Assembly (NCBI GenBank): GCA_003973385.1
Contig: QNYK01000089.1
Coordinates: forward strand, 1 to 64,000
Origin: Bacillota bacterium
GTDB lineage: Bacteria > Planctomycetota > UBA8108 > UBA1146
Reading direction: 5' to 3'
DNA: 64,000 nt
Under the pieces are notes generated by a model that had not been told where the DNA came from, searched no databases, and was given only the letters and a program-made list of their open reading frames with translations. The position numbers were made by a program, and so were the translations under genes. Positions 1 through 64,000 of the stretch are shown here, piece after piece. Positions within the stretch are counted from its first letter, which is position 1. Each line of letters opens with the position of its first letter.

Positions 1-1428
1 TATTCCGTCTGCTCTTACGTGGTGAGTTTGCTTCGACCGGAGATCATCCGCGAACTGGAACTCACCCGACACGGTCTTGAATTGATTCCGTTGGAGTGCT
101 CCTTCTCCCCGTTTCCCGATGGCAGCAGCCTGGTCCGCTGGCCCGATCAGGAGCAAACGCGTCGTGAGATCGCCCATTTCTCGCGCCGGGATGCCGAGAC
201 CTATCCCCTCTTTGGTGATGCGATGATGCGCCTGGCTCGCTTCGTGCGACCGATCCTCGAGATGACTCCTCCGGATGCCATCGATCCGGGACTCGGCGAT
301 CTTCTCGACCTGCTCAAACTGGGGCGCAGATTCCGCCAGCTCGATCCGGTCGATCGGCTGCGCAAGATTCAGATGTTCACCATGAGTGCCGTCGATTTCC
401 TCGATCGCTGGTTCGAATCCGATGCGCTGAAGGCACCGATGGCGGTCAGCGGCATCATCGGCACCTTTCTCGGCGTGCGCTCCCCCGGAACCGCCTACGT
501 GCTGTTGCACCACTACATGGGTGAGATCGACGGTGCCTCGCGCTCGTGGGGCTTCGCCCGCGGTGGCACCGGTGCGGTCAGTTGCGCCATTGCCGATGCC
601 GCGCGCCGCTTCGGCGCCGAGATCCGCACCGAAGCTCCCGTTGCCCGTATCGATGTCCGAAACGGCGAGGCCCGCACCGTCGTGCTCGAGGACGGCACCG
701 AGATCTCAGCGAGACAGATCGTCTCTGCGGTCGATCCGCGCCGTACCTTCTTCGGCCTGGTGGGGAGAGAACATCTCGATCCCGACTTCGCCACGGGCAT
801 CGAACGATTCAAGTACCGTGGTGCCTCGGGCAAGGTCAACCTCGCTCTCGACCGACTCCCCAGCTTCACCTCGCGTCCCGGCGACGGGCCCCATCTGCGC
901 GGCGACATCGCCATCGCACCATCCATCGATGCGCTGGAACTCGCCTACGATGAGGCGAAGTACGGGCGCTGGTCCTCTCGCCCCTATCTCAACATCGTCA
1001 TCCCATCGGTGGTCGATCCGACCATCGCCCCGCCGGGAAAACACGTCATGTCGATCTTCGTCCAGTACGCTCCCTACCAGCTCGAGGGCGGCCCGGAGTC
1101 ATGGCCCCAGCATCGCGAGGCCTTCGGCGACACCGTCATCGAGACCCTCGAGGAATACTGTCCCGGTCTCAGCGACTCGATCCTCCACCGCCAGGTGCTC
1201 ACCCCGTGGGACCTGGAGCAGGAGTTCGGCCTGACCGAGGGCAACATCTTCCATGGCGAACTGTCGCTCGAGCAGCTCTTCTTTCTGCGTCCGACCGCTG
1301 GCTGGGCTCGCTACAAGACGCCGGTCAAGAACCTGTGGATGTGTGCCTCGGGAACCCACCCCGGTGGTGGTGTGATGGGCGCGCCAGGGCGCAACGCTGC
1401 TCGCGCTCTGCTGAAAGCGAGGGTCTGA
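1..1428 (+). CDS. FAD-dependent oxidoreductase, phytoene-desaturase/PYROXD2-like (5' partial)
   Basis: The reading frame is open from base 1, so the true start lies outside the window. The GTG at 19 is internal: the residues before it (YSVCSY) continue smoothly into SYVVSLLRPEI, which is typical of this family some 60 residues after the start. The missing N-terminus would carry the Rossmann GxGxxG motif. Visible features are the substrate/FAD middle domain and the C-terminal FAD-binding signature around CASGTHPGGGVMGAPGRNAA. The family is related to carotenoid desaturases and human PYROXD2; substrates are mostly unknown. The next gene is a diverged paralogue starting one base after this stop, so the two are probably co-translated and may form a heteromer (inference). 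Confidence 0.85.
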   Translation, partial: YSVCSYVVSLLRPEIIRELELTRHGLELIPLECSFSPFPDGSSLVRWPDQEQTRREIAHFSRRDAETYPLFGDAMMRLARFVRPILEMTPPDAIDPGLGDLLDLLKLGRRFRQLDPVDRLRKIQMFTMSAVDFLDRWFESDALKAPMAVSGIIGTFLGVRSPGTAYVLLHHYMGEIDGASRSWGFARGGTGAVSCAIADAARRFGAEIRTEAPVARIDVRNGEARTVVLEDGTEISARQIVSAVDPRRTFFGLVGREHLDPDFATGIERFKYRGASGKVNLALDRLPSFTSRPGDGPHLRGDIAIAPSIDALELAYDEAKYGRWSSRPYLNIVIPSVVDPTIAPPGKHVMSIFVQYAPYQLEGGPESWPQHREAFGDTVIETLEEYCPGLSDSILHRQVLTPWDLEQEFGLTEGNIFHGELSLEQLFFLRPTAGWARYKTPVKNLWMCASGTHPGGGVMGAPGRNAARALLKARV

Positions 1429-1429
1429 G

Positions 1430-2872
1430 GTGACAGAGGAGCGAACCGATCTGCTGGTGGTTGGAGGAGGTATCGATGCGCTCGCTGCGGCGACCATCGT
1501 CGCTCGCGCGGGGCGCTCGGTGAGGCTCATCTGCAGTGAATCCAGCCTCGGTGAGATCGATGCCAGCTGGGAGTTTCATCCGGGCTACCGCAGTGCCGGC
1601 CTGCGCTGCCTGTCGGCACCGCGGCCCGCTGTGGTGGCCAGGCTTCGACTCGAGCAGTTTGGCTACCTGTCACGGCCAAGACCCGAAATGGACGCCTTAC
1701 GAGCTCTGGCAGCTCCTCTGCTCGACGAGATGGCGCCGATCATCGCGACGATCCACGAGTTCGCCGATGGCGCTCCACGAGACCTGATCGACCCCCCCTT
1801 CCTGGAACTGCTGAAACTCGGTGGATCCCTTCGAAGAACCCGGCGAGCGATGGGGAATGCCGGTTTCGCCGATGCGTTGCGGGTGCTGCCGATGAGCATC
1901 GAGGACTGGCTGTCGGAACAAATCGATGATCCGAAACAACGCGCCCACATCGCAGCGCCCGCGCTGCTGGGGGGTTGGGTCGGACCGTTGTCTCCATCGA
2001 GCGCATTTCTGTGGTTGCTCGCCCACGCCGGCGGCCAACACGAACCTGCCGGGGGTGGCCCGGCGCTGGTGGCGGCGCTGGAAGCGGCGGCACGTGCGGC
2101 AGGGGTCAGCATCGAGACATCGACGACGGTCGAGGGCTGGATCATCGAGAATGCCAGGGTGGTCGGTGCCCGCACCGACGCGGCAGATCATCGAACGCAT
2201 CAACTGCTCTCCTGCGTCCATCCCGGCACCACCTTGCTCGAGCGACTCGGCTCACGCGAGATCCCCGCCACTCTTCGCGAGGATCTCGGGGCTTATCGCA
2301 GCCGTGGCATCGTCGCGGTGATGCATGTCGCTCTCGACGGCCCCGTCGAGGGTCCCGAGGAGCACTGGATCGGGGATTCTCCACTGGCCTGGGAGCGAGC
2401 CTTCGACGCCGCCAAGCACGGCACCATCCCCCAACACCCGTGTCTGCGCCTGCGTGTGGTGAGCGCGACCGATGCCTCCCTCGCTCCTGAGGGGGGCAGC
2501 GTGGTCCGGTTGCAGGTGTTTGCCGTACCGATGGTCGCCCCCGAGAATGCGGATCAGCAGCGCGAGCAACTGGCGGCGCGGGTGCTGGAGCAACTGAGAT
2601 GCCACGATGAGCGCTGGGCAGCCTCGGTGGTGGGGCACCAGTTGATCACGCCCACCGACCTCGATCAGCAGCATCACCTGCCCGGCGGCCACCTCGAGCA
2701 GGGCGAACTGGCGCTCGATCAGATCTTCTCGCTGCGGCCCTGCTGCGGGATCGGACGTTACCGTACGCCCATCCCCGGACTGTGGATCGCCGGAGCAGGC
2801 ACCCACCCGGGCGGCCCCTTTCCCGGCAGTTCCGGTGTCCTCGCCGCCGATCAGATTCTGGCGGCGCTGTGA
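1430..2872 (+). CDS. FAD-dependent oxidoreductase, paralogue of the upstream gene
   Basis: 480 residues with a GTG start one base after the previous stop. The N-terminal dinucleotide fold is visible as LLVVGGGIDALAAATIVARA at residues 8-27. The C-terminal FAD motif (IAGAGTHPGGPFPGSSG) matches the equivalent segment of the upstream protein, and both contain the LFFLRP/IFSLRP segment just before it. The family is phytoene-dehydrogenase-like oxidoreductases of unknown substrate. The protein is shorter in the middle and poorly conserved compared with its neighbour, which fits specialisation after tandem duplication. No carotenoid synthase (crtB) is in the window, so I would not call it a carotenoid enzyme. 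Confidence 0.8.
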   Translation: MTEERTDLLVVGGGIDALAAATIVARAGRSVRLICSESSLGEIDASWEFHPGYRSAGLRCLSAPRPAVVARLRLEQFGYLSRPRPEMDALRALAAPLLDEMAPIIATIHEFADGAPRDLIDPPFLELLKLGGSLRRTRRAMGNAGFADALRVLPMSIEDWLSEQIDDPKQRAHIAAPALLGGWVGPLSPSSAFLWLLAHAGGQHEPAGGGPALVAALEAAARAAGVSIETSTTVEGWIIENARVVGARTDAADHRTHQLLSCVHPGTTLLERLGSREIPATLREDLGAYRSRGIVAVMHVALDGPVEGPEEHWIGDSPLAWERAFDAAKHGTIPQHPCLRLRVVSATDASLAPEGGSVVRLQVFAVPMVAPENADQQREQLAARVLEQLRCHDERWAASVVGHQLITPTDLDQQHHLPGGHLEQGELALDQIFSLRPCCGIGRYRTPIPGLWIAGAGTHPGGPFPGSSGVLAADQILAAL

Positions 2873-2996
2873 ACCTGCGGCTCGAGAGGCCGGTTCACCT
2901 CGTGCTGATGAGAAAGTACATTCCCGACACGATGGTATGACGTGATGTGGATGTGACACGTGGATGTGAGCGAGGTTGTAGGGAAGGGGACTCGTC

Positions 2997-4217
2997 ATGC
3001 AGTCCAGTTTACCGGTCGCTTCTCAGGAGCGCATCGCCAGCCTCGACGTGCTGCGCGGTTTCGCCTTGCTGGGCATCCTGGTGATGAACATCCAGGCGTT
3101 TGCGATGCCCTTCTGTGCCTACATGAATCCGATCTCCTTCGGCGAGCAGGAGGGGATCAACCGGATGGTGTGGGGCTTCGGCCACATCTTCTTCGACATG
3201 AAGTTCATGGGACTCTTCTCGATGCTGTTTGGAGCCGGTGTGTTGCTGTTTGCCGATCGTGCCGAAGCGCGGGGCGCATCGCTGTCGCAGGTAGGCTGGC
3301 TGCACTGCAAGAGGAACTTCTGGCTGGTGATGTTCGGGCTGCTCCATGCGCATCTTCTGTGGAGTGGCGATATCCTGTTCGCCTACGGAGTGTGTGCGTT
3401 TCCCGTCTACCTGTTTCGCCGTCGCTCGGCTCGGACGCTGCTGATCTGTGGTTTGATTTTCCTGCTGCTCGGTTCGGGTCTGTCTTTGATGTTGGGTCTC
3501 TCCTACGAACAGTGGCCCGAGCAGGACCAGGCAGGTCTCGTCGAGTTCTGGCGACCGGACCAGGCAGCACTCGACGAGGAGATTGCGAAGTACTCGGCAG
3601 GGTTTGCCTCGGGATTCGCGAGCAACAGTGAAGGTTCTCTCTTCATCGAGACCTTCATCTTTGCGGTCAACATCTTCTGGCGAGTGATGGGGATGATGTT
3701 GCTGGGGATGGCCTTCTATCGCTCGAAAATCCTCAGCGGCGAGCGATCAGTTGGTTTCTATCGACGCTTGCTGATGGCAGGAGCCGTGATCGGTCTGCTG
3801 CTGATCGGCATCGGTATGAGGGAAAACCTCGCCCGCGACTATGCCATCGAATACAGCTTTTACCTCGGATCTCAGTGGAACTTCTGGGGCAGCGTGGCGC
3901 TGTCGATGGCGTACATCGGCCTGGTGGTGGGTGCGGTGCGTAGCGGTGCCATGCCGGCACTGCAGCGACGTCTCGGAGCGGTCGGCCAGATGGCGTTCAC
4001 CAACTACATCCTGCACACCGTCATCGGAGTGGTGGTGTTCCGGGTTCTGGGGTACTTCGGCAGCGTGGAGCGGGTGGAGCAACTGGCGATCGTGATCACC
4101 ATCTGGATCTTCCAACTGTGGCTGTCACCGATGTGGCTGGCGCGCTATCGCTTCGGTCCACTCGAATGGCTCTGGCGCAGTCTCACTTACGGGAAGATGC
4201 AGCCCTTGCGCCGCTGA
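2997..4217 (+). CDS. DUF418 family (YeiB-like) integral membrane protein
   Basis: 406 residues with a multi-pass hydrophobic profile. The N-terminal RIASLDVLRGFALLGILVMN (residues 11-30) is the diagnostic opening of the DUF418/YeiB family, and the C-terminal part (QLWLSPMWLARYRFGPLEWL, about 375-394) matches the conserved DUF418 domain. The ATG has a good purine-rich ribosome site (aggggact) just upstream. The family is distantly related to acyltransferase-3-type membrane proteins; function is not established and transport or modification roles are only proposed. It is preceded by 124 bp of non-coding sequence, so it probably has its own promoter. Confidence 0.88.
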   Translation: MQSSLPVASQERIASLDVLRGFALLGILVMNIQAFAMPFCAYMNPISFGEQEGINRMVWGFGHIFFDMKFMGLFSMLFGAGVLLFADRAEARGASLSQVGWLHCKRNFWLVMFGLLHAHLLWSGDILFAYGVCAFPVYLFRRRSARTLLICGLIFLLLGSGLSLMLGLSYEQWPEQDQAGLVEFWRPDQAALDEEIAKYSAGFASGFASNSEGSLFIETFIFAVNIFWRVMGMMLLGMAFYRSKILSGERSVGFYRRLLMAGAVIGLLLIGIGMRENLARDYAIEYSFYLGSQWNFWGSVALSMAYIGLVVGAVRSGAMPALQRRLGAVGQMAFTNYILHTVIGVVVFRVLGYFGSVERVEQLAIVITIWIFQLWLSPMWLARYRFGPLEWLWRSLTYGKMQPLRR

Positions 4218-4266
4218 TCGGCCATCTCCAAGAGGGAGGACAGCAGAGCACGAAGCCGAGGGGAGT

Positions 4267-4833
4267 TCAGTCGTAGGAAAATGAAAACCCGACAAACAGT
4301 TCTTCAGTTGTGCTGTCGAAGGAAGTGATCAGACCGATGTTGCGATACAGAACCGCCCGGAGACCTAGTTCGTAGCCGACGCCATCGTTCTTGGGAGGTG
4401 GCTGGATTTCCGGGCAGAAAGTTCCATGGCAGGAAAAGTCGCTTTTCCAGTTACCAGGGATCACGACGCCACCCAGGAGCAGAAGTTGTGGACCCTTCGA
4501 AGGATCTTCCGAATCGAGGAGACTCCATTCCAGTCCACCAGAAAAGTTTGTTCGTTGCACTCTTGAGATGCCGGAAAACTTCGATTGACTGCCGAATCCC
4601 AGGTAGAAGCCAAGGGTCTCATCGATACCTGGTGGTTTTCGAAGCGATATCTTGGTGCCAATGAAGGAATCACTCCCGCTAGCGACCGCGATGGAGTAAT
4701 GAAGGTTGCTCTCACCGCCAGAGGCGGTCTCGTCAGCGGTAATGGCCCGAAGTCCGAGGTCGTGAACCGGTTCACTGGTACTCGCAGAACCCGTGATGGC
4801 AAGGATTGCGAGTACATTGCATATGAGCGACAT
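4267..4833 (-). CDS. Hypothetical exported protein, beta-barrel-like
   Basis: 188 residues, convergent with the DUF418 gene. The N-terminus is a short hydrophobic leader (about residues 2-18, ending near ITGSASTS) consistent with Sec export. The rest alternates polar and hydrophobic residues with glycine turns, and the protein ends in an aromatic strand (EELFVGFSFSYD), as many outer-membrane barrels do. There are two cysteines near the middle (SCHGTFC). An AGGGGG ribosome site precedes the ATG. I do not recognise the family; a small outer-membrane protein is the best guess, and the barrel is inferred from composition only. Confidence 0.6.
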   Translation of the reverse strand: MSLICNVLAILAITGSASTSEPVHDLGLRAITADETASGGESNLHYSIAVASGSDSFIGTKISLRKPPGIDETLGFYLGFGSQSKFSGISRVQRTNFSGGLEWSLLDSEDPSKGPQLLLLGGVVIPGNWKSDFSCHGTFCPEIQPPPKNDGVGYELGLRAVLYRNIGLITSFDSTTEELFVGFSFSYD

Positions 4834-5324
4834 CTGCTGTCCCCCTTGTCATGGAATTCCACCAAGGCTCATGCAGGGATTCAATACCACGTGAGCATTC
4901 TGTTCCAAGATGATTTTGCACCTCTCCGCCAGAATTGTTCCTTCGGCGATCAGATTATGGCGTAGGGAAGGGGCACACCCTGAGTTTTGCTCGCCAGCAG
5001 CAGCGACCGATGGCAGTGGTCGTTGCTCCGGATCACGATTTCTCGGGCCAGTTGTATGCGGGGAATCGGCGCTGGATCGATGAGGGCGATGTCTTTGCCA
5101 TGAAAAATCCCGGTGATCTCGAGGGTTTTCTGGAAACAGTTCGCTTTCGGTAGCTCTTGAGACCCGCTCAGGGGCCGATCCAGCGGCAAGGCGGTGCCCT
5201 CCAGGTTTATTGTCCGAACTGATGGTGGTTCCGGATCTCACGGTAGCGGGCAGTTCCGGGAGTGTTCCTGGCTGATCGCAGGGAAAGAAACGCAACGATG
5301 GAGTTGCGAGGAGATGGAGTCACC
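4834..5324. other. 491-bp region without a convincing gene
   Basis: This lies between the divergent starts of the beta-rich exported protein and the double-glycine peptide, so it should hold promoters for both, but I see no convincing sigma-70 boxes. The only open frame of note is 4935-5153 (+), listed separately as a possible gene remnant. Confidence 0.5.
4935..5153 (+). pseudogene. Possible gene remnant or orphan 72-codon ORF
   Basis: A 72-codon frame with no ribosome site. Its second half (MAVVVAPDHDFSGQLYAGN and DEGDVFAMKNPGDLEGFLE) reads like genuine protein with balanced composition and not like a shadow frame. The pattern of a hydrophobic strand, a glycine-containing loop and GDVFA followed by a glycine loop loosely recalls Rossmann-like SLOG/DprA-type domains, but this is weak. 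It could be the tail of a decayed gene or chance. Confidence 0.2.
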
Positions 5325-5486
5325 ATGAACAACTACGAAGTCGACAAGGTCACGGATGCAGAGCTCGAAGGTGTCGCTGGTGGTGCGAAACTGACTGCGG
5401 AAGAACAAAAGAAGCTCGCTGAAATAAAGCGAAATGCAGTCAACGAGGGAGATGTGGTCCCGAAACCGAAGCCCAAGGGCAAGTAG
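5325..5486 (+). CDS. Small peptide with double-glycine-type leader (bacteriocin/RiPP precursor-like)
   Basis: 53 residues from the ATG at 5325, which follows a purine-rich site (gaggagatggag). An earlier in-frame start at 5262 has no ribosome site. The first 20 residues end in DAELEGVAGG, matching the LxxVxGG pattern recognised by C39-peptidase ABC exporters. Cleavage after Gly-Gly would release a 33-residue, cysteine-free, lysine-rich peptide ending in PKPKPKGK. No modification enzyme or C39 peptidase lies next to it. A very strong intrinsic terminator follows 37 bp after the stop, so it is probably a single-gene transcript. The leader is directly visible; export and any activity are inferred. 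Confidence 0.6.
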   Translation: MNNYEVDKVTDAELEGVAGGAKLTAEEQKKLAEIKRNAVNEGDVVPKPKPKGK

Positions 5487-5522
5487 TTCAGCTCGATGAC
5501 TTCCGTGACACAGGTTCGTCAG

Positions 5523-5572
5523 ACGGCCTGGATCTCCGACCAGCGGTCAGGGATTCAGGCCGTGTTTTTTTA
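5523..5572 (+). terminator. Strong intrinsic terminator after the double-glycine peptide
   Basis: A long hairpin pairs 5523-5541 with 5545-5563 (outer arms ACGGCCTG and CAGGCCGT), with one mismatch and a few G-T pairs around an AGC loop. It is followed by a run of seven T residues (5565-5571). Confidence 0.9.
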
Positions 5573-5668
5573 TTCCGATTCATGAGATGCAACTGGTGCC
5601 AGGCAGGGGGAGCGTTGCTCGATTCGTCTCCTCGAACCAGCAGCGGCTTGCACTGGCCGCCAGCGAGT

Positions 5669-5941
5669 TCACTTCTCCTCGGTGAACAGCGCCGACCGTT
5701 TCCAGCACGCATCACTCTCGACAAACCCCGGCGGGGAATAGGTGAATCGCTCCGGCACAGGATCGGCTTCGCTGGTGTCGATGCGCATGATGTTGTTATT
5801 GCCGTCGCTGAAGTAGCTCCAGTTGCGTCCAGCGGTCGCCTGGGCATCCGCTGGCAGCATCGCACAGAGATACCCGCATCCGAACGCCAGCAGTAGCAAG
5901 GTGCTGATCAGCCAGCGACTCGACTTCTGTTTCTGGTTCAT
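5669..5941 (-). CDS. Small hypothetical exported or membrane-anchored protein
   Basis: 90 residues. Basic residues (MNQKQKSSR) are followed by a hydrophobic segment at about 10-30 (WLISTLLLLAFGCGYLCAML), i.e. a signal peptide or N-terminal anchor, possibly with a lipobox-like FGC. The remaining 60 residues are soluble and include NWSYFSDGNNNIMRID. A GGAG ribosome site sits six bases before the ATG. No family recognised. It is divergent from the membrane protein at 6112 and convergent with the double-glycine peptide gene. Confidence 0.55.
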   Translation of the reverse strand: MNQKQKSSRWLISTLLLLAFGCGYLCAMLPADAQATAGRNWSYFSDGNNNIMRIDTSEADPVPERFTYSPPGFVESDACWKRSALFTEEK

Positions 5942-6111
5942 ATCTTCTCCATTTCATCCCACAAATTAGCAGAGCCACGATGGGACTTCCAGCCGGGCCA
6001 GCGGCTGTTGGTGCCGGAGTAATGGGGGAAACCGGAGGTTGATGCACTCTTCTTCGGTCGTATCGTGGGTGGCAAGGGCACACATTACGCCCGTTTTTTC
6101 TGGAGGATTCC

Positions 6112-6606
6112 ATGCTTCGTAACCTCATTGCGGTCCTCGTGGGCCTGATTGTGGGGGTGCAGGTCAACACTTGGATCTCCATGGACCTCAGTTCAATTTT
6201 CTACCAGCTTCCTGCTGAACTGGCTCAGGAGATGCCCGAGGGGCTGTACTCGGATGAGCAGAAGGTCTTCACCGATGCCCGTATGGAAGCCTGGGTGGCG
6301 TACATCCAGACACTACCTGCTACTGCGTTCATCTTGCCGATCTTGGGTCACCTCGCCATGGCCTTCTGTGGTGGTTGGGTGGCGGCTGGGTTGAGTTCGG
6401 CGAGTACGAAACCTGACCGACATCCGTTGAGGGAGGGTCCTCTGGGAGTCGCCATGATCGTCGGTGTGCTGTCGCTTGTGGCCGGCATTACAAATGCCGT
6501 GATGCTCAGTGTTCCCATCTGGATGTGGATCGAGATGCCGTTCTATCTGCTGCTGGCGTGGGTCGTGGGCAACATGGAGGTGAAGCGTCGTGCGGCGCTG
6601 GCCTGA
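6112..6606 (+). CDS. Hypothetical four-helix integral membrane protein
   Basis: 164 residues. Hydrophobic helices are at about 3-20, 68-92, 108-130 and 135-153, and a soluble loop of about 45 residues (rich in E, D and Q) lies between helices 1 and 2. GGAGG lies six bases before the ATG. The DUF2071 gene begins six bases after this stop, so the two are likely co-transcribed. No family recognised; nothing in the sequence points to a substrate. Confidence 0.6.
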   Translation: MLRNLIAVLVGLIVGVQVNTWISMDLSSIFYQLPAELAQEMPEGLYSDEQKVFTDARMEAWVAYIQTLPATAFILPILGHLAMAFCGGWVAAGLSSASTKPDRHPLREGPLGVAMIVGVLSLVAGITNAVMLSVPIWMWIEMPFYLLLAWVVGNMEVKRRAALA

Positions 6607-6612
6607 TCGCCG

Positions 6613-7407
6613 TTGAGCATCGATGACCGGAGCGACGGGGAAGCATCAGCCGGGCTTCCGCAGCATCGGGGTTCAGATGCACGCTTCGACCATCTTCCCT
6701 TTCCGATACCGGATCGACCTCATTCCGTCATCCAGCACTGGCGCCATCTCACCTTCCTGCACTGGCAGGCCGATCCGCAACAAATCCGCCGCTACCTGCC
6801 CGACGGCCTCGAACTCGATCTGTACCAGGACAAGGCGTATGTAGGTCTGCTGCCGTTCCAGATGAAGCACGTGCGACCGAGGGGGATGTTGCCGATTCCT
6901 GGCATCTGCTATTTTCCTGAGTTCAACCTACGAACCTACGTCCAGTACCAGGGTCAGGGGGGCATCCTGTTCCTGACTCTCGAGGCGCAAAGCCGCATCG
7001 CGTGTTGGTATGGGCATCGCTCTTATGGTCTGCCCTACCAGTATGCCAGAGGTCGTGTGCAGGTGGAGGGTGATCAGTACCGCTGGCAGACGCGCCGGGT
7101 TTCTGACGGTCTCGAACTGATCGGATCCTGCCAGGCCTTCGGCGAATCGATGCAGGCGCAGCCAGGATCTCTGGAGCAGTTCCTGTTCGAACGCTATCGC
7201 CTGTACACCCTCCACGACCGTCAGTTGAAGATGGTGCGTGCGGCCCACGACCCGTGGAAGTTTCGAATCGCCGAGGCGACCATCGTCTCGAACACCTTGC
7301 TCGATTCTTACGATCTGGGGATTGCCGATGTACGCCAGCCCGATCTGGTTCATGCCTCCGATGGGGTCAAGGCGCTGACCTGGTCGCTCGAACCGGTGGC
7401 GCAGTGA
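6613..7407 (+). CDS. DUF2071 (YqjF-like) protein
   Basis: 264 residues from a TTG. No other start lies upstream of the conserved domain, and no clear ribosome site is visible, so translation may be coupled to the preceding gene. The conserved domain begins near residue 40 with WRHLTFLHW, followed by LPDGLEL, AYVGLLPFQMKHVRPRG and FPEFNLRTYV, all hallmarks of DUF2071, which has an acetoacetate-decarboxylase-like fold. The family has no established enzymatic activity. The first 35 residues are not conserved and may be partly untranslated. Confidence 0.85.
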   Translation: MSIDDRSDGEASAGLPQHRGSDARFDHLPFPIPDRPHSVIQHWRHLTFLHWQADPQQIRRYLPDGLELDLYQDKAYVGLLPFQMKHVRPRGMLPIPGICYFPEFNLRTYVQYQGQGGILFLTLEAQSRIACWYGHRSYGLPYQYARGRVQVEGDQYRWQTRRVSDGLELIGSCQAFGESMQAQPGSLEQFLFERYRLYTLHDRQLKMVRAAHDPWKFRIAEATIVSNTLLDSYDLGIADVRQPDLVHASDGVKALTWSLEPVAQ

Positions 7408-7449
7408 CGGGCTTGCTGGAGACACCCGTTGAACGATCTTTCAATTGAA

Positions 7450-7481
7450 TGAGCCACCCGATCGCAAGACCGGGTGGCTCA
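7450..7481 (-). terminator. Hairpin between the DUF2071 gene and tRNA-Val, probable terminator
   Basis: A perfect 11-bp stem (TGAGCCACCCG / CGGGTGGCTCA) with a 10-nt loop. It lies 12 bases past the tRNA-Val CCA end on the minus strand and 43 bases after the DUF2071 stop, so it could serve both. The T content after it is only modest on the minus strand and absent on the plus strand. Confidence 0.6.
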
Positions 7482-7492
7482 GATGTGATCAA

Positions 7493-7569
7493 TGGTGGGC
7501 GATACTGGACTCGAACCAGTGACCCCTAGCTTGTCGAGCTAGTGCTCTAGCCAGCTGAGCTAATCGCCC
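7493..7569 (-). tRNA. tRNA-Val (anticodon GAC)
   Basis: 77 nt including an encoded CCA (plus-strand tgg at 7493-7495). The 7-bp acceptor GGGCGAT/ATCGCCC, the D arm AGCTCAGCTGG, the anticodon arm CTAGC-TCGACAA-GCTAG (GAC at positions 34-36) and the T arm ACTGG-TTCGAGT-CCAGT are all intact. It lies 66 bases downstream of the zinc-ribbon gene on the same strand. Confidence 0.97.
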
Positions 7570-7595
7570 CGTTCTCGAGGAAACCTCGAACGGGG
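7567..7595 (-). other. Hairpin abutting the tRNA-Val 5' end
   Basis: CCCCGTT-CGAGG arms pair across an AAA/TTT loop with a two-base bulge, giving 12 bp in total. Its last bases overlap the first three G residues of the tRNA, so in a precursor transcript it would compete with the acceptor stem or end the upstream mRNA. Confidence 0.4.
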
Positions 7596-7635
7596 CAGTG
7601 TAGCGTCCGCGACGAAACGTGCAAGTTGGCTGCCG

Positions 7636-8745
7636 CTAGAAGCTGCCGATCCACGGCACGAACTGGTCGAGGAAATCACCACAGCGGGCCTGGACGGTGG
7701 ATCCGACGCGGCTGAGCGTCTGGGTCACCTCCGAGCCGAGAGGCAGGCGGCTCACCAGCAGCGCAGCCAGACTCGGTAGCGCAAAGAGGACACTCCACAG
7801 CATCACCGTCGCCGGCTCGAGAGGTGCCGCGTGGCGCTCCTGTGTCACCGAGTTCTCTGGCTCCTCGGTGGCGTGTGGCAACGGATCGCCCAGCAGCCCG
7901 CACGCATCGTCGGAGTCGATCACCTCTTCATCGAGGAATCCTAGGGCATCCTCCAGGGATGTCTCCAGCGAAGGGTCCTGCAACAAGGTCGAGGTGTCGG
8001 ACACTTCATCCGGGTGCGATGGTGCCATCGTGATGGTGTCGCCGTCGCTGCTGCACTTGTTCTCGGCAGCACGCAGCGCTGCGGTCGAAGGAGTGGTGAC
8101 GGGAGCGCTGGAGGATCCTGATTGCGTCTGAACTGAAGCGGCCGACTCTTCCGTCGAGAACTCCTCATCCGAGAAGAACTGATCGAGGGGATCGGAGTCA
8201 TTCGAGAAGTCGATGTGCTGGGAAGAATCCACCTCCACCGCACCGGAACCGGTGCTGGCGGCAGTGTCGGGGAGCGAGACCTGTCCGTCAGGATCGACCA
8301 CCATGGTGATCTGACATCGGGGACAGGACAGTTTGCTGCGCACCTCGACCGCTTCGATGCTCAGGGTGCCAGAACAGGCGAGGCACTCGAAACTCCACTG
8401 CTGTGGCTCCTCCTCGATCGGCTCGGGGACACTACTCGGTGGCGTCACGGGCGAGAAACTGTCCTCATCATCGTCGATGAGGCGCAACTTGGTCGCTCCC
8501 GTCGGGGCCTTCGGTTTGCTCTTCTTCTGAGCGATGGTCTCGTTCGAGAAGAGGTCGAGATCGGTATCACCGAAAGAGGTCGGGCCGTCGCCAGCATCGC
8601 CCCCGGTCGGGTCATCAAGCAGAGCGAGACCGCTGGTGGCGGGGGACTCTTCCGTCGCGCCGGCACAACGGGGACAGCGCACGGTTCCGTCTTCAGGTCC
8701 GTTATTCTTTTCAGTGATCGAACCGCAGTCGTCGCAGTACAACAT
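7636..8745 (-). CDS. Zinc-ribbon protein with C-terminal membrane anchor
   Basis: 369 residues. The N-terminus has a two-CxxC zinc ribbon (CDDC at 4-7 and CPRC at about 24-27). A second ribbon occurs near residues 118-145 (CLAC and CPRC, resembling the MJ0042/FHA-linked zinc-ribbon type). Between and after them lie about 180 residues of acidic, Ser/Asp/Glu-rich low-complexity sequence. The C-terminus holds one predicted membrane helix (about 320-340). GGAGG precedes the ATG. It starts 12 bases after the membrane-protein gene at 8758-9246, so the two form a minus-strand operon. Proteins with a leading zinc ribbon and disordered linker are common in planctomycetes; their role is unknown. Confidence 0.65.
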   Translation of the reverse strand: MLYCDDCGSITEKNNGPEDGTVRCPRCAGATEESPATSGLALLDDPTGGDAGDGPTSFGDTDLDLFSNETIAQKKSKPKAPTGATKLRLIDDDEDSFSPVTPPSSVPEPIEEEPQQWSFECLACSGTLSIEAVEVRSKLSCPRCQITMVVDPDGQVSLPDTAASTGSGAVEVDSSQHIDFSNDSDPLDQFFSDEEFSTEESAASVQTQSGSSSAPVTTPSTAALRAAENKCSSDGDTITMAPSHPDEVSDTSTLLQDPSLETSLEDALGFLDEEVIDSDDACGLLGDPLPHATEEPENSVTQERHAAPLEPATVMLWSVLFALPSLAALLVSRLPLGSEVTQTLSRVGSTVQARCGDFLDQFVPWIGSF

Positions 8746-8757
8746 GATTCCTCCGCT

Positions 8758-9246
8758 TCAGGCCACCGGGCCGAGTACAAAGAAGATGGCGATGGCACAG
8801 AGCCCCGTATTTGCAATCAGCGGCAATCCGGCGAGGGGCCGGGTCTCCTGGTTCACGACCAGGATGGTTGCCGCACAGATTCCCAGTAGCCCCTGGATGA
8901 TCGCCACCGATGTGACGATTCCCGGAAGCATCGGACCCGATCCAGCGGAGAAATGAATCGTCACTGCCAGGCAGACGCTGACGACGATGGCGCAACCGAG
9001 CGAGATCGCCTGCAGAAATTCTCCGCGAGAGACCTGGAGGTGACCGGTCGGCATCAGGCCGATGCTGATCAGCACCAGGCTGATGATCGCCAGCACCGTG
9101 TCAAAGGGGGAGCCGCTCAGCAGCACCGACGAGATGGCCTCCGGGACCTGCGGGAATGCCCCCAGCACCTGACGCGGACCGTCGAGCGCGATGAAGGAAA
9201 ATCCAGCGATACCACTGAGGACCAGCACCAACTTCCAGGGGGTCAT
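8758..9246 (-). CDS. Hypothetical multi-pass membrane protein
   Basis: 162 residues, mostly hydrophobic, with four or five helices (about 4-22, 46-66, 80-100, 108-130 and 140-160). GGAAGG precedes the ATG. It is the first gene of a two-gene minus-strand operon with the zinc-ribbon protein, 12 bases apart, which suggests the two proteins act at the same membrane site. No family recognised. Confidence 0.6.
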   Translation of the reverse strand: MTPWKLVLVLSGIAGFSFIALDGPRQVLGAFPQVPEAISSVLLSGSPFDTVLAIISLVLISIGLMPTGHLQVSRGEFLQAISLGCAIVVSVCLAVTIHFSAGSGPMLPGIVTSVAIIQGLLGICAATILVVNQETRPLAGLPLIANTGLCAIAIFFVLGPVA

Positions 9247-9501
9247 GTGTTGCCTTCCGTATCTTGTTGAGTCGGGGGAGAGGCTCGCCCGGCGGGCGGG
9301 GAACTCCCCGAGAAGAGTACGATGCCGGGGCTCGGGGCGTCGAATCGGCCCCAGATGCGAAGCAGCGGCCAGATGGGAGTGATTAGAGGGGGCTGAGGAT
9401 GGTACTCTCTGCCAACCGCAAGCGGTCGTGGGGACCGGGGGGTTCCCTCAGGTAGTATCCAGCAGGCGAGTGGCCTGCCTCGAGCAGGAGAGGAGAGCAG
9501 G

Positions 9502-11019
9502 GTGGCGATGCCGGGGCGATACAGTCCTAAGGGGAGTCTGGCTCGTGACTGGGCTCACCCCGATCTTGCGCGACTCGAAGAGCAGCAAATGGCGCTGCTG
9601 CGTCGACATCTGAAACAGAAGATCCTTCCCTTTCACCCGCACTACCGTGAAAAACTGGCGGATCTTGATATCGATTCGCTGAGAGGGTATCCGGACCTGC
9701 AGAAGATTCCCTTCTCATCGAAAATCGACATCGCTCCCACCGCAGAGAATCCCGATCGACCCAAGAGTTTTGTTCTTCAACCCGATCAGGAATCGATCCG
9801 AAAGGTGCTTTCGCCGACGCAGAAGGCAGCATTGATGTGGACAGCGATTCGACACGGCAAGGATGAGGTGCGTAAGCGTCTCGGAACCGAATACAGACCC
9901 GTGCAGGCCTTCTTCACGACCGGCAGAACTGCGTTACCCACTTCCTTTTTCCTGAGTCGTTACGACCTCGACATCTTGCATGAGTGTGGTCGTCGGATGG
10001 GCGAAGTGATCGGTATCTCATCACGAGAGGATCGCCTCGTCAGTGTCTTTCCATACGCTCCTCACCTGGCCTTCTGGCAGGTCCATGGCGTGGGACTTGC
10101 CAACGAGATCTTCACGTTGCACACCGGCGGCGGCCGCGCGATGGGGACCGACGGCATACTGCGTGCGCTGGAAAAGATGCGACCGACTCACCTGACCGGA
10201 ATTCCCGGGTATGTCTATCACCTGATCCGGCAGGGGATCGAGGAGGGGCGCGACCTCTCCTCCATCGAGGTGATCTTCCTCGGCGGCGACCGTGTCACCG
10301 TCGGATACCGGGAGAAACTGGCCTCGATGCTCAAGGAGAATGGCTCCAACAATCCCCGGGTGATCAGCGTGCTCGGTTTCACCGAATCGAAGAAGTGCTG
10401 GATCGAGTGCCCCGGCGGCCGCGAGACAGGATTTCACACCTATCCCGATCTCGACCTGTTCGAGGTCGTGGACCCGGAGACCGGTGAACAACTGCCCGAT
10501 GGAACCACCGGCGAACTGGTCTACACTCCCCTCGATGGTCGTGGGTCGCTGATCCTTCGTTACCGCACCGGCGATCTGGTGGACGGGGGAATGACTCGTG
10601 AGCCCTGCCCCGCCTGTGGCAGAACGGTGCCACGCTTCTCATCGGATCTGAGTCGTGCCTCGAACCAGACCGACATGTCATTGACCAAGATCAAGGGAAC
10701 GCTGGTCAATCTCAATGTCATCACCGATCTGTTGACCGATTCTGATCGCGTAGATGAATGGCAAGTGGTGCTGAGCAAACGTAACGATGACCCGCTCGAG
10801 GTGGATGAGATGGGCATCTCGGTGAGTCTTTGTGAAGGCCAGGCAGTCGACGGGATCGAGGAGTGGTTGACCAGCCGCATCGCTGAAGCCGCCGAGATTC
10901 GACCATCACGTGTCGAGGTGATCGATCGCGCTGAGATTCTGGAGCGGCTCGGCATGGAAACACAACTCAAGGAGAAACGCATCGTGGATCTTCGCAAGCA
11001 AGCCGGGGGAGGTTCGTAG
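9502..11019 (+). CDS. PaaK-like AMP-dependent acyl-CoA ligase/adenylate-forming enzyme
   Basis: 505 residues with a GTG start behind a purine-rich site (aggagaggagagcagg). Adenylation-superfamily motifs are visible: a degenerate P-loop FFTTGRTALPT at about 134-144 where the canonical form is SSGTTGxP, LGFTESKK (about 291-298) in place of YGxTE, and YRTGDLVDGG (about 354-363). CPACGRTVPRF matches the cysteine-containing segment of phenylacetate-CoA ligases. The C-terminal lid carries the expected KIKGTLVN segment. The family joins ATP with a carboxylate and usually CoA; the substrate cannot be read from the sequence. The stop overlaps the start of the patatin gene, so the two are translationally coupled. 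Confidence 0.75.
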   Translation: MAMPGRYSPKGSLARDWAHPDLARLEEQQMALLRRHLKQKILPFHPHYREKLADLDIDSLRGYPDLQKIPFSSKIDIAPTAENPDRPKSFVLQPDQESIRKVLSPTQKAALMWTAIRHGKDEVRKRLGTEYRPVQAFFTTGRTALPTSFFLSRYDLDILHECGRRMGEVIGISSREDRLVSVFPYAPHLAFWQVHGVGLANEIFTLHTGGGRAMGTDGILRALEKMRPTHLTGIPGYVYHLIRQGIEEGRDLSSIEVIFLGGDRVTVGYREKLASMLKENGSNNPRVISVLGFTESKKCWIECPGGRETGFHTYPDLDLFEVVDPETGEQLPDGTTGELVYTPLDGRGSLILRYRTGDLVDGGMTREPCPACGRTVPRFSSDLSRASNQTDMSLTKIKGTLVNLNVITDLLTDSDRVDEWQVVLSKRNDDPLEVDEMGISVSLCEGQAVDGIEEWLTSRIAEAAEIRPSRVEVIDRAEILERLGMETQLKEKRIVDLRKQAGGGS

Positions 11020-11897
11020 TGAGTGGAGTCTCGGTCGCACTGGGCGGCGGGGGATCGAGGGGGTTGGCCCACATCGGGGCACTGCAGGTGCTGGAGGAGG
11101 AGGGGATCGAGATCCACTCCGTCTCCGGAATCTCGGCTGGAGCGATTGCTGGCGCTCGGTGGTGCATGGACCCCGATGCTGCGGTGCTTGCCTTGCGTGC
11201 CATCGAGGTGATGTCCTCTCCCGAGTTCCGCAACATCCGGCTTGGCGGCATGATGCTGGCCGCCGCAAGCGACGAGGACAACGGTCCTTTCCAGGCGATT
11301 CGTTCGCTGCTGAGGCGCGGCCTCCACCTCGCTAATCTGGCGCGCAGACCAGGCGTCATCGAAGAAGGCGTTCTCGAGCAACTGATCGACATCCTGGTTG
11401 GAGTGGGCGACTTCAAGGATTGTCGGGTGCCTTTCCAGGTGGTCGCTCTCGATCTGCTGGAAGCGCGCATGGTGACGATCAAGTCGGGATCGCTGGCCGA
11501 GGCGGTGTGTGCATCGAGTGCCATACCCGGAGTATTTGGTGCAGTGGAACGAGAAGGGATGCTGTTGTGCGATGCCGGGGCGGTCTCGAGTGTCCCGGTA
11601 GTAGCGGCCCGAGCTGCCAGTCCAGATTCCGTGGTGCTCGCCATCGATCCCTCACGGCGATTGCTGCCGAGAAAAGAGATCGACACCGGAATGGAATCGC
11701 TGCAGCGTATCGCCACCATCACCCGCAACTGGCTCACCGAGGTGGAGCTGGAGGAGGCAGATATCGTGGTTCGACCGCGCGTAGGTCAACGAACCTGGGT
11801 CGATATGTCGAATCTGTCGAGCATCGTCGAGGCGGGGCGGGACGCGATGAAACAGGCGCTTCCGCAACTCCACGAGGCGATCGTAGCCCACCAGTAG
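11019..11897 (+). CDS. Patatin-like phospholipase (RssA/YchK type)
   Basis: 292 residues with a GTG start overlapping the upstream stop by one base (TAGTG). The oxyanion glycine loop GGGGSRGLAHIG is at about 7-18, the nucleophile elbow GISAGAIAGA (GxSxG serine) at about 36-45, and the catalytic Asp is in DAGAVSSVPV (DxG at about 187). These complete the Ser-Asp dyad of bacterial patatins, which hydrolyse lipid acyl esters at or near the membrane. No signal peptide. Coupling to a PaaK-like ligase suggests one enzyme releases acyl groups and the other activates acids (inference). Confidence 0.88.
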   Translation: MSGVSVALGGGGSRGLAHIGALQVLEEEGIEIHSVSGISAGAIAGARWCMDPDAAVLALRAIEVMSSPEFRNIRLGGMMLAAASDEDNGPFQAIRSLLRRGLHLANLARRPGVIEEGVLEQLIDILVGVGDFKDCRVPFQVVALDLLEARMVTIKSGSLAEAVCASSAIPGVFGAVEREGMLLCDAGAVSSVPVVAARAASPDSVVLAIDPSRRLLPRKEIDTGMESLQRIATITRNWLTEVELEEADIVVRPRVGQRTWVDMSNLSSIVEAGRDAMKQALPQLHEAIVAHQ

Positions 11898-11984
11898 CCG
11901 CCTCATCGGTGCTGCTTGCTGCAACGGCATCGTCGGGCTAGGGTGATTTCTCGGGGCGCAAGTGGCGTTCACCGGAGGGTCCCT

Positions 11985-12920
11985 ATGCGTTCCACAGATG
12001 AAATCGAAGACGGCAACGGTGCCGATCAGACCCGGGCTAGCGGCTGGCAGCGGCAGCGCCTGCCAGGATGGCTGAAGATGCCGCTGGCTGCCGGTGCGGG
12101 TGGGCACGTGACGGCAACTGTGCTGAAGGATCGAGCGCTCAAAACCATCTGTGAAGAAGCGCGCTGTCCCAATCGCAATCACTGCTGGTCGCGTGGCACC
12201 GCTACATTTCTTGTACTGGGAGATCGATGTACTCGGTCCTGTCCATTCTGCTCGGTCCGGGGCGGGCCTGTCGGCCCCCCGGATGAAGATGAGCCGCTGA
12301 AGGTTGCCGAGGCCGCGCTCGAACTGGGACTCGAGCATGTCGTCGTGACCTCGGTCAATAGAGATGATTTACCGGATCAAGGCAGTGGTCACTTCGTTCG
12401 ATGCATCGAGGAGATCCGTCGCCTCATTGCTGGGGTCAAGGTCGAGGTGCTGACACCGGACTTCCGCGGTCGAGAGGTCGATATCGACCGGGTCATCGAG
12501 GCGCGCCCTGATGTTTTCAATCACAACATCGAGACGGTTCCATCGCTCTACATCAAAACTCGGCCCGGAGCGCGCTACCGGCGTAGTCTCGACCTGCTGG
12601 CGAGGGTCGCAGCCGCTGCAGATGCCACTCCAGATCGTCACCGGATGTGGGTGAAGTCGGGCCTGATGCTGGGACTGGGAGAACAGCAACATGAGGTTCG
12701 CTCGTTGCTCGAGGACCTCTATTGTTCGGGAGTTCGAATCGTCACCATCGGTCAGTACCTGCAACCCGACCCGACCAGCTTGCCGGTGGAGGAGTACATC
12801 CATCCGGAGAGTTTCGAGATGTGGCGCGAGGTCGGTGAGTCGATTGGCTTCTCGATGGTCTTCTCGGCCCCCTTTGTTCGATCTTCCTACATGGCAGATG
12901 CCCAGGTGCCGCTGTCATGA
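11985..12920 (+). CDS. lipA: Lipoyl synthase LipA
   Basis: 311 residues from the ATG at 11985, which has GGAGGG upstream; an in-frame ATG further 5' is not conserved. It is a radical-SAM enzyme that inserts two sulfurs into octanoyl-protein to form lipoate. The auxiliary cluster motif CEEARCPNRNHC (CX4CX5C) is near residue 52, the radical-SAM CX3CX2C as CTRSCPFC near 83, and the conserved C-terminal RSSY serine ligand in FVRSSY. The stop overlaps the tmk start (ATGA). The partner octanoyltransferase lipB is not in this window. Confidence 0.97.
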   Translation: MRSTDEIEDGNGADQTRASGWQRQRLPGWLKMPLAAGAGGHVTATVLKDRALKTICEEARCPNRNHCWSRGTATFLVLGDRCTRSCPFCSVRGGPVGPPDEDEPLKVAEAALELGLEHVVVTSVNRDDLPDQGSGHFVRCIEEIRRLIAGVKVEVLTPDFRGREVDIDRVIEARPDVFNHNIETVPSLYIKTRPGARYRRSLDLLARVAAAADATPDRHRMWVKSGLMLGLGEQQHEVRSLLEDLYCSGVRIVTIGQYLQPDPTSLPVEEYIHPESFEMWREVGESIGFSMVFSAPFVRSSYMADAQVPLS

Positions 12921-13534
12921 TGTCTCGATTCATCGCACTCGAAGGAGCTGACGGTTGCGGAAAGTCGACGCAGGTCGACCGCCTCGCAGCATGGCTCACG
13001 GAGGATGGCCAGCAGGTGGTCACGGTCAGGGAGCCCGGCTCAACATCACTGGGTGAAAGAGTCAGGGCCATCCTGCTCGATGGGGACGAGCCACTCTGCA
13101 GCGAAGCGGAGGCGCTGCTGTTTCTGGCCAGTAGAACTCAGTTGCTCGATGAAGTGATCGAACCGGCGCTCTCGCAAGGAAAGTGGGTGATCGCTGATCG
13201 ATTCCATCTGTCGACGGTGGTCTACCAGGGATTGGCGGGGAAATTGGGAGAGCAGCGCGCCGTCGAGTTGTGTCAGGTGGTGCTTGCAGAGCGTCGCCCG
13301 TCGCTCAACATCGTGCTGGAGATTCCGGCTGACGAATTGATGCAGAGGATCGAGCAGCGGTCGCAGCAGAGTGATCGCTTCGAATCCAGGCCCGGTCTAG
13401 CCGAAAGAACTGTCGCTGCTTTTGCCACGGTGGTAGGAATCCCCGGCGATCGCATCATCCGCATCGACGGCACCAGCAGCGCGGATGATGTTGAGGCGAT
13501 GATCCGCAGGGAGGTGACCGATGTCCTTCGATGA
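12917..13534 (+). CDS. tmk: Thymidylate kinase
   Basis: 205 residues, normal for the family, starting within the lipA stop. The Walker A motif is GADGCGKST (about 10-18), followed by the DRF/H-type segment ADRFHLSTVVYQG (about 93-105) and the SxxDRF lid region (QQSDRFE). It phosphorylates dTMP to dTDP in the cytoplasm. The 3' end overlaps holB by 14 bases, and the tmk-holB pairing is common in bacteria. Confidence 0.96.
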   Translation: MMSRFIALEGADGCGKSTQVDRLAAWLTEDGQQVVTVREPGSTSLGERVRAILLDGDEPLCSEAEALLFLASRTQLLDEVIEPALSQGKWVIADRFHLSTVVYQGLAGKLGEQRAVELCQVVLAERRPSLNIVLEIPADELMQRIEQRSQQSDRFESRPGLAERTVAAFATVVGIPGDRIIRIDGTSSADDVEAMIRREVTDVLR

Positions 13535-14504
13535 AGTGCTCGGCCACGATGTCGTGAGGGCCTACCTCGCCCGGGCATTTCGCCACGGTCGCATCTCTCA
13601 CGCCTACCTGCTGTCGGGGCCGGAGGGGATCGGCAAGGCACTGCTGGCCAGGCAACTGGCAGCGGCGTTACTGTGTCGCCAGTCAGGAGTCGATGATCAG
13701 GACGCTGAACAGATAGATGGGTGTGGTGATTGCGGCGGCTGCCAGGCGATCGAATCGGGCAACCATGGCGGTCTGCAAATCCTCGACTCTGCAGAAGGTC
13801 GGGGAATCGACCTGGCTAGTTTGCGCGAGATGATGAGATCTTTGTCGTTGCGCAGTGGTGATCGCCGCATCGTCATCATCGATCCCGCCGAGCGCCTTCA
13901 GGAAGCCGCGGCAAATGCGCTGTTGAAGATCCTCGAGGAACCTGCGCAGGGGGTGGTATTTCTGCTCTGTTCACACAGACCCGCACAACTGCTGAGGACC
14001 ATCGTGTCGCGCTGTCAGCAGATCTCCATCGGACCGCTGACGAGGGAAGCATTCCTCGAGGTGCTGTCGAGGTATCCGATCGATGCCGCCAATGCAGAAC
14101 AACTCTTTGCCGGCATCGGTGGTAGGCCAGGCGCTGCGATCGGCCTGTTCGAAGCGATGCAGCGCTGCGGCGGTGAAGTTCCGTTTCGCGAGATCCTGCA
14201 ACACCCGCCCCGAGATGCTCGCAACCTGGTCGCACTCGCCGATGTCGAGGGTGGACAGAGTGATCGGGAAGCGGTGTACCAGACGATTCGTATCCTCGCC
14301 GATGGAGTCTGGGCGTTCCGCTCCGATGATGTCGATGGTCGCCGTCTGGCGGCTGAGCGAGCCACGATGCTCGCCCATGTTGCGCGCCATGTCGAACGCT
14401 CCGGCTCTCCCGATCTGTGCCTGGAGGCGACCTTGATGATCCTATCGGCCCTCGATCTCGATCAGCTGCGGCTGCGGATGCCACGATCACTGGGGGTGGC
14501 CTGA
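13521..14504 (+). CDS. holB: DNA polymerase III delta' subunit (clamp-loader)
   Basis: 327 residues. The clamp-loader AAA+ domain begins MSFDEVLGHD with P-loop GPEGIGKALLARQLA (about 33-47). A zinc-binding insert follows with cysteines in LLCRQSG, CGDCGGC (about 51-78), then NALLKILEEP (about 131-140) and the sensor-1 SRC motif in RTIVSRCQQISI. It is a stator of the replicative clamp loader. It lies directly after tmk with a 14-base overlap. Confidence 0.93.
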   Translation: MSFDEVLGHDVVRAYLARAFRHGRISHAYLLSGPEGIGKALLARQLAAALLCRQSGVDDQDAEQIDGCGDCGGCQAIESGNHGGLQILDSAEGRGIDLASLREMMRSLSLRSGDRRIVIIDPAERLQEAAANALLKILEEPAQGVVFLLCSHRPAQLLRTIVSRCQQISIGPLTREAFLEVLSRYPIDAANAEQLFAGIGGRPGAAIGLFEAMQRCGGEVPFREILQHPPRDARNLVALADVEGGQSDREAVYQTIRILADGVWAFRSDDVDGRRLAAERATMLAHVARHVERSGSPDLCLEATLMILSALDLDQLRLRMPRSLGVA

Positions 14505-14669
14505 GTCCAGGGCTACCACCGATCGCACATGTCCAGGAGTTTTGCGATCTGTTCACCGATCCCGGCCCCGATCTGCTTGCCCGAAATCGTCGAGCACCTA
14601 ACATCTGCCCATCTGGGTCCGGAGGGAAACCGCTCGCCGCGCGGGGATCCCGGGCCAGGAGGCCGTCCA

Positions 14670-15128
14670 GTGACGGATCCGAATCCCGAGCAGAGATTCG
14701 AGGCACTGTTACAGGTGTGTCGAGATTTCCCTCGTGAAGCCTATGCATTTCTGTTCGATGCACTCGATCACTCCGTACGCCGTGTTCATGGCCTCGAGGA
14801 ATATGAGCCGATCGAAGCCGATGAGAGGCATCATGTCGGTGCTCAGGAGTTACTGGAATCGGTGCGCCAGTACGCCATCCTGGAGTTTGGCTGTCTGACC
14901 GGCTGTGTCTTTGAGGCCTGGGGTATCATCGATGCTGAAGATGTCGGGAAGATGGTGTTTCACCTGATCGACCACAAGTTGCTCGGTAAGAGGGACTCAG
15001 ATCGACCCGATGACTTCATCGGCGGATTCGGCGGAATGACCTTCGAGCAGGTCTTCGCCATAGAACCGCAACTGGAGTATTGCCAGGAGAAGGACCAGTG
15101 GACCGCATCGTATCGCAGCGCTTCCTGA
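14670..15128 (+). CDS. Minf_1886 family protein (Verrucomicrobia/Planctomycete-restricted)
   Basis: 152 residues from the GTG at 14670, preceded by AGGAGG seven bases upstream; the longer frame upstream is not conserved. Recognisable family segments are PREAYAFLFDALDHSVRR, RHHVGAQELLESVRQYAI, FGCLTGCVFEAWGI, and DVGKMVFHLIDHKLLGK followed by a DDF segment. From memory this is the Minf_1886/Verruc_Plancto-restricted family of unknown function. The C-terminal tail after the DDF motif is longer than in the members I recall. The last 31 bases overlap the next gene. Confidence 0.85.
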   Translation: MTDPNPEQRFEALLQVCRDFPREAYAFLFDALDHSVRRVHGLEEYEPIEADERHHVGAQELLESVRQYAILEFGCLTGCVFEAWGIIDAEDVGKMVFHLIDHKLLGKRDSDRPDDFIGGFGGMTFEQVFAIEPQLEYCQEKDQWTASYRSAS

Positions 15129-16444
15129 GGATTCTGCTACTTGCAGTGGTTGCGGCGGTGGCCGTCGCAGCGCTGGTATCACTTCGCTCCATCTTTGCGC
15201 CACTCCTGGCTGGACTCTTCATCGCCTACATCCTCGATCCTCTCGCCGACTGGCTCGAGAGTCGTGGTATGCGACGGCTTCCCGCGGTGGTGCTGATCTT
15301 CCTGCTCGCTTCGGTGGTGTTGATCACTGCCATGCTGGCGGGGACCGTGGCGGTCGCTCGCGGCGGTGCGACCCTCGCCCGGCGTCTCGCCGGTGATACG
15401 CCCGTCGCAGAGGAGCAGGTCTCTCAGCAGCCGCTGGCGATTCAGGATGCCAGCAGCGGCAGTTGGTTCATCGACCGCGATGGGGATCAGGTCTACGATC
15501 CGGGCTGGCTGCGCGAGGCCCAGCAATACCTCGATCGGGACTTTCCAGGTGCGGCGATCGGATTCCAGCGATGGAAGGATCGCATCTCCAGACGATATGG
15601 TGGTGACGAGGACGAAGATCCGCAGGAGGCCCTCGCCAGGAGGGTGGAGTCGGGTCTCGATGCCACGGCAGGTCGCATCATCGAGGCGTGGCTGGGACCC
15701 AGTGGCGATGGGGAAAACTCCCAGGAGTCGTGGGATGGCCAGGGGCTCGCCGAGGCGATCGAGCGCATCGGATCGGAACAGCCCGCTCCGGACCGACAAG
15801 GTCCGATAGATCATCTGATGACACTCGGCAGCTGGGTGCTGCTGGTGCCGGTGTACGTGTTCTTCTTCTTGCTCGAGATCGACCCGATGCTGGCGAGAGC
15901 ACGGCGCTGGATTCCTACCGCTTCGCGCTCGCGCGTCGAGAAGTTAGCCAGGGAGATGCACCAGATCCTGTCCGCCTTCTTTCGAGGTCGACTGCTGGTG
16001 TGCATCGTCAAGGGAGCGCTGACGGGAATCGGGCTCCAGTTGACCGGTGTGCCCTACGGTTTCCTGGTCGGTTTTGCTGCCGGGTTCTTGTCGCTGATCC
16101 CGTATCTCGGGGTGTGGCTCGCGGCAATTCCTGCACTGGGAATGTGCTGGTTCGAAAATCATGAACTGGTGCTGTTACTGGCGACCGCTGGAGTCTTTGT
16201 CCTGATGGAAGCGGTCGAGGGTTTCGTACTGATTCCTAGATTGCTTGGTGACGAGGTCGGCCTGCATCCGGTCACCGTCATCGTCACCTTTCTCATCTTT
16301 GCGCGCTGGTTCGGTGTCATCGGAATGCTGCTGTCGGTTCCGATGGCTGCGATCGCCATTACTCTCGCCCGCGAATTCCTGGTGCCGGTGCTGAAGGAAG
16401 AGGGGCTCGCCCAGCCCCCGCCACCAGATTCCCCTGCTCCTTGA
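15098..16444 (+). CDS. AI-2E family (PerM-type) transporter with enlarged loop
   Basis: 448 residues from the GTG at 15098, which has AGGAGAAGGA just upstream; an ATG six codons earlier lacks this. Helices at about 6-25, 28-45 and 62-88 are followed by a soluble insert of about 150 residues (95-245) that is unusually acidic, then the conserved transporter core: LVPVYVFFFLLEID (about 249-262), LVGFAAGFLSLIPYLGVWLA (about 327-346), and the final helices ending near 430. The insert contains DRDGDQVYD at about 126-134, which looks like an EF-hand/dockerin calcium loop. The family includes autoinducer-2 exporters and Na+/H+ antiporters, so the substrate is open. The start overlaps the Minf_1886 gene and the stop overlaps the PgeF gene. 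Confidence 0.85.
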   Translation: MDRIVSQRFLRILLLAVVAAVAVAALVSLRSIFAPLLAGLFIAYILDPLADWLESRGMRRLPAVVLIFLLASVVLITAMLAGTVAVARGGATLARRLAGDTPVAEEQVSQQPLAIQDASSGSWFIDRDGDQVYDPGWLREAQQYLDRDFPGAAIGFQRWKDRISRRYGGDEDEDPQEALARRVESGLDATAGRIIEAWLGPSGDGENSQESWDGQGLAEAIERIGSEQPAPDRQGPIDHLMTLGSWVLLVPVYVFFFLLEIDPMLARARRWIPTASRSRVEKLAREMHQILSAFFRGRLLVCIVKGALTGIGLQLTGVPYGFLVGFAAGFLSLIPYLGVWLAAIPALGMCWFENHELVLLLATAGVFVLMEAVEGFVLIPRLLGDEVGLHPVTVIVTFLIFARWFGVIGMLLSVPMAAIAITLAREFLVPVLKEEGLAQPPPPDSPAP

Positions 16445-17214
16445 AGTCGGTCCGGCTGGTGGATCTGGCCAGATCGCTGAGACCCGATGGCCTGCTCGAT
16501 GGGTTGGTGTGCTGCTACGGGGACCGCTGGGGTGGCGTCAGTGGTGGGCCCTATTCCTCTCTCAATCTGGGTTTTTCGACGGGAGACGATGCGGATGCGG
16601 TGCGAGAGAATCGCCGCAGATTCACTGCCGCTGCCGGTCTGACCCTCGACGATGTGGTCGTGGCAGGTCAGGTTCATGGCCGCGCCGTGGTGCTGGTCGA
16701 TCGGCAGCATCGGGGCGAAGGTGCCCGAGAGCCGTCGACCCAACTGTCGGATCGGGATGTGGTGATCCTCTCGGAACCGCAGGTATTCGCCCTGGCACTG
16801 GCGGCAGATTGTCCGCTGGTGGCGATCGCGGATCCTCGATCGAGGCGAGCCGGAGTGGCCCATTGCGGCTGGCGAGGGATCGTTGCGGGTGCGCTGGGCC
16901 AGTTACTGGAGCAACTCGATCCGGGGCCAGAGGCGGTGGCGATGATCTCGCCGGCGATCTCGGCCGCGAACTATCCGGTCGGTCCAGAGGTGCACGAGGC
17001 ACTCGAGGGGCTCACAGGAGCGGAATCGGCACGCCACGGGCAGGGGGTCGATCTTCGCCAGATGCTGCGAAGTCAGCTGCTCGAAGCGGGTGTTTCACAG
17101 CTCAGGATCGCTGTCGATCCTCGCTGCACCGCCGCCGATGGCGACCTGTTCAGTTATCGACGGGATCGGGGATGTACCGGGCGCGGCGGATTGCTGCTCG
17201 GATGGAAATACTGA
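16441..17214 (+). CDS. pgeF: PgeF/YfiH family copper/zinc multi-function purine nucleoside enzyme
   Basis: 257 residues with a TTG start overlapping the preceding stop (TTGA). Family signatures are GGVSGGPYSSLNLGFSTGDD (about 23-42), QVHGR with the first metal histidine, ALAADCPLVAI with the metal cysteine (about 119-129), and GVAHCGWRGIVAG with the second histidine. The C-terminal segment holds DPRCTA and SYRRD. Members (formerly polyphenol oxidase or laccase domain; LACC1 relatives) have purine nucleoside phosphorylase/adenosine deaminase activity and a peptidoglycan-editing role in some bacteria. Which activity applies here is not visible. Confidence 0.93.
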   Translation: MKSVRLVDLARSLRPDGLLDGLVCCYGDRWGGVSGGPYSSLNLGFSTGDDADAVRENRRRFTAAAGLTLDDVVVAGQVHGRAVVLVDRQHRGEGAREPSTQLSDRDVVILSEPQVFALALAADCPLVAIADPRSRRAGVAHCGWRGIVAGALGQLLEQLDPGPEAVAMISPAISAANYPVGPEVHEALEGLTGAESARHGQGVDLRQMLRSQLLEAGVSQLRIAVDPRCTAADGDLFSYRRDRGCTGRGGLLLGWKY

Positions 17215-17375
17215 GATCTTGGCGAGGTCGCTTTCTTATCGCCGGATCGACCTCTAAAATCTTACCCTCAGGAACTGCAATCGATCCCCGAGGAGGTTCC
17301 CGATGGGGTTCCATCGGCACCAGCCGGGTCGTATGCGGTGCCATGGGCGGATGATCGCGGCCAGCTAGCATCTGC

Positions 17376-18563
17376 ATGGCGAAAGGCAGTCTCTTGGGAG
17401 ATCCCACATTGGGCTCGAGTCCGGCACAGGCCAAGCAGCAGCAGAGCTCTGCTTCGGGTGGATTTGCATCCTATCGTCCGGCTCGGCTCGAACTGGAAGA
17501 CGGTAGTTGCTTCGAGGGCAAGGCGTTTGGTGCCCTCCGATCTGTTTCTGGCGAGGTGGTCTTCTCCACCGGAATGGTCGGATACCCGGAGTCACTGACG
17601 GATCCCTCCTATTGCGGGCAGTTGATGACGCTCACCTATCCACTGGTTGGAAATTACGGAGTTCCCCGCCGCGACGATGACGATCCACTCTGTGCTGGAT
17701 TTGAATCGGCGAAGATCCAGGCGCAAGCGCTGGTGATCCAGAACCTCTCCAGGGACTACAGCCACTGGAATGCAGAACGATCCCTCGATCAGTGGCTCAC
17801 CGAGGAGGGCGTTCCCGGGATCACAGGGGTCGATGTTCGTGCGTTGACGAGAAGATTGCGCAACTCGGGAACCCTCAAGGGTCGGCTGCTGATCGATGGA
17901 AGTCCTGATCGGGAAGAGGTGGCGAATTCTCCCTACCAGGATCCTGGTAAGAGAAATGTTGTCGCAGAGGTCAGTTGCCAGCAGCCGGTGTTACATCGCT
18001 GCGGCATCGAAGCTGCACCCCGGGTGATTCTGGTCGATTGCGGCGCCAAGACGAGCATCGCTCGCAGTTTGCTCCAGCGTGGAGCGGATGTGTTGCAAGT
18101 GCCATGGGACCACGACTTCGTCTCCGAGAGCGGAGACGCCGTATTGCTCTCCAACGGGCCAGGTGATCCCAAGATGGCCAAACAGACGATCGAAAATATT
18201 CGACGCGCCCTCGAGGGCGACCGACCCCTGATGGGAATCTGTCTCGGCAATCAATTACTGGCGCTGGCCGCGGGTTTCGATACCTACAAGCTGGACTTCG
18301 GTCACAGGGGTCAGAATCAGCCCTGTATCGAGGTCGGAACTTCTCGCTGCTGGGTGACGAGCCAGAACCATGGATACGCTGTCGATGGCACTCGCGTGCC
18401 GGAGGGCTGGGCGCAGTGGTTCGTCAATGCCAACGACGGATCCAACGAGGGGATACGCCACCTGGAGAAGCCCTTTTTCTCGGTCCAGTTTCACCCTGAA
18501 GCCAATCCTGGGCCGCTCGATGCTGCCGAACTGTTCGATCGCCTGCTGGAGGTGGCCCGATGA
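17376..18563 (+). CDS. carA: Carbamoyl-phosphate synthase small subunit
   Basis: 395 residues. The first 35 residues are unconserved and the start lacks a clear ribosome site; a later start is possible but none is obvious before ARLELEDGSCFEGKAFG. The class I glutamine amidotransferase domain has the nucleophile in LMGICLGNQLLALA (about 288-301) and the His/Glu pair in QFHPEANPG (near 373). It feeds ammonia from glutamine to CarB for pyrimidine and arginine synthesis. The stop overlaps the carB start (ATGA). A TAAAAT upstream (near 17256) could be a -10 box but no good -35 accompanies it. Confidence 0.95.
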   Translation: MAKGSLLGDPTLGSSPAQAKQQQSSASGGFASYRPARLELEDGSCFEGKAFGALRSVSGEVVFSTGMVGYPESLTDPSYCGQLMTLTYPLVGNYGVPRRDDDDPLCAGFESAKIQAQALVIQNLSRDYSHWNAERSLDQWLTEEGVPGITGVDVRALTRRLRNSGTLKGRLLIDGSPDREEVANSPYQDPGKRNVVAEVSCQQPVLHRCGIEAAPRVILVDCGAKTSIARSLLQRGADVLQVPWDHDFVSESGDAVLLSNGPGDPKMAKQTIENIRRALEGDRPLMGICLGNQLLALAAGFDTYKLDFGHRGQNQPCIEVGTSRCWVTSQNHGYAVDGTRVPEGWAQWFVNANDGSNEGIRHLEKPFFSVQFHPEANPGPLDAAELFDRLLEVAR

Positions 18564-21500
18564 GCACCCCTACCAGCGATCTCCCACAAAGAGAGGGCCA
18601 GGGATCGACCGTTGCCAACTCCGTTTCCCTGCCGCGCAAGGTGCTGATCCTGGGAAGTGGGGCGCTCAAGATCGGTGAAGCGGGCGAGTTCGATTACTCC
18701 GGCTCGCAGGCGATCAAGGCGCTGAGCGAGGAGGGGATCGAGACGATCCTGGTCAATCCCAACATCGCCACCATCCAGACCAGCGAGGACCTCGCAGACG
18801 AGGTCTACTTCCTGCCGGTCAACGCCCATTTTGTCGAGCGAGTCATCGAACGAGAAAAACCCGATGGCTTGCTGCTCTCCTTCGGCGGGCAAACTGCACT
18901 CAACTGCGGCATCGAACTGGAGAAACTGGGAGTTCTCGAGAAGCATGGGGTTCGTGTACTCGGCACTTCGCTCGAGACGATCCGGACCACCGAGGATCGG
19001 CACCTGTTTGCTGAGGTGTTGCGATCGATCGATCTCGATACACCTCGCAGCCGCGCCTGCGAGGATCTTCAGAGTTCTCTGGAGGCTGCGCAGGAGATCC
19101 ACTATCCGGTCATGATTCGTGCTGCGTTTGCCCTTGGCGGCAAGGGATCAGGCATCGCCCGCGATGCCGCCGAACTGACCGAGATGGCCAACAAGGCGTT
19201 CGCCAATGTCCCGCAGATCCTTGTCGAGGAGTATCTGGAGGGGTGGAAAGAGATCGAGTACGAGGTGGTTCGTGATGCACAGGACAATTGCATCACGGTC
19301 TGCAATATGGAGAACATGGATGCGCTCGGCATCCACACAGGCGAGAGCATCGTGGTTGCACCCTCGCAAACTCTCAGTGACCACGACTACCATCGCCTGC
19401 GCTCGATCTCGATCCAGTTGATCCGACATCTCGGTGTGATCGGGGAGTGCAATGTTCAGTTCGCACTGCACCCTGCCAGCGATGAGTACAGGGTCATCGA
19501 GGTCAATGCTCGCCTCTCGCGATCATCTGCTCTCGCGTCGAAGGCAACCGGCTACCCGCTTGCATTTGTTGCTGCAAAGTTGTCGCTTGGTCATTGTCTT
19601 GTTGATGTGCCGAATTCCATCACCAAGGTGACTGCCTCCTGTTTCGAACCTGCCCTCGATTACTGCGTCATCAAGATGCCTCGCTGGGATCTGAAGAAGT
19701 TCCGTCGTGTATCGACCAGTCTCGGTAGTGAGATGAAGAGTGTCGGTGAGGTGATGTCGATCGGCCGCAGATTCGAGGAAGCGATCCAGAAGGCGTGTCG
19801 AATGCTGGGGGTTGGTGCCCACGGTCTCGTCTCATCGCGGAATCATTTCAAGGAAGACGACCTGCAGCAACTGCTCAAGGTGCCCACCGAGGAGCGAATC
19901 TTCGCGATAGGAGAGGCTTTCAAGCGTGGCTGGTCAGTCGATCGTGTACACCAGTTGACGATGATCACGCCCTGGTTCCTGGAACGGGTTCGCGAGGTGG
20001 TCGACTGTCAGAAAGAGATTCAGGAGTACTCACTCGAGGACCTGCCGGCTGGACTGCTTCGCCAGGCGAAGGAACTGGGCTTCAGCGACAACCAGATCTC
20101 TCGTTCGATCAGGAGAGCAGAGCCGATCCAGCCCGGTTATGGAGCCTCCCTGGAGGTGAGAGAGCGGCGAGAATCCTTCGGCATTCGCCCCGTCGTCAAG
20201 CAGATTGATACGCTGGCGGCGGAATATCCCGCCCAGACCAACTTCCTCTACATGACCTACAACGGAACAGAGAACGACGTCGAACCGAGATCTCCTGCGC
20301 CGTATGTGGTGCTGGGGGGAGGTGCATACCGCATCGGCTCGTCGGTCGAGTTCGATTGGTGTGCCGTCAATGCAGTCGATGCCCTGGCGCGTGCGGGACA
20401 TCGAACCGTCATGATCAACTACAATCCGGAAACCGTTTCGACCGACTACGATACTTGTGACCGCCTCTATTTCGAGGAACTGACCCTCGAAAGGGTGCTC
20501 GATATCGTCGAACTGGAGCGTTCGCAGGGAGTCGTGATCAGCGTCGGAGGGCAGATCCCGAATCAGCTGGCGGTTCCGCTGGGAAATCGCGGGATCAAGA
20601 TTCTCGGCACCGAGGTCGACAGTATCGATCGAGCGGAAAACCGGGAGCGCTTCTCGACCCTGTTGGATGATCTGAAGATCGACCAGCCGGAGTGGCGCGA
20701 GTTGACCAGTATCGAGGATGCTCGATCCTTTTCTGCTCGCTGCGGCTATCCGGTTCTGATTCGACCATCGTATGTGCTCAGCGGGGCAGCGATGAGTGTT
20801 GCGCATTCGGATGAGGAGATGGAGCATTACCTGAAAATAGCTGCGGATGTTTCGCGTGAACATCCGGTAGTGGTTTCCAAGTTCATCGCAGGTGCCAAGG
20901 AGATAGAACTGGATGGAGTGGCTCAAGGTGGCAAGGTCATCTGTTATGCCATCAGTGAACATGTGGAGAATGCTGGCGTCCATTCAGGCGATGCGACGAT
21001 GGTATTTCCCTCGCAACGCCTCTACCTGGAGACGATAAGACGCATCAAGCGGATCGCCCGCTCGATCGCTGAGGCACTCTGCATCACCGGGCCATTCAAC
21101 ATCCAGTTCATCGCTCGAGATAACCACATCAAGGTGATCGAATGCAATCTCAGGGCGTCTCGCTCGTTCCCCTTCGTCTCGAAGATCCTCAAGGAAAACT
21201 TCATTGACTATGCCATCCGCGCGATGCTCGGTGAGCAGGTCGATTGCCCATCAAAATCCGCCTTCGAGTTCGACTTCGTGGGAGTCAAGGCGCCGCAGTT
21301 CTCCTTCTCACGCCTCAAGGGAGCGGATCCGTTGCTGGGAGTCGAGATGGCGTCCACCGGAGAGGTCGCATGTCTCGGTGATAATGTCGAGGAGGCCTAT
21401 CTCAAGGCACTGATCTCTGTTGGATTCAAGCTACCAAAAACAGGTGTGCTTCTTTCGACCGGGACGATCGAGAGCAAGGCGGCGTTCCTCGAGAGCGCAA

Positions 21501-21844
21501 GAAAGTTGGAGCAACTCGGCCTCCCTATCTTTGCAACTCCCAACACTCATCTATTTCTTGAACAGAATGACATCCAGTCCACGATGTTACATCAGCCTCT
21601 GGACAAGAAATCTCCCGGTGTCATCGAGGCGATTGAGGAGGGCCTGATAGATCTTGTGATCAATGTGCCGCGAAGCCTCGAAAGGAAAGATCTTACCAGC
21701 GGATATCTCATCCGTCGCAAGGTCGTGGAATATGGAATCAGTCTGTTGACCAATATCCAGGCAGCCAACCTTTTTGTCGATGCACTCTGGTCGATTGGGG
21801 ACGAGGAAGAGTTGCTTGTGAAACCATGGAGTGAATACAACTAA
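18560..21844 (+). CDS. carB: Carbamoyl-phosphate synthase large subunit
   Basis: 1094 residues, about 20 more than the E. coli protein because of a longer N-terminus. Two homologous ATP-grasp halves are visible: the first starts at KVLILGSGALKIGEAGEFDYSG (about 28-49), the second at YVVLGGGAYRIGSSVEFDW (near 583). Each has the glycine-rich GGKGSG-type or equivalent loop and NARLSRSSALASKATGYP / NLRASRSFPFVSK segments. The last 150 residues form the allosteric MGS-like domain. Overlaps carA by four bases. With pyrB at 50.9 kb it supplies carbamoyl aspartate. Confidence 0.97.
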   Translation: MSTPTSDLPQREGQGSTVANSVSLPRKVLILGSGALKIGEAGEFDYSGSQAIKALSEEGIETILVNPNIATIQTSEDLADEVYFLPVNAHFVERVIEREKPDGLLLSFGGQTALNCGIELEKLGVLEKHGVRVLGTSLETIRTTEDRHLFAEVLRSIDLDTPRSRACEDLQSSLEAAQEIHYPVMIRAAFALGGKGSGIARDAAELTEMANKAFANVPQILVEEYLEGWKEIEYEVVRDAQDNCITVCNMENMDALGIHTGESIVVAPSQTLSDHDYHRLRSISIQLIRHLGVIGECNVQFALHPASDEYRVIEVNARLSRSSALASKATGYPLAFVAAKLSLGHCLVDVPNSITKVTASCFEPALDYCVIKMPRWDLKKFRRVSTSLGSEMKSVGEVMSIGRRFEEAIQKACRMLGVGAHGLVSSRNHFKEDDLQQLLKVPTEERIFAIGEAFKRGWSVDRVHQLTMITPWFLERVREVVDCQKEIQEYSLEDLPAGLLRQAKELGFSDNQISRSIRRAEPIQPGYGASLEVRERRESFGIRPVVKQIDTLAAEYPAQTNFLYMTYNGTENDVEPRSPAPYVVLGGGAYRIGSSVEFDWCAVNAVDALARAGHRTVMINYNPETVSTDYDTCDRLYFEELTLERVLDIVELERSQGVVISVGGQIPNQLAVPLGNRGIKILGTEVDSIDRAENRERFSTLLDDLKIDQPEWRELTSIEDARSFSARCGYPVLIRPSYVLSGAAMSVAHSDEEMEHYLKIAADVSREHPVVVSKFIAGAKEIELDGVAQGGKVICYAISEHVENAGVHSGDATMVFPSQRLYLETIRRIKRIARSIAEALCITGPFNIQFIARDNHIKVIECNLRASRSFPFVSKILKENFIDYAIRAMLGEQVDCPSKSAFEFDFVGVKAPQFSFSRLKGADPLLGVEMASTGEVACLGDNVEEAYLKALISVGFKLPKTGVLLSTGTIESKAAFLESARKLEQLGLPIFATPNTHLFLEQNDIQSTMLHQPLDKKSPGVIEAIEEGLIDLVINVPRSLERKDLTSGYLIRRKVVEYGISLLTNIQAANLFVDALWSIGDEEELLVKPWSEYN

Positions 21845-21897
21845 CTCAGGTGCGGGGCATTCTCGATCGCCCCCCTAGAAGGAAATGATCCGATAGC

Positions 21898-22395
21898 ATG
21901 AACAAGAGTCTCCCGACGACAGCAATTTTGTTGATATTGCCCCTGATCTTCTCTGGTTTCATTCCATTTGCCATCGATCCCAACCCGGTGGCGATCGCCG
22001 CCGACGATGACGAGACCGCCGATGATACGGACGAGGCGCATGAAGCCCACGAAGCGCTGGAAAAAGTGATGGACGCGGTCAAGAGTGGCGACCGTGCAGT
22101 CCGTCGAGCGATGCGAAAGCAGGATCATTCAACTGCCTTGATGTCAGTGAATCGGGTACAGGCTGCCGTGATCGAGGCCAAGAAACTGGTCCCATCAGGG
22201 GCCTTCCGCCTGGAGGGGGAGGCGCGAGCGGCGATGGAACTGGATTATCGTCAGCGCCTCATCGGGGTTCTTGAACAGTGGTTAATGTTCGAGAAGGCAC
22301 TGCTTCTCGGCAAGGTCGAGGAAGCTGCAGAAGTCCTCAAAAAGATCTCGGCAATGAAAAAGAGTGCCCACGAGGAATTTGACGTCGATGAATAG
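21898..22395 (+). CDS. Cytochrome b562-like periplasmic protein
   Basis: 165 residues with a signal peptide (basic start, hydrophobic to about 26, likely cleavage near AIAAD), then a helical domain. From EALEKVMDA (Met58) to KKSAHEEF (His158) the layout matches E. coli cytochrome b562. The family LExxM pattern carries the axial methionine, GKVxEA is followed exactly 18 residues later by the axial histidine, and a MxxxYR segment precedes the third helix. Both heme ligands are therefore in place, about 100 residues apart (95 in E. coli). No CXXCH, so any heme is non-covalent. It is followed by a strong hairpin. Homology and heme binding are my alignment by eye; the physiological role of b562 is unknown. 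Confidence 0.6.
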   Translation: MNKSLPTTAILLILPLIFSGFIPFAIDPNPVAIAADDDETADDTDEAHEAHEALEKVMDAVKSGDRAVRRAMRKQDHSTALMSVNRVQAAVIEAKKLVPSGAFRLEGEARAAMELDYRQRLIGVLEQWLMFEKALLLGKVEEAAEVLKKISAMKKSAHEEFDVDE

Positions 22396-22424
22396 AGGCG
22401 TTGGTCTCGTGAAGCAGTGAGATG

Positions 22425-22466
22425 GCAACGGGGGGAGTGGCGCTTTCGCGTCACTCCCCCCGTTGC
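22425..22466. terminator. Bidirectional hairpin between convergent genes
   Basis: A 19-bp stem with one G-T pair (GCAACGGGGGGAGTG and its complement as outer arms) around a TTTC loop, placed between two convergent genes. No T-run on the plus strand, but the stem is exceptionally stable. Confidence 0.75.
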
Positions 22467-22492
22467 ATCCTGGTGAATCGATGTGGAGGTTA

Positions 22493-24793
22493 CTAGAGGC
22501 TCTCGGCCTTCTTCTCCGTCGACTCCTCGATGTTCAGATTGCTGTACTGCGGAATCGTCGAGACCTCTGTGCCGAGACTGCCGAGTAGTTCGATGATGGC
22601 AACCTGTAACTGGGTGTCTTCGACGTAGTCGCAGGCAAACTGAGTGCCGCGCTCATCCTCGACCATGCGGCGCAGTTTTCTTCGTAAGCCGAAGCGCGCA
22701 TCTTCCGAGGTCACACCTGTATCGGCCTGCTTTTCGAACCAGGGATCGAAGCCAGGGTAGGCGAGCTTGCCATTGTCATCGCCACCATTGACGATCTGAT
22801 CGATCAGATCCTTGTTGTCGGTGTAGTTGGCATCGATCCACTCATCGAAGGCCTTGTTGTCGGCCAGGCGACCTAACGCTTCGATTCTCCACAGAGCGAC
22901 TTCCTCCGGTTCCTTCACCAGATCCGGGTCGATTCCTCCTTCGACCAGCAACTTGCCGTCCTGATCGCGCTGAGTGTGGATGGATCTGCCACTGGGAAGG
23001 TAGTAGTGCTGAACAGTGAGACGGAGGGTCGACTCGCCCCCGAGCATGCGATTGACGCTATCTGCCATCGGAAGCAGGCGCTGAACACTGCCCTTACCAT
23101 ATGTCTTGACGCCGATCAGTTTGGCTCGTTTGAAGTCCTGGAGCGCGCCGGCGACGATTTCAGAGGCGCTGGCACTGGATCCATTGACGAGTACGACCAT
23201 CGGGTAGTCCGCACGCTTGCCTTTCGTGGCAAACTTCTCGGAGTCCTCGAAGACGCCACTTTGGGACCTCTGGGAGACGATGGGCAGCGTTGTGTCGTCG
23301 ATGAACTCATCGACGAGCGAAACTGCGGATTGCAGGTATCCGCCGGGATTGCTCCGCAGATCGAAGATCAAGCCGCGCATCCCCTGACCTTCGAGATCAT
23401 CGAGGGCAGCGATCACTTCCTTGACTGCGGTATCTCCAAACTGTGCCAGGCCGATGTATCCGAGATTTCCGGGGAGCATCTGGTAGAGAACCGAATCGAG
23501 TTGAATCGTCTCACGTGTGATCTCGAAATCCCGAGAGTCCCTCCAGCCTCTGCGGAAGACTCCGAGCACAACCGGGGTTCCTGGTTTGCCCTTGAGACCC
23601 TTGACGATCTCGTCGAGAGGCTTGCCTTTGGTCGATATTCCGTCGACCTCGATGATGAGATCTTCGCTCAACATCCCGGCGCGGTAGGCAGGACCCTTGT
23701 AGATGGGACGAACGATCTTGAGGGTGTTAGTGTCGCGGTCGATCTGCACCTGCGCGCCGATGCCCGCATACTCGCCACTGATTCCCTCGTAGAACTCCTT
23801 GGTGTCCTTGACATCCATGAAGGAGGAGAAGGGGTCCAGGCTACCCACCATGCCCTTGGCAGCCTCGATCAGCAGTTGTTCGTCATCGACAAGTTCCGGC
23901 TCGACATAGAAGCGCTTGATGCGGCGCATGATCTCATCGAGGAGTGGGTGATTGGTGGCCACAGAGCGATCCCTGCGAGAACGAAGCCGGTCGATTTCCT
24001 TGTTCTTGCGTTCAATCAGCGTCTCGAGTTTGAGAATCTCCTGCTCAGCTTCCTGAAGGCGCTCGTTGTCCGGGGCTGGTTTCTCATCGGTCTCGCGTTC
24101 GAACGCGCGAAGCAGCCGATCCCTCTCCAGTAGCGCCTTGGCCAGTGCCCCCTGGGCACTCGGCTCCAGTTCAAGGCTACGCAACAGCCCTTTCACGTCA
24201 CCATCGAAGAGTCCCAGTTGGGCCAGTGCGAGCGCTGCTCCGTTACGAGCGTCTGCATCATCCACCTTGAGCAGTGGGTGCAGCAGTTCACGCGTCAGTG
24301 CGCGGTCCCGGGTGACCTGGTAGAGGCTCTTTCCGACCGCCACTCTCAGCAAGGCGTCACCTTTTGCCTCACTCTCGGCGATGCTACGCAGCGATCTCTC
24401 TGTTTTTGAATCGTGGAAGTCGCTCAGCAGGGTGATCGCAGCAGATCTCTGCGGCGATGGTGCATCGCCGTTCTCTCCGATGGCGATCAGGATGTCGCGG
24501 ACACCCTCGATTTCACCGAGCGACAGCAATGCCTTGGAAGCCATCAGTCGAACCGAGCGGTTCTCATGCTGGAGCAGCACCTGGATACCACCGATGGAGT
24601 CATCTCCGAGGCGTTCGAGCAGCACCGCTCCCTGCCAGATCTCATCCAGGGATCCTCCGACATGGCGATCGACGATCTTGTCGATGGCATCGTCTGTCGG
24701 TGGCGGAACTGCGGTCGCCGTCACGGTCGCGGCAGGGATCCATATCAGCGAAGCAACCAGCAACAGGATGGGCACTCGAGTCGAGTTGGTCAT
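22493..24793 (-). CDS. HEAT-repeat/PDZ/S41 C-terminal processing peptidase
   Basis: 766 residues from the ATG with a GGAAGGGGG site; eight residues upstream in frame are not likely translated. The protein has a signal peptide (about 1-28), HEAT-like helical repeats (about 35-240), a coiled coil (about 245-280), a PDZ domain (around GIGAQVQID to GTPVVLGVFR, about 345-430), and a peptidase S41 domain. The catalytic Ser is in NGSSASASEIV (about 540) and the Lys in YGKGSVQ (about 567). The family processes exported proteins at the periplasmic face. The extra N-terminal HEAT domain is unusual for CtpA and suggests a protein-binding adaptor. It is convergent with the b562-like gene and divergent from comM. 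Confidence 0.9.
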   Translation of the reverse strand: MTNSTRVPILLLVASLIWIPAATVTATAVPPPTDDAIDKIVDRHVGGSLDEIWQGAVLLERLGDDSIGGIQVLLQHENRSVRLMASKALLSLGEIEGVRDILIAIGENGDAPSPQRSAAITLLSDFHDSKTERSLRSIAESEAKGDALLRVAVGKSLYQVTRDRALTRELLHPLLKVDDADARNGAALALAQLGLFDGDVKGLLRSLELEPSAQGALAKALLERDRLLRAFERETDEKPAPDNERLQEAEQEILKLETLIERKNKEIDRLRSRRDRSVATNHPLLDEIMRRIKRFYVEPELVDDEQLLIEAAKGMVGSLDPFSSFMDVKDTKEFYEGISGEYAGIGAQVQIDRDTNTLKIVRPIYKGPAYRAGMLSEDLIIEVDGISTKGKPLDEIVKGLKGKPGTPVVLGVFRRGWRDSRDFEITRETIQLDSVLYQMLPGNLGYIGLAQFGDTAVKEVIAALDDLEGQGMRGLIFDLRSNPGGYLQSAVSLVDEFIDDTTLPIVSQRSQSGVFEDSEKFATKGKRADYPMVVLVNGSSASASEIVAGALQDFKRAKLIGVKTYGKGSVQRLLPMADSVNRMLGGESTLRLTVQHYYLPSGRSIHTQRDQDGKLLVEGGIDPDLVKEPEEVALWRIEALGRLADNKAFDEWIDANYTDNKDLIDQIVNGGDDNGKLAYPGFDPWFEKQADTGVTSEDARFGLRRKLRRMVEDERGTQFACDYVEDTQLQVAIIELLGSLGTEVSTIPQYSNLNIEESTEKKAESL

Positions 24794-24989
24794 GGTCCCC
24801 CTTCCAGGGTGCCTCATAGCCGAAAACCCCTCTCAGGGGGTGCCTGCGGGGGGGCATGGTTCCGGGTCTCAGGACGAGAAAGTATACCAGCCCGTCCGAA
24901 AAAGGGCCATAGAGACGATCTGTCACCAGATCCGGGAGTTGTATCGTGCAGTGACTCTGACGAGTATCCACAAAACGCAGGGGATGGTG

Positions 24990-26540
24990 ATGGCGTTCCG
25001 ATTACTTTCTGGTGACCTGGAGGGGATTCACGGCCGGGTCGTCGAGGTCGAGGTCGATCTGATTCCGGCTCTCTCCTCCTTCGTGATCAGTGGTCTGCCG
25101 GGCAAGGGCATCCGCGAGGCGAGGGAACGCATCCGTTCAGCAATCGAGAACTCAGGATACCGCTATCCGGACCGCCATCGAATCGTCGTCAACCTGGCGC
25201 CGGCAGCATGGGAGAAGGACGGATCTGTGTTCGATCTCCCCATCGCGCTGTCGATTCTGGCCGCCAGTGGGCAGGTCGATGCAGACCTTTTCGGCGGCTG
25301 GGCAGCACTCGGAGAACTGGCCCTCGACGGCAGGGTCAGGCCCGTGCCCGGGTGCCTCGGAATCATCTCACAATTGCGTCGCTCCTGTGCAGATGCCGTT
25401 GTTGTACCGGCGAGGAACCGGAGCGTGGCGCGGGCGGTCGGTGGCATGAAAATCGAGGGCGCTGCCAGTCTGCGCCAGGCGCTGGAAGTGATCCGCGGAG
25501 AGTCTCGCGGCTCCGGTGCCGTCACGGAGGAGATCACCAGCGCTGAAGATCGTCGTGACCGGGCCGATCTTTCCGATGTGAGGGGCCACGCCAGAGCGCG
25601 TCGGGCACTGGAAATCGCGGCGACGGGGGAGCACCCCATGTTGATGATCGGACCCCCCGGTTGCGGCAAGAGCTTCCTGGCAAGGCGGCTGGGCGGATTG
25701 CTGCCCCCGCTCGATCGAGAGCAACAGATCGAGGTGACTCATATTCAAGAGGTGTGTGGCAGCGGGTGCGAACAACTGGTCACCCATCGTCCCTTTCGCG
25801 CTCCGCATCACAGTGTCAGCTGGGCGGGTCTGATCGGAGGCGGTTCCCCGCCGAATCCCGGTGAGGTGACCCGGGCGCATCACGGAGTACTGTTTCTCGA
25901 TGAATTTCCCGAGATAGCCCGGCGATCACTGGAGGCGTTGCGTGAGCCGATGGAAGAGGGTTCAGTGACGATCTCTCGATCAGGATCCAGTCGTACCTTT
26001 CCATGCCGTTTCCTGATCATCGCCGCGATGAATCCCTGCCCCTGTGGTCATGCAGGAGACGCTGGCCCCAGGCGTTGCTGCTGTTCCGGAGCGGCCCTGG
26101 CGGCATATTCTGCGCGGATCTCCGGCCCGATGCTCGATCGCTTCGATATCCGGATCAGCATCGAACCGATCTCTGGTCGCCAATTGCTCGAAGAGCCACT
26201 GACGGTGCCGGAGTCGAGTGCAGAGGTGGCGAGGCGAGTGGTCGAGGCGAGACAGCGGGCACTCGATCGAGGTCAATTGGTCCCCAACAGGGATCTGCAG
26301 TGGCGAGATCGCAGTCGTTGGGCTCCACTCTCGGAACCGGTCACTCGATTGCTGATCGAGGCCCAGAATCAAGGAGAACTGTCGACGCGTGGACTCACTC
26401 GATTGATGCGGCTCGGCAGGACCATCGCGGATCTGAGGGCCTCGGAGGCGATCGAGAGAGTCGATTTGCTCGAGGCGATGTCTCTCAGGAGCGGTTCGGG
26501 CCCGGCGAGCCGGGCGGTCTCGTTGGCGAATCAGCGCTGA
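24990..26540 (+). CDS. comM: YifB/ComM family Mg chelatase-like ATPase
   Basis: 516 residues from the ATG at 24990, which sits six bases after AGGGG; ATG at 24984 and GTG at 24987 are also in frame. It opens with the Lon-protease-like domain (VEVEVDLIPALSSFVISGLP), then the AAA+ domain with Walker A GPPGCGKSFLARRL (about 218-231), the PFRAPHHSVSWAGLIGGG segment, Walker B VLFLDEFPEI (about 300) and the cysteine cluster MNPCPCG...CCCSG (about 345-365). ComM-type helicases help integrate incoming DNA during natural transformation, driving branch migration. No other competence gene is adjacent. Confidence 0.93.
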   Translation: MAFRLLSGDLEGIHGRVVEVEVDLIPALSSFVISGLPGKGIREARERIRSAIENSGYRYPDRHRIVVNLAPAAWEKDGSVFDLPIALSILAASGQVDADLFGGWAALGELALDGRVRPVPGCLGIISQLRRSCADAVVVPARNRSVARAVGGMKIEGAASLRQALEVIRGESRGSGAVTEEITSAEDRRDRADLSDVRGHARARRALEIAATGEHPMLMIGPPGCGKSFLARRLGGLLPPLDREQQIEVTHIQEVCGSGCEQLVTHRPFRAPHHSVSWAGLIGGGSPPNPGEVTRAHHGVLFLDEFPEIARRSLEALREPMEEGSVTISRSGSSRTFPCRFLIIAAMNPCPCGHAGDAGPRRCCCSGAALAAYSARISGPMLDRFDIRISIEPISGRQLLEEPLTVPESSAEVARRVVEARQRALDRGQLVPNRDLQWRDRSRWAPLSEPVTRLLIEAQNQGELSTRGLTRLMRLGRTIADLRASEAIERVDLLEAMSLRSGSGPASRAVSLANQR

Positions 26541-26612
26541 AGTCGATACCCTGTAGATCCGCAGCGGTGATGCGGTCGTGTTGTACGACCGAGTCTGCCG
26601 GAGAGGATCGAG

Positions 26613-27722
26613 ATGAGTGCCGAGCAGAGCACCCCGACAAGAAAGCAGCCTGAAGTTGCGTTCGATCCATCGGTGGTGAGGCCGCTGTTCATCGGATCGT
26701 TGCCGCTGGAGACTCCGATCCTGCAGGCACCCATCGCAGGTTTTACCGACCTGGTGTTTCGGCGTATCGTCAGAGAACTGGGCGGTTGTGGTCTGATCTA
26801 TACCGAAATGGTTTCGGCAGGTGGCTGGGTGCGCGGAAATATACCGCCCGACCGCCTGTTCGGAGTCGCCGATGAGCCGGGCCCGCTGGGTGTGCAGCTG
26901 TGGGATCGAGAACCGGAGATGGTGGAGGAGGCGGCGCGCCGTCTCGTCGATCTCGGCATCGCAGTCATCGATCTCAACTTTGGTTGTCCCAAGCGGAGGA
27001 TCATGGGCAAGCAGGGTGCCGGGGCTCAATTGCTGCGCGATCCTTCCACCATCGCACGATTGATAGAGGCGACGATACGGGGTGCAGGCGAGACTCCCGT
27101 CACGGCAAAGATCCGGCTCGGCCCGCATCCAGATCAGATCACCGGGATCGAGGTGGCAAGGGCTGCCCAGTCTGCGGGGGCCTCTGCGATCACGGTGCAT
27201 GGACGCACCGCCCGCGATGGATATGGAATCCCGGTCAATCATCGGATGATCGCCGAGATCGTTGCCGAGGTGGAGATCCCGGTCATCGCAAATGGCGACA
27301 TCGTGGATGCCAGCAGTGCTCTTCAAGCATTTGACAATACAGGTGCTGCTGGCGTGATGGTGGCGCGTCGATGTCTCGGTGCTCCCTGGGTTTTCAGGGA
27401 GATCGCCGCGGCATTGCAGGGCGATCCGATCCCGTTGCCGCCTTCGCTATCACAGCAACGTGAGCAACTTCTGCGGCATCATTCTCAACTGGTCGAGATC
27501 CATGGAGATCCGTTCGGCACCGTATTGATGAGGAAGTTTGCAGCGCGCTATCTGACCGGTGTGAGGGGTGCCAGGGATTTTCGAGCTGCCGTGACCGTTG
27601 CGCGCGATGCGGCCGACTTCCGCCGGATCGTCGCTGAACTGTTTCCAGTCGAAGGTGCCCCCGGGCAGGTCGATACGGGAGAACTCAGCGGCGAAATCTG
27701 CGAACCGGATTGTGCGGAGTAA
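26613..27722 (+). CDS. dus: tRNA-dihydrouridine synthase (DusB-like)
   Basis: 369 residues. The TIM-barrel flavoprotein opens at ILQAPIAGFTDLVFRRIVRE and contains the catalytic cysteine in DLNFGCPKRRIMGKQGAGAQ (about 126-145), the phosphate/FMN lysine in TAKIRLG, the histidine in ITVHGRTARDGYG and PVIANGDI (FMN binding). It reduces uridine in the D arm of tRNA. The extra 50 residues at the C-terminus are weakly conserved. Confidence 0.93.
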   Translation: MSAEQSTPTRKQPEVAFDPSVVRPLFIGSLPLETPILQAPIAGFTDLVFRRIVRELGGCGLIYTEMVSAGGWVRGNIPPDRLFGVADEPGPLGVQLWDREPEMVEEAARRLVDLGIAVIDLNFGCPKRRIMGKQGAGAQLLRDPSTIARLIEATIRGAGETPVTAKIRLGPHPDQITGIEVARAAQSAGASAITVHGRTARDGYGIPVNHRMIAEIVAEVEIPVIANGDIVDASSALQAFDNTGAAGVMVARRCLGAPWVFREIAAALQGDPIPLPPSLSQQREQLLRHHSQLVEIHGDPFGTVLMRKFAARYLTGVRGARDFRAAVTVARDAADFRRIVAELFPVEGAPGQVDTGELSGEICEPDCAE

Positions 27723-27737
27723 TCCTGTGAGGGGAGC

Positions 27738-29108
27738 GTGGTATCCGTGAAGATGGTCATCGCCATCACTGTGGGAATGCGCGGCAAGGATATCGATCAG
27801 TTTCCGTCACTGTCGGAACTGGTCTCCGAAGGCTCCGTAGCGTCCCTGACCCCTCCTACACCTGCTGTGACCTGCACATCCCAGGCGACCTTTCTCACCG
27901 GCAAGTTGCCGCAAGAGCATGGAATCGTCGGCAATGGTTGGTTTCATCGAGACACCCGGGAGGTTCGTTTCTGGTTGCAGCCAAGGGATCTGATCGAGGC
28001 CCCGACCTTCATCGATCACTTGCGGGCCAGAGGGGTTTCCGTGGCGAACCTGTTCTGGTGGTTCAACATGGGCAGCGGTGCCGACTGGAGTCTCACCCCT
28101 CGCCCCGAGTATCCCGCAGACGGACGCAAGATCCCATGCGTCTATGGAGAGCCTCCCGAGTTCCCGGTCGAGATGCAGCGAAAGCTCGGCCGCTTTCCAC
28201 TGTTTGATTTCTGGGGTCCTCGTGCCGGCATCGGTTCGACAAGCTGGATTGTCGACTCTGCCATCTCCGTCATCGATGAGCAGGATCCCGATGTGCTGCT
28301 GGTCTATCTGCCACATCTCGATTACGACGATCAGCGTCACGGTGCCGATTCACCTCAGGCAAGGAGATCTCGTCAACAACTCGATCAGGAACTTGAACGG
28401 TTGCTCCAATCAGCGCGAGGCCGCGGTGCCGAGGTGATGTTGCTCTCCGAGTACGGAGTGGAAGATGTCAGTCGGCCGCTATTTCCCAACAGGATGCTCG
28501 CCGAACGTGGAGAGCTGAAGGTGCATGCCACGTCCCACGGAGATTTGCTCGACCTCCATCGCAGCCACGCTTTTGTCGTCTGCGACCATCAACTGGCCCA
28601 TGTCCATATGGGATCAGGAGACGACATCGACAGGGTGACGGCGCTGTTTCAGCAGTTCGAAGGCGTGGATCAGGTTCTGGCGGCTGGTGACCGTGGCCAG
28701 TTCGGTCTCGATCATCGCCGCGCCGGAGACCTGGTACTGCTTGCTGAAGCAGGCTGCTGGTTCGCCTATCCGTGGTGGCTCGATGAAGCGAGAGCGCCCG
28801 ATTTCGCACGCACCGTCGACATCCACCGCAAACCTGGCTATGACCCGGCAGAACTGTTCCTGGACCCGGCGCTTCGCTGGCCGGCTCTGAAAGTTGGATT
28901 TCGGCTTCTTCAAAAAAAAGTTGGCATGAGAACATTGCTCGATGTGATCTCTACCGATCCCTCGATGGTGAGGGGGAGTCATGGTCGGCCGCCATCCGAT
29001 GCGGACAGGGGACCTGTGGTCATCCGATCGTGGAAGCACTCAGCGAGCGCCATCGAAGCAGTCGATGTACATGACGAGATCATCAGGCGAGTGCTGAAGG
29101 AAGGGTAG
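27738..29108 (+). CDS. Alkaline-phosphatase-superfamily phosphodiesterase (EboF-like)
   Basis: 456 residues, GTG start. The nucleophile region TPAVTCTSQATFLTG (about 41-55) and the hallmark IVGNGWFHRDTREV, LFWWFNMGSGADWSLTPRP, VYLPHLDYDDQRHG, DHQLAHV and DFARTVDIHRKPGYDP segments match the nucleotide-pyrophosphatase-like family found with the Ebo (eustigmatophyte/bacterial) gene cluster. The usual N-terminal metal Asp of the superfamily seems replaced (IAITVGMRG), which from memory is normal in this family. None of the other ebo genes (aldolase-like, UbiA-type prenyltransferase, TatD-like hydrolase) are nearby, so it acts alone here. Confidence 0.85.
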   Translation: MVSVKMVIAITVGMRGKDIDQFPSLSELVSEGSVASLTPPTPAVTCTSQATFLTGKLPQEHGIVGNGWFHRDTREVRFWLQPRDLIEAPTFIDHLRARGVSVANLFWWFNMGSGADWSLTPRPEYPADGRKIPCVYGEPPEFPVEMQRKLGRFPLFDFWGPRAGIGSTSWIVDSAISVIDEQDPDVLLVYLPHLDYDDQRHGADSPQARRSRQQLDQELERLLQSARGRGAEVMLLSEYGVEDVSRPLFPNRMLAERGELKVHATSHGDLLDLHRSHAFVVCDHQLAHVHMGSGDDIDRVTALFQQFEGVDQVLAAGDRGQFGLDHRRAGDLVLLAEAGCWFAYPWWLDEARAPDFARTVDIHRKPGYDPAELFLDPALRWPALKVGFRLLQKKVGMRTLLDVISTDPSMVRGSHGRPPSDADRGPVVIRSWKHSASAIEAVDVHDEIIRRVLKEG

Positions 29109-29114
29109 GGACGG

Positions 29115-29840
29115 TTGGATCTTTCCTTGATTCAAGATCCCAACACCTGGGTCGCTCTGGCGACCCTCACGGTGATGGAAATCGTGCTCGGGATCGACAA
29201 CATCATCTTCATTGCAGTCCTCGCAGCGAAACTCCCCGAGCAGAAACGAGATGCCGCACGAAGGATTGGTCTGCTCATCGCGATGGTCACTCGCATCGCA
29301 TTGCTCTTTTCCCTCACCTGGTTGCTGACCCTCAGTGATGTGCTGTTCACGATCCTCGACCACAGTGTCTCGGGCAAGGATCTGATCCTGATCTGTGGTG
29401 GCCTGTTCCTGCTCGGCAAGGCGACCCATGAGATACACGAAAAGATCGAGGGTGAAGAGGATCAGGGAGCCGAACGAGGCATGAAGGTCAGTTTTCTCTC
29501 GGTGATGGTTCAGATCGCGCTACTCGATGTTGTCTTCAGCATCGATTCCGTCATCACCGCGATCGGGATGGTGGAGTCGCTGGCGGTGATGGTGGTGGCC
29601 GTGGTGCTCTCCGTGCTGGTGATGCTGGCATTCAGCGGTTCGGTCTCGCGATTCGTCGAGAGGCATCCCACGGTGAAGGTGCTGGCACTTTCCTTCCTGC
29701 TGTTGATCGGATTTGCGCTGGTTGCGGAAGGGTGGCACTACGATATCCCGAAGGGATACATCTACTTCGCGATGGGATTCTCGGCATTTGTCGAGGCACT
29801 CAATCTGAAGATCTTCAGACGCCGAAAGAAGAACGCCTGA
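29115..29840 (+). CDS. TerC family membrane protein
   Basis: 241 residues with a TTG start, multi-helix. The family motif VMEIVLGIDNIIFIAVLA (about 20-37) and the second copy QIALLDVVFSIDSVITAIGM (about 136-155) carry the acidic pair that binds cations in TerC proteins, which export or handle manganese and related metals. Starts six bases after the EboF-like gene. The specific metal cannot be read from the sequence. Confidence 0.9.
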   Translation: MDLSLIQDPNTWVALATLTVMEIVLGIDNIIFIAVLAAKLPEQKRDAARRIGLLIAMVTRIALLFSLTWLLTLSDVLFTILDHSVSGKDLILICGGLFLLGKATHEIHEKIEGEEDQGAERGMKVSFLSVMVQIALLDVVFSIDSVITAIGMVESLAVMVVAVVLSVLVMLAFSGSVSRFVERHPTVKVLALSFLLLIGFALVAEGWHYDIPKGYIYFAMGFSAFVEALNLKIFRRRKKNA

Positions 29841-29846
29841 AGCGTA

Positions 29847-31064
29847 TCAAGGTGTTTCTTCCGGCTCGGGTCGGCCGGGGATGAGGCGACCTCGCTTCAG
29901 ATCGGCACCGCCGGGAACCCTGTGAGACTCATCGAGCAGCCGCGATACTGTCTCCTCGCGTATCGATCCGGCCGCGTCATCAAACAGGCCATGCTGGCGT
30001 GGCGCAGACACTGGCACCAGATTTCCGGAGCCAAGCCCGAGCAAGCGGATCCCCTCTCCGTCGAGATCGATATCGGAAAGCAGTGATTTCACCGCCTCGT
30101 ACAACGGGCCAGGTTCCTGTGCCGGGGCAGAGAGAGTGCGGCTTCGATTCATCGTGCGGAAGGAACCGGTCCGAACCTTGAGTCGTACAGTTCTGGCGCG
30201 CAATCGCTGCTGTCTCAGGGATCGCGCGACTTCTTCTGCAGCCTTTCTGAGGAACTCATCGACCTTCCGGCCTGGCTGAATGTCATTGCTGAAGGTCGAC
30301 TCCGTGGAGATGGATCTCGCATCACGCCCGCTCGAGATGGTGCGATCATCTTCTCCGTGCGCGAGGTTCCAGAGGTGTTGCCCCGGACCCTCTCCCAGAT
30401 GCTTGACCATCAGATCAAGCCCTGCACCACGAATGTCCCGAACCTTTTTCAGCCCGATGTGGTGCAGGGCTTCAGAGGTTCGTGGACCGACGCCCCAGAG
30501 TCTCTCCACCGGCAGTGGATCGAGGAGTTGCTGAATCCGATCGGGATCAACAACGGTCAGTCCATCAGGTTTTTCAAGATCGCTGGCGAGTTTTGCCAGG
30601 AACTTGTTGGGTGCGACTCCGACGCTGACGGTCAGTCCTCCGGTACATTGCTTGACGCGTGTACGCACCTCCCTGGCGATGGTGACAGCCCCGCCGAAGA
30701 GTCGCAGTGACCCCTCGATTCCGAGAAAGGCCTCGTCGAGAGAGAGGGGTTCTACTTCGGGCGTGAACTCCTCGAAGACCTGCATCACCAGGCGCGAGAT
30801 CTCCTGGTAGCGGGAGCCTCGCGGGGATCGCCACACCCCCGTCGGACAGCGACGAAGTGCCTCCACCGACGCCATCGCTGAATGCACTCCGAACTGACGC
30901 GCTTCGTAGGAAGCGGTGGCCACCACACCTCGCGGGCCCGGATGGCCGATGATCAGCGGCTTTCCGGCGAGGGAAGGGTCATCGAGAATTTCCACGGCAG
31001 CGAAGAAGGCGTCCATGTCGGCATGGATGAAGATGAGCCTCGGGTCCGAGTCGAAGTGGTCCAC
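29847..31064 (-). CDS. dinB: DNA polymerase IV (Y-family)
   Basis: 405 residues from the GTG at 31064, which has AAAGGAGAGGG immediately upstream; the ATG at 31100 has no such site. Palm residues are in FIHADMDAFFAAVE (first Asp, about 12-25) and SLDEAFLGIEGS (catalytic Asp-Glu, about 105-116). The thumb/HhH region is GVGPRTSEALHHIGL, and a little-finger domain follows. It performs translesion synthesis. The C-terminus extends past the little finger and has no obvious beta-clamp motif beyond a QHGLFDD peptide (about 365-371), which does fit a QxxLF clamp-binding motif. Confidence 0.94.
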   Translation of the reverse strand: MDHFDSDPRLIFIHADMDAFFAAVEILDDPSLAGKPLIIGHPGPRGVVATASYEARQFGVHSAMASVEALRRCPTGVWRSPRGSRYQEISRLVMQVFEEFTPEVEPLSLDEAFLGIEGSLRLFGGAVTIAREVRTRVKQCTGGLTVSVGVAPNKFLAKLASDLEKPDGLTVVDPDRIQQLLDPLPVERLWGVGPRTSEALHHIGLKKVRDIRGAGLDLMVKHLGEGPGQHLWNLAHGEDDRTISSGRDARSISTESTFSNDIQPGRKVDEFLRKAAEEVARSLRQQRLRARTVRLKVRTGSFRTMNRSRTLSAPAQEPGPLYEAVKSLLSDIDLDGEGIRLLGLGSGNLVPVSAPRQHGLFDDAAGSIREETVSRLLDESHRVPGGADLKRGRLIPGRPEPEETP

Positions 31065-31153
31065 CGCCCTCTCCTTTCGCTGGTTTCCTCTGACAGCCAT
31101 GTTGTTTCCCCACGGCGGGGGGTCAAGTTCCAGTTTCGAGGGGCTGGGTCCGT

Positions 31154-31182
31154 TGGCGTATCGGTGCGACTCTGGCTAGAAT
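31154..31182 (+). promoter_or_regulatory. Candidate sigma-70 promoter for thrS
   Basis: TTGGCG (31154-31158 plus preceding base context) and TAGAAT (31177-31182) are separated by about 18 bases, 20 bases upstream of the thrS start. The -10 box matches consensus at five of six positions. Found by eye only. Confidence 0.4.
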
Positions 31183-31201
31183 GCGCCCGGAAGGAAGGCC
31201 C

Positions 31202-33265
31202 ATGCCAAGGATCACCCTCCCGGACGGCAGCCATCGAGACTACGACGCTCCCGTCGATGGGATCCGCATCGCCGGAGATATCGGTGAGAGACTGCTCAAG
31301 GCTTCGATAGGACTCAAGGTCGATGGCGAGATCCGTGATCTCGGCCACCTCATCGAGAGCGACGCTCAGGTCTCGATCATCACCTCCGGCAGCAAGAAGG
31401 ACGACCCCGAGCAGGACGCGCTGTTCCTGGTTCGCCACTCCTGTGCCCATGTCATGGCGGAGGCGATCGAGCGCGTCGTGCCGGGTGCAGAACTGGTCTA
31501 CGGACCTCCCACCGATATGGGGTTTTATTACGACATTCGTTTCCCCGTTGATCGGACCCTCAGTAGTGAGGATTTTCCGGCCATCGAGGAGCAGATGAAG
31601 GAGATCATCGCCGAGGATCGTCCCTTCCGGCGCTACCAGTTCGGTCGCGAGGAGGGCATGTCAAAACTTCAGGATGAAGGCAGCAAGTACAAGATCGATA
31701 ACGCCGAGCGTGCCATCGAAGCGGGATCGGACGAACTCAGCTGGTATGTTACGGGGGAGCTCGGTACCGACTGGGAAGATCTTTGCCGGGGACCTCATCT
31801 TCCCAGCACCGGTCGCATAGGAGCGTTCAAGTTGCTGAGCGTGGCCAGCTCCTACTGGCACGGAGATGCATCGAGCGACAGTTTGACTCGGGTGTACGGA
31901 ACCGCGTTTTCGTTTCCCGCCCAGTTGCAGCGCCACCTCGATCAACTGGAGGAGGCGAGACGTCGGGATCACAGGGTCATCGGCAAGAAGCAGAATCTGT
32001 TCAGGATCGATGAGGAGGTGGGTCAGGGGCTGGTGCTCTGGCAACCCGGTGGAGCGGTGGTGCGGAGAGAACTGGAGGAGTTCATCCGATCACACCTGAT
32101 CGCTTCAGGTTACGACATGGTCTACACGCCCCATGTCGCCAAACTGGACCTGTACAGAACCAGCGGTCACTTCCCTTACTACCGTGAGAGCCAGTTTCCG
32201 CCGCTGCTGGCGGCCGAGTTCCTCGATGCTATCGCTGACGAGGGGTGCAGCTGCGCCGAACTCTCACACAGGATCGGGGAGGGGAGTGTCGAGGGTTTCA
32301 TGTTGAAACCGATGAACTGTCCCCACCACATCAAGATCTATGATGCCGAGGCTCGTTCCTATCGAGACCTTCCGGTTCGACTCGCCGAATTTGGAACCGT
32401 TTACCGCTGGGAGCAATCGGGTGAACTGAATGGACTCACGAGGGTTCGTGGATTTACCCAGGACGATGCTCATATCTTCTGTACAGAGGACCAGGTCGGT
32501 GAAGAGCTGCTCGGCTGTCTGAGCCTGGCGAAGCTGGTGCTGTCGACACTGGGCCTGGAAGATTACAGGGTTCGTGTCGGATTGAGGGACACCGATTCCA
32601 CCAAGTACATCGGCGATCCTGCTCGATGGGATCGAGCCGAGGAGGCGTGCCGTCAGGCAGCTTCGAGCCTCGGAGTGCCGTATGTCGAGGAAGTGGGGGA
32701 GGCAGCATTCTATGGCCCGAAGATCGATTTCGTGGTCAAGGATGCCATCGGACGTGAATGGCAACTGGGGACGGTTCAGGTCGATTACAACCTGCCGGAG
32801 CGGTTCGATCTCAGTTACACCGGATCTGACAACTCTTCACACCGTCCGGTGATGATACACCGCGCTCCCTTCGGTAGTTTCGAGCGGTTCATAGGAATCC
32901 TCATCGAACACTTCGAGGGAGCGTTCCCCACCTGGCTGGCTCCTGAGCAGGCGAGGGTTCTTCCCATCTCGATGAAGCATGTCGATTACGCACGGGGCAT
33001 CGTTGATCGACTGGTTGCGGTGGGAATCCGGGTCACCCTCGATGACTCCGATGAGCGAGTCAACGCCAAGATCAAGGTCGCGGCCGATGAGCGAATCCCG
33101 TACTTGCTCGTGGTCGGTGGGCGAGACGAGGAAGCCGAGACGGTGTCGGTACGACAGCGTGGTATCGGCGACAGAGGCGCGATTCCCGTCGATGCGTTCA
33201 TCGATGAACTGGTTGCCGAGGTACGCGAGAGAAGGCTGCCGATGGCGGCCAAGGAGGAGGTCTGA
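31202..33265 (+). CDS. thrS: Threonyl-tRNA synthetase
   Basis: 687 residues from the ATG at 31202, which follows GGAAGG; an ATG seven codons upstream lacks it. The N-terminal TGS domain (about 1-62) is followed by an editing/HxxxH zinc domain (RHSCAHVMAEAIE, about 78-90), the class II core with MNCPHHIKIY motif (MKPMNCPHHIKIY, about 368), GLTRVRGFTQDDAHIF (motif 2, about 411-426) and HRAPFGSFERF (motif 3, about 556). The anticodon-binding domain closes the protein. The stop overlaps the micropeptide start (TGATG). Confidence 0.97.
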   Translation: MPRITLPDGSHRDYDAPVDGIRIAGDIGERLLKASIGLKVDGEIRDLGHLIESDAQVSIITSGSKKDDPEQDALFLVRHSCAHVMAEAIERVVPGAELVYGPPTDMGFYYDIRFPVDRTLSSEDFPAIEEQMKEIIAEDRPFRRYQFGREEGMSKLQDEGSKYKIDNAERAIEAGSDELSWYVTGELGTDWEDLCRGPHLPSTGRIGAFKLLSVASSYWHGDASSDSLTRVYGTAFSFPAQLQRHLDQLEEARRRDHRVIGKKQNLFRIDEEVGQGLVLWQPGGAVVRRELEEFIRSHLIASGYDMVYTPHVAKLDLYRTSGHFPYYRESQFPPLLAAEFLDAIADEGCSCAELSHRIGEGSVEGFMLKPMNCPHHIKIYDAEARSYRDLPVRLAEFGTVYRWEQSGELNGLTRVRGFTQDDAHIFCTEDQVGEELLGCLSLAKLVLSTLGLEDYRVRVGLRDTDSTKYIGDPARWDRAEEACRQAASSLGVPYVEEVGEAAFYGPKIDFVVKDAIGREWQLGTVQVDYNLPERFDLSYTGSDNSSHRPVMIHRAPFGSFERFIGILIEHFEGAFPTWLAPEQARVLPISMKHVDYARGIVDRLVAVGIRVTLDDSDERVNAKIKVAADERIPYLLVVGGRDEEAETVSVRQRGIGDRGAIPVDAFIDELVAEVRERRLPMAAKEEV

Positions 33266-33381
33266 TGCTGTTTGCAGTCAGTGCCGGAGAATTCTTCCTG
33301 CTGGTGACATGTCTGTTGATGGTGGTGGTCTTCCCATTGATTGTCGCCTGGCTAGGGAGCCGTGAGGAGAACAACTCTTGA
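33265..33381 (+). CDS. 38-residue single-helix membrane micropeptide
   Basis: This frame, shorter than any usual cutoff, starts on the last base of the thrS stop with an exceptional ribosome site AAGGAGGAGG four bases before its ATG. It ends four bases into asd (stop overlaps the asd TTG). The product MLFAVSAGEFFLLVTCLLMV continues with a hydrophobic stretch of about 20 residues (9-30) and a short charged tail (GSREENNS). It looks like a single transmembrane helix with cytoplasmic acidic end. The strict spacing on both sides indicates translational coupling in a thrS-peptide-asd operon. No family recognised. Confidence 0.7.
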   Translation: MLFAVSAGEFFLLVTCLLMVVVFPLIVAWLGSREENNS

Positions 33382-34361
33382 AGGTGGCAGTGGTCGGCGC
33401 GACCGGTGTGGTCGGACAGGAGATGTTGCAACTGCTGGAGACCTCGCCGCTGGGTGAAAATCCTCCACGCTTGCTTGCCTCTGCACGTAGCGCCGGCAAC
33501 AAGATCTCGTGGCGAGGAGAGGAACTGACAGTCGAGGCACTCGATGAGGGTATCGACCTGTCCCAGCTCGATGTGGCGCTGATGGCAGCGGGTGGTTCGA
33601 CTGCTCGTCAGTGGGCGCCCCGTTTTGTCGAGGCTGGGGTGGCTGTCGTCGACAACTCCTCTGCGTTCAGACTCGATGACACGGTTCCGCTGGTGATCCC
33701 GGAGGTGAACCCTGATGTGGTTCGACCAGGGCCATGCATCATCGCGAATCCGAATTGCTCCACCATCATCTTGCTGCTGGCACTGAAACCGCTGATGAAG
33801 TTGAAGCCGGTGCGTGTCATCGCAGACACCTATCAGGCGGTCAGCGGCGCTGGTCGGGAGGGTCTCGATGCCCTGGAGCGCGAGGGGTCGGGGGGGGAAT
33901 TTCGTCGCGGAGAGCCATTTCCGTTTCCGATCCATGGCAATCTGTTCCCGGCCATCGGTGACGTCGATGAAGATGGTGTCACTGTCGAGGAGAGAAAGAT
34001 GCTCGACGAGACGCGAAAGATCCTCGGGGTGCCCGATCTGGTGGTGCAGGGGACTTGCGTGCGAGTGCCGGTGGCCCGATGCCACTCGATAGCTGTGACC
34101 TTGATCTTTGATGAGGAGGATCGCCAACGCTTGCAGCAGGCCATCGAGGCGCTGGATTGTGCAGAAGGGGTCGTATTCCAGGAAGATCCTGCTTTCGTGC
34201 CGACGCCAGCACAACTATCGGGCGTCCACGATGTTTCCGTTGGCCGGGTCCGTAGTCCCTTCCCTGACACCCTCCAGTTCTGGGTCGTCGGGGACCAGGT
34301 GCTCAAGGGGGCAGCGCTCAACACGGTCCAGATCGCTGAACTCTGGAGTCGGGCGAACTGA
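33378..34361 (+). CDS. asd: Aspartate-semialdehyde dehydrogenase
   Basis: 327 residues with a TTG start inside the micropeptide stop. The NADP Rossmann motif VVGATGVVGQEMLQLL (about 5-20), catalytic cysteine in IANPNCSTI (about 122-130), and the substrate-binding VRVPV and HS segments (near 233) identify the enzyme. It reduces aspartyl phosphate to the semialdehyde, the branch point to lysine, methionine, threonine and cell wall diaminopimelate. The stop overlaps the truA ATG. Confidence 0.95.
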   Translation: MKVAVVGATGVVGQEMLQLLETSPLGENPPRLLASARSAGNKISWRGEELTVEALDEGIDLSQLDVALMAAGGSTARQWAPRFVEAGVAVVDNSSAFRLDDTVPLVIPEVNPDVVRPGPCIIANPNCSTIILLLALKPLMKLKPVRVIADTYQAVSGAGREGLDALEREGSGGEFRRGEPFPFPIHGNLFPAIGDVDEDGVTVEERKMLDETRKILGVPDLVVQGTCVRVPVARCHSIAVTLIFDEEDRQRLQQAIEALDCAEGVVFQEDPAFVPTPAQLSGVHDVSVGRVRSPFPDTLQFWVVGDQVLKGAALNTVQIAELWSRAN

Positions 34362-35152
34362 TGGATCTGCTGCATGGATATCGTCTGGTGATCGGATATG
34401 ACGGCACCGATTTTCACGGGTGGCAGGCAAACGATGGATTCCGGACGGTCCAGGGGGTTCTTGCCGACAGCGCAGCGGTGATCGTTCCCGGACCGGTCGA
34501 TGTGGAGGGCTCCAGTCGAACCGACGCGGGTGTCCATGCCCTGGGTCACCTCGTCAGGATCCGCCTCTCCACCAGTGTCGACACACATCACTTTCATCGC
34601 TCCCTCCAGGGAGTGACTCCTGGAGATATCGATGTGGTGTCATGCGAGGATGCTGAACCTGGCTGGCACCCTCGATACGATGCGATCGGAAAGCGCTATC
34701 TGTATCGCATCTGGAATGCCCCCAGTCGACCATTATTTGGAGCACGAACCCACTGGTGGGTTCGCCAGCAACTCGATCATGAGCGGATGCAAGTTGCTGC
34801 CGAGGCGCTCATCGGCCGCCATGATTTCGCAGCGTTTCGTTCTCAATCCAAAGATGCGAAGGACGATACGATTCGAACAGTGCACCAGATTGTGATCCAA
34901 CGCTACGGTCAATGCGTATCGATCCAGGTCGTGGGAGATGGCTTTCTCTATAGAATGGTTCGCAACCTGGTGGGCACACTGGTGGAGGTGGGGAGGGGAT
35001 ATCGAGACGTCGAGGACACTGCGAGGATCCTCGCATCCACCGACCGCGAGAATGCCGGAGTCGGCGCTCCGCCTCTGGGGCTGTTTCTGATGGAGGTTTT
35101 TTGTCAGGGGCAAGAGGTGCCTAGGTGTCAGTCGGGGCCTCTTTCGCTCTGA
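34361..35152 (+). CDS. truA: tRNA pseudouridine synthase A
   Basis: 263 residues. The catalytic aspartate is in GSSRTDAGVHALGHLVRI (about 51-68), with GYDGTDFHGWQ (about 8-18), the basic RYLYRIWN segment and FLYRMVRNLVGTLVEVGRG (about 194-212) all family hallmarks. It isomerises U38-U40 in tRNA anticodon arms. The ATG overlaps the asd stop by one base (TGATG), so the thrS-micropeptide-asd-truA block is tightly packed. Confidence 0.95.
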   Translation: MDLLHGYRLVIGYDGTDFHGWQANDGFRTVQGVLADSAAVIVPGPVDVEGSSRTDAGVHALGHLVRIRLSTSVDTHHFHRSLQGVTPGDIDVVSCEDAEPGWHPRYDAIGKRYLYRIWNAPSRPLFGARTHWWVRQQLDHERMQVAAEALIGRHDFAAFRSQSKDAKDDTIRTVHQIVIQRYGQCVSIQVVGDGFLYRMVRNLVGTLVEVGRGYRDVEDTARILASTDRENAGVGAPPLGLFLMEVFCQGQEVPRCQSGPLSL

Positions 35153-35371
35153 TTCCGCTCATGGAATCCCCGTAGAAATCCGGGAATTCAGCCACCTGGT
35201 CAGGAATTTTGCCGTGGATGGGCCGCTTCCGTGGAACAAAAGGTGCTGCCGTGGTAAACCATGAAAGCGTCCGAATTGCCCCCGGAGACAGGGAAGAGCT
35301 GTTTTCAAGCCGTTTCAAGTTGCGATGTATCGACAGCGAGGTGCCCGGGCACCCTCGCGAGAGGAGTTCCG

Positions 35372-36367
35372 TTGAGTCTGACCGATCCAGACACTGACCC
35401 GGCCCCTGGCCCGCCGCGCATCGTCGCTTTCGGGGGAGGGACCGGCATGTCCTCACTGCTTGTCGGCCTCCGGGAGCAGCCAGTGGAGGTGACGGCGGTC
35501 GTCTCGGTCAGCGACGATGGGGGCTCGTCTGGTCGTCTTCGCAAGGACTTTGACATTGCGCCGCCCGGCGACATCCGGAATTGCCTGTTAGCGCTCTCGG
35601 GTCAGGAACCGCTCTGGGCACGCTTGCTCGACTACCGGTTTCAGGAGTCGGAACTGGCTGGACACTCCATCGGTAATCTGTTGATCACGGCGCTGACGAG
35701 AATCACCGGAGATTTTGATCTCGCCATTCGAGAATTGAATCGTTTGTTGCGAGTCCGTGGCCGAGTGCTTCCAGCAAATGGTGGAAAACTGACCCTCATC
35801 GGAACTCACACCGATGGAACAAAATCCACCGGTGAAGGTAGGATCGCCACCAGCGGCAAGCCGATTGTGAGCATCGAGGCGCGTCCGAGAATCGACGAGC
35901 CCGCAGAAGATGTTGCTGAAGCCATCGAGCAGGCACAACTGATAGTGTTCGGTCCAGGTAGTTTGTTCACGAGTGTGATACCCCCGTTACTGATCGAGGG
36001 AATCCGCCGGCGTGTCCTGGAGAGTCAGGCGCCAAAGGTCTACATCGCCAATATCATGACTCAGCCTGGTGAAACCGATGATATGGAATTGATCGACCAC
36101 CTCGATGCGCTCGAGCGACACTCCGCTGAGAACCTCATCGATCAGGTCATTGCTCACGACGGAACTTTTCCGGAAGACCTGCTGGCGAGTTACTCAATCC
36201 AGGGCAGTGTTCCGGTCAGATACGAAGGTGGTCTCGAGCAGCGTGGGGTCAAGGTTTCTGTCGCCGATCTGCTCGATCGCAATGCCAGCAGCGCTCGTCA
36301 CCACTCGGAATTACTCGGAATGATGATCAGTGAGTTCGCCCTCTCCATGCTTGGAAAGCCGGTATGA
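35372..36367 (+). CDS. yvcK: YvcK/CofD-like gluconeogenesis factor
   Basis: 331 residues from the TTG at 35372, behind GAGGAG; the frame is open upstream to 35261 without conservation. The CofD/YvcK nucleotide-sugar-binding motifs are IVAFGGGTGMSSLLVGLRE (about 14-32), VSVSDDGGSSGRLRKDFD (about 44-61), PPGDIRNCLLAL and GPGSLFTSVIPPLLI. YvcK binds UDP-GlcNAc-type ligands and is needed for growth on gluconeogenic carbon in Bacillus. It overlaps the HPr gene by four bases (ATGA), which fits the B. subtilis yvcK-crh neighbourhood. Confidence 0.93.
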   Translation: MSLTDPDTDPAPGPPRIVAFGGGTGMSSLLVGLREQPVEVTAVVSVSDDGGSSGRLRKDFDIAPPGDIRNCLLALSGQEPLWARLLDYRFQESELAGHSIGNLLITALTRITGDFDLAIRELNRLLRVRGRVLPANGGKLTLIGTHTDGTKSTGEGRIATSGKPIVSIEARPRIDEPAEDVAEAIEQAQLIVFGPGSLFTSVIPPLLIEGIRRRVLESQAPKVYIANIMTQPGETDDMELIDHLDALERHSAENLIDQVIAHDGTFPEDLLASYSIQGSVPVRYEGGLEQRGVKVSVADLLDRNASSARHHSELLGMMISEFALSMLGKPV

Positions 36368-36639
36368 ACCAACTGAGTCAGGTCATCAAGATCACCCACG
36401 ATTCGGGGCTTCACGCCCGGGCATCGACCGAATTCGTGCGTCTTGCCCAGCGATTCGAGGCCGAGATCACGGTCACCAGGGTTGGCGGCTCGACCGTCGA
36501 TGGCAAGAGCACCATTGCGATCATGACCCTGGGGGCGCAACTTGGTGACGAGATCAAGATTCAAACCAACGGATCGGATGCGGCTGAGGCGCTGGAAGCC
36601 CTCTCGAATCTGGTTCGGCACGATTTCCACGGAGTCTAG
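36364..36639 (+). CDS. ptsH: HPr-like phosphocarrier (Crh/HPr)
   Basis: 91 residues. The active histidine is in DSGLHARAST (His17 region) and the regulatory serine loop is VDGKSTIAIMTLG (Ser near 47), so both phosphorylation sites are present, unlike Crh, which lacks the histidine. It accepts phosphate from Enzyme I encoded next. No EIIA, EIIB or EIIC gene is in the window. Confidence 0.95.
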   Translation: MNQLSQVIKITHDSGLHARASTEFVRLAQRFEAEITVTRVGGSTVDGKSTIAIMTLGAQLGDEIKIQTNGSDAAEALEALSNLVRHDFHGV

Positions 36640-36653
36640 TTCCGGAGGGGAAG

Positions 36654-38390
36654 TTGGAGATCAGGCACGGGATCCCGGTCAGTCCGGGAATCGTCATCGC
36701 CGAGGCACTTGTTCTCGATTCGGAAAAGCTGCGCATCCCGCAGCGCTTCGTCGAGAAGGGCCTCATCGAATCGGAGATCGGTCGCTTCAAGCAAGCGGTC
36801 GATGATTCGAACCGCACTCTCGACACCGAGATCGCTCGTCTCGGAGAAGAGATCGAGATCCATGCACGAATTCTGGGAGTGCATCAAGATCTCGCCTCGG
36901 ATCCAGTCCTTCATTCCGAAGTGGAACAGGCGATCCGCGACAATTCGTATACTGCGGAGCACGCACTCAGCAAGGTGATGAATCGCTATGTCAGAAAGTT
37001 ACAGGATCTCAAGTCTCCGATCCTTTCGGAGCGGGTTCACGATTTACAAGATGTCGAGAAGTTGCTACTGAGCACCCTGCTCGGGAAGAGGATCGAGGGG
37101 CTCTCGAATCTGAAGGACGAAGTCGTGGTCATCGCCCACAACTTGACACCGGCGCAAACTGCGAAACTGGACCCTGAGATGGTCAAAGGGTTTGCCACCG
37201 ATGTCGGAGGAAAGACCTCTCACACCGCCATCATGGGACGGGCTCTCGGGATCCCCGCGGTGGTAGGCCTCGAGGACATCGCTACGGCAGTGGTGGGTGG
37301 TGACCTGATCGTCATCGATGGATATCGGGGAGTGGTCGTCATCGATCCTGACGAGGGGCAGATTGCCGAGTACTCGGCCAGAGCAAGAAAGATGCAGAGT
37401 CTCGCGAAAAGGCTCAAGAGTCAGGCGAAACTGCCCGCCGAGACGATCGACGGTCATCGAATCGAGGTTCACGCCAACATCGAATTGCCCAGTGAGGTGA
37501 AATCTGCTGTCGAATGCGGTGCTTCGGGGATTGGTCTCTATCGCACGGAGTTCATCCATCTTCAGGCACCGACCGCAGGGGAGGAAGTCCACTTCGAGAA
37601 TTACAGATCGGTGATCGAGTCGCTCGGCGGATTGCCTCTGACTGTGCGAACTCTTGACCTGGGTGGAGACAAGTTGCCTGAAGGGGGACTCGAGGAGGAA
37701 AATCCATTCCTCGGTTGTCGTTCGATCCGCTGGTGCCTCGCCAATCCAAAACCCTTTCGGGCTCAGATCAGAGCCATCCTGAGAGCCGGATTGCTGGGTC
37801 CAGTTCGGCTGATGTTGCCGATGATCACATCTATTTCCGAGCTGGATCGAAGTCTTCAGATCATCGATGAGGTTTCCGACGAACTTCGTGCCGAGGGGGT
37901 CGAGTTCGATGAGAACATTCCCATCGGGGTGATGGTGGAAGTGCCTTCTCTGGCATTGATCGCCAGCCACGTTGCGGGTCGAGTGTCGTTCCTCAGCGTT
38001 GGTACCAACGATCTGGTGCAATACACACTCGCAGTTGACCGCGGGAATGAGCATGTCGCCGATCTCTACGATCCCATGCATCCAGCGGTGCTGCATCTTA
38101 TTCTTCAACTGGTTCGAACCGGTCAGGAACACTCGGTTCGTGTATCACTCTGCGGCGAGATGGCATCGGAATCGATCTATCTGCCCTTGCTGGTGGGTAT
38201 GGGTTTGCGCGAAATCTCGGTCAGTCCACAACTGATTCCAGAGGTGAAGCAGGTGATTCGAAGTCTCGTCGACTACGAGGTGCGTGAACTATCTGCACGC
38301 TGCCTCCAGATGTCGGACGGGGAGCAGATTACCCGTGAACTGCACCATTGGGCCGTGGATCACTTCCCCGAGGTCGTGGACCGCTTCTAG
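36654..38390 (+). CDS. ptsI: Phosphoenolpyruvate-protein phosphotransferase, Enzyme I
   Basis: 578 residues, TTG start with a GGAGGGG site. The N-terminal HPr-binding and phosphohistidine domains hold GGKTSHTAIMGRALGIPAVVG (His near 188, split over residues 182-202). The PEP-binding barrel has GLYRTEFI, TNDLVQYTLAVDRGNE (about 450-465) and the conserved cysteine in SLCGEMASE. It moves phosphate from PEP to HPr. Being placed with YvcK and HPr and without a permease suggests a signalling-type PTS (inference). Confidence 0.95.
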   Translation: MEIRHGIPVSPGIVIAEALVLDSEKLRIPQRFVEKGLIESEIGRFKQAVDDSNRTLDTEIARLGEEIEIHARILGVHQDLASDPVLHSEVEQAIRDNSYTAEHALSKVMNRYVRKLQDLKSPILSERVHDLQDVEKLLLSTLLGKRIEGLSNLKDEVVVIAHNLTPAQTAKLDPEMVKGFATDVGGKTSHTAIMGRALGIPAVVGLEDIATAVVGGDLIVIDGYRGVVVIDPDEGQIAEYSARARKMQSLAKRLKSQAKLPAETIDGHRIEVHANIELPSEVKSAVECGASGIGLYRTEFIHLQAPTAGEEVHFENYRSVIESLGGLPLTVRTLDLGGDKLPEGGLEEENPFLGCRSIRWCLANPKPFRAQIRAILRAGLLGPVRLMLPMITSISELDRSLQIIDEVSDELRAEGVEFDENIPIGVMVEVPSLALIASHVAGRVSFLSVGTNDLVQYTLAVDRGNEHVADLYDPMHPAVLHLILQLVRTGQEHSVRVSLCGEMASESIYLPLLVGMGLREISVSPQLIPEVKQVIRSLVDYEVRELSARCLQMSDGEQITRELHHWAVDHFPEVVDRF

Positions 38391-38470
38391 GTCTGGGTCC
38401 GTTTCAGGCCTATTTGCGCCCTTTTCCTCCCTGTCGTACTCTTCTCGGGACCTTCCTAGGGCTGGTCCCA

Positions 38471-38497
38471 CTCCGGTAGTGGTGCTCATTACCGGAG
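38471..38497 (+). other. Hairpin in the pilM upstream leader
   Basis: CTCCGGTA and TACCGGAG form an 8-bp stem with an 11-nt loop, 80 bases before pilM. No T-run follows. It may be part of the leader or end the ptsI transcript weakly. Confidence 0.3.
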
Positions 38498-38576
38498 CGC
38501 ACAGGTTCTGACCGATCCATCCAATCGGCGGAAACCCATCGCGCGTCCAAAGGATGCCGCAGGGAGGCAAGATAGT

Positions 38577-39614
38577 ATGTTTGCTCGACAAAAATCTCTG
38601 ATCGGTCTCGACATCGGTACAGACGAGGTCAAGGTCGTCGAATTGACCGAAACCGCTGAGGGACTCGAACTGACAGGTTTCGGATGGGGTCGCATCCCGA
38701 CTCCGGAGGAAACGCTGGACACGGTCAAGGCTGTGCTCCGTGAATCGGGGATCCGAACCCGAAAGGTAGCGACAGCGGTTTCCGGCAGGTCAGTCGTGGT
38801 TCGTTACATTACACTGCCGAAACTCGATGAAGATGAACTGCCGGAGACACTCCGTCTCGAGGCGGACAAGTACATCCCCTTCGACCGTGATGAAGTCGCC
38901 ATCGATGGCCACTGTCTCGAGGAGGTCTCCGAAGGGCCGGATGGTGTCACCGAGATGAAGAGCCTGCTGGTTGCAGTGAAGAAGGACCTTCTCCAGGACC
39001 ACATCGATCAGGTTCAGGATCTCGGACTGATTCCGGTAGCCGTGGATGTCGATTCCTTTGCTCTCGGGAACTCCTTTGAACTCAGAAGCGGTGTCGGAGT
39101 TCGATCGGAAGATCCCGACCGTGCAGTGGCGCTCGTAGATGTCGGCGCCAGCAAGACCAACATCCACATCCTCAGGGGGAATGTCTCCTGTTTCTCTCGG
39201 GAGATCTACCTCGGTGGAGCAGATATCACCGAGTCAATTGCACGCCGTGAGCACCTCGATGAGGCGGAAGCAGAGGAATTGAAGTGCGATCCGCAAGGCA
39301 ACGAGGAAATGGTCGCAAACGCGGTCCAACCCGTGCTCGATGAAATAGCCAGTGAGATCCAACTCTCCTTCGATTACTTCGAGAACCAGTTCGACCACAG
39401 GGTCGAGGAGGTCTTCATCAGCGGAGGTGCCAGTCGCACCCTGGGGCTGATCGAAACCTTCGAGCGCGTATTCGAGCGCGAGGTCAAGACATGGGACCCG
39501 TTCGAATCGATCAAGATACGAGAAGACCTCGTTGATGTGGATGCACTCGCTGACCACATGGTTCAACTACCGATTGCGGTGGGCCTCAGTTCTCGGCTTC
39601 AGGACTGCGTCTAG
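38577..39614 (+). CDS. pilM: Type IV pilus assembly ATPase-like protein PilM
   Basis: 345 residues with GGGAGG before the ATG. Actin-fold motifs are LIGLDIGTDEVKVVELTE (phosphate-1, about 8-25), VALVDVGASKTNIHILRG (phosphate-2, about 184-201) and FISGGASRTLGLIETFE. It is the cytoplasmic inner-membrane-platform subunit that binds the PilN N-terminal tail. First gene of a five-gene pilus operon. Confidence 0.95.
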   Translation: MFARQKSLIGLDIGTDEVKVVELTETAEGLELTGFGWGRIPTPEETLDTVKAVLRESGIRTRKVATAVSGRSVVVRYITLPKLDEDELPETLRLEADKYIPFDRDEVAIDGHCLEEVSEGPDGVTEMKSLLVAVKKDLLQDHIDQVQDLGLIPVAVDVDSFALGNSFELRSGVGVRSEDPDRAVALVDVGASKTNIHILRGNVSCFSREIYLGGADITESIARREHLDEAEAEELKCDPQGNEEMVANAVQPVLDEIASEIQLSFDYFENQFDHRVEEVFISGGASRTLGLIETFERVFEREVKTWDPFESIKIREDLVDVDALADHMVQLPIAVGLSSRLQDCV

Positions 39615-39637
39615 GCGCGCCAGGAAAGGATCGAACA

Positions 39638-40339
39638 ATGATAAAGATCAACCTGCTGCCCGCCGATTTACAACGCGCTGCCAGTACTCCACGCACGGTT
39701 TTCTATTCCGTGCTCGGTGGAGTGGCTGCGGTTGCGCTGGCGGCGATTGGAATCTTCTGGATGTGGATCGCTCAAGGAAGCATGGAAGCGCGCGCAGAAG
39801 CACAGAAAGTTCAGGTCGCAGACCTTGAGCAGCGTGCTGGTGAGGTCGACCGAATCCATTCTGACATCGCCTTCTATCGCCAGCGCGAGGCCTCGATCAT
39901 CGAGATCAAGACTCGCAGGATTCTATGGGCACCGAAGCTGGATCAACTGGTGGCACTGGTTCCCGACGAGATCTGGATCACGTCGCTGGCGGTCAATGTA
40001 CTCGACGAGGGGGAATACCGCTGGGATCCCGGTAGCCGCCAATCAGGTGGCAGGGTGACGCTAGATTGCGTGGCTCTCGGAGACGATCCTCAGGCGTTCA
40101 CCAGATTCCGCAAGGCGCTCAGTGAAGACAACCGATTTTACGGTGATCTCGTGGATGTCAGCGCCATGCCAGATTCCTTCTTCGGAGATTTTCTCGGATT
40201 CACACCGCTCTCCTGGGAGAAAGTGGAAGCGACCGAGGAGGAGCCGGAGCACTTCCGTTCCAGAGTCGGCATCGATCTGAAACCGCTACAGGATCCTCCT
40301 GTGGTGAAGGCACCTGCGAAGACTAGCGAGGAAAAATGA
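39638..40339 (+). CDS. pilN: Type IV pilus assembly protein PilN
   Basis: 233 residues. It begins MIKINLLPADL, the INLLP peptide that inserts into PilM, followed by a single membrane helix (about 22-44) and a periplasmic coiled-coil/ferredoxin-like domain. The protein is about 30-40 residues longer than the typical PilN, with a tail rich in P, K and E. Its last four bases overlap pilO (ATGA). Confidence 0.9.
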   Translation: MIKINLLPADLQRAASTPRTVFYSVLGGVAAVALAAIGIFWMWIAQGSMEARAEAQKVQVADLEQRAGEVDRIHSDIAFYRQREASIIEIKTRRILWAPKLDQLVALVPDEIWITSLAVNVLDEGEYRWDPGSRQSGGRVTLDCVALGDDPQAFTRFRKALSEDNRFYGDLVDVSAMPDSFFGDFLGFTPLSWEKVEATEEEPEHFRSRVGIDLKPLQDPPVVKAPAKTSEEK

Positions 40340-40971
40340 AATTTGACGAGAAGAAACAACTGCTGATCGTGGCTGCCTTCTGTGGGCTGATATTCTGTGG
40401 CGAGTTCGCCATCGGATGGGGTCTCAAGAACGACAACGACGTCATCTCTCGGGCGCTCTCGGAGCTTGATTCTCGCGAGGCATCAGCGCAGGAGAAGATC
40501 GCTCGTATTCCACAGATGAAGGACAAAGCCCGGTCGCTCTCTCGAATTGTCAGTGAATACACCGCGATCTTGCCGCAGAAGGACGAGGTAAGACGCGACG
40601 CATTCGTCGACACGATCACCGCTCTTTGTCGAGACTCGGGGCTCACCATCCTGGTAGCAGAACCGCTTCAGGTTCTCAAGAAGGGGACTGCAGCCCGAGG
40701 CAAAAAAAAGGACGAAGTTGTTGCAGAGAAGGATTCCTTCACTCGCCACAAGTATCGCTTCGAGATGTCAGGAGAGTTTGCCCAGTTACACCGTTTCATC
40801 AACAGTGTCGAGAATCACCCACGCTTTCTCAGGGTAGATGGAATCGAACTGTTTCCTTCAGGCGACGACAATGGACTGGTTTCCGCATCGGATCCGATCA
40901 AGCGACTTGCAGTTGTCATCTCTACCTATGTTTACGACGAGCCCAACATCCAGATGGAGGCGATCCAGTGA
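40336..40971 (+). CDS. pilO: Type IV pilus assembly protein PilO
   Basis: 211 residues. One membrane helix near 8-26, a coiled coil (about 35-75), and a periplasmic domain with YRFEMSGEFAQLHRFINSVE (about 137-156), which matches the PilO ferredoxin-like fold. It pairs with PilN in the periplasm. Start and stop both overlap the neighbours (ATGA and GTGA). Confidence 0.9.
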   Translation: MKFDEKKQLLIVAAFCGLIFCGEFAIGWGLKNDNDVISRALSELDSREASAQEKIARIPQMKDKARSLSRIVSEYTAILPQKDEVRRDAFVDTITALCRDSGLTILVAEPLQVLKKGTAARGKKKDEVVAEKDSFTRHKYRFEMSGEFAQLHRFINSVENHPRFLRVDGIELFPSGDDNGLVSASDPIKRLAVVISTYVYDEPNIQMEAIQ

Positions 40972-42305
40972 GCCATTTCAACGCCAAGTCACGATCTGTA
41001 CTGGTTCTATTGAGCATCTTCTTGTGGATCCCCATCGGAGCGGACAGTCGCCCGATCGATCAGGTGAATGCTGCAGACGCTCAACCGAGCGAGTCCGTGG
41101 GCGTCGATCCAGAGCCCAATCCTGATCAAACAGGGACGGCAACCTCGGCGTTCGAGGAGGAGGCGAGGGTCGCTGAACTTCGTCGCTACTCGTCAGATGA
41201 CATCCACAGGAAAAACTGGAATCGAGCTCTCAACGAGATCAGGGAACTGGTAACGCTTCGTCCCTACCATCCTGATTATCACCTGACCCTCGGGTTGATC
41301 CATCGGCGACTCGAAGGGGTGAACCCTGGTGGAATACACCTGGAAGAGGCGATCAGGAAGTATGAAGAATACACCGACTTTGGTGGCGAAGACGCCATAG
41401 CGGCCCTGTTGATGGCAGAAGCGTATGCCCATGTCGGCAACCGCGATGATGCCTTCCAGCATCTGGAGAGAGCCGCTTCGTACGGCATGAACATCGCCCG
41501 GGCCGTGCAACAGTTCCCCGCCCTCAAGGAGTTCACCAACGACACCAGATTCGTCAGGGCATCCCTGAGGTTGGAACGCTACAACCTGTCCAACATCGTC
41601 AGTCGAGACCCCTTCACCGGACCCTGGACCGGTCTCGGTCTCGGTCCTGGCCCCATGGTCACACCTGTGGGTCCTTTCGACCCGCTCCATCAGAGTGAAT
41701 TGCTGGCCCAAGCACGTGAGGCGATGGACCGCGTCGAGTACGCAATTCGCAATAATGATCAGGTCGCTGCCATGGAAGCCTACGGTGTGATCGAAACCAT
41801 CGGAGAATCGATAGCACGATTTGATCAAGTTGAGTTCTCCATCGAGTTGCGTTCCATCATGGAACGCCTCGTTGAAGTCGAAGAGGGGATTGACGAGATT
41901 CGTGTCGCCTACCTCTATGAACAGGCCAGATCCAAGATGGAAAAGATGAAAGTGGCCTTCAGTGAACAGGACTTCGATCTTGTTCACAGGCTGCACGGCG
42001 AGGTCCTCAGCATCGGTCAGGACATCGGACAGGCGGGGGAGTCTTACAAGGCAGCTTCCGTACTGGTGATCCAGGCCGCCGATCAGTTGCTGCAACGCAG
42101 TGAAGTCGTGCGGGAGTTCCTGGCCAAGCAGATCAGCGTTGAAGGTACCGTGGTGTCCCCGGTGGGGTCGTATGGCATCATCGACGGGAATCTGATCCCT
42201 GAAGGGGGACAGATTCGTGATGCTTTGCTCGATGAGGTCTTTCGAGACAGGGTCATCTTTCTCTATCACGGCGAGCTGATCGAACACAAGTTTGGAAGGT
42301 TTTAA
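40968..42305 (+). CDS. PilP-position exported TPR protein with GspB/PilP-like C-terminus
   Basis: 445 residues from the GTG overlapping the pilO stop (GTGA). A signal peptide (about 1-25, no lipobox cysteine) precedes TPR-like helices (about 75-175; e.g. ALNEIRELVTLRPYHPDYHL) and a long helical region. The last 50 residues, VSPVGSYGIIDGNLIPEGGQ to DRVIFLYHGELIEHKFGRF, resemble the beta-rich domain of PilP/GspB (inner-membrane to secretin linker). PilP normally is a short lipoprotein here between PilO and PilQ, so this looks like a lineage-specific replacement. The C-terminal match is by eye. Confidence 0.6.
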   Translation: MSHFNAKSRSVLVLLSIFLWIPIGADSRPIDQVNAADAQPSESVGVDPEPNPDQTGTATSAFEEEARVAELRRYSSDDIHRKNWNRALNEIRELVTLRPYHPDYHLTLGLIHRRLEGVNPGGIHLEEAIRKYEEYTDFGGEDAIAALLMAEAYAHVGNRDDAFQHLERAASYGMNIARAVQQFPALKEFTNDTRFVRASLRLERYNLSNIVSRDPFTGPWTGLGLGPGPMVTPVGPFDPLHQSELLAQAREAMDRVEYAIRNNDQVAAMEAYGVIETIGESIARFDQVEFSIELRSIMERLVEVEEGIDEIRVAYLYEQARSKMEKMKVAFSEQDFDLVHRLHGEVLSIGQDIGQAGESYKAASVLVIQAADQLLQRSEVVREFLAKQISVEGTVVSPVGSYGIIDGNLIPEGGQIRDALLDEVFRDRVIFLYHGELIEHKFGRF

Positions 42306-42318
42306 AGAGCAAATAGTA

Positions 42319-42345
42319 GGCGTCAGGGTAGCCCTGGCGCCTTTT
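42319..42345 (+). terminator. Intrinsic terminator between the PilP-like gene and pilQ
   Basis: 10-bp stem GGCGTCAGGG/CCCTGGCGCC with one G-T pair and loop TAG, followed by TTTT, starting 14 bases after the stop codon. It would split or attenuate the pil operon, leaving pilQ at least partly to its own promoter. Confidence 0.75.
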
Positions 42346-42383
42346 CCCATCGGTCCTCAAGAAACAATCGCCGGGTGCCGATA

Positions 42384-42396
42384 CTTCATAATGAAG
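42384..42396 (+). promoter_or_regulatory. Palindrome upstream of pilQ overlapping a possible -10 box
   Basis: CTTCAT-A-ATGAAG is a perfect 6-bp inverted repeat with one central base. CATAAT inside it matches the -10 consensus at five of six positions, but no good -35 is visible. A pilQ-specific promoter with an operator is possible. Confidence 0.25.
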
Positions 42397-42457
42397 AGTT
42401 ACCATCTCGGGCACTCTGAGTCAGAAATCCTGTCCCATACGGGAGGAACACAAGCAG

Positions 42458-44338
42458 ATGAAAAAGTTTTCGATCCTTGCGACCCTTATCGTCGCACTAC
42501 TCGGTACCAGCCCCCTCGAAGCCATCCAGTCGACAAGCGGCAGGGTGGATCTGGTCACCATTGATGTGAGGGACAAGGATCTAGCCGAGGTCCTTTCACA
42601 GATCGGCGAGCAAGTCGGTGTCAACATCGTCGTCGATCCTCAGGTATCGGAATCAGTGACGCTCTCACTCGATGCCATCGGGTGGCATGATGCACTCGAG
42701 ATCATCGCTCGTCAGACAAACTGTGTGATGATCGAGCAAAGTGATCGCCTGATTCGTTTCACACAACCGCCATCTTTGAACATCGAGTTCCAGGATGCTG
42801 AACTTGCTGTGGTGCTGGATCTGCTCGCAAAGCAATCGGGAGCCAACATCGTCATCGCAGAAGATGTGGAAGGCAAAGTCAGCCTGATTCTCAGGGATGT
42901 CCCATGGCGTGAGGCGCTCGAAACCATCGTGAAAACCGCCGGCTATGTCGTGGTCAGCGAGCGCAGTGGAATCAGCGAGATTCTCAGGATTGTTTCCCCC
43001 GACAAGTTGATCCAGCAGCAGGAGACACGGATCTACAGGCTGCGTTACGTTCGCCCTCCCGAGCAGTACATCGCCATCATCTCGGACATCGACAAGCAGG
43101 CTGGTAATGTAACTCGCGACCTGTCGACCGAAATGGTGGGGGAGTTCACGCTTCTGAAAGCGCTCAGAAGTACATTATCTCCCGGAGGTGAGATGGATTT
43201 CGACAAAACGACCAACTCCGTCATCGTCAAGGACATCGCTCCTCGACTCGATGAGATCGAAGAGATCATCAAGCAGATCGATATCGAGCCAGCCCTCGTA
43301 CAGATCGAGGTCAAGTTCATCTCGACCACCAGCAATGACATCCTGGAAGCTGGACTGAAATTCGATAACCCCAACACCCCCGGCAGAGACGGATTCCGTC
43401 TCAACGCCTACGGATCCTCACCTCTGTCCGGAATACCCGATCTGTCGGGAACCGGTGCCATCATCGATCCATCACTTGGCCCGGTGTTCCCGGGTTCGGT
43501 GGTTCACAATGGCGGTACCTGGCCCTTTGACATCGGAAACATGCAATCGATCGGTGTTCCGTACCAGGCGCTCGGGATCCTGGACTTCACGCAGACCCAA
43601 CTGCTGTTGTCGATGGTCAAGGACGATGAGAACTCGAAGATCATCCAGCAGCCTTTCCTGACAACGCTCGACAACCACCCGTCGACCATCTTCGTCGGTG
43701 AAGAAGTTCCATTTGCGGTTCAGAACATACAGCAGGATCAGAATGGAAATGTAACGGTATCGATCGACGAGAATCCGCGTTCGCCGGTCAATGTCGGCTT
43801 CACACTCTACGTTTCTCCTCATGTGATTCCCGATACAGACATGATCGATATGTGTGTGATTCCCAAGGTTTCCACACTCGTGGGTAATACCTCGGATATC
43901 CCGGGTTTCGATCGATTCCGCTTCAGCGATCCGGGCAGTGGCAATAGCGCCTACATCGATATACCTCACGAGAGCAGTCAGACGGTTGTCACCTACCTGA
44001 GGGTGCGTGACGGCCAGACTGCCGTGATCGGTGGACTCCACACAGAACGTCGCATCGAGATCGAATCGGGAATACCGCTTCTCTCTTCGATTCCTTATCT
44101 CGGAGAACTGTTCAAGTGGAGAAGGCGTCAGTCTGAAGTCGACCATCTGTTGATCCTGGTGACCCCCAGGATTCTCAAGAGCAATGATGACACCGACGAA
44201 ATCTACCAGCGGGCAATGCTCGAGGCAGAGCGCTGGGATTACTTCAGTGAGAAGTACGGTGACGAATCTGAAGACTCCGGGGACAGCGACGACGCCGTCG
44301 GAGTAACCAGCGACGCAGGAGCCGCAGGCCAGGGCTAG
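42458..44338 (+). CDS. pilQ: Type IV pilus secretin PilQ
   Basis: 626 residues, signal peptide (about 1-22). Two related N domains (LSQIGEQVGVNIVVDPQVSE near 44-63; LAKQSGANIVIAEDVEGKVS near 124-143) precede the N1-type and secretin domains. The secretin signature is VPFAVQNIQ with the VISPHV-type segment, and the C-terminal YLRVRDGQTAVIGGLHTER (about 515-533) and PLLSSIPYLGELFKWRRR (about 545-562). It is the outer-membrane pilus pore. A Ser/Asp/Gly-rich tail ends the protein. A strong terminator follows. Confidence 0.95.
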   Translation: MKKFSILATLIVALLGTSPLEAIQSTSGRVDLVTIDVRDKDLAEVLSQIGEQVGVNIVVDPQVSESVTLSLDAIGWHDALEIIARQTNCVMIEQSDRLIRFTQPPSLNIEFQDAELAVVLDLLAKQSGANIVIAEDVEGKVSLILRDVPWREALETIVKTAGYVVVSERSGISEILRIVSPDKLIQQQETRIYRLRYVRPPEQYIAIISDIDKQAGNVTRDLSTEMVGEFTLLKALRSTLSPGGEMDFDKTTNSVIVKDIAPRLDEIEEIIKQIDIEPALVQIEVKFISTTSNDILEAGLKFDNPNTPGRDGFRLNAYGSSPLSGIPDLSGTGAIIDPSLGPVFPGSVVHNGGTWPFDIGNMQSIGVPYQALGILDFTQTQLLLSMVKDDENSKIIQQPFLTTLDNHPSTIFVGEEVPFAVQNIQQDQNGNVTVSIDENPRSPVNVGFTLYVSPHVIPDTDMIDMCVIPKVSTLVGNTSDIPGFDRFRFSDPGSGNSAYIDIPHESSQTVVTYLRVRDGQTAVIGGLHTERRIEIESGIPLLSSIPYLGELFKWRRRQSEVDHLLILVTPRILKSNDDTDEIYQRAMLEAERWDYFSEKYGDESEDSGDSDDAVGVTSDAGAAGQG

Positions 44339-44360
44339 ATCCCGGTCGAGTGACGATACA

Positions 44361-44397
44361 AGGGCCCGTCCGGCAGCACGCCGGACGGGCCCTTTTT
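44361..44397 (+). terminator. Strong intrinsic terminator after pilQ
   Basis: 13-bp perfect stem GGGCCCGTCCGGC/GCCGGACGGGCCC with a 5-nt loop followed by TTTTT (an A-T pair extends it). Confidence 0.95.
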
Positions 44398-44570
44398 GAT
44401 GGAGGATGGGTGATTTCCTGTGTCCCGAGGCGGGTCTGCTGGAAGATTCGACCGGGTGCGCTACGCTGGTGCGAGTCCTGGGTGGTCCCCGGCATCTTCC
44501 CCAATTGCCTTCGAGCCGCCCACTAACTCGTGCCGCAGTTGCGGTGACATGCTGGAGTTCGAGGTGCCCG

Positions 44571-46079
44571 ATGCGATGGCTCGTCCATTCACAAGATCGT
44601 GATGCCCTGGCGGTCGCTCTCATCGATGATGAGGGGCTGCTCTGGGAGTATCACGAGGAGGACCGCGACACCATCCGGACACTCGGCAATGTCTATCTGG
44701 GAAGAGTGGTCAATGTCGAGGCCGCGATCCAGTCTGCCTTCATAGACATCGGCGAACGTCGCACTGCGTTCCTCCACATCTCGGACCTGCATCCGGCCTA
44801 CGAGGGAGCCACCAGGGTACCGGTCGACCAGCTGGGTGAGCGCCCTCCTCGTGAGCGAGGCGAGGAGCGGATCCAGGATATCTTGCGCCGAGGTCAGGAG
44901 GTGCTGGTTCAGGTCAGCAAGGAATCGATCGGACAGAAGGGTCCGACGGTGACCACTCTTGTCGGTCTCCCAGGACGGTCGGTGGTGTTGATGACCGGCT
45001 TGGATCGACCGGGGATTTCCAGGAAAATCATCGACGAGAAGGAGCGGGATCGCCTGAGGAAGCTGGCGGATCAACTTCCTGATATTCCAAACGCGGGGAT
45101 CATCGTCCGTACTGCAGCCCGGGTCCTGGACCTCGATCAACTGACTGCAGAGGTCGAGGTGCTGGCCGAGAACTGGAAGCGGATCTGTGTCAGTGCCCAG
45201 GCGGGTGGCGGTCCAGTGCTTCTTCACCGTGAGGCGGACCTGCTGCTGAGGACTGCCAGAGACCTGGTCTCGGAGCAGGTCCAGGAAGTGGTTTTTGATG
45301 ACCCCTGGGCGGCGGAGAATTTTCTCGAGTATCGGAGCCTGTGGAACCCGGGAGAGGTGGCACCTGTTCGGCTGCATCGTAGCAAATCGCCGCTATTCAT
45401 GGAGTTCGGCAGTTCGCAATGTGTTGAACAGCAGATCAATTCCATCTACGATCGCAAGGTTGCCCTGGCGAGCGGAGGCTCCCTCGTCATCGATGAGACC
45501 GAAGCGCTGGTCGCCATCGATGTGAATTCGGGAAGCAGCACGTCAGAAAGTGATCTGGAGAGTACCGCGCTGCGGACAAATCTGGAGGCAGCCAGAGAGA
45601 TCGCAAGAAATCTGCGGCTACGAGACATCGGCGGTGTGGTGGTCTGCGATTTCATCGACATGATGGAGATCGAGAATCGTCGAACCGTCGAAGATGAGTT
45701 TCGTGATCTGGTTCGCGATGACCGGGCAAAGATCTGGTTTGCGAAGATCTCGAGGTTCGGTTTGCTCGAGTTGACGAGGCAGCGGATCGGGCCCTCCAAG
45801 GATCGGGCTGGACGGGAACCCTGTCCAGCCTGTCTCGGTCGAGGGACGGTGCGTAGCGCCAGCAGTGTTGCCATCGGCGTGATCCGGGAACTGCGTCAGG
45901 GGATTGCGAAGTCCGCATCCGACGAGGCCCTGGTCACCGTGGGGCAACCGGTCAGGGATCTGTTACTGGGAGCTCGTAGGGAAGATCTCGACGCGCTGGA
46001 ACTGGAGTTTGGAAAACGGATCGTGGTACTCGGTGGCCAGGATTGGTCCCCCGAGCGCTGGACGATCCAGTACCGCTGA
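44571..46079 (+). CDS. rng: Ribonuclease E/G
   Basis: 502 residues from the ATG at 44571 behind GAGGTG; 55 codons upstream in frame are not conserved. The N-terminal S1 domain (LGNVYLGRVVNVEAAIQSAFIDIG, about 32-55) is followed by the RNase H-like and 5' sensor parts, the catalytic Asp pair in AIDVNSG and VVCDFIDM, and the zinc-link CPACLGRGTV (about 419-428). It has no long C-terminal scaffold, so it is RNase G-like in size. It lies just before rplU-rpmA-obg, a placement also seen in other bacteria. Confidence 0.93.
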   Translation: MRWLVHSQDRDALAVALIDDEGLLWEYHEEDRDTIRTLGNVYLGRVVNVEAAIQSAFIDIGERRTAFLHISDLHPAYEGATRVPVDQLGERPPRERGEERIQDILRRGQEVLVQVSKESIGQKGPTVTTLVGLPGRSVVLMTGLDRPGISRKIIDEKERDRLRKLADQLPDIPNAGIIVRTAARVLDLDQLTAEVEVLAENWKRICVSAQAGGGPVLLHREADLLLRTARDLVSEQVQEVVFDDPWAAENFLEYRSLWNPGEVAPVRLHRSKSPLFMEFGSSQCVEQQINSIYDRKVALASGGSLVIDETEALVAIDVNSGSSTSESDLESTALRTNLEAAREIARNLRLRDIGGVVVCDFIDMMEIENRRTVEDEFRDLVRDDRAKIWFAKISRFGLLELTRQRIGPSKDRAGREPCPACLGRGTVRSASSVAIGVIRELRQGIAKSASDEALVTVGQPVRDLLLGARREDLDALELEFGKRIVVLGGQDWSPERWTIQYR

Positions 46080-46106
46080 CCGGGTCAGCGTTGTGAAAGA
46101 GGCAGG

Positions 46107-46421
46107 ATGCACGCGATCATTCGTGATGGCGGTCGACAGTACCGGGTTCAGGAGGGCGAGATCCTGTTCCTGGATCTACGCACCGCGGAACCGGGCAGCA
46201 CCATCCAGTTTCCCGAGGTTCTGGCCATCGAGCCGGGACCGGGTGAGTTCGTCTGTGGAACTCCACTGGTCGACGGCGCCCATGTGGAGGCCGAGGTGAT
46301 CGGTGAGGTGAAGGGACCGAAGGTGATCTTCCACCGCTTCCGTCGCCGCAAAAATTCCCACAGCCGCAAGGGGCATCGTCAACGTTACACCAAGGTCCGG
46401 ATCGGAAAGATCGCAGGATAA
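46107..46421 (+). CDS. rplU: Ribosomal protein L21
   Basis: 104 residues. It begins MHAIIRDGGRQYRVQEGE and has the GPKVIFHRFRRRKNSHSRKG (about 68-87) and YTKVRI segments that identify bL21. Part of the 50S subunit, followed by rpmA as usual. Confidence 0.97.
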   Translation: MHAIIRDGGRQYRVQEGEILFLDLRTAEPGSTIQFPEVLAIEPGPGEFVCGTPLVDGAHVEAEVIGEVKGPKVIFHRFRRRKNSHSRKGHRQRYTKVRIGKIAG

Positions 46422-46464
46422 GCCCACGGCTCCGCCGAGGAGCCCTCGACAGGAGTGAACCAGA

Positions 46465-46713
46465 ATGGCGCATAAAAAGGGCCAGGGCGCAACGCGCAAC
46501 GGCCGTGACTCCAACGCGCAGAACCGCGGTGTGAAGAAGTTCGGTGGTGAGAGCGTCATCGCTGGAAATATCATCATCCGCCAGTGCGGCACCAAGTTCC
46601 ATCCCGGCATCAATGTCGGCATGGGTAAAGATTACACCCTGTTCGCTCTGACCGAGGGGGTGGTCCGATTCGGAACCAGGAGCAGGGTTCATGTCGACCA
46701 GGCGTCGGCGTAG
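46465..46713 (+). CDS. rpmA: Ribosomal protein L27
   Basis: 82 residues, GGAGTG ribosome site. Begins [20 protein letters not shown] and has [17 protein letters not shown]-type and [10 protein letters not shown] segments, complete for bL27. The N-terminus starts directly with the mature-type sequence, so no Firmicute-style cleavage extension is present. Confidence 0.98.
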
Positions 46714-46739
46714 TTCCCTCCTGAGTTGCGGATAGACAG

Positions 46740-47759
46740 ATGTCAGTCCGATTTGTCGACGAAGGCGATCTGCGTGTGGCCAGCGGCCCAGGTGGCGCTG
46801 GTTGCGTTTCCTTTCGTCGCGAAAAATACATTCCTCGAGGCGGTCCCGACGGCGGAAACGGAGGTCGGGGCGGGCATATCGTGCTGCGCGCCGACCCCCA
46901 TGTTCAGACCTTACTCGATTTCCTCGGCCGCCCCGTCCACAAGGCCCAGAAGGGTGCTGCCGGATCGGGTAAGAACCGCACCGGCGGCAACGGTTCAGAT
47001 CTGACCCTGAATCTGCCCATCGGTACTGCTGTCCTCGACGCTACCGACGGCTCGCTGGTGGTCGATCTGACCGAGGCCGAGCAGACCGTGGTCGTGGCTC
47101 GCGGGGGCAGCGGTGGCAGGGGCAACCTCTCCTATGTCACTTCCACTTACCAGGCTCCTCGAGAGTTCACCCCGGGCGAGCCGGGCGAGCAGAGGTCCTT
47201 CCGGCTCGAACTGAAATTGATCGCAGATGTCGGATTGCTCGGCCTGCCCAACGCTGGCAAGAGCACCTTCCTCTCCCGGGTCTCTCGGGCTCACCCGAAG
47301 ATTGCGGATTACCCTTTCACGACCCTCAAACCTCAGCTCGGAATCGCGGAACTGGACCCATCTCGGCGCATCGTGGTGGCTGACATCCCCGGTCTGATCG
47401 AGGGCGCGTCGCAGGGAGTCGGGCTGGGCGTGTCCTTTCTCAAGCACCTGCAGAGGACGAGGGTGCTGGTACACCTGCTCGATCCGTATCTACGGGATCT
47501 GGATGAGATCGTCGAGGATCACCGGATCATCCGTCACGAGATCGAGGCGCACTCACCGGTGCTCGCCAGCAGGCATTGTGTGACGGTCCTCAACAAATCA
47601 GATCTGCTGGCGCCGGAGCAGGCGGAGAGCCTCCGGGAGAGTCTCCAGAAGCGCCTCGGAGAGCCTGTGACTCTGATCTCGGGGGTGAGCGGGAAGGGGC
47701 TGGATCGGCTCATGGAGCAGATCTGGAGTGCCCTGCAGCAGCAGATCGATACGCCCTGA
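46740..47759 (+). CDS. obgE: GTPase Obg/CgtA
   Basis: 339 residues. The glycine-rich Obg fold (SGPGGAGCVSFRREKYIPRG with GGPDGGNGGRGG, about 16-45) is followed by the G domain: P-loop GLPNAGKSTF (about 166-175), switch FTTLKPQLG, DIPGLIEGAS (DxxG) and NKSDLL (about 283-288). The OCT C-terminal domain is absent, as in many bacteria. It associates with the 50S subunit. Confidence 0.97.
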   Translation: MSVRFVDEGDLRVASGPGGAGCVSFRREKYIPRGGPDGGNGGRGGHIVLRADPHVQTLLDFLGRPVHKAQKGAAGSGKNRTGGNGSDLTLNLPIGTAVLDATDGSLVVDLTEAEQTVVVARGGSGGRGNLSYVTSTYQAPREFTPGEPGEQRSFRLELKLIADVGLLGLPNAGKSTFLSRVSRAHPKIADYPFTTLKPQLGIAELDPSRRIVVADIPGLIEGASQGVGLGVSFLKHLQRTRVLVHLLDPYLRDLDEIVEDHRIIRHEIEAHSPVLASRHCVTVLNKSDLLAPEQAESLRESLQKRLGEPVTLISGVSGKGLDRLMEQIWSALQQQIDTP

Positions 47760-47868
47760 AACGCCCGATCGGGGGCCATCGGCACCGATCTGCTTCGCAT
47801 CGTATTCTTCTTGGGAAGATCTGTGTGCCCTTTCGGGCCAGCAACCCACGGATCTCCCGGGAGACGTC

Positions 47869-48966
47869 ATGGAATTTCACGAGATGTTGCGCCGGATGGT
47901 GCTCGAAAAAGCTTCTGACCTGTTCGTCAAGGTGGGGTGCCCGCCCTCGCTGAGAGTCGATGGCGTGGTTCAGTTCCTCGACTGCGAAGAGGTTTCACCT
48001 CGAGATGCCCAGGAGATCCTCGAGATCATCCAGGACTCGCGTCCCGATGCGTTGCCACAGAAACTGGACGTAGACACATCCTACGAGCTGCCCGGAATCG
48101 GCAGGTTCCGTGTCAACATCTTGCATCAGCGCGGACAACTGGGCTTCGTATTTCGCCATGTCACACAGACGGTTCCCAGTTTCGAGGATCTGAGTCTTCC
48201 TCGTGAGACTCTCGTGAAACTGGCAGAGCAGAAACGTGGGCTCGTGCTGGTCACCGGTAACACCGGCTCGGGAAAGTCGACGACGCTGGCAGCGATGGTT
48301 CACCACATCAATGAAACCGCCAATCGTCACATCATCACGGTCGAGGATCCCATCGAATTTACCTTCCGGGACCGCAAGTCGATCATCGACCAGCGTGAAG
48401 TGGGTATCGACACCGAGTCCTTCCCGGTAGCCCTTCGCCACTCCCTGCGGCAGAGTCCGGATGTGATACTGATCGGTGAGATGCGTGACCGCGAGACGAT
48501 GGAGGCCGCCATCGCTGCGGCAGAGACGGGTCATCTGGTGCTCTCCACCCTGCACACCGTCAACGCGACACAGACCGTCGAACGGATCATCCACTTCTTC
48601 CCTCCTCACCAGCACGAACTGATCCGATTGCAACTCTCGCTGGTGCTCTCCGGGGTCGTGTGCCAGCGACTGGTGCCCTTCAAGGAGAATGCGGGTAGGG
48701 TTCCCGCACTCGAACTGATGATCAACAGTCCAACGATCCGGGAATTGCTGAGAGAAGGTCGTACCCACGAACTCGCCAACGCACTTCGCGAGGGAGAGCA
48801 CTATGGATGCTGCACCTTCAACCAGTCACTCAGAAGCCTCTACCAGGCGGACCGGATCAGCCTCGAGGAAGCACTCTCCTATTCGGACTTCCCCGACGAA
48901 CTCCAGCTGGAGTTGCGCGGCGTGGTCAAGGGCTCAGCGATGGGGGATTTCGACTTCGAATACTAG
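47869..48966 (+). CDS. pilT: Type IV pilus retraction ATPase (PilT/PilU family)
   Basis: 365 residues from the ATG at 47869 after GGGAGA; the longer upstream frame is not conserved. The N-terminal PAS-like domain starts MEFHEMLRRMVLEKASDLF. Walker A GNTGSGKSTTLAAMV (about 130-144), the Asp box VEDPIEFTF (about 155-163), Walker B LIGEMRDRETMEAAIAAAET (about 201-220), and the histidine box HLVLSTLHT are intact. The C-terminal retraction motif region reads TIRELLREGRTHELANAL where PilT usually has AIRNLIRE. It drives pilus retraction. Confidence 0.93.
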   Translation: MEFHEMLRRMVLEKASDLFVKVGCPPSLRVDGVVQFLDCEEVSPRDAQEILEIIQDSRPDALPQKLDVDTSYELPGIGRFRVNILHQRGQLGFVFRHVTQTVPSFEDLSLPRETLVKLAEQKRGLVLVTGNTGSGKSTTLAAMVHHINETANRHIITVEDPIEFTFRDRKSIIDQREVGIDTESFPVALRHSLRQSPDVILIGEMRDRETMEAAIAAAETGHLVLSTLHTVNATQTVERIIHFFPPHQHELIRLQLSLVLSGVVCQRLVPFKENAGRVPALELMINSPTIRELLREGRTHELANALREGEHYGCCTFNQSLRSLYQADRISLEEALSYSDFPDELQLELRGVVKGSAMGDFDFEY

Positions 48967-49026
48967 GCCGATCGACTGTGGATCGACCTCGCTTCACGGT
49001 ATCCTCCCTGATGAATGGGAGGATCG

Positions 49027-49788
49027 ATGCAGACCCTCGTCATCGATATCGGAAACACTCGCCTCTGCTGGCGCCATCGAGATGGCACCGGCGAGGTCCA
49101 GTCCGGTACCGCATCGCATGAAGCCATCGCTGACGTGCTCTCTGATCTGCCATGCGCAGAATCCATCGCAATCTCCTCGGTTGTGCCTGCTCATGAACCG
49201 GAACTGGAGAAGTGGCTTCGGCGGACCGATCGCCCGGCTGCACTGTGGGTGAGAAGCGGTGCGGATCTGGGAGATCGTGTTTGCACCGATGAGCCGCACC
49301 GAACCGGCGCAGACAGAGCGCTCTGCGCACTCGCCTGGGGAGCCAGCGGTGAGCATCGCTCCGCTGTCATCATCGATGCGGGCAGCGCCGTGACCGTCGA
49401 CGCCGTCTCTGCTTCGGGACAACTACTGGGGGGTTGGATCGCTCCTGGACTGGGTGCCCTCGGAGCCGGGCTTCGCCAGGTTGCCCCATCGCTACCGGAT
49501 CCCACCGTTGTATCCGCCAGCAGCAGCGACCCGGAACCTCGCCAGATGCTACCGTGGGCCAGTGACACGAAACTGGCCATCGGCGGCGGCATCGAGTCCC
49601 TCTTCATCGGCGGAATTCAGGCTCTCAGGGATCGGGTTCAATCGGGTCTCGGAGATGGTGCTGTCACCGTACTCACTGGAGGCGATTCCGACCTGCTGAT
49701 GCAGGCACTGGAGCCAGCAGTCCTGCGTCCAGGGCTGGTTCTCGACGGTCTCGAAGCGTTATTGCGGGGAGCCGCCGATGCGCAGTGA
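49027..49788 (+). CDS. coaX: Type III pantothenate kinase
   Basis: 253 residues from the ATG at 49027, with GGGAGG upstream; four residues upstream in frame are unlikely to be translated. The ATP-binding DIGNTRLCW is near residues 6-14, with RTGADRALCALAWG (about 96-109) and IIDAGSAVTVDAVSASGQLLGGWIAPGL (about 115-142, split over the motif), hallmarks of CoaX. It phosphorylates pantothenate for CoA synthesis. Overlaps the next gene by 11 bases. Confidence 0.93.
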   Translation: MQTLVIDIGNTRLCWRHRDGTGEVQSGTASHEAIADVLSDLPCAESIAISSVVPAHEPELEKWLRRTDRPAALWVRSGADLGDRVCTDEPHRTGADRALCALAWGASGEHRSAVIIDAGSAVTVDAVSASGQLLGGWIAPGLGALGAGLRQVAPSLPDPTVVSASSSDPEPRQMLPWASDTKLAIGGGIESLFIGGIQALRDRVQSGLGDGAVTVLTGGDSDLLMQALEPAVLRPGLVLDGLEALLRGAADAQ

Positions 49789-50878
49789 GGGCTGGGTCGC
49801 CGAGGTGACGGGAGTGGGGCGCTCGGCACTCCACGGCATCATGATCGGAGGAGTGCCCTCGGCAGCGTGGCTGAAGCAGTGTTTCAGAGGAGCGGGAGAT
49901 TCGCCACACGGCAGCATCCACGAGCAAAACGGCGAGGTGATCGACGACGTGGTGCTGTTGCAGTGGCCCGGTTCCGAGTCGCGTCACCTCATCACCTTGC
50001 ACGGGAGTCCGCTGCTCAGTGAACGTATCGTGCAGAGATTCGAGCAACTCGGAGCGGTTCGACGCGACAGCGTCGACGAACTGTGGCCCACCACAATTTC
50101 CTCAGCAGCCAGCGAAATCGCGCAGCAGGCACTGACAGCGCTGCCGAACGCGCCCAGCGTCGAGGCGGCTACCTTCCTGCTGGAGCAGGCCTCCCCGGAT
50201 GGCCTTGCCGGGTGGGTCGAGCGGGCTGCAGTCAATTTTCCTTCGCGCGATGAGATCGAGTCGATGCTCGGTCGCAGTGCCATCGGGATCGGTGTCTTGC
50301 AGCCTCCCAGGGTGGTGATCGCAGGGGTGCCCAACGCCGGCAAGAGTACACTCTTCAACTTGCTCGTCGGTGACCAGAGAACCCTCACATCGAGCGAGCC
50401 GGGCACCACCCGTGACCTGATCGATGCCCCGGCGAATTTCCGTGGATTTCCGATCCTGCTCGTCGATGGAGCGGGACTGCGAGAAGTGCAACAGTCGGTG
50501 GAACGGGAGGGAGTCCGACGGATGCGTCAGGCGATGCTGCAGGCAGATCTTGTCCTGCATCTGATTCCCCCCTCACAAGCGGGGACCGGTGCTGATTCGC
50601 CACAAACTACACCTCGCAGAACACTTGTCTTCCACAGTCGACGCGACGAGGATCGAGCGATGAAAATCGATGGTCCAGCGATCTCCGCCGTCACCGGCGA
50701 GGGCATCGACGAGTTGAAGGATCTGGTCCTGAGAGAGTTGTATGGTGTCGAGCGGATTCCGAGTCTCGAGCCAACCCTGTTCCTCGCATCGCAGCGGCGT
50801 ATCCTGGAGGACGCCATCGAGGCACTCGAAGCGGGAGAGACGCCGAGCGAGTTGAGATTCGGGATCGTCCAGAGTTGA
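49778..50878 (+). CDS. MnmE (TrmE)-like GTPase, degenerate
   Basis: 366 residues, shorter than MnmE (about 450). G1 GVPNAGKST and the SSEPGTTRDLIDAP switch 1 are present, then DGAGLREV in place of DTAGLRE. The G4 NKxD is lost (VFHSRRDED) and G5 SAVTGEGIDEL remains. The C-terminal CIGK, whose cysteine is essential for tRNA wobble-uridine modification, is missing (the protein ends FGIVQS). The N-terminal formyl-THF-type domain is diverged. I read it as an MnmE paralogue or lineage-specific variant without the canonical activity; another role in tRNA modification or GTP sensing is open. Confidence 0.8.
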   Translation: MRSEGWVAEVTGVGRSALHGIMIGGVPSAAWLKQCFRGAGDSPHGSIHEQNGEVIDDVVLLQWPGSESRHLITLHGSPLLSERIVQRFEQLGAVRRDSVDELWPTTISSAASEIAQQALTALPNAPSVEAATFLLEQASPDGLAGWVERAAVNFPSRDEIESMLGRSAIGIGVLQPPRVVIAGVPNAGKSTLFNLLVGDQRTLTSSEPGTTRDLIDAPANFRGFPILLVDGAGLREVQQSVEREGVRRMRQAMLQADLVLHLIPPSQAGTGADSPQTTPRRTLVFHSRRDEDRAMKIDGPAISAVTGEGIDELKDLVLRELYGVERIPSLEPTLFLASQRRILEDAIEALEAGETPSELRFGIVQS

Positions 50879-50894
50879 CGAGAGGGAGCAGCAG

Positions 50895-51809
50895 ATGAAG
50901 TCGGTAGATCGAGACCTGGTGGAACTCTCTGACCTCGCCCCGGAGGCGATCAGAAAACTCCTGCATCGTGCCGACCAGATGCGGACGCAGCAGGTGCCGC
51001 TGTGGCGAGATTCGGTGCGTCATGTCGGTCTCATCTTCGCTGAACCCAGTACGCGAACCAGCCTCTCCTTTGTCGCGGCGATCGATCGTCTGGGGGCTTA
51101 TCCGTTGCAACTGGATGCAGAGAATTCCAGTTTCAGCAAGGGCGAGACATTGCTCGATACCGCCTCGACCCTGGAATCGATCGGTGCCGAGTCGATCGTG
51201 GTCCGCGACGGTAACGAGATGTCAGCCCGATCTCTGGCGGAGCACTGTGATGCAGGGGTGATCAATGCCGGTGGCGGAACCCGAGCTCATCCGACCCAGG
51301 GTTTACTCGATGCTCTGACACTGCTCGATGAGTTCGGCGACCTGGAGGGGAAAACGGTCGGAATCGTTGGAGATGTTCTTCGCAGCAGAGTGGCACGAAG
51401 TGACATCGTCGCGTTCCAGGCGCTGGGTGCAAGGGTCGTGCTGGTGGCTCCCGATTACTTTCAGGACAAGACTCTGTCGGAGGCGGGCGTCGAACTGGAA
51501 TCGAAGCTGGACGATGCGCTGCCGCACCTCGATGCGATCCAGATGTTGCGAATCCAGAAGGAGCGCGGCGACGGCGACCCGGAGCACAACTTGCAGAATT
51601 ATGTGCGAGATTATCGTCTCGATGAGCGGCGCCTTGCGCTGGCAAGACCGTCGCTGGTGGTACTGCACCCGGGACCGATGAACCGGGAAGTAGAAATCAC
51701 ATCAGGGGTGGCGGATGGTCCCAGGTCTCGAATCCGTCAGCAGGTGGCCAACGGCGTGCCGGTGCGGATGGCTGTGGTCGAGCGGGCACTCGGACAGGCC
51801 TCGGGATAG
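50895..51809 (+). CDS. pyrB: Aspartate carbamoyltransferase catalytic subunit
   Basis: 304 residues. Carbamoyl phosphate loop AEPSTRTSLSFV (about 50-61), the HPTQGLLDALTLLDEFG segment (about 133-149) and HPGPMNREVEITS (about 255-267) define PyrB. It condenses carbamoyl phosphate, made by carA/carB in this window, with aspartate. Whether it associates with a PyrI or a PyrC-like partner is not visible here. Confidence 0.96.
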   Translation: MKSVDRDLVELSDLAPEAIRKLLHRADQMRTQQVPLWRDSVRHVGLIFAEPSTRTSLSFVAAIDRLGAYPLQLDAENSSFSKGETLLDTASTLESIGAESIVVRDGNEMSARSLAEHCDAGVINAGGGTRAHPTQGLLDALTLLDEFGDLEGKTVGIVGDVLRSRVARSDIVAFQALGARVVLVAPDYFQDKTLSEAGVELESKLDDALPHLDAIQMLRIQKERGDGDPEHNLQNYVRDYRLDERRLALARPSLVVLHPGPMNREVEITSGVADGPRSRIRQQVANGVPVRMAVVERALGQASG

Positions 51810-51812
51810 GCG

Positions 51813-52196
51813 ATGCCAGCTGCAGGAAGATGGCTGCCGTGGATCACCCTGATGCTGGCTGCGGTCGTCGGCTGGCTGCCGGGAGATCGAATCGGTGAAC
51901 TTCCCGAAGTGCTGCTTCGGCCCGGCCGTGATCTGGTGCTACATGCGGTCGGCTTCTGTCTCCTGACTCTCACCTTTCGTGGCTGGCGTGGACGCTACAC
52001 TCCCACATCTCGCTGGCTGCCCGGTGCAGTGGTGATCCTGGTGCTGTTTGCGTTGATCCACGAAGCCGCCCAGGAACGGGTGCCGGGTCGTCACCGAGAT
52101 CTGCAGGATCTCTTCGCAGACCTGGTGGGCATCCTCATCGGCATTGCGATCTCGCTGTTGATCTTTCGAGGAAAATCTGACGGAGCGACTGAATAG
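51813..52196 (+). CDS. VanZ-like small membrane protein
   Basis: 127 residues, four hydrophobic helices. The pattern RDLVLHAVGFCLLTLTF (about 39-55), IHEAAQERVPGRHRDLQDLFADLVG (about 82-106) matches VanZ family proteins, including the conserved H, E, R and D positions. The family is associated with teicoplanin resistance and membrane or envelope processes but its chemistry is unclear. It starts three bases after pyrB. Confidence 0.7.
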   Translation: MPAAGRWLPWITLMLAAVVGWLPGDRIGELPEVLLRPGRDLVLHAVGFCLLTLTFRGWRGRYTPTSRWLPGAVVILVLFALIHEAAQERVPGRHRDLQDLFADLVGILIGIAISLLIFRGKSDGATE

Positions 52197-52368
52197 TCGC
52201 CGTGTATCGCCGTCATCTCCGTACAGGGTGTCTTGAGCAGCGATTCGGGGACAGATGGCCCGACGGTGCTGTCTCCCCCAAAGGCAGCCCAGATGGTATC
52301 CTGGGGGCGGTCCCCACTGTGCCGGTGCCGGTTCACAGCGCCGATGAGCGATTTCTGGAGGGAGTCCG

Positions 52369-54207
52369 ATGATCGGTTCTACAACTCGATCTCCTGTGGT
52401 GATGCTGCTGGTGCTGGTACTGGCACTGCTGATTCCGCTCGATGCCTGGAGCCAGGCCGGTTCGCGAGGCAGTGCCACCCGGCCAACGAGCCCTCAGGTG
52501 CGGCCACAGGTGCGCCCGACGTCGCGTCCCCAGAGTCGACCGCAAGTGCGCCCGACTCCCCGACCGCAGACTCGGCCGCAGGTGCGCCCGACGTCGCGTC
52601 CCCAGACTCGACCGCAGGTGCGCCCGACATCGCGTCCCCAGACTCGACCGCAAGTGCGCCCGAATCCCCGACCCCAGACTCGACCGCAGGTGCGGCCGAC
52701 TCCCCGACCCCAGACTCGTCCTCAGGTTCCATCCAGACCGACCACAACCCGCCCACAGGTGCGACCCTCGAATCGATCGAGCGGCTCCATCACCACGATA
52801 CCCAGAACCACTTCAAGGCAGCCGCGGTCCTCGATCAGGAGCAGCGGGGTGGTGACTCCGACTCGGAGCCGTTCCTCGGTCGGATCCTCGACCAGCATCC
52901 GGGCTCGTTCGACAGTGCGGCCCACGATTCGTGTTCCTCGAGAGGTGATCCCGGCGGCGTTGCCGGGGCGGAAGCCACTTCCTGCTCTGCGTGATCGCAA
53001 CCAGGATCGAGCGACCCAGGAGTTGCTCGGTACCGTGACGCTGCGGGATACACGAGGTCGAGTGTCCAGTGCACTGGGGACCACCCGGACGCTTCTTCGC
53101 AAGCCGCTGCGGACCAAGCCGCTATCGATGAGACCAGCGGATGCGACTCGAGATCTGATCCGAAGAATCGCGAAACCGAGCGGACCCCGGAAGCCGCTGA
53201 TAGGCACGGTGACCCGTTCAAGGCGTGTCTCCCTCTCGCCCGGACCCGGATCTGCGCCGCCAGCTCCACCGGTTTTACCTGGGGGAGGGGCGTCGACAAT
53301 TCCCGGCGGAACCACCGTCTACAACTGGCCCAGCACGCCACTACCGTGGTACTGCTTGCCCGGTTCCTCATACTACTACAGCACCTATCTGGGCAGCTGG
53401 ACTCACCATGGTCCCGTATGGCACCACCCGTGGGCGGTCGGCTGCTGGAGCCCCTGGTATCTGCATCATCCAGATCCCTGGTGCCACGGCTGGGGACTAC
53501 CCTGGAGTTACAGTTCGAGTGCGCACTTCATCTGGTGGCATCACGGCCGCTGGAGTTCTCGATACGGATCCTCCGTGTGGATTTCCACAACCTGGGCTGG
53601 TGGCGATGACTACTCCACCAGTGATGCAACCATCCAGTTTGCCGATGACGAGCCCATCGCGGAGTCTTCAGATCTGGAGATCTTCAGGGCGAGTCTCTGC
53701 GACGGGTGGCATGCGATGGCGGATGGCGATCCGGCGCTGGCGTTGCCGCTGATCGATGAGGCTCTCGAGGGCCTCTCAGATGTTGGACTGCCATGGCTGT
53801 TGCGATCGATGGGTCGCGTGATGGTGGAAGATGTCGAAGGTGCCGCAGAGGACATCGCCATCGCCATCGAGCTGGATCCTTCGCTGTTGTCGGTGCGCTG
53901 GAACGAACAGCGGATTCTTGGAGATTCGGCTCCGTCAATCCGAGCGCTTCTCTGGTCGAAACTGGAGCAGGACCCGGCGGACGTTTCGGCGGCCTTGATG
54001 ATCGGGGTACTCTCGTTGCTCAGTTCCGAGGTGGCCGATGCACCTGCGCGTGGGGCGCTCTCGGAGTTATTGCTCGAGGGCCATGGCAATCAGACAACGA
54101 TCGCATTGCACTCTGCCCTGCGAGGAGAGGACGTCCAGGAACCATCTGAGGCGGCACTGTGGCTGACGGATCCGGATTGCTCCAGGCTGCTGGAAGTGAT
54201 GCCCTGA
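52369..54207 (+). CDS. Exported repeat protein with Arg/Pro repeats and Trp/His/Tyr-rich core
   Basis: 612 residues. Signal peptide (about 1-30). Residues 45-116 are six copies of a 12-residue unit (RPQVRPTSRPQT and variants), followed by about 150 Arg/Ser/Thr-rich residues. Residues about 325-410 are packed with Trp, His, Tyr and Ser (PWYCLPGSSYYYSTYLGSW, WHHPWAVGCWSPWYLHH). The C-terminal 180 residues look like TPR-type helices (DPALALPLIDEALEGL, VEGAAEDIAIAIELDPSLL). I recognise no family. The basic repeats might bind polyanions such as DNA or cell-wall polymers, and the aromatic core might bind carbohydrate or metal; these are guesses. Confidence 0.75.
   Translation: MIGSTTRSPVVMLLVLVLALLIPLDAWSQAGSRGSATRPTSPQVRPQVRPTSRPQSRPQVRPTPRPQTRPQVRPTSRPQTRPQVRPTSRPQTRPQVRPNPRPQTRPQVRPTPRPQTRPQVPSRPTTTRPQVRPSNRSSGSITTIPRTTSRQPRSSIRSSGVVTPTRSRSSVGSSTSIRARSTVRPTIRVPREVIPAALPGRKPLPALRDRNQDRATQELLGTVTLRDTRGRVSSALGTTRTLLRKPLRTKPLSMRPADATRDLIRRIAKPSGPRKPLIGTVTRSRRVSLSPGPGSAPPAPPVLPGGGASTIPGGTTVYNWPSTPLPWYCLPGSSYYYSTYLGSWTHHGPVWHHPWAVGCWSPWYLHHPDPWCHGWGLPWSYSSSAHFIWWHHGRWSSRYGSSVWISTTWAGGDDYSTSDATIQFADDEPIAESSDLEIFRASLCDGWHAMADGDPALALPLIDEALEGLSDVGLPWLLRSMGRVMVEDVEGAAEDIAIAIELDPSLLSVRWNEQRILGDSAPSIRALLWSKLEQDPADVSAALMIGVLSLLSSEVADAPARGALSELLLEGHGNQTTIALHSALRGEDVQEPSEAALWLTDPDCSRLLEVMP
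52501..52716 (+). repeat. Six tandem 36-bp repeats inside the exported repeat protein
   Basis: Six imperfect 36-bp units encoding the 12-residue RPQVRPxxRPQx repeat. Because 36 is a multiple of three, all frames stay open over the region, which explains the long shadow frames on both strands. Copies differ mainly at third positions and at two residues. Confidence 0.9.
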
Positions 54208-54281
54208 CCGGCACTCACTGCAACTGTGCCGACCTGAAGGGAAGCGCCAGGCGGTAAAATTCCGTCGCTCGTGCTATCATT

Positions 54282-54297
54282 CCCCCGCGAAGGGGGG
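54282..54297 (+). promoter_or_regulatory. Hairpin covering the cdd ribosome site
   Basis: CCCCC-GCGAA-GGGGG forms a 5-bp stem whose 3' arm is the G-rich ribosome site (AAGGGGGG) of cdd. A TATCAT box precedes it at 54275. Occlusion of translation is possible but the stem is short. Confidence 0.3.
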
Positions 54298-54300
54298 CCC

Positions 54301-54747
54301 TTGTCCCAGTCATCCGAGTCCATGGTCGATGTCGAGGCGCTGCTCGATGCGGCCCGTCTACAGGTCGACAACTCCCGGGCTCCCTACTCCCGCTTCCACG
54401 TCGGTGCTGCGCTGTGGAGTGATTCTCAGATCTTCGGTGGATGTAATGTCGAGAATGCCAGTTACGGCCTCACCCTGTGTGCAGAGCGAGGAGCCGTCAT
54501 GAACTGGGCCGCTGCTGGAGCGCCTGGAACCCCCGGGGCCATCGCCATCGCAGCAAGAGGTGCAGATTCCGGAGAATGGAGCCTCGCGATGCCGTGCGGT
54601 GCCTGCAGGCAAGTGCTGAGCGAATTGCCGGGGTCAACGGAGTTGACCGTATGGATCTGGGACGGAACCAGTAGCCGGTCCGTGTCTCTCCTGGAACTGT
54701 TGCCTCACGCCTTCAATGCTGCTGACCTGAGATCCGACGAGGAGTGA
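54301..54747 (+). CDS. cdd: Cytidine deaminase
   Basis: 148 residues from the TTG at 54301, four bases after a strong G-run; the upstream frame has an ATG with no ribosome site. Zinc and catalytic residues are in NVENASYGLTLCAERGA (CAE, about 49-65) and PCGACRQVLSEL (about 99-110). It converts cytidine and deoxycytidine to uridine. Followed four bases later by an upp-like gene and then hpt, so this is a salvage cluster. Confidence 0.94.
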   Translation: MSQSSESMVDVEALLDAARLQVDNSRAPYSRFHVGAALWSDSQIFGGCNVENASYGLTLCAERGAVMNWAAAGAPGTPGAIAIAARGADSGEWSLAMPCGACRQVLSELPGSTELTVWIWDGTSSRSVSLLELLPHAFNAADLRSDEE

Positions 54748-54751
54748 CGCC

Positions 54752-55561
54752 TTGGAAACAGCATACGAAAACCTGGGTAGCGAATCAGGAGGTATCGAGC
54801 ACGAGTACGGAGAGGGTGTGCATATCCTCTCCGAGCCTTACTCGATGAGTTTGCTGTCCGAGATGTGCCAACCGAGCACTTTGCAGCCGCGCTTCAATGA
54901 CCTTCTGGATACGATCTACAGGATCTTACTCCAGCGGATGCTGGCCCAGGAGTTGCCCAGAGTCGTCATCGAGTGTGACACCAATATGAAACAGTACTCG
55001 CCCCTGGGGGTGTTCCGTGGACAGGTGATCGATCGATCCAGTCGTGCTGTGACCGTCAATGTTGCCCGAGCGGGCACCATCCCATCGCATATTTGTCAGC
55101 AGTTACTTCACCAGGTTCTGGATCCTGAGGGAGTTCGCCAGGACCATGTCGTCATGGAGCGCACTGTCGATGAAAAGGGCGCGGTCACAGGAGCGGAGTT
55201 GTACGGCAGTAAGATCGGTGGCGATGTCGAAGGTCGATTCCTGTTCTTTCCTGATCCGATGGGGGCAACAGGTTCATCGCTGTTGCGGGTGATCCACCAC
55301 TATCGGGAGCAGGTGGAGGGGACTCCTGCAGCGATCATCACCGCCCACCTGATAGTCACACCTGAATACATCAGGCACATGAAATCTCAGTTGCCAGGGA
55401 TCAAAATCTGGACACTCCGCCTCGATCGTGGGGCGAGTCCAGCGGAGGTTCTGGGTATGATTCCGGGTAGCGATTCTCGGGAGAGCGGTCTCAACGAGGT
55501 CGACTACATCGTTCCTGGAGCTGGCGGTGTTGGAGAAATCATCAATAATTCCTGGGTCTAG
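54752..55561 (+). CDS. upp: Uracil phosphoribosyltransferase-like protein
   Basis: 269 residues, longer than E. coli Upp (208). TTG start with GAGGAGTG upstream. PRPP motif FFPDPMGATGSSLLR (about 167-181) matches DPMLATGGS, RAGTIP is the shifted RAGLG-type loop, and the end (GLNEVDYIVPGAGGVGEIIN) is the Upp C-terminal flap. Between them there are insertions of about 20-30 residues and a divergent N-terminus. It probably converts uracil to UMP, but substrate preference could differ. Confidence 0.8.
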   Translation: METAYENLGSESGGIEHEYGEGVHILSEPYSMSLLSEMCQPSTLQPRFNDLLDTIYRILLQRMLAQELPRVVIECDTNMKQYSPLGVFRGQVIDRSSRAVTVNVARAGTIPSHICQQLLHQVLDPEGVRQDHVVMERTVDEKGAVTGAELYGSKIGGDVEGRFLFFPDPMGATGSSLLRVIHHYREQVEGTPAAIITAHLIVTPEYIRHMKSQLPGIKIWTLRLDRGASPAEVLGMIPGSDSRESGLNEVDYIVPGAGGVGEIINNSWV

Positions 55562-55608
55562 ATCAACTCGAATCAACCCGGTCAATCAAATCATTGCAGA
55601 AAGACAAG

Positions 55609-56184
55609 ATGGCTATCGAGATGAAATACAAGATGAAACCTGAACCTCCACTTCCTCCACATCGGATGGAAATGCTCATCGGGGAGGAGGAGATTCGAAA
55701 TCGAGTGGCTGAAATTTCTAGAGATGTGAGAGATCAGTTGGGAGAGTTGGATCCCATCATCGTCTGTGTGCTCAAGGGAGCATTTGTTTTTGTTGCGGAT
55801 CTGGTGAGGCAACTCGACTTTCCATTCAGCGTCGATTTCTTGAGAGCATCGTCATATGGCAATTCTGTTGTCAGTACCGGTGAGGTCAAATTGGAACTCG
55901 ACCTGCAACAAGCGATCTCGAATCGCCATGTCCTTGTGGTCGAGGACATTGTCGATACGGGTCTGACGGTTCAGTACCTGAAAGCAAACCTGGAGTCGCG
56001 CAATCCTGCTTCTGTATCGGTCTGTTCGCTACTGCACAAGCCAGCCAATAACGTGAAACTTGCTGCGGTTGATTTCTGCGGCTTCGAGATACCGAATGAT
56101 TTCGTGGTGGGCTATGGACTCGACTGGCAGGGCTATTATCGCAACCTGCCCTTCATCGCCCAGGTCCATGAGACCGATACCTGA
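55609..56184 (+). CDS. hpt: Hypoxanthine phosphoribosyltransferase
   Basis: 191 residues from the ATG at 55609; a TTG five codons upstream is also possible and neither has a strong ribosome site. The PRPP signature VLVVEDIVDTGLTVQYL (about 103-119) and the core segments VCVLKGAFVFVADLVR (about 44-59), RASSYGN and DFVVGYGLDWQGYYRNL identify HPRT. It salvages hypoxanthine and guanine. The N-terminal 20 residues (Lys/Met/Pro-rich) are unconserved. Confidence 0.9.
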   Translation: MAIEMKYKMKPEPPLPPHRMEMLIGEEEIRNRVAEISRDVRDQLGELDPIIVCVLKGAFVFVADLVRQLDFPFSVDFLRASSYGNSVVSTGEVKLELDLQQAISNRHVLVVEDIVDTGLTVQYLKANLESRNPASVSVCSLLHKPANNVKLAAVDFCGFEIPNDFVVGYGLDWQGYYRNLPFIAQVHETDT

Positions 56185-56267
56185 TGGCGTCCTTTCGATC
56201 GAGCAGAGAGAGCGCGCTTACATCTACTCGCGCTCCGATCGCAACCAGTGCCCCGCTGGGCAGGCCC

Positions 56268-57296
56268 TCATCTGAGCAGCCTCCACCTGGCCAACCTGCG
56301 GTACAGGGTGGTCTTCGGTATGCCGAGGATCCTGGCTGCTCTTGCCTTGTTGCCCTCGGTCTCCGTCAGCACATCTCGCACAATTCCGCCGAGAATTATC
56401 TCCTCGAGCCTCCTCAGGTCCGTACCCAGTTCGGCGCGTAGTCTTCTCGCGATGGGGTGAGGAAGTCCATTTCGGCGTAATGATTCCGAAAGGTCCTCGG
56501 CGAGGATGCGTTCCTTGCCGTTGGCGGAGAGTCGCTCCATCTCGTTTCTGAGTTCTCTGACATTCCCCTTCCAGGGCGAACTGATCAGCACGGAGAGCGC
56601 ATCAGGAGAGAAAGTGGGGATCCTTCGGTTTGTCTTGCGACAAAATCCCCGGAGGTAGTACTGGCTCAAGATTGGAATGTCCTGGCGACGTTGGCGAAGT
56701 GTAGGGACTTCGATACGAAGCACATCGACTCTGTAGCGCAGGTCATCGCGGAATCGACCTTGCTGGACTTCCTCTTCCAGGTCTCGATGAGTTGCTGCCA
56801 GCAGACGGAAATCCACTTTCTTTGTCTGGCTACTTCCAACCCTGCGTATCTCCCGTTCCTGGAGTACTCGCAACAATTTCGTCTGAAGTAGCCCCTCCAT
56901 CTCACCGATCTCGTCGAGGAGGAGGATGCCTCCTTCGGCACTTTCGATCAGTCCTGCTCGTTCGGAGGTGGCCCCGGTAAATGCGCCACGAGCGTGACCA
57001 AACAATTCGCCATCCAGTAGAGTGGGGGAGATGGCGGCGCAGTTTTCACTGATGAAGGGACCGTTTCTGCGGGGGCTGAGGCGATGAATCGCCCGGCCCA
57101 CCAGTTCCTTTCCGGTGCCGCTCTCGCCGAGGATCAACACCGTCGAATCACTGGAAGCGATCTTTTCCAGTTGCTGTAACATCCGGATCAATGGCGGTGA
57201 ATTCCCGACGAACTCGGGAAATCTGTTGTGCAGCCGCTGCACCTCGGAGGGGAGCGCGGCGGTTCCAAACCCGGTAGAAGATACTTCTGGTCCCAT
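56268..57296 (-). CDS. Sigma-54-dependent transcriptional activator without a receiver domain
   Basis: 342 residues from the ATG at 57296 behind GAGGAGG; a longer frame upstream would run through tRNA-Asn and is excluded. The AAA+ domain has Walker A GESGTGKELVGRAIH (about 53-67), GHARGAFTGA (sigma-54 contact loop, about 97-106), Walker B GGILLLDEIGEM (about 119-130) and a Fis-type helix-turn-helix near the end (GNKARAARILGIPKTTLYRR, about 320-339). The N-terminus (about 40 residues) is too short for a receiver or PAS domain, so it resembles PspF. It is divergent from the exporter operon with tRNA-Asn between. No classic -24/-12 promoter was found upstream of the exporter by eye. Confidence 0.92.
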   Translation of the reverse strand: MGPEVSSTGFGTAALPSEVQRLHNRFPEFVGNSPPLIRMLQQLEKIASSDSTVLILGESGTGKELVGRAIHRLSPRRNGPFISENCAAISPTLLDGELFGHARGAFTGATSERAGLIESAEGGILLLDEIGEMEGLLQTKLLRVLQEREIRRVGSSQTKKVDFRLLAATHRDLEEEVQQGRFRDDLRYRVDVLRIEVPTLRQRRQDIPILSQYYLRGFCRKTNRRIPTFSPDALSVLISSPWKGNVRELRNEMERLSANGKERILAEDLSESLRRNGLPHPIARRLRAELGTDLRRLEEIILGGIVRDVLTETEGNKARAARILGIPKTTLYRRLARWRLLR

Positions 57297-57443
57297 CTTT
57301 CCTCCTCTTGGGCACAATCGCATGATATTGCGTAAAGTCAATACCAGGACCGTCCTGTTCCGGAGACCATCTGGACTCTCTCGATGCGTCTTGTTGACAG
57401 TTTTCGGGATGAGAGATAAGTTTCGGCTCCAAGGCCAATCGAT

Positions 57444-57519
57444 TCCCCGGTAGCTCAATTGGCAGAGTAGGTGGCTGTTAACCACTTGGTTGTTGGTTCG
57501 AATCCAACCTGGGGAGCCA
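57444..57519 (+). tRNA. tRNA-Asn (anticodon GTT)
   Basis: 76 nt with encoded CCA (57517-57519). Acceptor TCCCCGG/CTGGGGA with one G-T pair, D arm AGCTCAATTGG, anticodon loop CTGTTAA (GTT), T arm TTGG-TTCGAAT-CCAA. Complete cloverleaf. Confidence 0.97.
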
Positions 57520-57520
57520 T

Positions 57521-57558
57521 GATCGCCCTCGTCGGCAACGACGGGGGCGATCTCCTTT
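57521..57558 (+). terminator. Intrinsic terminator after tRNA-Asn
   Basis: A perfect 14-bp stem (one T-G pair) GATCGCCCTCGTCG and its partner, with a GCAA tetraloop, starts two bases after the CCA. A weak T tract (TCCTTTG) follows. Confidence 0.75.
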
Positions 57559-57703
57559 GATCCCTCGCTCACCGTCTGGAGTCGTGGTGAGCGATGAATC
57601 CCCTGACATGGTGGCCAATTCCTGAGAGACTAGACTCCACTACGGGTCCGATGGATCCGCATTGACGCTGCCTTTCCGGATGTCCCATGGACCATGGAAG
57701 AGG

Positions 57704-59344
57704 ATGATCATCCAAGAACGAGCCGACCAGTTGTACTACCTGGTGACTGATTCCGATCCTTCTGCGCGAGTTGCAAGGACAGGTCAATCTTTGTTGATAC
57801 CTGCACTTCTTGTGCTGCTCTGTTCCTGTTCTGCCAGAGACCATGCCATCGCAGAGCGAGAAGGAAACCGCATCAGAGCTGAAAAGGTTGCGGTGGTGGA
57901 TCGGTTTCGACGGGAGCAACTGATCGATCCGGATGCTGCTGTATCCCATCGAGAGCCAACGCCAATGGAGATAGATGTTCCTGAATCCCTTGACCTGGCC
58001 ACTGCGCTGACGATTGCGACACGGTACAGCCGGTCCTATCAATCTCAGAGGGAGTCGCTGTTTCTCAGTGCACTGTCACTCGGTTTGACGAGAAGGGATT
58101 TTTTGCGGCCCGTGTTCAATTCGACGGCGTCATTCACTGCTTCTGATGGATCTGACCGCGATTATCAGGACGTGGCAGCTCTTTCCATCGGGGGTAGCCT
58201 GATGCTCTTCACCGGCGGCAGTCTTGCCATCAACGCCAACTCGTCGCTGAACACATCTGATGATCCCCTTGCAGACCTCCAGACTGCGAATACATCCGCA
58301 TCCCTGTCATTCAGTCAGCCCTTGCTCAGGGGAGCAGGACATGATCTCGCCTTCGAGTCGCTGACCCAGGCAGAACGCAGCCTTCTCTACAGGGCAAGAG
58401 ACTTTGAATTGTATCGCCAGGATTTTGTCATCCAGATCACCGAGAAGTACTTCGGGCTCATCAGCCAGCAGAAAAAGCTCACGAATACACGAGAAAACAT
58501 CGACGGGCAGCGATTTGCGTGGGAACAGGCAAAAGCCCTGTTTCGGCTCGGCCGTGGAAATAGCCTGGATGTGTTTCGTGCCGAGCAAGCACTCCTTGAA
58601 GCCCAGAATAGTGGTCTCGATGCTGAGCAGATCTTCAGTCTCTCGATAGACCGGTTCAAGATTGATCTCGGCTTGCCAACCAGCGTGGAGTTCGTCATCC
58701 AGGATAAATTTCCAGATGTGACTCCCTTCGAGATGGATCTCGACGGAGCGGTAGAGGCAGCACTTCACAACAGACTAGATCTCCGAACGACAAGAGATCA
58801 ACTCGAGGATGCAGAGCGTGGACTCAACATCGCATCCAATTCACTGTTGCCATCGCTTGCCCTCTCATTGGGGTATACTGCTGCTGCGGATCCAGAATTT
58901 CGGTTTTCAGATCTGAACATCGACGATTCTGATGACTATTCCGTAGGACTCGTCATGGAGATCCCGCTCGATAGAAAGAGTCAGATAAATAACTTTCGAT
59001 CAGCAGAAATATCGCTGGATCGGGCGCACCGAGAACTGGACCGCCAGCGAGATGAAGTCATCCTGGAGGTGCGTGATTCCCTGCGCACCTTGAAGCAGCG
59101 AAAAGACCAGATTGAATTGGGTGTGAAAAAGATACAGTCTGTGACCTTCAGCGTCGAGAAAGCGGAGATCGACCAGGTGCGAGGTACGGGGACGAACCGG
59201 GATGTGGTCGAGGCCACCAACTCTCTGACGGCTGCGAAGAATGATCAACTGGATCGCATCGTCGCCCATGAGATCCAGTTGCTGAGGCTTCAGAAGCAGT
59301 TAGGACTCCTCTTCGTGAATGAGGATGGATTGGTGGCAGAGTGA
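57704..59344 (+). CDS. TolC-like outer-membrane efflux protein
   Basis: 546 residues from the ATG at 57704, which has GGAAG nearby; TTG at 57662, ATG at 57680 and GTG at 57743 are alternatives. After a long N-terminus there is a hydrophobic leader with lipobox-like LVLLCSC near residue 49, so it may be a lipoprotein. Two OEP-type repeats follow: LSFSQPLLRGAGHDLAFE and LVMEIPLDRKSQINNF with paired coiled coils (QAERSLLYRARDFELYR; DRAHRELDRQRDEVILEVRD). It forms the outer-membrane channel of the exporter encoded by the next three genes; its stop overlaps the HlyD start. Confidence 0.88.
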   Translation: MIIQERADQLYYLVTDSDPSARVARTGQSLLIPALLVLLCSCSARDHAIAEREGNRIRAEKVAVVDRFRREQLIDPDAAVSHREPTPMEIDVPESLDLATALTIATRYSRSYQSQRESLFLSALSLGLTRRDFLRPVFNSTASFTASDGSDRDYQDVAALSIGGSLMLFTGGSLAINANSSLNTSDDPLADLQTANTSASLSFSQPLLRGAGHDLAFESLTQAERSLLYRARDFELYRQDFVIQITEKYFGLISQQKKLTNTRENIDGQRFAWEQAKALFRLGRGNSLDVFRAEQALLEAQNSGLDAEQIFSLSIDRFKIDLGLPTSVEFVIQDKFPDVTPFEMDLDGAVEAALHNRLDLRTTRDQLEDAERGLNIASNSLLPSLALSLGYTAAADPEFRFSDLNIDDSDDYSVGLVMEIPLDRKSQINNFRSAEISLDRAHRELDRQRDEVILEVRDSLRTLKQRKDQIELGVKKIQSVTFSVEKAEIDQVRGTGTNRDVVEATNSLTAAKNDQLDRIVAHEIQLLRLQKQLGLLFVNEDGLVAE

Positions 59345-60900
59345 CGATCCAGGCCAAGATGGCTTTCGGGGCCGGGGGGCTGCTGCTGCTGATGATCCTG
59401 ATCTGGGCCTTCGGTGGCGACGATGGAAGCGGTACGCCCAGCGGCGGCAGTACCCCGGTTCGCCGAGGCACTCTCAAGGTCACCCTGACCGAGCGCGGCA
59501 CACTCAAGACGCGAAATGCTGTTCATATTGTCTCCGAGGTCAAGGGTCGAACGGCGATCGAATGGCTGATCGAAGAGGGGAGCAGGGTCGAGAAGGGGGA
59601 CATTGTTGTCGAACTCGAGAAAGAGGAGTCGCAGCGCCGGATCGATGCTCTCGAGGACAATCTGATCGGATTCGAGATCGAGTTGAACTCATCTCGTACC
59701 GAAGTGGAGATTCAGAGGGAGCAGAACAAGACCGATTCAGAGAAAGCACAACTGGCGCTGGAGGTTGCCCAGGTTGAGCGTGAGAAGTTGCTCTCCGGGG
59801 ACATTCCAAAAGACGAACGACGCCTGAATCTGGCGATCGAAAAGGCCGAGTCGGAACTCACCCGCGCCGAGGGGCTATGGGAAGACATGCCCCAGATGCT
59901 GGAGAAGGGGTTTGTCACCCAGGACGAGTTCGAGCAGGAGCGCATCAATCTGAAAGAGAAGCGTGAAGGGCTGGTGACCGCCAAGCAAGATCGCGAACTG
60001 TACAAAGTGTTCGAAAAACCACTCAACATTAAACAGAAGGAAGCGGCAGTTACGGAGGCACTGAGAGGTGTCGAGCGGGTCGGGAAGCAGGCAGAAACGA
60101 AGATGGGAAGCCTGCTGGTAAAGGTCAGCCAGGATGAGCGTCGCTTACGGGCGTGCCAGGAAGAGTTAGAGCGTGAGCAATACGATATCGCGCGTATGAC
60201 CATCTTTGCTCCCAGTGGAGGTATCGTCTTCTACGGCAATCCCGATCGCTCCTGGGAAGCAGAAGACATCAGGGTTGGAGAGAATGTCTATTTCAATCGT
60301 GTCATCTTGACCTTACCCGACCCCTCGGAGATGGCCGTATCGATCAACATTCACGAAGCGGATATCGACAAGATTCGCGAGGGGATGATCGCTGTGACTC
60401 GATCCGACGTGCAGAAGGATCGTGTCTTTCATGGCGAGGTCATCAAGATCGATTCTGTTGCCAACGCCGGGAATCGGCGCTGGGGTGATCAGATTCGACG
60501 CTTCAAGGTCGAGGTCAGTTTGCAGGGCAACGATCTTGATCTGAAGCCAGGAACCTCGGCCGAGGTCGAAATTCATACTGCAGACCTGGTAGATGTTCTG
60601 TACGTGCCCCTTCAAGCTGTCCATGCCGAGGCGGGGCGTTACTACTGCTTTCTCGATAACTCCAGGGGCAGTGAGAAGGCCGAAGTGACCGTGGGTCGAT
60701 CCAATGACAGTTTTCTGGAGATCATCGATGGACTCGATGAAGGCCAGCATGTCTTGCTCTACAAGCCAGATTCAGCAACAGCCTCCAGTGGTGAAGAGAT
60801 TCCCTCGCCAGAGAGATCTGTCGAGCGGGGTTCCAGACCGAGTGGTGGATCTGGTAATCGTAATCCAGGTGCCCAACGTCGTGGGCCTTCCTCCCCGTGA
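59341..60900 (+). CDS. HlyD-family membrane-fusion protein
   Basis: 519 residues, GTG start overlapping the TolC stop. One inner-membrane helix (about 7-24), biotinyl-lipoyl halves (VSEVKGRTAIEWLIEEGSRV, VEKGDIVVELE about 63-94), a long coiled-coil hairpin (about 95-280) and the beta-barrel (VILTLPDPSEMAVSINIHEADI, about 321-342). The last 50 residues are Ser/Gly/Pro/Arg-rich and disordered. It bridges the ABC transporter and TolC. Its stop overlaps the ATPase start. Confidence 0.9.
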   Translation: MTIQAKMAFGAGGLLLLMILIWAFGGDDGSGTPSGGSTPVRRGTLKVTLTERGTLKTRNAVHIVSEVKGRTAIEWLIEEGSRVEKGDIVVELEKEESQRRIDALEDNLIGFEIELNSSRTEVEIQREQNKTDSEKAQLALEVAQVEREKLLSGDIPKDERRLNLAIEKAESELTRAEGLWEDMPQMLEKGFVTQDEFEQERINLKEKREGLVTAKQDRELYKVFEKPLNIKQKEAAVTEALRGVERVGKQAETKMGSLLVKVSQDERRLRACQEELEREQYDIARMTIFAPSGGIVFYGNPDRSWEAEDIRVGENVYFNRVILTLPDPSEMAVSINIHEADIDKIREGMIAVTRSDVQKDRVFHGEVIKIDSVANAGNRRWGDQIRRFKVEVSLQGNDLDLKPGTSAEVEIHTADLVDVLYVPLQAVHAEAGRYYCFLDNSRGSEKAEVTVGRSNDSFLEIIDGLDEGQHVLLYKPDSATASSGEEIPSPERSVERGSRPSGGSGNRNPGAQRRGPSSP

Positions 60901-61583
60901 AGGCTCCCATCATCTCCTTGCAGGGAGTTCACAAGTATTACGGTGAACACGAGCCAAGACTCCACGTACTCAAGGGGATCGATCTGGATGTCGCAGACGG
61001 GGAATATGTTTCCATCACGGGTACCTCCGGATCGGGAAAGTCGACCCTGCTCAATCTGCTCGGGTGCCTCGATAACACCAGCAAGGGTGCATATCTGCTC
61101 AATGGAACAGATGTGTCCTCATATTCCGATGACGAGTTATCAAAAATCAGAAATGAGGACATCGGTTTCATATTCCAGAGTTTCAATCTGATTCCGCAGT
61201 TGACGGTTTTCGAGAATGTGCAGGTTCCTCTTCTCTATGGCACCCGCTCGATTGCATCCACGACCGATCTATGTCACCAGGTGATTGAATCTGTGGGTCT
61301 GAGTGATCGCAGCGAACATCGACCTTCGCAACTGTCGGGTGGAGAATGCCAGCGAGTCGCCATCGCGCGTGCTCTCATCAATGATCCGGTGTTGTTGCTG
61401 GCCGACGAACCGACGGGAAACCTCGATACAGACACCGGCGATGAAGTTCTGGCCCTGATCGATGATCTGCATCAACAGGGACGGTCGGTGGTGATGATCA
61501 CCCATGATCCAGATGTCGCAAATCGGTCGCAGCGTAGGGTCGATTTACGAGACGGAATCATCGTCGAGGCGGGAGCCGCATGA
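60897..61583 (+). CDS. MacB/LolD-type ABC transporter ATPase
   Basis: 228 residues, GTG start. Walker [16 protein letters not shown] (about 42-56), Q-loop FQSFNLIPQ, signature [15 protein letters not shown] (about 141-155; a Cys replaces the usual Gln of SGGQxQR), Walker [13 protein letters not shown] and H-loop ITHD. It powers the FtsX-like permease that follows. Confidence 0.94.
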
Positions 61584-62857
61584 TCCCGCAGAAGCAACTG
61601 GAAATGGTCCGCATGGGATTGCGCAACCTGGTAGGCTATCCGATGCGAACAGTTTTGACGATGCTCGGCGTTGTCTTCGGGGTGGGGTCGGTGATCGCCA
61701 TGCTCGCTCTGGGTGCTGGAGCCGAACGAGAGCTGCTCAAGGAGATCGGCCGACTCGGAATCCAGAACATCATCATCAACTCGATCAAGCCGGAAGAACC
61801 AGACACCTCCAGCCAGCGAAGCAACTGGATCAGCAGTTACGGGATTACCTTCAAGGACCACCGCCAGATCGTGGATACGATTCCAGGCATCGAAAAGGCA
61901 TTGCCTGTTCACGTCAGCAAGAAAACGGTCTGGCAGGGTAGCAAACGGGTGGAGGGGACACTCTATGCGGTAACTCCTGAGCATCTGGATATGTTTCAAC
62001 TCAATACATCGGTCGGAAGAAACCTGACCCATCTCGATGATGAGAAGTTGTCACGGGTCTGTGTGGTCCGGTCCGGGATGCTCACGGAACTCGGGATTTT
62101 TCAGGATCCCATCGGTTTTCCGCTCAACATCGATAATGAAACCTTTTACATCGTGGGAGTGCTCCTGGATGACTCGTTTCTCGGGTATGCCAGAAAGGCA
62201 CTGTCGGTCGATGCCAAGAGCTCCGAGATCTATGTCCCTTACAGCACTGCACTGAGACGACACGGTACACGGTCGATCACTCGCCGAAGCGGATCCACCG
62301 AGGCCACCGATGTCGAATTGAACCAGGTTGTCATCTCCGTGACAGACCTCGACCAGGTGCTGGTGACGGCAAGAATGCTAGGGAGCCTGCTCGAACGCAA
62401 CCACCCCGAGAAGGACTACGAACTTGTGGTTCCGCTGGAGGTGCTATCACAGCGTCAGAAGACGCAGCAGGTGTTCAATATGGCTCTTGTTGCGATCGCC
62501 TCGATATCGCTGCTGGTCGGCGGAATCGGCATCGCCAACATCATGCTGGCCACTGTCACCGAAAGGACCAAGGAGATCGGTGTTCGCCGGGCCCTGGGTG
62601 CTCGAAGGCGACACATCATCGCACAGTTCCTCACCGAGACGACCACGATATCGACGATAGGTGGGGGAATCGGAGTTCTGGTAGGGATCGGGCTGGTACA
62701 GGTACTGACCTTTTTCACCGGCTGGAGTGCTGCCATCACCCTCTCCAGCGTGGCCCTTTCCCTCTCCATCTCGATGGCAGTCGGCATCGTCTCGGGCATT
62801 TATCCGGCTCGACGTGCTGCTGGTCTTGATCCTATCTCGGCACTACGCCACGAGTGA
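61580..62857 (+). CDS. MacB/FtsX-like ABC transporter permease
   Basis: 425 residues overlapping the ATPase stop (ATGA). A first helix (about 20-42) is followed by a large periplasmic MacB core domain (about 45-280; the NIIINSIKPEE segment opens it) and three C-terminal helices with ISLLVGGIGIANIMLATVTERTKEIGVRRALGARRRHIIAQFLTE-type FtsX motifs (about 310-352). With TolC and HlyD it makes a MacAB-TolC-like exporter of periplasmic substrates, possibly peptides, lipids or antibiotics. Confidence 0.92.
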   Translation: MIPQKQLEMVRMGLRNLVGYPMRTVLTMLGVVFGVGSVIAMLALGAGAERELLKEIGRLGIQNIIINSIKPEEPDTSSQRSNWISSYGITFKDHRQIVDTIPGIEKALPVHVSKKTVWQGSKRVEGTLYAVTPEHLDMFQLNTSVGRNLTHLDDEKLSRVCVVRSGMLTELGIFQDPIGFPLNIDNETFYIVGVLLDDSFLGYARKALSVDAKSSEIYVPYSTALRRHGTRSITRRSGSTEATDVELNQVVISVTDLDQVLVTARMLGSLLERNHPEKDYELVVPLEVLSQRQKTQQVFNMALVAIASISLLVGGIGIANIMLATVTERTKEIGVRRALGARRRHIIAQFLTETTTISTIGGGIGVLVGIGLVQVLTFFTGWSAAITLSSVALSLSISMAVGIVSGIYPARRAAGLDPISALRHE

Positions 62858-62900
62858 TTTTCTGTACTTGAGCGAACTCCCCATGAGTCCAGTCGCTGAC

Positions 62901-64000
62901 TCAAGGAGTGAGCGCAGCTCCGATTGCAGTGACAGCAAGTGCTGTGGCGAGGATCGGATCGTCCTCCTTCATCAGGGTCCCAAGAGGATTGACGAAGCTC
63001 CCATCATTTCGTTGTCGATCCGAGAGTAGATTCGTCATCGGCTCCAACAATCGAGCGGCATCTCCGGAAGCGATGGCGACCTCTCCACGGATGGAGAGGT
63101 GATAGAAGAAGAGCACCTGTCCCCACCGTTCAGGATGGTCTCGAGGGATGCCGCCGGGGTGCTCCAGGTCGGGGTGAGAATCGAGCCAGTCGATCGCGAT
63201 GAGTACTCTGGGGTCATCGGGCTTCACTCCCGCCGCCAGCAGCGCAAGGAGTCCCTCGCTGGTGGCGGTGGCATAGGGCAGATAGATGGTCCCCTCGCCA
63301 TCCGGAGCAGGGGTGCTCTCGCCCTTGTTTGCGGCTTCCACCACGGATGAGAAATAGAAGCCACCGTCTCGTTGCATCCTCTTGAGGAACAACTGAGCCC
63401 GGGATGCGATTCCAGAATCGATGGCATCCGCATCTCGGAGTGCTTCCAGAACATGGCGAGTATAGGAAATATCCACATGGCCAGGTGATCCACCCAGTGG
63501 CAGCGGGCCGCCGAATCCCCAGGCTCCGTGAACCGGATGCTCGCGTCCAAATCCACGTCTCTCGGAAAACTGTTGAGACTGCAGGTACAGACAGATCCGT
63601 TCGATCAGGTGGCGGTCATCCTGCCGGCCGGCAGCGACCAGACATCGCACTGCGAAGGCACTGGAGTAGTTGGGATATTCAGCCACATCTGGATCGTTCA
63701 GTCCGACGACTCCATCTTCGTTGACGCTGCTCCGGATGAATGCGATGGCGCGCACCACATCGTCTGCATGTTGCTGGGCAACATCGGGCGCCATCTTGAG
63801 CAGTGTGAAGAGCACAAATGGGGTCAATGCTTGCCCGGAGCGTAGCAGACCATGGGTCTCGGAATGCCAGCCACCATCTTCTGCTTGCTGCGCCCAGAGA
63901 TAGTTGCACGCGCGCTCGAGTAGTTGCTGGGGGGAACCAACTTCGGGGATGGGATTCGAAGTTGAACATCCCCCCAGGGAAATCACCAGGATGAGACTCA
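62901..64000 (-). CDS. Lipoprotein with squalene-cyclase/prenyltransferase-like repeats (5' partial)
   Basis: The frame remains open to the window edge. The in-frame GTG at 63986 is inside a signal peptide that reads SLILVISLGGCSTS, with lipobox LGGC, so the true start lies outside. The mature part has repeated QW-like motifs (QQAEDGGWHSE, RMQRDGGFYFSS, RQRNDGSFVNPLG) and helical pairs, as in the alpha/alpha-barrel of squalene-hopene cyclases and prenyltransferases. It lacks a visible DxDD catalytic motif. Convergent with the exporter operon, 43 bases apart. Such repeat lipoproteins occur in planctomycetes; their role is unknown. Confidence 0.8.
   Translation of the reverse strand, partial: SLILVISLGGCSTSNPIPEVGSPQQLLERACNYLWAQQAEDGGWHSETHGLLRSGQALTPFVLFTLLKMAPDVAQQHADDVVRAIAFIRSSVNEDGVVGLNDPDVAEYPNYSSAFAVRCLVAAGRQDDRHLIERICLYLQSQQFSERRGFGREHPVHGAWGFGGPLPLGGSPGHVDISYTRHVLEALRDADAIDSGIASRAQLFLKRMQRDGGFYFSSVVEAANKGESTPAPDGEGTIYLPYATATSEGLLALLAAGVKPDDPRVLIAIDWLDSHPDLEHPGGIPRDHPERWGQVLFFYHLSIRGEVAIASGDAARLLEPMTNLLSDRQRNDGSFVNPLGTLMKEDDPILATALAVTAIGAALTP

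Follow-up and report, generated by a model that had tools for sequence, protein, structure and literature searches.

At positions 5,325 to 5,486 (+ strand) of the 64,000-nucleotide stretch of DNA analyzed here (the window) lies a gene with a double-glycine (GG) leader that very probably encodes a secreted peptide served in trans by a single NHLM-type exporter and that would add a new variant to the known NHLM systems. We propose that this gene forms a small transcription unit of its own that would be transcribed alone, and that its leader would be recognized by the C39 domain of the NHLM-type ABC exporter encoded on contig C15 of the same genome (TIGR03796) and cut after Gly-Gly (Gly20). The 33-residue hydrophilic peptide would then exit via ABC1/ABC2 and the HlyD adaptor, probably be released unmodified, and act outside the cell, while the same exporter would also serve several scattered paralogues. 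The observation of a GG-leader gene in the initial annotation is confirmed by our analysis, and its interpretation is partly supported. The relevant features are as follows:

5211–5236, + strand: promoter-like element TGTCCG-N14-CCGGAT, common to other GG-peptide genes and apparently secreted-protein genes
5256–5271, + strand: conserved inverted repeat CCGGGAGTGTTCCTGG, near-identical in six type-A genes (see below); candidate operator or RNA hairpin
5292–5307, + strand: second small inverted repeat GCAAC-gatgga-GTTGC, preceding the ribosome-binding site
5310–5317, + strand: probable ribosome-binding site GGAGATGG, with a similar purine-rich stretch at the equivalent place in homologues
5325–5384, + strand: GG leader of 20 codons, predicted cleavage after Gly20
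5385–5483, + strand: predicted mature peptide of 33 residues, Lys/Pro-rich, without Cys and with GK at its end
5519–5567, + strand: conserved 3′ stem-loop RNA element with a covarying helix, then a T7 tract at 5565–5571
Contig C15, about 51.6–52.1 kb: C39 domain of the exporter

The precursor peptide and its family

The open reading frame at 5325–5486 (+) is translated into 53 amino acids in total, composed of the leader MNNYEVDKVTDAELEGVAGG and the core AKLTAEEQKKLAEIKRNAVNEGDVVPKPKPKGK, and this translation bears out the Cys-free Lys/Pro core of 33 residues that had been described from the letters of the window. The core is very hydrophilic, with a mass of 3.6 kDa and a calculated pI of 9.8. 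With V at −12, E at −8, L at −7, V at −4, and G at −2 and −1, the leader shows the GG end and the hydrophobic or acidic residues at −12, −8, −7, and −4 of short, C39-processed GG-leader precursors, and apart from V instead of L at −12 it agrees with the pattern L(−12)-x3-E(−8)-L(−7) known to be recognized by C39 peptidases (quoted in PMC6363468).

Homologues were found by peptide search in the same genus and family, and the loci that we read define a peptide family of 38 members (counting the window peptide) from nine genomes of marine Planctomycetota. The identified relatives are marine Planctomycetota metagenome-assembled genomes (MAGs), among them Planctomycetia bacterium TMED53, in agreement with the planctomycete-like genome suspected earlier. 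The GG motif is kept in 38 of 38 members, no homologue lacking it was found among those read, and together with the fit of the leader pattern this supports a genuine GG-leader export precursor. No description of the family was found in the open-licence literature. Leaders across the family are short (about 18–34 amino acids) and comprise type A, the window type (MNxxExExISDAELEGVAGG, 18–20 amino acids, with a core that mostly ends in GK), as well as type B (MTDDKKHDDKDRKKVSDEELEDVAGG and related forms). Residues M1, D11, A18, G19, and G20 of the leader are invariant among 14 homologues, and dN is lower in the leader than in the core for nearly all ortholog pairs (leader dN 0 and core dN 0.10–0.17 for the operon peptides of genomes G002–G004).

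The window locus is syntenic in three congeners (G001, G002, and G003), all of which carry a DUF418 gene upstream of the peptide; a zinc-ribbon gene follows downstream in G002 and G003, and the G001 contig ends before that point. The window copy of the locus shows a local rearrangement. Translation from an upstream start at 5262 was rejected because several homologues have in-frame stops 6–13 codons upstream and because positions 5256–5307 contain conserved noncoding inverted repeats, which leaves the start at 5325 as originally called.

Searching the own genome for C39-ABC transporters and further LxxVxGG peptides, as had been suggested with the initial annotation, yielded the exporter on C15 and 7 matches to a degenerate DNA motif of the leader end (versus 0 with a reversed control), although one of these (C17:21906) is not a GG peptide judged by its context. 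One-mismatch motif matches in exporter-free genomes (e.g., G008 and G011) revealed no small GG open reading frame in the stretches read, and a viral origin was rejected given 0 relatives among 90 motif matches in viral contigs. The window peptide matched no NCBIfam or Pfam model; it gave no match over the cut-off to the NHLP leader model TIGR03793 and none to the Nif11-like leader model TIGR03798, against which one sister peptide scored 22.8 bits (cut-off 32.3). The usual substrates of NHLM systems are peptides, often modified ones, that carry an NHLP or Nif11 leader, and this counts against our preferred explanation. An AlphaFold model of the peptide has low confidence (pLDDT 62, helices at 11–19 and 25–41) and was left out of the reasoning.

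Several further observations concern individual family members. A C-terminal K is nearly invariant among type-A homologues (GK or K; 5478–5483 in the window), with the rest of the core changing fast. A single open reading frame of G001 (contig C77, L061:167–376) carries two successive GG leaders (DEELEDVAGG ... DEELKDVAGG), and a core motif N/S-[ST]-[STA]-[RK]-S-N recurs in type-B peptides (L116:404–541, L117:5042–5182, L123:33–212, L061:167–376, and L058:538–696). Decayed fragments at 4935–5153 of the window and at L036:9370–9900 (− strand) have in common a stretch with 58% identity over 33 amino acids, and in G002 such a fragment lies beside a remnant resembling DprA (DNA_processg_A) and a 3′ stem-loop copy that has no GG gene with it.

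The NHLM exporter and its link to the peptide

As had been stated before, no exporter is encoded nearby, with no C39 peptidase found within the 64-kb window. The own genome contains two C39 matches, one of which belongs to a complete NHLM operon on contig C15 composed of genes for a cNMP protein, an HlyD-like protein (TIGR03794), a C39-ABC protein (TIGR03796), and an ABC protein (TIGR03797). The latter three each score over their curated cut-offs and constitute the NHLM transport set, with 1033 bits for the C39 exporter against a TIGR03796 cut-off of 853, and the cNMP protein reaches 118 bits against TIGR03896, below the cut-off of 161. Its intact C39 domain has a match at 3e-46 to LahT150, a GG protease that tolerates varied substrates and whose structure has been solved (6mpz), and the motifs of the active-site Cys, His, and Asp (ECGAAS, NHFVV, and NDP) are aligned. 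Separately, a 290-amino-acid protein of the own genome (G000:C25:8554–9426, L034) that has a C-terminal C39 peptidase domain, a hydrophobic N-terminal half, and no ABC fusion is possibly a second GG protease.

Homologues of the window peptide are physically linked to this exporter in related genomes. A type-A GG peptide stands first in the operon, directly before the cNMP and exporter genes, in six of them (G002, G003, G004, G010, G014, and G015; the G002 operon is split across two contigs); the operon of G005 has two GG peptides at its front, and in G001, peptide and exporter are found at two contig ends. No peptide was seen in the operon of the own genome, where only 52 bases separate the cNMP gene from the upstream end of C15 and an operon peptide would fall into the gap; this, too, counts against our explanation.

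Peptide and exporter also co-occur across genomes. A family profile search gave matches in 9 of 118 genomes, and the exporter is present in all 9. The peptide family is found in 9 of 10 genomes with the exporter versus 0 of 20 without it (Fisher p = 7e-7 for the 30 genomes tested for both, and p = 9e-4 for the association within the family, kinship being ignored in both cases), and in G012, the tenth exporter genome, the operon is cut by a contig end. Genus g5 includes some members with both peptide and exporter and others with neither. A further point against it is that the window gene and the exporter lie on different contigs, so that their pairing rests on homology and co-occurrence. The scattered family peptides of this genome, the window's included, have an export leader in common but differ in their presumed active part, and they are probably all sent out by this one dedicated exporter encoded elsewhere. 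The window peptide is not the orphan that had been considered because a complete NHLM C39 exporter is encoded on C15 of its genome and because a homologous peptide heads the exporter operon in relatives.

Conserved flanking elements and core replacement

Upstream of the gene, the TGTCCG/CCGGAT box has its two halves exactly 14 bases apart, as do 44 of the 53 exact matches from G005 and the genus of the window (p about 1e-18 when four spacings are taken as equally likely) and 7 of 31 matches in other genomes. We infer that it serves as a promoter, possibly one read by an alternative sigma factor; a search for sigma-70-type promoters found none. The box also occurs upstream of apparently secreted-protein genes (L165, L166, and L169 on contigs C20, C32, and C61 of the own genome as well as L176 on contig C43 of G005), which possibly form a common regulon with the GG peptides. 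The inverted repeat at 5256–5271 has one site only in the own genome, and for the second repeat, which is likewise conserved among the six type-A genes, inspection of the homologues indicated that the stem is kept while the loop varies.

Downstream of the gene, a strong 19-bp terminator had been proposed initially, and the strong hairpin is indeed there (18 pairs, arranged as 14 + 4 around one internal mismatch; fold z = −4.4 vs shuffles for the hairpin region). The features of an intrinsic terminator, a GC-rich hairpin followed by a U-tract, are present in the window, but the T-tract is absent behind most homologous hairpins, while the hairpin itself is kept in all six type-A genes of the window locus type and is more conserved than the cores. 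That the gene forms its own transcription unit, as also suggested initially, is likely. Similar hairpins are found 3′ of type-B genes, and a joint alignment of type-A and type-B hairpins contains 5 compensatory pairs, a number equalled in 1 of 500 shuffles (nine sequences only). A covariance model (R1) gave 15 matches at a score of at least 52 bits in 584 kb of retrieved loci, a specificity figure limited to these loci, which are enriched for peptide genes. Thirteen of the 15 matches follow GG-peptide genes, with type-A and type-B leaders both represented, and one of these thirteen is in a different genus and outside the training set. No GG gene immediately precedes the other 2. No Rfam family matched the hairpin. 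By these sequence comparisons, it is an RNA element conserved among GG-peptide genes whose cores are unrelated, and it seems to be more than a plain terminator.

Among six type-B genes, which form the sister subfamily, leader DNA is 81–96% identical (z of 14–36) and the 3′ region 83–93% (z of 42–51), with the core mostly at chance similarity (z of −0.6 to 4.7); the flanks are thus near-identical around mostly unrelated cores, and we conclude that cores were replaced between fixed flanks. Contig C50 of G004 has a tandem copy of the leader and its upstream sequence with a new core (L115:4767–4940), which carries a MopE-like CDGKDNDCDGD motif (1e-5, below the curated cut-off) and is unrelated to the core of its neighbor. 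A core start resembling Flp/Fap pilins (ATAIEYGLIA[AS]L, Pfam E of 9e-5 to about 1e-4, below the curated cut-off) is followed by divergent sequence at L035:3770–3943 (contig C84 of the own genome), L058:787–960, and L119:4875–5048. As a tentative and rather speculative reading, these genes could be cassettes with a fixed 5′ part (promoter-like box and leader) and a fixed 3′ stem-loop part whose core is swapped wholesale, so that one exporter would broadcast a changing set of unmodified peptides, some with core pieces resembling other extracellular proteins (the Flp pilin start or the metal-binding motif of MopE). In that case, the stem-loop might serve as a signal for RNA processing or a site of recombination, and not only as a terminator. 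If core replacement is an active mechanism, it would be a simple natural system that diversifies secreted peptides.

Biological role and relation to known systems

A surface, matrix, or signalling role of the peptide seems a little more likely than that of a classical bacteriocin because nothing in the composition of the core suggests membrane activity and none of the accompanying genes is a candidate for immunity. In the bacteriocin scenario, which we consider possible but doubtful, export would be the same and the cores would kill or inhibit relatives, with competition driving their variety. The GG leader and C39 exporter would suit such a function, as would cores that change faster than leaders and, in the sister subfamily, have been replaced in their entirety, a pattern that antagonistic peptides would show. 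It is mildly opposed by the strongly hydrophilic, mostly Cys-free cores of the family, by the window peptide matching no bacteriocin family, and by the lack of a conserved immunity-gene candidate beside the window gene or within the operon, bearing in mind that immunity genes are hard to recognize by sequence.

We regard it as improbable that the peptide is a modified RiPP, which would have to be matured by tailoring enzymes outside the lanthipeptide, azole, and SPASM kinds. This idea draws on the definition of NHLM exporters via modified peptide families (PMC2887384) and on a recurring N-[ST]-[ST]-[RK]-S-N motif in some sister cores. Against it, LanC-like proteins (PF05147) and YcaO (PF02624) had no match over cut-off in 16 genomes, and the window core has no Cys; neither the LanC-type cyclase and core Cys of lanthipeptides nor the YcaO cyclodehydratase of azole-modified peptides (TOMM/LAP) was thus found. 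Among radical-SAM RiPP enzymes, the SPASM type was covered (TIGR04085) and gave no match in three peptide-bearing genomes (the own genome, G001, and G010), and the exporter operon contains no enzyme gene. Since none of these enzymes was found, the peptide is most likely unmodified and, judging from gene content, probably exported as such, which makes the initially considered RiPP unlikely in the modified sense. Finally, a chance open reading frame with a GG motif before an ordinary intrinsic terminator is a negligible prospect. In its favor, small open reading frames with a GG motif arise in 36% of simulated windows (Markov-3, matching composition), and the motif alone is therefore weak evidence, but conserved orthologues, a constrained leader, synteny, operon-borne homologues, and common flanking elements refute it, and the window gene is thus real by homology and not by its motif.

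In our preferred explanation, the window gene encodes a secreted peptide for which the NHLM-type exporter works in trans, and one such exporter would then handle a family of hydrophilic and apparently unmodified peptides in marine Planctomycetota that are uncultured. Discussion of NHLM exporters usually centers on enzyme-modified peptides. The leader pattern and the common 3′ stem-loop offer two handles for finding genes of this kind, which are mostly missed by the family models that we used.

Class II microcins and bacteriocins have in common with this system the GG leader and a C39 exporter with an HlyD-type adaptor, but here we saw no immunity gene, no hydrophobic toxin-like core, and no family match. 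Prochlorosins of marine picocyanobacteria (PMC10783134) are alike in that a conserved GG leader precedes hypervariable cores and numerous paralogues depend on shared machinery acting in trans, yet they are lanthipeptides made by a LanM enzyme, whereas no LanC-like gene was found here. By description, the system also resembles EbfG1–4 and PteB of Synechococcus elongatus (PMC4997328, PMC9981879), i.e., small GG-motif proteins and the C39 peptidase transporter that exports them from a cell with an outer membrane. EbfG1–4 function in the biofilm matrix and at the cell surface, and EbfG1–3 form amyloid; mature EbfG proteins have 6–7 kDa compared to 3.6 kDa for the very hydrophilic window core. EbfG peptides are a precedent for GG-motif peptides serving biofilms; the window peptide could have a role in matrix, signalling, or competition.

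The closest likeness is to NHLM systems (Haft et al. 2010, PMC2887384), with which it has in common the transport families TIGR03794/03796/03797, a TIGR03896-like cNMP protein, and multi-copy GG-leader precursors that are often distant from the exporter. It differs in that the leaders are short and reach the cut-off of neither the NHLP nor the Nif11 model, the search for modification enzymes found none, the cores are hydrophilic, and a 3′ stem-loop stands behind many of the precursor genes. Compared to known NHLM systems, the unusual part is the conserved 3′ element together with core replacement.
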